From positions 1 through 20,650 of the forward strand of contig JAKSCF010000090.1 in assembly GCA_022360735.1 (NCBI GenBank): a stretch of 20,650 nucleotides of DNA, read 5' to 3'. This document shows, piece by piece, positions 1 to 20,650 of the stretch. The position numbers and the translations under genes were made by a program. Within the stretch, counting starts at the first letter, position 1. Each line of letters begins with the position of its first letter. The notes below the pieces were generated by a model. The model saw only the letters and a program-made list of their open reading frames with translations, had not been told where the DNA came from and searched no databases. Source of the stretch: Clostridia bacterium (lineage in GTDB: Bacteria > Bacillota_A > Clostridia > Peptostreptococcales > JAAYPU01).

Positions 1-1158
1 ATTGATCTTGAAGATATTCACATGAATATAGAAAAGCTTTTAATTGACAGAATTGGAGATGTAGGGAAAAAGCTGCATACTGCAAGAAGCAGAAATGATC
101 AAGTAGCTGTAGATATAAGGCTCTACATGAAAGAGGCGTTAAATGATATACAAAACCTTTTAAAGCAATTATTGTCTACACTTATTTCTACAAGTGAAAA
201 AAATGTGGATACCATACTTCCCGGTTATACGCATTTGCAAAGAGCGCAACCGGTTACTTTTGGATACCATATGATGGCTTATTTCCAAATGTTCTTACGA
301 GATTTAAACCGATTATCGGATTGCTATAAGCGAATGAACTACTTACCCCTGGGATCCGGTGCTTTAGCCGGTACCACTTATCCTACCGACCGAGATTTTT
401 TAGCTCAAGAACTTGGATTTGACCATATCTGTCCTAATGCAATGGATGCGGTAAGTGATCGTGACTTTGCTATAGAGTTTATAAGTGATGCTTCTATTCT
501 TATGATGCACCTAAGCAGGCTCTGTGAAGAATTGATTATATGGAGTTCATCAGAATTCAGTTTTGTGGAAATGGATGATGCTTACAGTACAGGCAGCAGC
601 ATTATGCCTCAAAAGAAAAATCCGGATTTAGCAGAGCTTATCCGAGGTAAAACCGGTAGAGTCTACGGAAACCTTATGAATATTTTAACCATTATGAAGT
701 CGCTTCCTCTAGCCTACAACAAAGATATGCAAGAAGATAAGCCGCCATTGTTTGATACCGTCGAAACCATTAAAAATTCTTTAGCTATTTTTATTCAAAT
801 GATTGAAACCATGACGGTAAGGAAAGACAATATGTACAATGCAGCTAAAACCGGTTTTATGAACGCAACAGATGCAGCAGACTATTTGGTATCTAAAGGG
901 ATTCCATTTAGAGAATGTCACGGGATAATCGGTCGTATGGTTCTTTTCTGCATTGAAAACAGCAAGGCTATTGAAGACTTATCCATGGAAGAGCTAAAAG
1001 GTTTTTCGGATAAATTTGATACAGATATATATGAGAAAATCAGCATCGAAAGCTGTGTAGAAGCCAAGCAATCTTTTGGTTCCACATCCATTCACAGCGT
1101 TCAATATATGATTGAACAGGCCAAAACAGCTTTAAATAATATTGAAGGGGGAAAGTAA
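1..1158 (+). CDS. argH: Argininosuccinate lyase (5' partial)
   Basis: Cleaves argininosuccinate to arginine and fumarate, the last step of arginine biosynthesis, in the cytoplasm. The frame is open from base 1, and the residues before the first ATG ([14 protein letters not shown]) are already conserved ArgH sequence, so the gene starts upstream of the window. 385 residues are present and roughly 75 N-terminal ones are missing compared with the usual ~460. Conserved blocks seen are [13 protein letters not shown], the TxLQxAQP-type block ([16 protein letters not shown]) and the fumarase/aspartase-superfamily signature [12 protein letters not shown] with its catalytic serine loop. The carbamoyltransferase gene follows with one base between stop and start, so the two are co-transcribed. 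Confident family call; argG probably lies upstream, but that is inference. Confidence 0.96.
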
Positions 1159-1159
1159 T

Positions 1160-2182
1160 ATGTCCATTAATTTATTAGGACGAAGCTTCTTAACACTACT
1201 GGATTATTCAACAGAAGAAATTCAATTTTTAATCGATACGGCTAAACTTTTAAAAGAAAAGAAGAAAAAAGGTATTAAAGATAATCTTTTAGAAGGTAAA
1301 AATATTGTCCTCCTATTTGAAAAGACCTCTACCCGTACACGGTGTGCTTTTGAAGTCAGTGCTATGGATGAGGGCGCAGGTGTCACTTTTTTAGGTATGA
1401 AGGACAGCCAAATAGGAAAAAAAGAATCTTTTGAAGATACGGCTCAAGTTCTGGGACGTATGTATGACGGTATTGAATTTAGGGGCTATGAACAAAGCAC
1501 GGTGGAAGCGCTTTCCAAGTTTTCAGGGGTACCTGTTTTTAACGGTTTGACAGATGATTATCATCCTACACAAATCTTAGCAGATTTTTTAACCATTTCT
1601 GAGCATATTGATAAACCGCTTAATGACGTTAACTTTGTATTTGTTGGTGATGCCAGAAATAACATGGCGATTTCTTTGATGATCGGTTGTGCTAAAATGG
1701 GTATGAATTTTACTTCTTTAGCACCTAAGGCATTATTTCCGGATTCTGCTATGCTAGATAAAATTCAAAAGATTGCAGATGAAACCGGCAGTAAGCTTCA
1801 ATTTACTGAGAATGCAGATGATATTAAGGGTGCCGATGCCATCTATACCGATATTTGGGTATCTATGGGTGAGGAGCATTTGGTTGAAGAACGAGTCGCA
1901 CAGCTTTCTCCCTATAAAGTTACAATGGAAATGCTGAAGAAATCTGAAAACCCTGATGTGCTCTTTATGCATTGTTTGCCGGCCTTTCATGATATGGAAA
2001 CAAATTTTGCTAAAGACATGCAGGCACAATATGGTTTAGACATATGTGAAGTATCTGATGAAGTGTTTAGAAGTAAACATTCCGTCGTCTTTGATGAAGC
2101 AGAAAACCGCCTTCACACCATTAAAGCGGTTATGGTAACCATGCTTTCTGAGAAGTTTTATAACACCAAGTACTCATTATAA
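1160..2182 (+). CDS. argF: Ornithine carbamoyltransferase
   Basis: Makes citrulline from ornithine and carbamoyl phosphate; the reverse reaction occurs in catabolic (ArcB) enzymes. 340 residues from the ATG at 1160, chosen over an upstream ATG at 1142 inside argH because AAGGGGG (1145-1151) sits 8 bases before it. Carbamoyl-phosphate motif STRTR at residues 57-61, HPTQ at 135-138, ornithine-binding D..VSMG at 231-237 and the catalytic HCLP at 271-274 are all intact. The length and the extended form (FEKTSTRTRCAFEV, RMYDGIEFRGY, HCLPAFHD) resemble E. coli ArgI/ArgF and ArcB more than the ~305-residue anabolic type of Bacillus. The position after argH favours a biosynthetic role. A gene symbol of arcB cannot be excluded from sequence. 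Confidence 0.93.
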   Translation: MSINLLGRSFLTLLDYSTEEIQFLIDTAKLLKEKKKKGIKDNLLEGKNIVLLFEKTSTRTRCAFEVSAMDEGAGVTFLGMKDSQIGKKESFEDTAQVLGRMYDGIEFRGYEQSTVEALSKFSGVPVFNGLTDDYHPTQILADFLTISEHIDKPLNDVNFVFVGDARNNMAISLMIGCAKMGMNFTSLAPKALFPDSAMLDKIQKIADETGSKLQFTENADDIKGADAIYTDIWVSMGEEHLVEERVAQLSPYKVTMEMLKKSENPDVLFMHCLPAFHDMETNFAKDMQAQYGLDICEVSDEVFRSKHSVVFDEAENRLHTIKAVMVTMLSEKFYNTKYSL

Positions 2183-2274
2183 AAAATCTTTTCTTGGTAA
2201 AATATTGAATTAAATAGATAAATTGAATGCAGGCATAATAATGTTGCCATCCACATCAATGATGATAAAAATAA

Positions 2275-2308
2275 AAAAAGTTGCAATCCATACTGACTGC
2301 AACTTTTT
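2275..2308. terminator. Bidirectional intrinsic terminator between convergent genes
   Basis: An 11-bp perfect stem AAAAAGTTGCA (2275-2285) pairs with TGCAACTTTTT (2298-2308) around a 12-base loop. The A/T-rich ends give a U tract on both strands. It lies between the rightward ornithine carbamoyltransferase gene and the leftward dehydrogenase gene and can serve both. Confidence 0.85.
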
Positions 2309-2317
2309 ATTTATTTC

Positions 2318-3538
2318 TTATAGTTCTTTAACCGTAGCCTCAAATGTAATATCCAGTTCTTTCGCATATCCCATATAGGTATCTACCTGTTCATCTGTCA
2401 GCATATCTGATGAGATGAGTCCGGTTTGATCAAATTGGTCATTTACAAACAGCTTTGTGAACATAGCTCCGCCTTGACCCGTTAGGTACATTTCTCCCGA
2501 AAGACCGGATCTTTCAAAAGATTCTACACAACCTGGTGCGTTTACATATGTTTCAACCATTACTTTTTTACCGGCTTTCATTCCAACAGATTCAATGAGC
2601 ATCGCACCTGTATCATATTCCAGTCCTTCGTCCAGGATTTCTTGAATTTCTTCTTTGAATTTAGGTGCAGAAGGTGTTAATTTTATGGCAAGGTTTTTAG
2701 GAATAACCGTAGCTCCGTCAATCTCAACCGGTTCAGTTGAAAGCATTCCCATTTTATATAATGGCTCAGCAAATTCTACTCCGAAACCACCATATTTAAA
2801 ATAGATATTTTGTGCGCCTTTAAAGCATTCTTTTGAGTTGATGCCCATGATCAATGGTTCGTCATGTGCATGCTCAATAAATTTAACTTCTTTATCGTAC
2901 CAGTCAAATTTTCTATATATAGGATCGCTGAATGGTTCCGTATAAACCAGTTCTCCATTGATATATGCAACTGCTTCTTCAGACATGTCACCATAAGCTG
3001 TTACAGGCGACCACCAAAATGGTAAGAAGCGCTTAGCCTTTACGCCTTCGAATACGCACATTGTAATACTATCACAAGTATCCAAATAACGCATGGAGTA
3101 ACGGGAAGCAACACAGATTGTTCCGGGAGCAGATCCTGTAGAGATTAAAGCAAGTTTACCGATTGCTTTAAAACGATCTCCAATTTCAGTATACATTTTT
3201 TTAACATTCTCTATCCAGTCAACGCCGGGCACATCGCCGGCAGCAAAGTCTTGGTAATTTGCTTTTACCTCTATAGCCGCGTCCATTACAGTATTGGCAT
3301 ATTTAATAGGAAGTGCATTGACGATTAAATCTACACCTTTTGCAATCTCAATAATATTCTCAACTTTAGTTGCATCTACTGTTACGCCTCTTCCTTTATT
3401 CAGTATATTTACTAATTTGTCAACAGCAGTTCTATCGTAATCGGCACAAATAATTTCTGATACATTTGGTTCTTCATCCATACGTTGTGCCACTGTAGAA
3501 CCTTGAGCACCCACACCTAAAATAAGTATCTTCTTCAT
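2318..3538 (-). CDS. Saccharopine dehydrogenase-family NAD(P)-dependent oxidoreductase
   Basis: 406 residues with an N-terminal Rossmann fold, MKKILILGVGAQGSTVA, whose GxGxxG is at residues 8-13. It is followed by CADYD at the expected cofactor-discriminating strand and by the saccharopine-dehydrogenase C-terminal region (VNALPIKYANTVMDAAIE, STGSAPG, later GGFGVEFAEPL and MLIESVGMKAGKKV). The family includes lysine dehydrogenases and carboxynorspermidine/saccharopine enzymes; the substrate cannot be assigned from sequence. The start at 3538 is chosen over an in-frame ATG at 3559 because AGGAAGAGG immediately precedes it, while the upstream ATG lacks a ribosome site. It is transcribed apart from the arginine genes, with a shared terminator at its 3' end. 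A role in lysine or related amino-acid metabolism is inference. Confidence 0.85.
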   Translation of the reverse strand: MKKILILGVGAQGSTVAQRMDEEPNVSEIICADYDRTAVDKLVNILNKGRGVTVDATKVENIIEIAKGVDLIVNALPIKYANTVMDAAIEVKANYQDFAAGDVPGVDWIENVKKMYTEIGDRFKAIGKLALISTGSAPGTICVASRYSMRYLDTCDSITMCVFEGVKAKRFLPFWWSPVTAYGDMSEEAVAYINGELVYTEPFSDPIYRKFDWYDKEVKFIEHAHDEPLIMGINSKECFKGAQNIYFKYGGFGVEFAEPLYKMGMLSTEPVEIDGATVIPKNLAIKLTPSAPKFKEEIQEILDEGLEYDTGAMLIESVGMKAGKKVMVETYVNAPGCVESFERSGLSGEMYLTGQGGAMFTKLFVNDQFDQTGLISSDMLTDEQVDTYMGYAKELDITFEATVKEL

Positions 3539-3675
3539 TTTCCTCTTCCTTTCACTCATATATTCACTAAGAATTCAGCTTTTTTCATATATGTTTTAAT
3601 AGTTATCTTAATGATACACAATTTTCAGATAATATTCTTTTCAATTTTTGAGTATTTTCATGCAATTTTTTGTGG

Positions 3676-5277
3676 TTAGATTTTTTCCAGGGTTATTAAA
3701 ATTGCACTTTGAAAAGGGAGATTTTCAAAAAAGGTAATATTGCTGTGGTTTTTTATTTCATCAAAAAGAACCTTTGGAAAAGTAATTTTTTTAATCAGTT
3801 CTATATCTTCTGAGGATAAGTAAGAAGGGTTTCCAATTTTTTTAATATAGAACTCTGCATTTCCATTTTCTTGGTCTAAATAATATTTCTTTACTTTATA
3901 GTCATTTTGTATATTTTTCAATACAATTTTAAATGCCAAATAATTCTCAGAAGTATTCCGTGATGGATTATATAGCAGAATTTGAATACCGCAATCATTT
4001 TGCCCCACAGTAAACCCATCTTCATGATGTATCAATTTTTTTGAAACCTTTGATAACAGAAAAAAAGCGAAGTATGCCGGTTTTTTTATACCGGTATCGG
4101 TAAACAAACCATTCTCTCCAAGCAAATGAATATCTTTTATTTTTCCTTCTAAGCAATTTTTTATGACTTGAGGCGCTGTTTTACTCTTAATGTCATTTTC
4201 ACAAGGTTGATTAAAAAGCACTTTTTCAAAGTTACATTCTTTGATAACTTCTTGCAGCATCCATTGTTTTTGCTCAATGCTGACAGCACCGGATTCATCT
4301 AAATGGTTCAGTGTTGGCATGTCCCAATTTTGTAGGTTTTTATTTTCTTCCAGGTTAACGGTTTTAATTTTTTCTAGCTTAGAAATATAAGAATCAAGCT
4401 TTTCTTTAACCTTAGGGTTATTTAATGTGTACACCACTGACTTCTCTTTAAGAGCAGATAGTTTATTGTTCAATTTTTTATATTCATTGGGCGTACATGA
4501 ATACCATTTTTTAAAATACCGATTTAATGAACGGATATCTGAAAACCCGCAATCATAAGCGATTTCAGAGATTTTCTTATCAGTAGATATTAAAAACCTT
4601 TCAGCTGCTAATACACGAACATGGTTGAGGTACTCCAAAAAATTCATGCCCGTTATGGTTTTAATTAGGTTAGAAAAATAATATTTATTATAGTTCAGTG
4701 ATTCTGATATATTGGTTAAATCAATCTGTTCTGTAAAATGTGTGTAGACATAATCATCTATTTCATAAAATAATTCCATTTGCTTTTCTGTGATATCATC
4801 TTTTTTCTCAATCATATGGGTCGATTGGAGATTCCTTTCACAGTACGAAAGAAAAGGTATCAGCTCTTTTAATGGATTGTCCGACTCCGGTAAGCTATAG
4901 AACAGTTTTGCCAAATAATATCGAAGTGTTTTGAGGTGATCATTTTCAGATTCTCCGCTAATGGGATTAGCAAATAAAATCCACTGCATAATGTTTGGAA
5001 ATACATTTTGAAAGTATTCACAGTTGATCTGAAAAAACAAGACAATATTATCTTCTTCAATCTTTGAAAAGCTATGAACATCTTCTGCAGACACAATGAG
5101 TAAATCATTTTCTTTCATGACATATTTTTCACTGCTTAGAGAAGCATTGATGGCTCCTTTAAGGACTAAAATAAATTCAAAAGCATTGTCATGCCAATGA
5201 CTCTTATGAAAGCCTACACGCTCTATCTGCATGGTAAAAGGTTCTTGTATATTATAAATCATAAATTGTGGCAGCAT
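3676..5277 (-). CDS. AraC-family regulator with a truncated GH39-like C-terminal domain
   Basis: 533 residues. Residues ~15-90 form a cupin-like sensor (HKSHWHDNAFEFILVLKG; ENDLLIVSAEDVHSF). Residues ~172-270 hold the paired AraC helix-turn-helix, with the second HTH reading KKISEIAYDCGFSDIRSLNRYFKKWYSCTPNEYK. Residues ~305-345 (WDMPTLNHLDESGA..IEQKQWMLQEVIKECNFEKVLF) and ~388-533 (GLFTDTGIKKPAYFAFFLLSK, IQILLYNPS) resemble the first part of the TIM barrel and the end of the domain in AraC proteins with a GH39 beta-xylosidase-like tail. The middle of the barrel, including the usual NEP catalytic glutamate region, is absent and the frame is uninterrupted. AGAGGG lies 7 bases before the ATG. 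The gene starts 26 bp after the Fic-like gene. Sugar sensing is inferred from the family only. Confidence 0.82.
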   Translation of the reverse strand: MLPQFMIYNIQEPFTMQIERVGFHKSHWHDNAFEFILVLKGAINASLSSEKYVMKENDLLIVSAEDVHSFSKIEEDNIVLFFQINCEYFQNVFPNIMQWILFANPISGESENDHLKTLRYYLAKLFYSLPESDNPLKELIPFLSYCERNLQSTHMIEKKDDITEKQMELFYEIDDYVYTHFTEQIDLTNISESLNYNKYYFSNLIKTITGMNFLEYLNHVRVLAAERFLISTDKKISEIAYDCGFSDIRSLNRYFKKWYSCTPNEYKKLNNKLSALKEKSVVYTLNNPKVKEKLDSYISKLEKIKTVNLEENKNLQNWDMPTLNHLDESGAVSIEQKQWMLQEVIKECNFEKVLFNQPCENDIKSKTAPQVIKNCLEGKIKDIHLLGENGLFTDTGIKKPAYFAFFLLSKVSKKLIHHEDGFTVGQNDCGIQILLYNPSRNTSENYLAFKIVLKNIQNDYKVKKYYLDQENGNAEFYIKKIGNPSYLSSEDIELIKKITFPKVLFDEIKNHSNITFFENLPFQSAILITLEKI

Positions 5278-5303
5278 TTGTTATCCCTCTATTAACTTAG
5301 TCT

Positions 5304-6026
5304 TCAGTTATCGTTATCCGTTAATCTTAAAAATAATTCCAGTCTCAAGTATACTTTTTTGCAGATGGCCTCATAAAATTCTGAATGGTCTTGTTTTTTT
5401 AAATACCTTGCTATCAGTTTAAAATACGCATCGTCAGCCATTTCAAAATCGATTGGCGGCAGCCCTGATCTCAACAGCTCATAATTTAGTAGTGCTCTGG
5501 CTGTTTTTTCTGTATTATGACTAAAAGGGTAAATTTCTATTAATTTATGATGCATTAAAACGCCTCTTAAAACTGGGTTCATTTCTTTGGTCTGAGTACG
5601 ATACCATCTTAACAGGGTATCCATCAAATTTGGGATGTCTTTAAAGTGTGGCGGCACATATTGCATATGTTGAAGGACAGGGTTATTTTCTCTATAATGT
5701 TCCTCTTCTTCTAATACCAATAGATTATGTAAGGTCCAAATTTTCTCAATACTTAGTGATTCTCTTAAAGCAATGATTTTATTAACATAGTTGATGGCTT
5801 CTTCATGATTTCTGATGGTCAAATGGTCTTCTATGGTTTTGCTCAAAATATATTGATCCTTTAATATGGTTAGCGAATCATTTAATGTCAATTCACTTCC
5901 GCTTAATCGGTTAGAAGTATATATCCACTCAGACAGCCATACTTCTTTCATGTAATCTTCAATTGCTTTGGAAAAAGGTCTCCTATTATCCAATAGGAAC
6001 TTCTTCTTCTTGATCTCCCTTATCAC
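5304..6026 (-). CDS. Fic-fold protein with degenerate catalytic and inhibitory motifs
   Basis: 240 residues from a GTG start preceded by GGGTGG. Fic proteins transfer AMP or other groups to target proteins through HPFxxGNGRxxR. The fold is recognisable from the flap region (YRENNPV..QYVPPHFKDIPNLMDTLLRWY, ~111-142) and the core helix (LMHHKLIEIYPF, then RALLNYELLRSGLPPI). The motif itself reads Y166-P-F-S-H-N-T-E-K-T-A-R177: the catalytic His is Tyr, the acidic metal ligand is His and the Gly-Asn-Gly phosphate loop is gone. The upstream inhibitory-helix motif, normally SxxxEGN, reads SNRLSGSELT (38-47) and lacks the inhibitory Glu. The protein is probably not an AMPylase. It is first in a two-gene unit with the AraC regulator. 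A weak TATAAT-like -10 lies at 6049-6054. Confidence 0.78.
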   Translation of the reverse strand: MIREIKKKKFLLDNRRPFSKAIEDYMKEVWLSEWIYTSNRLSGSELTLNDSLTILKDQYILSKTIEDHLTIRNHEEAINYVNKIIALRESLSIEKIWTLHNLLVLEEEEHYRENNPVLQHMQYVPPHFKDIPNLMDTLLRWYRTQTKEMNPVLRGVLMHHKLIEIYPFSHNTEKTARALLNYELLRSGLPPIDFEMADDAYFKLIARYLKKQDHSEFYEAICKKVYLRLELFLRLTDNDN

Positions 6027-6112
6027 TATACCACCCGCTTTTTCTTCTATTATAAAAACAGAAGGGATAAAAGGTTATACATCATCCATCAACTTTGTTA
6101 ACTTATTTTAAA

Positions 6113-6144
6113 ATACGGAAAGGGCGTATTCTTCCTTTCCGTAT
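6113..6144 (-). terminator. Intrinsic terminator after the lipoprotein gene
   Basis: An 11-bp perfect stem ATACGGAAAGG (6113-6123) pairs with CCTTTCCGTAT (6134-6144) around a 10-base loop, 33 bases past the lipoprotein stop. On the minus strand it runs into TTTTAAAAT, a short and imperfect U tract. It insulates the lipoprotein gene from the Fic-like gene downstream. Confidence 0.65.
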
Positions 6145-6176
6145 CAATGTTTCAGCAATTCATTTTTTTTAAATCC

Positions 6177-7046
6177 TTAGTTTATAAAAGGTATTTCTTC
6201 AGCATTCAAAGCTTCTTCAGGTATTTCAAAATCTTCTACATTGTTTTGGTTGGAAAGGGTGACTGACATTTCCATCTGAGAAGTTTGATAAACATCTATC
6301 AGTTCTTGGGGAACCTCTTCAATCTCTTGCATGGCTTCAGCCATTTTATTCATGGCCTCACTTAAGTTCATATGATATTTAACAACATTTAAAGATTCTT
6401 TTTCAACCCAGATGGAATAGGTTAAGTCTCCCATGCTGCCTAACATTTCAAAGACATCCATTCCAAACATGGCACTCATATCCAAAGAGCCGTTGGTTTC
6501 CATGAGTTCTTTATACATATCAAATGAAACAGTAACATCTATTCTTACAGCATCTTTATCGTTTATTTTTTCTTCTTCTACGATTTCAGCACTCTTAATA
6601 TGTTTCACAAATAATTGAATGCTTTCCATTGGATCAACGGACATTAATTCTTCTATGCCTTCACCTTCCATGACGTTCTTATACCATTGTCCTTCGTAGT
6701 TCTGGTAAATACTAAAAGTCTCTTCTTCTTGGACAATGTACTGTTCAATATTTTGTGATTCTTCCATTTGAGGCATATGCATACTCATTGTCATGTGCAT
6801 TTTTAACGGCTTGATAAATGCAACCCCTACGCCTGTCATATTCATTTCTATTTCACCTTGAGGCGGTATATCCATTATCATATGGGTCTCTAATGCCATT
6901 TCATAGTTTTCCCATTCAGCAGCTTTTGTTATGGCTTCTTCCAAAATCTCTTCAGGTGCTTTGCCTTGAGTCATATCCTTCCCAGAGCAAGCAGTCATGC
7001 TTATTAACAGCGTTAAGCATAATAAAATTGTCAATATTTTTTTCAT
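6177..7046 (-). CDS. Secreted lipoprotein, DUF6612/LolA-like
   Basis: 289 residues from the ATG at 7046, which follows a strong AGGGAGGAAAAT ribosome site. Upstream in-frame ATGs to 7220 have none and would cross the promoter. The N-terminus MKKILTILLCLTLLISMTAC is a lipoprotein signal with the lipid-accepting Cys at residue 20 (SMTAC lipobox, Met at -3). The mature part is acidic and methionine-rich, with YEMALETHMIMD, KMHMTMSMHMPQ, YQNYEGQWYKNVM and YSIWVEKESLNVVKYHMNLS. This alternating beta pattern matches the LolA/LppX-type fold of DUF6612-like surface lipoproteins. It probably sits on the outer face of the cytoplasmic membrane; function unknown. It is divergent from the MarR gene, which may regulate it. 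Confidence 0.8.
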   Translation of the reverse strand: MKKILTILLCLTLLISMTACSGKDMTQGKAPEEILEEAITKAAEWENYEMALETHMIMDIPPQGEIEMNMTGVGVAFIKPLKMHMTMSMHMPQMEESQNIEQYIVQEEETFSIYQNYEGQWYKNVMEGEGIEELMSVDPMESIQLFVKHIKSAEIVEEEKINDKDAVRIDVTVSFDMYKELMETNGSLDMSAMFGMDVFEMLGSMGDLTYSIWVEKESLNVVKYHMNLSEAMNKMAEAMQEIEEVPQELIDVYQTSQMEMSVTLSNQNNVEDFEIPEEALNAEEIPFIN

Positions 7047-7119
7047 ATTTTCCTCCCTTGGTTTGTTTCCTATATACCAGCTAAATGAATTTAAATAGTC
7101 TAGCACCTTTATCATATAC

Positions 7120-7148
7120 ATTATACCAGTGAATTTAAAATACAGCAA
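7120..7148 (-). promoter_or_regulatory. Extended -10 sigma-A promoter of the lipoprotein gene
   Basis: On the minus strand TTGCTG (7148-7143), a 17-base spacer and TATAAT (7125-7120) preceded by TGG, an extended -10. It would give a leader of about 65 bases to the ATG at 7046. Confidence 0.7.
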
Positions 7149-7238
7149 CATCATGAAACAATTACGATCTCTGAGCAAACCCAAACTTTCTGAAGCAGTA
7201 ATTATCAACTGTTTTCTCACAGAAATGAACGATTATAA

Positions 7239-7267
7239 TTGAACCCTTTTTAATCAATTGCTATAAT
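7239..7267 (+). promoter_or_regulatory. Sigma-A promoter of the marR gene with overlapping inverted repeat
   Basis: TTGAAC (7239-7244), a 17-base spacer and a perfect TATAAT (7262-7267), 35 bases before the MarR start. An inverted repeat AATTGA-N11-TCAATT (7237-7259) overlaps the -35 and spacer. This is where an autoregulating MarR dimer could bind. Confidence 0.75.
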
Positions 7268-7301
7268 ATATTAACGCTTAGAATTAAGAGGAAGGTTTGA
7301 A

Positions 7302-7739
7302 ATGAATATTCATACTTTAATTAAAGAAATGATCTTTTATAATTCGTATTACCAAAACAAAAACTTAAATAAGCTGATGAAAAAATACAAATTTGATGCC
7401 TTAAATCACAAAGCAGTGGTTTATTTAGATATCATATATTTAAACCAGCCTATTAAGCCCTCAGAAATGGCAAGTCTTACTTCTGTATCCAGAGCTGCTG
7501 TTACTAAAATTATAAAGAATCTTGAAAAATATCATTTAATTATCAAGAATCCTTTAGACAAAAGCGGACATAGCTATGAGCTCTTACTTTCAGATGTTGG
7601 GACTGCATTCTATAACGATATACTTGTCTATGATGACTTTATTGCAGATGTATTTTGTCAGATTCTTAATAATAACCAGGCCAATATTAAATTCCTCCAA
7701 GATAAATTAAACGAATTAAAAAAACAATGTAATACTTAG
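7302..7739 (+). CDS. MarR-family transcriptional regulator
   Basis: 145 residues. The winged helix-turn-helix spans ~40-105: IKPSEMASLTSVSRAAVTKIIKNLEKYHLI contains the recognition helix (61-80), and NPLDKSGHSYELLLSDVG is the wing with the D-x-S/R beta-hairpin typical of MarR. The N- and C-terminal helices (1-35, 105-145) form the dimer interface. AAGAGGAAGG precedes the ATG. The ligand is unknown. It is divergent from the lipoprotein gene, so that gene is a possible target along with its own promoter. Its TAG stop overlaps the stop of the convergent SLH gene by four bases (7736-7739), and no terminator separates them. Confidence 0.88.
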   Translation: MNIHTLIKEMIFYNSYYQNKNLNKLMKKYKFDALNHKAVVYLDIIYLNQPIKPSEMASLTSVSRAAVTKIIKNLEKYHLIIKNPLDKSGHSYELLLSDVGTAFYNDILVYDDFIADVFCQILNNNQANIKFLQDKLNELKKQCNT

Positions 7740-9463
7740 AAAATCATTAATGTAGTTCCCATAACACACCAATACGCTGTTTTGTTACCGGCTTCATCTT
7801 TTACGATTACATTAAACAAATAGTTTGTATTAGGGGACAATCCTGTTATGTTTTTTTCTTGTATATCTGCTTCATAGTCTCCAACAGGGGTTCCATTTCT
7901 TTCTATTGCACCTACGGTTCTAATATTATTGCTTTGAGAATAGTAGACCCTATAAACTAGTTTCTCTTGTACGGTCTCATTATCTGCGGCTTTTTCCCAT
8001 CTTATTCGTATGCTATTATGACTGGCATTATTGTCAGGGTACAATCCGTTGTCTGTTAAAGTTGGGCTGATTGTATCTTGTGCTTTATGGGTAGTGCCAC
8101 CGACACTTGTATATGCGCTTTTATTCCCTGCTTTATCTTTTACGATTATATTGAAGTAATAGGTTGTATCAGCAGTCAGCCCAGTAATAGTTTTGGCATT
8201 TATATCTGTTTCGTAAATTCCTACAGGTATCCCATTTTCTTCTATTGCACCTATTGTTCTGATATTATCATTTAGTGCATAATACACTTGGTACTGTAAA
8301 TCACTTTTGGCAGAGCGATTATCAGATGCTTTTGTCCAGCTAAGCTTAAGGGAAGTGATTGCTTCATCCGAAACAGTAAGTATACCTTCGATTTCAGGCG
8401 GTATATTATCTTCGGGTTTATCATCATTATCATCTTTATCCTTTTTCTTTTTGATATTGCTAAAAGTTGGCAGACTATCTTTGATAATAATATCATTGAA
8501 TTGAATGTTATCTCCATCTGCTCCTTTTATATTTGCATCACTTTTTACAACTAATATATCAATTTTGCTGTTTTTACCTTTTATGATAATATCTGATCCT
8601 TTTGATTTTGGGTCAATTTGTACTTTTTTTGTTTTGATATTATCCAAGGTAACATTAGATTTCTTACCCTCTGATGCAATCTTTAATTCTTTTTCTATTA
8701 TAGTACCTCTTACGGTAATATTTCCTGTTGCACCTGGGCTTATATATAAACTTTTTATGTTTTTTCCCTCTAATGTAATGTCATTACCTATAATGGTCAC
8801 GGTTGCATCTTCCGGTATATCTTTCACATCTTCTTGATTCTTTATTATATATCCTAAAACTCTATCGGTTATGGTAATCATCTCTGCTCTATTGATGGGT
8901 TCATTAGGCTTAAAGGATCCATCTTCATAACCATTGATATAACCAAGCTCTAAAAACGACCCTATGATTGCTTGCTGGTCTTGAGTCAGCCCTTGCATAT
9001 CGTTAAAATTATTGTTCAAATCTTCTTTCTCTATATCCATTAGACTGGATAATAAAGTCATAACATCGAGTCGAGTTGCACTTTCTTTACCTCTTACTTT
9101 GTTGTCTTCTATGTAATCATAGTATTTTGCCTTTGCAGCTTCATCTTTAAACCAATCTTCATTTTGAATATCTGAATAATTATCCTGGGATACTGAGGTT
9201 AGTCCAAAGTGTCGATTGATTAAGGTTATCAGCTCGCCTCTGGTTAAATAATTGTCCGGTTTGAATTCTCCTGTTGGATATCCTTTAACCATTTTCTGTT
9301 CATATTTTTTAATAATCCTATTTTTTGCCCAATGGTTTTGAATATCGCTAAAAGGATAATTATTTCCATTGTCTTCTGATCCTTGAGAAAATGCTATTGA
9401 ACTGGATAATAATAAAAAAGTTAATAAACCTACAATAAATTTTTTAATCCTTCTTTTCTTCAT
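7736..9463 (-). CDS. S-layer-homology surface protein with two FN3-like modules
   Basis: 575 residues. Residues 1-26 are a signal peptide (basic start, hydrophobic core, cleavage near AFS-QG). Three SLH repeats follow: ~36-85 (FSDIQNHWAKNRI..GYPTGEFKPDNYLTRGE), a divergent ~96-146 (YSDIQNEDWFKDEA) and ~153-205 (GYINGYEDGSFKPNEPINRAEM). They would bind secondary cell-wall polymer. Residues ~215-330 are a beta-rich segment with repeating polar/Val-Ile strands (EGKNIKSLYISPGATGNITV), like the beta-solenoid part of other SLH proteins. A Lys/Asp linker (337-352) leads to two FN3-like modules (~355-458, ~467-572) that are clear duplicates. AAAGGAGG lies 9 bases before the ATG. It is a cell-surface structural or adhesive protein; the binding target is unknown. 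Confidence 0.88.
   Translation of the reverse strand: MKKRRIKKFIVGLLTFLLLSSSIAFSQGSEDNGNNYPFSDIQNHWAKNRIIKKYEQKMVKGYPTGEFKPDNYLTRGELITLINRHFGLTSVSQDNYSDIQNEDWFKDEAAKAKYYDYIEDNKVRGKESATRLDVMTLLSSLMDIEKEDLNNNFNDMQGLTQDQQAIIGSFLELGYINGYEDGSFKPNEPINRAEMITITDRVLGYIIKNQEDVKDIPEDATVTIIGNDITLEGKNIKSLYISPGATGNITVRGTIIEKELKIASEGKKSNVTLDNIKTKKVQIDPKSKGSDIIIKGKNSKIDILVVKSDANIKGADGDNIQFNDIIIKDSLPTFSNIKKKKDKDDNDDKPEDNIPPEIEGILTVSDEAITSLKLSWTKASDNRSAKSDLQYQVYYALNDNIRTIGAIEENGIPVGIYETDINAKTITGLTADTTYYFNIIVKDKAGNKSAYTSVGGTTHKAQDTISPTLTDNGLYPDNNASHNSIRIRWEKAADNETVQEKLVYRVYYSQSNNIRTVGAIERNGTPVGDYEADIQEKNITGLSPNTNYLFNVIVKDEAGNKTAYWCVMGTTLMIF
7790..8300 (-). repeat. Duplicated FN3-module coding repeat
   Basis: Two units about 330 bases apart encode nearly the same module: residues ~399-456 and ~512-570 share NNIRTxGAIExNGxPVGxYExDI and the later YxFNxIVKDxAGNKxAY. 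The DNA is visibly similar at 7790-7960 and 8120-8300. This is an internal tandem duplication inside the SLH protein gene. Confidence 0.75.
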
Positions 9464-9592
9464 TAATTGATCCTCCTTTATGACCCCTTAAAAACTTTAT
9501 ATTACTAATATCCATATGAATTTGCATTGATTTCACATGATTATTAATAATTATTAAAGAAGAGGAATTAACCTTTGTAAATACTAATATAA

Positions 9593-9622
9593 ATTTTATC
9601 ATTTCCATATTTTATTTGTCAA
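9593..9622 (-). promoter_or_regulatory. Sigma-A promoter of the SLH protein gene
   Basis: On the minus strand a perfect TTGACA (9622-9617), an 18-base spacer and TAAAAT (9598-9593). The predicted transcript has an untranslated leader of about 120 bases before the ATG at 9463. Confidence 0.7.
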
Positions 9623-9714
9623 TATTTGTTTTATTTTGCCATGGTTGGGTATTTATTATATAAACTTTCAATGAGTCATATTGAAGCATAAAATGGATAA
9701 ACTAACTAAAAAGA

Positions 9715-9743
9715 TTGTATGTTATATTATTTATTGATATATT
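9715..9743 (+). promoter_or_regulatory. Probable promoter of the NfeD-SPFH pair
   Basis: TTGTAT (9715-9720), a 17-base spacer and TATATT (9738-9743). It leaves a leader of about 35-40 bases before the NfeD ribosome site. Background AT content is high, so this is a moderate call. Confidence 0.5.
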
Positions 9744-9786
9744 ATACTAAGAGACATTTGACATCATATGAAGGGGGGAAATCAAG

Positions 9787-10233
9787 ATATTTGGATATGA
9801 ATTAACCTTTACACATTTATGGATTGGTCTTGCAGTTATATTTGCCCTTATAGAGGCTTTTACATTAGGTTTAACAACCATCTGGTTCGCAGCAGGTGCT
9901 TTGGTCGCAATGGTTGCTGCCATCCTTGGCTTTTCTTTGGTTTGGCAAATTTTTGTTTTCTTAATTGCTTCTGCTGTGTTAATTTATTTTACTCGTCCAT
10001 TTTTCAATCAAAAGCTAAAAGTTGGCGCTGAAAAAACCAATATTGACTCTTTGATTGGAGAAATGGGTATTGTTACAGAAGATATTAGACCATATGAAAC
10101 AGGATTAGTAAAAGTTTTAGGTCAGGTTTGGACTGCTAAATCTGTTGATAATCAACTTATAGCACGTCATTCAAAGGTTACGATTATAAAAATTGAAGGT
10201 GTTAAAGTAATTGTTGAACCTTTAGCAGATTAA
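9787..10233 (+). CDS. NfeD-family membrane protein with probable non-AUG start
   Basis: About 148 residues in the reading frame that opens after the stop at 9769-9771. NfeD proteins partner SPFH/stomatin proteins in membrane microdomains. Two or three hydrophobic segments (HLWIGLAVIFALIEAFTLGLTTIWF, AAGALVAMVAAILGFSLVW, FVFLIASAVLIYF) are followed by a soluble OB-fold domain (LIGEMGIVTEDIRPYETGLVKVLGQVWTAKS). No ATG, GTG or TTG lies in frame before TTG 9901, which would delete the first membrane segment and the conserved EAFTLGLTTIWF. The perfect ribosome site AAGGGGGG (9771-9778) sits 8 bases before an ATA at 9787 and 2 before an ATC at 9781. I take ATA 9787 as the start; this is the uncertain part. 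The SPFH gene follows after 53 bases. Confidence 0.75.
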   Translation: MFGYELTFTHLWIGLAVIFALIEAFTLGLTTIWFAAGALVAMVAAILGFSLVWQIFVFLIASAVLIYFTRPFFNQKLKVGAEKTNIDSLIGEMGIVTEDIRPYETGLVKVLGQVWTAKSVDNQLIARHSKVTIIKIEGVKVIVEPLAD

Positions 10234-10286
10234 GATGTTGAATTAACATATCATATTAAATTTATTACAAAGGAGATGGTATACTT

Positions 10287-11186
10287 ATGTCTATCGTTAT
10301 TATAATACTAATCGTCATCGCTATCGTTTTGATAGTAACCAATATTCGAATTGTCCCTCAAGCACAAGCATATGTTATGGAAAGATTAGGTGCTTATCAA
10401 ACTACATGGGCGGTTGGACTTCATGTAAAGGTTCCCCTCATTGATAGAATTGCTAAAAAGGTTTCTTTAAAGGAACGTGTGGTAGACTTTCCGCCACAGC
10501 CGGTTATAACAAAAGATAATGTTACCATGCAAATCGATACCGTTGTTTATTATCAAATCACAGACCCTAAGCTATACGCTTATGGTGTTGATAACCCTAT
10601 TTCAGCTATAGAAAATCTAACCGCTACTACGCTAAGAAATATTATCGGTGAGTTAGAGCTGGATGAAACGCTAACCAGCAGAGATATCATCAATACAAAG
10701 ATGAGAAGTATCTTAGATGAGGCCACAGACCCTTGGGGGATTAAAATCAATCGTGTTGAAGTTAAAAACATTATTCCTCCTGCCGATATTCAAGAAGCTA
10801 TGGAAAAACAAATGCGTGCTGAGCGTGAACGTAGAGAAGCCATTTTAAGAGCTGAAGGTGAGAAAAAATCTGCTGTTTTGGTTGCTGAGGGTCAAAAAGA
10901 ATCTGAGATTCTTAAAGCAGAAGCTGCCAAGGAAGCTGCCATTAAGGAAGCCGAAGGTAGAGCAGAGGCCATTCTGAAGGTTCAAAACGCCACTGCAGAA
11001 GGTCTAAAAATGCTTAAAGAAGCTAACCCTGACCAAGCGGTTATTACCCTTAAGAGCTTAGAAGCATTTACGAAAGCGGCAGATGGTAAAGCGACTAAGA
11101 TCATTATTCCTTCTGAAATTCAGAATATTGCCGGATTGGCTACTTCTATTACGGAGTTAATCAAAGACGAAAAAGAAAAGATGTAA
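10287..11186 (+). CDS. SPFH/stomatin-like membrane scaffold protein
   Basis: 299 residues. An N-terminal membrane helix (SIVIIILIVIAIVLIVTNI, ~2-20) is followed by the SPFH/band-7 domain (~22-180: VPQAQAYVMERLGAYQTTWAVGLHVKVPLIDRI, VVDFPPQPVITKDNVTMQIDTVVYYQITDP, RNIIGELELDETLTSRDIIN, GIKINRVEVKNI). A long Ala/Glu/Lys coiled coil (~175-235) and a stomatin-like tail follow. It closely resembles QmcA/stomatin-like proteins, which oligomerise on the inner face of the membrane. AAAGGAG (10269-10275) lies ahead of the ATG. It is the second gene of the pair with NfeD; NfeD's OB domain is expected to interact with it, from family knowledge. Confidence 0.92.
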   Translation: MSIVIIILIVIAIVLIVTNIRIVPQAQAYVMERLGAYQTTWAVGLHVKVPLIDRIAKKVSLKERVVDFPPQPVITKDNVTMQIDTVVYYQITDPKLYAYGVDNPISAIENLTATTLRNIIGELELDETLTSRDIINTKMRSILDEATDPWGIKINRVEVKNIIPPADIQEAMEKQMRAERERREAILRAEGEKKSAVLVAEGQKESEILKAEAAKEAAIKEAEGRAEAILKVQNATAEGLKMLKEANPDQAVITLKSLEAFTKAADGKATKIIIPSEIQNIAGLATSITELIKDEKEKM

Positions 11187-11205
11187 TTTATAATGTTAAA
11201 AAAAA

Positions 11206-11227
11206 GGTTGGGCACGGCGACCCAACC
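11206..11227 (-). terminator. Minus-strand terminator ending the EAL-HDOD/FlhB-like operon
   Basis: The stem GGTTGGG (11206-11212) pairs with CCCAACC (11221-11227) around an 8-base loop. On the minus strand it runs directly into eight Us (A run 11198-11205). It is GC-rich in an AT-rich context and about 90 bases past the FlhB-like stop. Confidence 0.75.
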
Positions 11228-11251
11228 CTACAGATTGGATTGATGAAAACA

Positions 11252-11320
11252 TAGGGGCGTATTGTATACGCCCTTTTTTAAGTTCAAAACACATTAGAAG
11301 ACGTATGCAATACGCCCCTA
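11252..11320. repeat. Inverted GC-rich palindromic repeat pair
   Basis: Nineteen bases at 11252-11270 (TAGGGGCGTATTGTATACG) recur inverted at 11302-11320 with one mismatch, 31 bases apart. The left arm can fold on itself as a terminator or pair with the distal arm. The right copy contributes the TAG stop of the FlhB-like gene. Its look is that of the short TAGGGGCG-type palindromes scattered in Bacillota genomes, which is an inference from memory. Confidence 0.7.
11255..11279 (+). terminator. Intrinsic terminator after the SPFH gene
   Basis: The stem GGGCGTA (11255-11261) pairs with TACGCCC (11267-11273) around a 5-base loop, then TTTTTT (11274-11279), about 70 bases past the SPFH stop. It is part of the palindromic repeat cluster. 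Confidence 0.8.
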
Positions 11321-11623
11321 CGGGTTATGGTTGGTGGTTTTTTTGAGTATGTAGGCGAATATTTCTGCTACTACTTCGTATAATTCTACCGGAATTTCTT
11401 CACCCAGCTCCAGCTGTGATAAAAGAGCAGCTGCTGTCTCATCCTCATAAATCGGTACACCGGATTCCTGAGCGACTTCAATAATGCGTTGGGCAATATG
11501 GCCTGCACCGCTTGCTACTACTACCGGTGATTGGTCTTTATCTTTATCGTAGGCAAGGGCCACAGCATTTTTCATATCTTTTCTTTTATAGTTTATATCC
11601 CGATTTATATTATGCTTTAACAT
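11318..11623 (-). CDS. FlhB C-terminal-domain-like protein (YlqH-type)
   Basis: 101 residues matching only the cytoplasmic C-terminal domain of FlhB/YscU, the type III export switch: KNAVALAYDKDKDQSPVVVASGAGHIAQRIIEVAQESGVPIYEDETAAALLSQLELGEEIPVELYEVVAEIFAYIL. It has no membrane segments, and the autocleavage motif NPTH, which should stand just before AVAL, reads KDMKN. The domain therefore cannot self-cleave there. ATG at 11623 overlaps the 3' end of the FliK-like gene by 14 bases, so translation is probably coupled; a GTG at 11629 is an alternative. The TAG stop comes from a palindromic repeat. The same gene order (FliK-like, FlhB-C-like) is known as ylqG-ylqH in Bacillus subtilis. The role is unknown. 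Confidence 0.85.
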   Translation of the reverse strand: MLKHNINRDINYKRKDMKNAVALAYDKDKDQSPVVVASGAGHIAQRIIEVAQESGVPIYEDETAAALLSQLELGEEIPVELYEVVAEIFAYILKKTTNHNP

Positions 11624-13136
11624 TAACACCCATCCTCTTTTCAAAACTATCAGGAAATATTTCATTCAGCCGGCGATTTTTTTTTGCTAAAGTCATATCA
11701 AATGTATTGAGGCGTAATCCGGATCGTTGAACGATTTGAGATATTTGATGACCTGAGTCGGAAAACTGATGGATAATAGATGGAGGACAATACAATTGAA
11801 TATCGATGGATTTTCCTGAAAGCAATATATCCAACTCAAAACTCCCTACCTGTTCTACATTTAAAGTTAAAAACATATGGGTGCTGCTTTTATCATGGTT
11901 ACCGTCTTCTCCATCTTTCTGATCATTAGGATCAATCCAAATTTCTCCCATCGCTTGAACATCTTCAAACTTTATAGGTAAAAGAAAATGGAGTAAAGGA
12001 TGTTTATCGGCTTGAGAGGCCGTCATTCCCTTTAAGAAAGTTTCCGTCAGCGTATTCACTCCTTCTTTATCCGATAACTGCTGTGACTTGTCCATTAATT
12101 TTGATAGTATTTTTTCTAAAGTATTTTTCGACTCAGAGGATTCTATCATAGTATCTTTGTCAAATTGAGATGTCAGCCATTCCATTAATTTTTCGTTGTC
12201 TGCACCATCTTCAATGGTTCCTGTTTTTATAAACATGGCAATAATCTTATCCATAACGGTTTTGGGTTGTTGGGACAGATCATTCTGACCTTGATTTTCT
12301 TGTAAGGAAAACAACTGTTCAAACTTATTGTCCCACTCTTTAAAATGGGCTGCAAATTTCGAGTCGGGCAGCTGCTCCAGTAAATGCTTCAAGGATTTGT
12401 GTAAGGAAAATCCTTGATCTTCTAAAGCTTGTATTTTCCCATAAGATTCTGCTATTTTATTCATAACAGCCATGATTTTAGGTTCTTTAGAATATTGTCC
12501 AGCCATTTCTTTTAACAGAGGCAATAAATTTTTCAGCTCATTTCCAGACTGATTTTCTTGTAAAAGCTGCTTTAATTCATTGATTTGTAAGCTAGGTGAA
12601 TCACTTTTTTTAGAAGACAATAATTGAATCAATTGATCCATGTTTTCTGCTATTCTATTTTCATGCTTTGTTTTTGAAGTCAATGCTACATACGCTCGCA
12701 ACACATCTGCTACCGCATTTTCAATAGTTTTGCTGCCTGAATGCTGCTGTATTATGTTCCTCAAAAAATTAAAAAATTCCCCTTTGAATTCTATGGTTTT
12801 GTCATGCTGATCCAGTAATTCTTTAGGAATATTATTGGTTTTCAAAAAAAGGTTCCCTTGATCATTAATCTGATAACCTTCTACTATTTGTTTTAAAGTT
12901 TGAATCAAAACATCTTTATTGGGTACCTGCTGGTGTTTAACAGGTGCTTGAGTGCTATCTTTTCCATAGTTACTTTCTAATGCATTATTTCTTGTTTCAT
13001 TACTTTTTATTTGCGCAGTATTTTTTAAGGGCACATTCTGCGTTCCCTTTAATATGTCCATTAAATCTTTCATGGCTTCATTTTTAAGCTGATTATAACC
13101 CACTGATACTGGAATTCTGGGAATTGAATTTGTCAT
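11610..13136 (-). CDS. FliK-like hook-length-control family protein (YlqG-type)
   Basis: 508 residues. The first ~400 are polar, low-conservation, Gln/Asn/Lys-rich helices, as in the disordered ruler part of FliK. Residues ~405-495 resemble the Flg_hook C-terminal domain: FEDVQAMGEIWIDPN, then MFLTLNVEQVGSFELDILLSGKSIDIQLYCPPSIIHQFSDSGHQISQIVQRSGLRLNTFDM. FliK works with FlhB to switch export substrates, and here its small partner follows directly, overlapping by 14 bases. No hook, rod or basal-body gene is in the window, so a non-flagellar role as for YlqG is likely. AAGGGGTGA precedes the ATG and overlaps the gap of 13 bases from the J-domain gene. The family call rests on the C-terminus. 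Confidence 0.72.
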   Translation of the reverse strand: MTNSIPRIPVSVGYNQLKNEAMKDLMDILKGTQNVPLKNTAQIKSNETRNNALESNYGKDSTQAPVKHQQVPNKDVLIQTLKQIVEGYQINDQGNLFLKTNNIPKELLDQHDKTIEFKGEFFNFLRNIIQQHSGSKTIENAVADVLRAYVALTSKTKHENRIAENMDQLIQLLSSKKSDSPSLQINELKQLLQENQSGNELKNLLPLLKEMAGQYSKEPKIMAVMNKIAESYGKIQALEDQGFSLHKSLKHLLEQLPDSKFAAHFKEWDNKFEQLFSLQENQGQNDLSQQPKTVMDKIIAMFIKTGTIEDGADNEKLMEWLTSQFDKDTMIESSESKNTLEKILSKLMDKSQQLSDKEGVNTLTETFLKGMTASQADKHPLLHFLLPIKFEDVQAMGEIWIDPNDQKDGEDGNHDKSSTHMFLTLNVEQVGSFELDILLSGKSIDIQLYCPPSIIHQFSDSGHQISQIVQRSGLRLNTFDMTLAKKNRRLNEIFPDSFEKRMGVNVKA

Positions 13137-13149
13137 ACCGTCACCCCTT

Positions 13150-14352
13150 TTACATTTCCAGTCTTACATCCTCATAACCTTCATTTTGATCATGACTTTC
13201 TACCCCGGCAAAATAACAGGCTGTTTTTAAAGTTTCTACCTCATCTCTTCCGGAATGCTCCTGTATCCCTGTACGTATGACCACTTTATAGTTGTAATAA
13301 GTTATAAAATTGTCTTTCAATATTTTACACACATTTTCTGCAGCAATTTTGGCACTTTCATAATTGGTCTCTGTTAATATAATAGCAAAGGAATCGTTGG
13401 TAATATTGGCTACTATGTCAGTATTTCTTATATATTGTTGGATGGTATATGCTGCATATTTTATGATATCTTTTTTTACAAAAACCATTTCATCTTTTGG
13501 TGGAAATCTTAAGGATAATACAGCAATTGAAAAAGTATTTCGATACCTAAGAAATCTGTTTTTCTCTTTTTCCAGTTCTTCTAACAGTCCTTTTTGATTG
13601 AGTAACCCGGTCAACTCATTTTTCTTGATTTGCAATTTTGATAGCTGCTCTATTTCGGAAGATTGAGTATTCATATGATATAGGTATTTAAATTTATTGA
13701 TCAATAATTTTAAATCATCATACTCCAATAGTATTTTCCAATTGCCATTTTCATTAATAGTCGTTTTGGTAAACTGATATTTGGATATTTTACCGTTTTG
13801 TACATTTTTCTCAGACATACGTATTTCAAATTCAATGGCCTTTTTACAAGCTACATGCTTAAGAGAAATATCAGAATGTACTTTAAAGACTTTGGTTTCA
13901 AAATGTCCTATGGCATAAAGTTTTGATACGGCTTCTTGCCATTCAACAAAGTCTTCTTTGGTCACTTTTTTTTGATTATAGTTGGATAACATTTCATAAG
14001 CTCTTACAAAATTTTTATTGGATAAAGCTTGTATATACGTATTTAAAATTTTCTGAGCAGCATCGTCAACAGGCTGCCCAAAGCCATTTTTCCATGTATT
14101 GGATGACAAAGGCGTAGATTTATTATTTTTTAGCCATTGTTTGTGATAGTCTTTTCTTTTTTCTTTATCCTTTAAGACTTCATAAGCAGCATTAATTTGT
14201 TTGATTTTTGATTCGGCATGAGCATTACAATTAATATCCGGATGATATTTTTTGCATAATCTGCGATATGCGCCTTCTATCACTTCGTGTTCTGCATCAT
14301 GATGAACTTGTAAAATATGATAATAATCTTCCCAAATTTTCATTTCTGTCAT
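13150..14352 (-). CDS. J-domain protein fused to NTF2-like and degenerate GGDEF domains
   Basis: 400 residues with an unusual architecture. A J-domain (~8-70; EDYYHILQVHHDAEHEVIEGAYRRLCKKYHPD, HPD at 37-39) should stimulate an Hsp70. Residues ~95-210 look like an NTF2/SnoaL-type cone (YIQALSNKNFVRAYEMLS at the start, TTINENGNWKILLEY at the end). Residues ~243-380 fit the GGDEF fold (ELTGLLNQKGLLEEL, FSIAVLSLRF, then NDSFAIILTET). The cyclase signature is T318-N-D-S-F322 and the metal-binding D/DxDxF strand is absent, so no c-di-GMP synthesis is expected. R309-N-T-D312 keeps the inhibitory-site RxxD five residues before the signature, the standard distance, so c-di-GMP binding is plausible. 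AAAGGAATCTA precedes the ATG. It is second in a four-gene operon, 21 bases after the EAL-HDOD gene. Confidence 0.8.
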   Translation of the reverse strand: MTEMKIWEDYYHILQVHHDAEHEVIEGAYRRLCKKYHPDINCNAHAESKIKQINAAYEVLKDKEKRKDYHKQWLKNNKSTPLSSNTWKNGFGQPVDDAAQKILNTYIQALSNKNFVRAYEMLSNYNQKKVTKEDFVEWQEAVSKLYAIGHFETKVFKVHSDISLKHVACKKAIEFEIRMSEKNVQNGKISKYQFTKTTINENGNWKILLEYDDLKLLINKFKYLYHMNTQSSEIEQLSKLQIKKNELTGLLNQKGLLEELEKEKNRFLRYRNTFSIAVLSLRFPPKDEMVFVKKDIIKYAAYTIQQYIRNTDIVANITNDSFAIILTETNYESAKIAAENVCKILKDNFITYYNYKVVIRTGIQEHSGRDEVETLKTACYFAGVESHDQNEGYEDVRLEM

Positions 14353-14373
14353 TAGATTCCTTTCAGTTCTATG

Positions 14374-15600
14374 TTAATTATTACTATCCAAAATACCATT
14401 AAGCCAATCCAGTGCATGATAATACATTTGTGATACCTCATCAATTTCAAGTTGCAAGAGGCTACATAGATGAGATAATTGGTCTATGTCTCCACGCTCA
14501 TACTTTAAAATCAATTGATAAGCTATACTCATTTTATCTTTTGGGTTGTTTCCCATCAGTGTATTTTTTATATCTTCAGATAAGTGAATGGCTTGGAGTA
14601 TAGCGGTCATTTCCATATCCATCAAGGCATCCATCAGGGACAGCATACCTACCGTTATGTATTCTGACTTCCTCTTGTTTTCTCCCAGCCGCTCTGCCAT
14701 CTGTTCCATAAATTTTAGTCGAATCATGCTGTAATTAATGATTTCATTTGGCTTTTTATTGCCGGTTACTTTTTTTGAGACAGCTAAATATACCCATTTT
14801 TTTATACCTTCGATTCCCATAAATACAATGGCTTGCTTTATGGAATGAATTGTATTTCGTTTATAGAATGCCGCCGAATTTACCAGCTTTAATACTTCAT
14901 ATGAAAATGATACATCGTGTTCAATGATTTCTGCAATTTCATCAAAGTCAGGGTCTTCTTCATACATCGCATTGATTAATCTTAAATAGCTTAATTTATA
15001 TGGCAAAATAGTGCGAGATGGTAAAACTTCAGGTTTTGCAAAAAAATAACCTTGAAAATATGTACACCCTAAATCAATTGCCAAATTAAAATCCTCTATG
15101 GTTTCTATCTTTTCAGCAAGAAATTTAATTCCCATATCGCCATATTTCTTTATGATTTCTTTATTTTCTTTTATTGGTGTATTTAAAAAATCTAATTTAA
15201 TAATATCTGCTAATAGTATTAATGGCTCATAATCATCTCTAAGAACAAAATCATCCAATACGATTGGATAACCTGCTTTTTTCAAATTTTTACACGCTGC
15301 AACCACTTCTTCGCTAGGCTCAATGGTCTCTAAGAGTTCTATGACCATATGCTCATTGGAAAACAAGGAGGCAATTTCTTCAGTAATTAGGCGTTCCGTA
15401 AAGTTAACAAATGCTTTTTTATTGCCTGTAAGCGTCTCCATACCTACTGATAAAAAACTATCTTTCATGACGTTTAAAGTAGCCTTATCGCCATCTATCT
15501 CCGTATAGTCATCTATGCCTTTTTCTCTATACAAAAGTTCATACCCAAATACGGTTTTATCTTTATTAAAAATTGGCTGCCTTGCGATGCAACTATTCAT
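14374..15600 (-). CDS. EAL-HDOD signalling protein (YuxH family)
   Basis: 408 residues. Residues 1-195 are an EAL-family domain in the YuxH form: ELLYR (21-25) in place of EALxR, FVNFT (64-68), VIELLE (86-91), VLDDFVLRDD (114-123) in place of DDFGTGYSS, IKLD (134-137), AEKIET (162-167) and FQGYFF (182-187). Single catalytic-type residues remain, but loop 6 is rebuilt, so hydrolysis of c-di-GMP is doubtful; many family members act as binders. Residues ~200-400 are an HDOD domain (FSYEVLKLVNSAAFYKRNTIHSIKQAIVFMGIEGIKKW), typical of signalling scaffolds without HD-hydrolase activity. TGAGG precedes the ATG. It is the first gene of the operon with the J-domain, FliK-like and FlhB-like genes, and divergent from the EAL-CBS-GGDEF gene. 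Confidence 0.9.
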   Translation of the reverse strand: MNSCIARQPIFNKDKTVFGYELLYREKGIDDYTEIDGDKATLNVMKDSFLSVGMETLTGNKKAFVNFTERLITEEIASLFSNEHMVIELLETIEPSEEVVAACKNLKKAGYPIVLDDFVLRDDYEPLILLADIIKLDFLNTPIKENKEIIKKYGDMGIKFLAEKIETIEDFNLAIDLGCTYFQGYFFAKPEVLPSRTILPYKLSYLRLINAMYEEDPDFDEIAEIIEHDVSFSYEVLKLVNSAAFYKRNTIHSIKQAIVFMGIEGIKKWVYLAVSKKVTGNKKPNEIINYSMIRLKFMEQMAERLGENKRKSEYITVGMLSLMDALMDMEMTAILQAIHLSEDIKNTLMGNNPKDKMSIAYQLILKYERGDIDQLSHLCSLLQLEIDEVSQMYYHALDWLNGILDSNN

Positions 15601-15643
15601 TGTTTACCTCATAAAATAATATTTTCTTTCAGCATTTTTTTCC

Positions 15644-15672
15644 ATTTTATCATATAAATCACCCTGAGTAAA
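15644..15672 (-). promoter_or_regulatory. Promoter of the EAL-HDOD operon
   Basis: On the minus strand TTTACT (15672-15667), a 17-base spacer and TAAAAT (15649-15644), about 45 bases before the ATG. A sigma-A-like promoter; no SigD/sigma-28 pattern was seen. Confidence 0.6.
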
Positions 15673-15741
15673 ATCGACTTTTGCATTTTAATTTTTAATA
15701 TCAAATATTGTAATTAGCAGTTGCTGAATGGTGAAAAATAG

Positions 15742-15800
15742 TTAAAATGTATTAACCTATCCTTAACAAAAAATTAACTTGCAGGTGATATGTTTATATT
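15742..15800 (+). promoter_or_regulatory. Phased TTAA repeats and -10 upstream of the EAL-CBS-GGDEF gene
   Basis: Direct repeats TTAAAA (15742), TTAACC (15752), TTAACA (15763) and TTAACT (15774) recur every 10, 11 and 11 bases. They are followed by a TATATT (15795-15800) with no good -35. The layout matches PhoP-box-type binding sites (TTAACA repeats, one helical turn apart) of OmpR/PhoB-family activators, with the last repeat at the -35 position. Confidence 0.55.
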
Positions 15801-15830
15801 GACAAATATTTCTATATAGGAGAATTGATT

Positions 15831-17615
15831 ATGAATAGTGATTTTGAGTTAAATGAAATTATTGAAAAAGAACTCATACACACTCTTTTTCAGCCTATTG
15901 TCAATTTAAAAAGCGGTGAAATTCTAGGCTACGAAGCTTTAAGCAGGGGCCCTGAAGAAAGCTCGCTTTATTCTCCTATTCATCTTTTAGAGGCTGCAAA
16001 AAATCAGGACAAGCTTTGGGAGTTAGAGACAATTTTTAGAAAAAGCGCTATTAGTAAAGCCAGCACTCTCAAGCTTAAAGAATTATTGTTTCTTAATGTT
16101 GAACCTAATATTATTCATGATGAGGAATTTCAAGAAGGTTTTACTAAAAATTATTTGATTAAGCATCATCTCAATCCGGAACAAATTGTATTTGAGATCA
16201 CTGAGCGGTCAGCTATGTCCAATTACAGTGATTTTGAAAGCACTATAAAACATTATAAAAATCAAGGCTATAAAATAGCTATTGATGACACCGGTGCAGG
16301 CTACTCCAATTTTTCTGCTTTATCTAAAATTAAACCCTACTATATCAAAATTGATATGGATATTGTTCGTGATATTGATAAAGAGCCATTTAATCAAGCC
16401 ATTATCAGTTCCTTTGTTATTTTATCTAATCTTACAAACACTAAGCTAATCGCAGAAGGCATTGAAACAAAGGGAGAATTGGAAACATTAATTGATCTGG
16501 GTGTACACGCTGCTCAAGGTTATTTTATTTCTACACCCTCTAAACAACTTAAAAACATTCCCGCTGAAATCAAAAACTTAATCATGGTTAAAAATAAACC
16601 TAATGCCTCATATTTTTATCATACAGAAAAATATATCGGTGAAATTTCTAATGTCATAGCACCTTTTGATATCAACCATAGCTGTTTAGAAGTTAAGGAA
16701 TTTTTAGAAAAAAATAATGTTGAAGGTACCTGCATCTTAAATCAAGATGAGGTGATAGGCTTGATTATGAAAAATCACTTGGATGCCACTTTATCAGGTC
16801 AGTATGGTTATTCATTATATGCGCGAAAGCCCGTAAGCAAAGTAATGGATCATAATTGTCTGACTGTAGATTATTTTACGCCTATCAATATCGTTGCTGA
16901 ATTAGCTATGTCCAGACATCCTTCAAAGATTTATGATAACATCATTATTACTAAGGGACTGAAATACTGGGGTATCGTTTCAGTTATAGAGCTATTAAGG
17001 CAGTTTTTAGAAATGGAACGCAACACGGCTTTAGAGTTAAACCCTCTCACAGGTTTGCCCGGAAATACACTCATTAACAAAGCATTAAGCTATGCTATTG
17101 ATACAAACAGTCCCAATGTTGTTTTATATATTGATTTAGACAATTTCAAAGCTTACAATGACGTATACGGCTTTGAAAAAGGAGATCATGTTATCCAAAT
17201 GACGAAAGATACAATTATGACATGTATAAAGGGAGAGCACAGGTTTACTCATTTTATTGGACACATAGGCGGCGATGATTTTATCGCAATTATTGAATGT
17301 AACTATGAAGAAGGTAAAAAAATCTGTCAGCAAATCATTGATTTTTACAATAAAAAGATTAAAAATTACTTTAATACCGAAGATCAAAATAGAGGCTATA
17401 TTTTAGCCAGGGATAGAAACAAAGCTTTGAAACAATTCAATCTAACCACTATTTCAATTGCCGGTATTTTTGGACCTCTTAATTATTTTAGTTCTCCGGA
17501 AAAATTAGCACAATATATGTCAACGATAAAGAAAAAAGTAAAAGAAATAGATAAAAGCAGCTACATTTTAGAAGCTGCTCCAAAAAATAATATTTATTCT
17601 TTAAACTTATCATAG
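15831..17615 (+). CDS. EAL-CBS-GGDEF c-di-GMP turnover protein
   Basis: 594 residues from ATG 15831, with AGGAG 8 bases upstream; a TTG at 15825 is too close to it. The EAL domain (~1-245) is complete: E35-A-L-S-R, N89, FEITER (121-126), IDDTGAGYSN (151-160), K173-I-D175, AEGIET (208-213), AQGYF. It should hydrolyse c-di-GMP. Residues ~265-395 are a CBS pair, a likely nucleotide sensor (VSKVMDHNCLTVDYFTPINIVAELAM). The GGDEF domain (~404-590) has NPLTGLPGN, Y-I-D435-L-D-N-F-K, YNDVYGFEKGD and GGDDF (480-484). The inhibitory RxxD is R471-F-T-H474, so product inhibition is probably lost. It is soluble, with no membrane segment. It converges on the calcium-loop gene with 3 bases between stops. 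Which activity dominates cannot be told from sequence. Confidence 0.93.
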   Translation: MNSDFELNEIIEKELIHTLFQPIVNLKSGEILGYEALSRGPEESSLYSPIHLLEAAKNQDKLWELETIFRKSAISKASTLKLKELLFLNVEPNIIHDEEFQEGFTKNYLIKHHLNPEQIVFEITERSAMSNYSDFESTIKHYKNQGYKIAIDDTGAGYSNFSALSKIKPYYIKIDMDIVRDIDKEPFNQAIISSFVILSNLTNTKLIAEGIETKGELETLIDLGVHAAQGYFISTPSKQLKNIPAEIKNLIMVKNKPNASYFYHTEKYIGEISNVIAPFDINHSCLEVKEFLEKNNVEGTCILNQDEVIGLIMKNHLDATLSGQYGYSLYARKPVSKVMDHNCLTVDYFTPINIVAELAMSRHPSKIYDNIIITKGLKYWGIVSVIELLRQFLEMERNTALELNPLTGLPGNTLINKALSYAIDTNSPNVVLYIDLDNFKAYNDVYGFEKGDHVIQMTKDTIMTCIKGEHRFTHFIGHIGGDDFIAIIECNYEEGKKICQQIIDFYNKKIKNYFNTEDQNRGYILARDRNKALKQFNLTTISIAGIFGPLNYFSSPEKLAQYMSTIKKKVKEIDKSSYILEAAPKNNIYSLNLS

Positions 17616-17618
17616 GCC

Positions 17619-18662
17619 TTATATGGCAAGATCTATTTGATGGACTGTTCCTGCTTGGCCATTTTCATTCAAAAAAAAGCTGGATGATTTCATCTGACCT
17701 AATGTATTATTTTTTCCGTCTTTCATGGCAAATGGAGTTTCAATATTTCCTAAGTATATAGCACCTATTCCTTTTTTTCCTATTGCTAATAGCCGATCCT
17801 CATCATTTTCATCTTTAATCCATATCTTGAGTTGATCAAAAATAGGGTCGTTTTCATCTATCCAGCCATTCTGATCCGCATCGTACACTCTTAACTCATT
17901 AAATCCGTCTCCAGTATTGGGGCCAAATAATTCGCCGCCATTATTAATAATCCCGTCGTTATTTAAGTCAAGTGCTAAAAGACCACTTCCTGAATTAACG
18001 AATGAAATTTGATCTTCTTTTCCATCGGTATCTAAATCAAATATATATTTCTTTTGAGTTAAAGATAGTCCGGCTCCATCAAGATTAATAACAATAGGGT
18101 CTATCAGTTCATCTCCTGCTTTTATTTGAACACCTGAATATGAAGCAAAATGTCTGCTCATATTCAGTTGAAGTGAAATATCTATTGATTGCCCATCTTG
18201 TGTTTTAATGCATCCACGTGCTCTAAATGACATTTTTTCCTGTTCATTATAATATCTTGAATAATTGTATTCCAGCCCCCATCCTTGTTGTTGGCTTAAT
18301 TTATTATCTTTAGTTATTTCTGCATTTTGGTAATGATTAAAAGTAATTTTTTTGATATATTGAAATTTAATTTTTTTACCGGTTAGCTTCTCCATAAATT
18401 TTTCTAATAGCAATATTTTTTGTTTATCTTGTTCACTCATCTCAAATTTTATTGCCTCTTTTTTTTCTGCTTTATTCAAATCCATTTCTCGTTGATGGGC
18501 AATTCGAGCTTCTTCAGAAATTTCAATAGTATCTATTTCTTTTATAACATTATTATTGGAACCTGGTTCTATCGTCCAAAATTTTAATGACTCATTTTCT
18601 TCTGTTCTTTGTGTCATTAAGTGTTTGCTATCCATATGTATTTCACTGCTTAATATCTTCAC
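17619..18662 (-). CDS. Protein with EF-hand-type calcium-binding loops
   Basis: 347 residues from a GTG start at 18662 with a perfect AAGGAGGTGA ribosome site. No signal peptide or membrane segment is seen, so it is cytoplasmic or leaves by a non-Sec route. Residues 1-120 are polar and helical (EARIAHQREMDLNKAEKKEA, MSEQDKQKILLLEKFMEKL). Residues ~185-285 carry three Asp-rich loops: FDLDTDGKEDQI (208-219), LDLNNDGIINNGGELFG (231-247) and YDADQNGWIDENDPIFDQL (260-278). These match the DxDxDG EF-hand/dockerin-type calcium pattern, and the phrase order is that of a widespread uncharacterised bacterial family. Function unknown. It lies between the EAL-CBS-GGDEF and glycogen phosphorylase genes and is probably a single-gene unit. 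Confidence 0.75.
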   Translation of the reverse strand: MKILSSEIHMDSKHLMTQRTEENESLKFWTIEPGSNNNVIKEIDTIEISEEARIAHQREMDLNKAEKKEAIKFEMSEQDKQKILLLEKFMEKLTGKKIKFQYIKKITFNHYQNAEITKDNKLSQQQGWGLEYNYSRYYNEQEKMSFRARGCIKTQDGQSIDISLQLNMSRHFASYSGVQIKAGDELIDPIVINLDGAGLSLTQKKYIFDLDTDGKEDQISFVNSGSGLLALDLNNDGIINNGGELFGPNTGDGFNELRVYDADQNGWIDENDPIFDQLKIWIKDENDEDRLLAIGKKGIGAIYLGNIETPFAMKDGKNNTLGQMKSSSFFLNENGQAGTVHQIDLAI

Positions 18663-18772
18663 ATTATCACCTCCTTGTATTGTTATTCATATATAATTTA
18701 TATCGGCATTTTTACATTATCTTTTATCTTATAATGCATTAAAGAGGTGAATAAAAAAGAACACAAAAAAAA

Positions 18773-18827
18773 TTGAATACAGATGTATAAATCATATGAA
18801 AAAGAATATTTATACATATGTATTCAA
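18773..18827 (-). terminator. Long AT-rich terminator hairpin after glgP
   Basis: A 20-base stem (18773-18792 with 18808-18827) has one mismatch and a 15-base loop. On the minus strand it leads into eight Us (A run 18765-18772). It lies just past the glycogen phosphorylase stop. Confidence 0.85.
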
Positions 18828-18834
18828 TTGATAC

Positions 18835-20650
18835 TTAACCTTTAACCGGTGTACTCTGAATATGCCAAATTGTTTTTGCATAATCATGTATGGATCTATC
18901 ACTGCTGAATTTCCCGCCATTGGATAAGTTAAGCCAACACTTTTTAGCCCATCCTAATGTGTCTCTATATTCATTCTCAATTTTTTCTTGTATATGGATA
19001 TAGCTCTCAAAATCCTTAAGTACAAAGTAATGATCTGCCGGGTGCCAATGACGACCATATATGAGGGCTTCATATAGTTCTCTGAACATACCGGTTTCTC
19101 CATCTTTAAATGTACCATCTATCAAGGCGTCTACCACTCTTCTAAGACCGGGAATACTTTCATAATAGTATCTGGGGTCATAATGATTTTGATTTTTCTC
19201 TAATTCTTCCACTGTAGCCCCGAAAATATAGTTATTGTCCCATCCGGCTTCTTCTACTATTTCCACATTAGCACCATCAAAAGTCCCGACAGTCGGCGTT
19301 CCATTTAACATAAATTTCATGTTACCTGTTCCTGATGCTTCTTTTCCAGCAGTGGATATCTGTTCTGAAATGTCTGCAGCCGGAAATAGTTTTTGAGCGT
19401 ATGAAACATTATAGTTTTGAACAAAGACTACTCTTATTTTGTCATTTACCTCATCATCTGAGTTTATAACTCTTGCAATTTCGTTTATATATTTAATAAT
19501 TGCCTTTGCACGTTCATACCCGGGTGCCGCTTTGGCACCAAAGATAAAGGTCCGTGGAACAATGTCCAGATTAGGATTATCCTTTATTTTAAAGTACAGA
19601 TATACAATGTGTAATGCATTTAACAGCTGCCTTTTATATTCGTGAAGCCTTTTTATTTGAATGTCGAATAACCCATTTGGATTTATATCTATATTCTCCA
19701 TTCTTCTTATATAATCAGCCAGTTCTACTTTTCGATTATGTTTGATCTGCATAAATTGATTGAGAACGGCTTCATCATTTTGATACTTTTCCAATTCTTT
19801 TAGTCGGTCAAGATGCGTGATCCAATCTCTGTTTCCTAATAATTTGGAAATAAAGTTGGCCAATTCAGTATTGCTTAAAAGCATCCACCTTCTAGGCGTA
19901 ACGCCATTGGTAATATTATTAAAATGGTCAGGATACAATTCATACCAGTGTTTTAGTTCTCTATGCTTTATAATTTCTGTGTGCAGATGGGCCACGCCAT
20001 TAATCGAATAGCTTCCATATATAGCCAGTCTAGCCATATGAATATTATGGTGCAGAATAATTTTCATATCATTAATTTTGTCGTCATTATAACCCTTATC
20101 TTGTAATAAGCATACAAATCTATGATCAATGGCTTCGATGATTTCATATACTCTGGGTAATAAATGTCTAAAAATATCGATATCCCATTTTTCTAAAGCT
20201 TCTGCCATAATCGTATGGTTGGTGTATGCAAATGTTTTTCTTGCAATCTCCCAAGCATCGTCCCATCCCAGTCCCTCTTCATCCATTAATATTCTCATGA
20301 ATTCAGGAATAGCCACTACGGGATGTGTATCATTGAGCTGAATAACATGATATTCCGGAAATTTTTCAAAATTTGAGCCATGGCCCTTTTTAAAATTTCT
20401 AATGAGATCTTTTACAGATGCTGATACAAAAAAGTACTGCTGTCTAAGACGAAGTAGTTTGCCTTCTCTATTTGAATCATTAGGATATAAAACTCTGCAT
20501 ATATCTTCTGCTCGATTCTTTTCCATAACAGACATATCATATTTTTGCTCATTAAAATACTTAAAATTAAATGGGTGTATTGCTTCACTTTTCCATAATC
20601 TTAAGGTATTAATATTTTGGGTACCATATCCAATAATCGGTGTATCATAA
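18835..20650 (-). CDS. glgP: Glycogen/maltodextrin phosphorylase (5' partial)
   Basis: Releases glucose-1-phosphate from glycogen or maltodextrin using pyridoxal phosphate. 604 residues are present, and the reading frame continues past the right window edge. The residues before the ATG at 20535 (YDTPIIGYGTQNINTLRLW, then FNFKYFNEQKYD) are conserved phosphorylase sequence, so that ATG is internal. Family blocks are VIQLNDTHPVVAIPEFMRILMDEEG, YTNHTIMAEALEKWD, GVTPRRWM, IKRLHEYKRQLLN and the pyridoxal-phosphate-lysine region EASGTGNMKFMLNGTPTVGTFDGANVEI. The C-terminus is complete and normal. The usual ~810-residue length implies that about 200 residues lie outside. Other glg genes are not in view. 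Confidence 0.95.
   Translation of the reverse strand, partial: YDTPIIGYGTQNINTLRLWKSEAIHPFNFKYFNEQKYDMSVMEKNRAEDICRVLYPNDSNREGKLLRLRQQYFFVSASVKDLIRNFKKGHGSNFEKFPEYHVIQLNDTHPVVAIPEFMRILMDEEGLGWDDAWEIARKTFAYTNHTIMAEALEKWDIDIFRHLLPRVYEIIEAIDHRFVCLLQDKGYNDDKINDMKIILHHNIHMARLAIYGSYSINGVAHLHTEIIKHRELKHWYELYPDHFNNITNGVTPRRWMLLSNTELANFISKLLGNRDWITHLDRLKELEKYQNDEAVLNQFMQIKHNRKVELADYIRRMENIDINPNGLFDIQIKRLHEYKRQLLNALHIVYLYFKIKDNPNLDIVPRTFIFGAKAAPGYERAKAIIKYINEIARVINSDDEVNDKIRVVFVQNYNVSYAQKLFPAADISEQISTAGKEASGTGNMKFMLNGTPTVGTFDGANVEIVEEAGWDNNYIFGATVEELEKNQNHYDPRYYYESIPGLRRVVDALIDGTFKDGETGMFRELYEALIYGRHWHPADHYFVLKDFESYIHIQEKIENEYRDTLGWAKKCWLNLSNGGKFSSDRSIHDYAKTIWHIQSTPVKG

Follow-up and report, generated by a model that had tools for sequence, protein, structure and literature searches.

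The minus-strand reading frame at 13150..14352 of the window (the whole stretch of 20,650 nucleotides analysed, from a Clostridia bacterium) starts with ATG and translates into a 400-residue protein that joins a J-domain, an NTF2-like domain and a degenerate GGDEF domain. Catalysis has been erased in the GGDEF domain while the residues that grip c-di-GMP have been kept, which suggests that protein folding is directed by this messenger, probably while flagella are being assembled. Our working reading of the family, with a probability of about 0.6, combines c-di-GMP reception, chaperone action and a link to flagella. The original prediction was of a c-di-GMP-responsive co-chaperone; the flagellar link, which comes from gene neighbours and co-occurrence with FliD, was absent from it.

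An HPD J-domain had been predicted near residues 8-70, and Pfam located DnaJ at residues 9-69 (14146..14328, minus strand; 71.8 bits, cut-off 27.8), with the HPD motif at 37-39. The AF2 model, built from 42 sequences (mean pLDDT 87.3), placed helices of this domain at residues 10-14, 22-35, 44-61 and 63-78; with a pTM of 0.44, the model does not fix the mutual arrangement of the domains. The HPD motif was kept in 98 of 99 relatives, P0177 being the lone exception. The zinc and C-terminal domains of DnaJ (PF00684, PF01556) were found neither in the protein (Pfam, E up to 1) nor in any of the 42 sequences of alignment A2 (E 0.001). By its HPD J-domain the protein is assigned from sequence to class C, not to class A or B. 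The Pfam scan of the protein revealed neither a PilZ nor an Hsp70 domain, and no signal peptide was seen by eye at its N-terminus.

The predicted NTF2-like middle was recovered by profile search as MecA_N at residues 99-207 (13732..14058, minus strand; 28.8 bits, cut-off 22); the NTF2 fold was supported alongside this match, and Trp138 of this domain was present in 99 of 99 relatives. MecA_N is also part of the extracellular transpeptidase in PBP2a/PBP5; those domains are extracellular, while here it lies in a protein without an N-terminal signal peptide by eye. A long helix (residues 215-243; 13624..13710, minus strand; AF2 secondary structure) precedes the GGDEF domain and appears to resemble the stalks of WspR and DgcB. 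The degenerate GGDEF domain covers residues 244-383 (13204..13623, minus strand), and its fold was backed by Pfam (GGDEF at 296-361, 38.6 bits, cut-off 23.8), by the AF2 model and by structure matches, in agreement with the proposal of a C-terminal GGDEF fold whose signature is reduced to TNDSF (residues 318-322; 13387..13401, minus strand). The RNTD motif at 309-312 (13417..13428, minus strand) corresponds to the primary I-site RxxD, and the gap between it and TNDSF is the five residues originally described. The prediction had also stated that the strand bearing the metal-binding aspartate was missing. This was half correct: the strand exists (residues 275-282 in the AF2 model) and the aspartate itself is lost (Ser280).

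Protein searches returned 349 proteins, and among the best 120 of the 349 there were 28 full-length proteins, including the query; a profile search (E 1e-30) listed 93 proteins, from which P0186 (a wasp protein) and P0190-P0195 and P0030 (plain J-domain proteins) were left out. The comparison set comprised 109 sequences, including 20 genome loci, and 99 relatives remained after removal of 10 sequences with at least 90% identity. In alignment A2 (Pfam, E 0.001), DnaJ was matched by 42 of 42 members, GGDEF by 35 and MecA_N by 9. Together with a domain order that is constant across the family on many contigs, these matches ruled out a fusion artefact or a frameshift. At E 1e-40 the family was present in 4 of 391 genomes sampled from the class, in 17 of 394 genomes of one order and in 14 of 18 genomes of one family. 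A scan of genomic contigs yielded mostly plain J-domains (80 loci were kept, and L001 alone showed a match that ran past the N-terminal region across most of the query), and a further search around genome G194 identified G194 as its only family-positive genome.

Relatives were named at source as DnaJ domain-containing protein, diguanylate cyclase or CbpA/GGDEF domain-containing protein, the last by JGI, so the combination is not new to annotation pipelines. The original prediction knew of no described protein with this domain order, and the open-access literature searched, outside of which most subscription papers lie, likewise contained none; the accessible parts of PMC10055731 and PMC12943098 were unrelated to the protein. 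The protein apparently belongs to an undescribed class C J-domain family that occurs in Clostridia and other Bacillota.

The predicted pattern in orthologues, RxxD conserved and GGDEF not, was borne out. Arg309 and Asp312 were kept in all 98 relatives that reach that point (P0174 ends earlier), and Arg269 (13546..13548, minus strand) was kept in 98 of 99. The GG[DE]EF signature was present in 0 of 99 relatives, with the pentapeptide at 318-322 varying freely, and the metal-ligand column held Asp in 7 of 99. Arg309, Asp312 and Arg269 were the top three of 138 columns (243-380) by fraction of the commonest residue; in a background-weighted score computed on 47 sequences they ranked 5th, 1st and 6th, respectively. 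Arg309 and Asp312 had been singled out before the analysis, while Arg269 was spotted in the alignment and identified afterwards. A p-value for 98 of 98 would be meaningless because the family members are related; it is the depth of divergence that carries the argument, as the GGDEF parts of the 99 relatives share a median of only 25% identity in pairwise comparison.

In the alignment with the WspR construct 3i5c, Arg309 and Asp312 fall on R242 and D245, and Arg269 falls on an arginine. A constant offset of 71 to the structure matches 3i5b and 3bre numbers this arginine as WspR 198, so that Arg269 is the equivalent of the second I-site arginine of WspR. Identity of Arg269 with PleD R313 was considered and ruled out, as the ungapped run and the match ranges put Arg266 on PleD 313 and Arg269 on WspR R198; the PleD residue numbers were obtained by counting. 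Column 340, which by offset we take to be that of PleD R390, held a basic residue (Lys or Arg) in 89 of 98 relatives, a point in favour of the receptor reading; Asn340 of the present protein is not basic and counts against it. In WspR an intercalated c-di-GMP dimer sits at R242xxD245 of one GGDEF domain, with R198 from a symmetry mate completing the I-site; the R242A and R198A variants purify essentially free of nucleotide (accessible part of PMC2270323).

We then compared the family with the other GGDEF domains of the same genomes. The 20 family-positive genomes contained 111 other GGDEF matches, of which 108 domains were compared (two rows were left out as short or at a contig end, and one for an inner stop). 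RxxD was present in 51 of 93 control domains with an intact signature and in 4 of 15 degenerate ones. I-site retention in the J-domain/GGDEF family was thus well above that of the other GGDEF domains, and family-wide retention together with these controls ruled out a chance RxxD. The equivalent of Arg269, at its exact spacing from the metal aspartate, was counted in 67 intact domains, leaving out the 26 of 93 without a clear metal-Asp pattern. It was found in 27 of these 67, namely in 27 of 44 with RxxD vs. 0 of 23 without it (Fisher p 1.7e-7). The looser spacing (Arg 9-13 residues before the metal aspartate) told against a strict linkage: it was satisfied by 35 control domains, 4 of them lacking RxxD. 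Read from the alignment column, the second arginine was present in 32 of 93 controls, a figure less sure than that of RxxD because of indels; the exact-spacing count is sounder. As the Arg269 equivalent travels with RxxD at exact spacing, both belong to one I-site, and as RxxD is often absent from intact controls (42 of 93), neither RxxD nor Arg269 is needed for the GGDEF fold.

Other GGDEF matches (E 1e-10) were present in 19 of the 20 genomes, where a c-di-GMP signal should consequently be available. The exception is genome G403. Its family member (L117, 9045-10343) is also the only copy in which Arg269 is replaced by Leu, a single case in which the I-site is possibly decaying where c-di-GMP is gone; that the gene is kept there all the same weighs against the receptor reading. 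The GGDEF fold, RxxD in 98 of 98 relatives, Arg269 in 98 of 99 and loss of the signature in 99 of 99 strongly support the predicted receptor function through the I-site, and on this sequence evidence the protein very probably acts as a c-di-GMP receptor.

Three other readings of the C-terminal domain were weighed. An active diguanylate cyclase (or one half of such an enzyme), its output tuned by the J-domain, would agree with the name diguanylate cyclase given by the sources to P0023, P0149, P0155 and P0183; the lost signature (TNDSF in the present protein) and the lost metal ligand (Ser280) rule out an active enzyme, and the reading is scarcely credible. Binding of another cyclic dinucleotide or of a guanine nucleotide instead of c-di-GMP is very unlikely. 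PleD structures with ppGpp/pppGpp (9g85, 9g86) were among the structure matches, and sequence and model alone do not tell such ligands apart, but the retained residues are the ones with which WspR grips c-di-GMP (accessible part of PMC2270323), and nearly all of the genomes (19 of 20) have other GGDEF matches.

The degenerate GGDEF domain might otherwise serve solely for dimerisation or docking, RxxD and Arg269 being kept for structure or for protein contacts. Inactive GGDEF domains can act as interaction modules, and Tyr270, Glu328, Arg266 and Glu263 were also kept in 94 to 97 of 99 relatives, so a conserved surface exists beyond the I-site. However, ordinary GGDEF domains encoded by these genomes do not need the I-site for their fold, the Arg269 equivalent appears at exact spacing only together with RxxD, and Arg309, Asp312 and Arg269 rank above all other columns of the domain by commonest residue. 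We therefore consider the docking-only explanation rather improbable, and retain c-di-GMP reception as the probable function of the domain.

The neighbourhood of the gene in the window points to both c-di-GMP and flagella. Upstream by 21 nt lies a gene for an HDOD-EAL protein (14374..15600, minus strand; Pfam HDOD 60.1 bits, EAL 51 bits), the probable first gene of the operon, which we infer from spacing. Downstream by 13 nt a gene for a FliK-like hook-length control protein was found (11610..13136, minus strand; Pfam Flg_hook, E 4e-4, 20.6 bits, a weak match below the cut-off of 29.8); Flg_hook was matched by four of the eight members of alignment A3, the FliK-like protein included (E 0.01; best 1.6e-6). 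It is overlapped by a reading frame (11318..11665, minus strand) for a protein like the C-terminal part of FlhB, of the TIGR00789 type (PF01312 80.1 bits; TIGR00789 101.9 bits, below the cut-off of 117.35), whose true start may lie further inside the frame. A terminator-like hairpin, a consensus match only, follows this four-gene run (11204..11229, minus strand); the region held 5 such hairpins vs. 2.7 expected, and promoter matches were about as frequent as chance predicts (26 vs. 23.2 expected).

Divergent from the HDOD-EAL gene, an EAL-CBS-GGDEF protein (signature GGDDF) is encoded at 15825-17615 on the plus strand, so that three genes of c-di-GMP type (EAL-CBS-GGDEF, HDOD-EAL and J-domain/GGDEF) stand side by side. 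The window also encodes a 347-residue protein (17619-18662, minus strand) with no match in Pfam (E 1) or NCBIfam (E 0.1) and with acidic stretches that look calcium-loop-like by eye, and an S-layer homology protein with fibronectin type III domains (Pfam; 7736-9463, minus strand), probably a surface protein.

Twenty loci of relatives were fetched, some on short contigs, and their neighbours were clustered and in part scanned with Pfam. Core flagellar genes adjoined the J-domain/GGDEF gene in the window and in only 3 of these 20 loci. In L119 and L120 the neighbours are FliK, FlhB-like and FliD (the L120 labels being backed by Pfam), and in L105 flagellin, FlaG, FliD and FliS stand ahead of the gene. 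On the tree, the loci with flagellar neighbours fall into three clades: one with the window, one with G460 and G534, and one formed by G194 alone on a deep branch, the deepest nodes having low support. In the other 17 loci, clustering and the Pfam scan of part of the neighbours recognised no core flagellar gene directly beside the J-domain/GGDEF gene. A hint that the fliK-like neighbour is kept near the closest relatives comes from equal longest contigs for P0003 and P0123 (15303) and for P0004 and P0125 (32031).

Six loci of one genome family (L107, L108, L110, L111, L112 and L114) shared by cluster an adjoining metallophosphoesterase-type gene (about 196 residues), confirmed by Pfam in L107, L108 and L111. 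In L111 and L114 it is followed by a convergent gene for FapA, named flagellar assembly protein A in Pfam; lying two genes from the J-domain/GGDEF gene, it is a weaker sign of a flagellar link, and a fragment of the FapA cluster was found further off in L113. L110 carries an HDOD-domain relative of the HDOD-EAL gene of the window, again two genes away. Three further proteins were noted at these loci. Between the FlhB-like and J-domain/GGDEF genes of L119 a 348-residue protein without a Pfam match (E 0.01) is encoded (10382-11425, minus strand), and a similar reading frame was seen by eye in L120 (about 7800-9090, plus strand); proteins of this type may be flagellar wall hydrolases. L105 encodes between FliS and the J-domain/GGDEF gene a lysine-rich 119-residue protein (5058-5414, plus strand; no Pfam match at E 0.01), by position only a candidate flagellar export chaperone.

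FliD was detected in 18 of the 20 family-positive genomes. In one order (394 genomes, apparently the same draw as above) the family was present in 17 genomes, FliD in 67 and both in 16 (hypergeometric 1.4e-12, kinship ignored); as 14 of the 17 positives belong to one family, they do not amount to 17 independent events. Inside that family of 18 genomes, FliD was found in 13 of 14 with the gene vs. 1 of 4 without it (Fisher 0.019). The order also contained 51 FliD-positive genomes without the J-domain/GGDEF gene, which is thus not needed for flagella as such. A dependence of flagella on DnaK has been described in C. difficile, which without DnaK is non-motile and has no flagella (accessible part of PMC5727486). 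In P. aeruginosa DnaK binds FliC (accessible part of PMC11816700). The C. difficile authors attribute the defect to a reduced fliC transcript, not to export or translation, as far as the accessible text of PMC5727486 goes, and an export client is consequently not favoured by it.

The alternative to the flagellar link is that the protein responds to c-di-GMP but serves general clients (factors of the envelope, stress, sporulation or biofilms), its flagellar neighbourhood being incidental. For the 14 positive genomes that share one family, the neighbours examined included no recognisable core flagellar gene directly beside it; in L118 it stands beside pterin and pseudouridine-synthase genes; and CsdK1/CsdK2 of Myxococcus concern CdbS accumulation and heat stress and are dispensable for motility (accessible part of PMC10313047). 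By contrast, core flagellar neighbours recur in three separate clades of the tree, and both the overall occurrence of FliD (18 of 20) and its distribution inside the family of 18 genomes argue against incidental proximity. General clients are in our estimate unlikely, and we keep to the reading that links the receptor and chaperone to flagella.

In this flagellar reading, nucleotide binding would govern the recruitment of DnaK. An intercalated c-di-GMP dimer would bind Arg309 and Asp312 of one subunit and Arg269 of another GGDEF domain, as in WspR, and this bridging would alter the pairing of GGDEF domains and stalks. The altered pairing could expose or hide the J-domain or the NTF2-like domain, which at a guess is the one that holds the client, and DnaK would be recruited to, or withheld from, the client depending on c-di-GMP. 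Flagellar proteins are the likely clients, for example export substrates or proteins of the filament, the cap or hook-length control, and flagellum building would be braked or licensed post-translationally as cells settle. Tentatively, the protein could then be a c-di-GMP-gated Hsp40: by binding to a product-inhibition site put to new use, the messenger would turn the service of Hsp70 to flagellar clients on or off, and the choice to settle or swim would be enforced in protein folding, beyond transcription or motor braking.

Direct action of a second messenger on the Hsp70 machine was rare in the literature searched, the one fused precedent being the PilZ-DnaK of Myxococcus (accessible part of PMC10313047). 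A family in which catalysis was selected away and the ligand site kept is a ready test bed. If the reading is true, it offers one way to tie DnaK, needed for C. difficile flagella (accessible part of PMC5727486), to the sessile switch, and annotators could drop the diguanylate cyclase label for some relatives.

Among known systems, PopA likewise combines a degenerate A-site with an RxxD I-site retained as receptor site, and PelD is a GGDEF-domain effector of comparable receptor type (both in the accessible part of PMC12564702). PopA is a response regulator in protein degradation, whereas here the partner is a J-domain, with an NTF2-like domain in between. WspR and PleD are catalytic and use the I-site for product inhibition; here the catalytic residues are gone and the I-site is the proposed input to a chaperone. 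CsdK1/CsdK2 of Myxococcus xanthus similarly fuse a domain of c-di-GMP-binding type to the Hsp70 machine (accessible part of PMC10313047), but there PilZ sits on DnaK itself, while here a GGDEF I-site, a different receptor fold, sits on the co-chaperone. AtcJ of Shewanella is, like the present protein, a class C J-domain protein without the DnaJ zinc or C-terminal domains, and serves a dedicated process; it differs in its C-terminal extension of 21 residues and in lacking a domain that senses nucleotides (accessible part of PMC6715715). Degenerate GGDEF receptors and the PilZ-DnaK fusion were thus already known, and it is the combination of J-domain and GGDEF that is apparently new.
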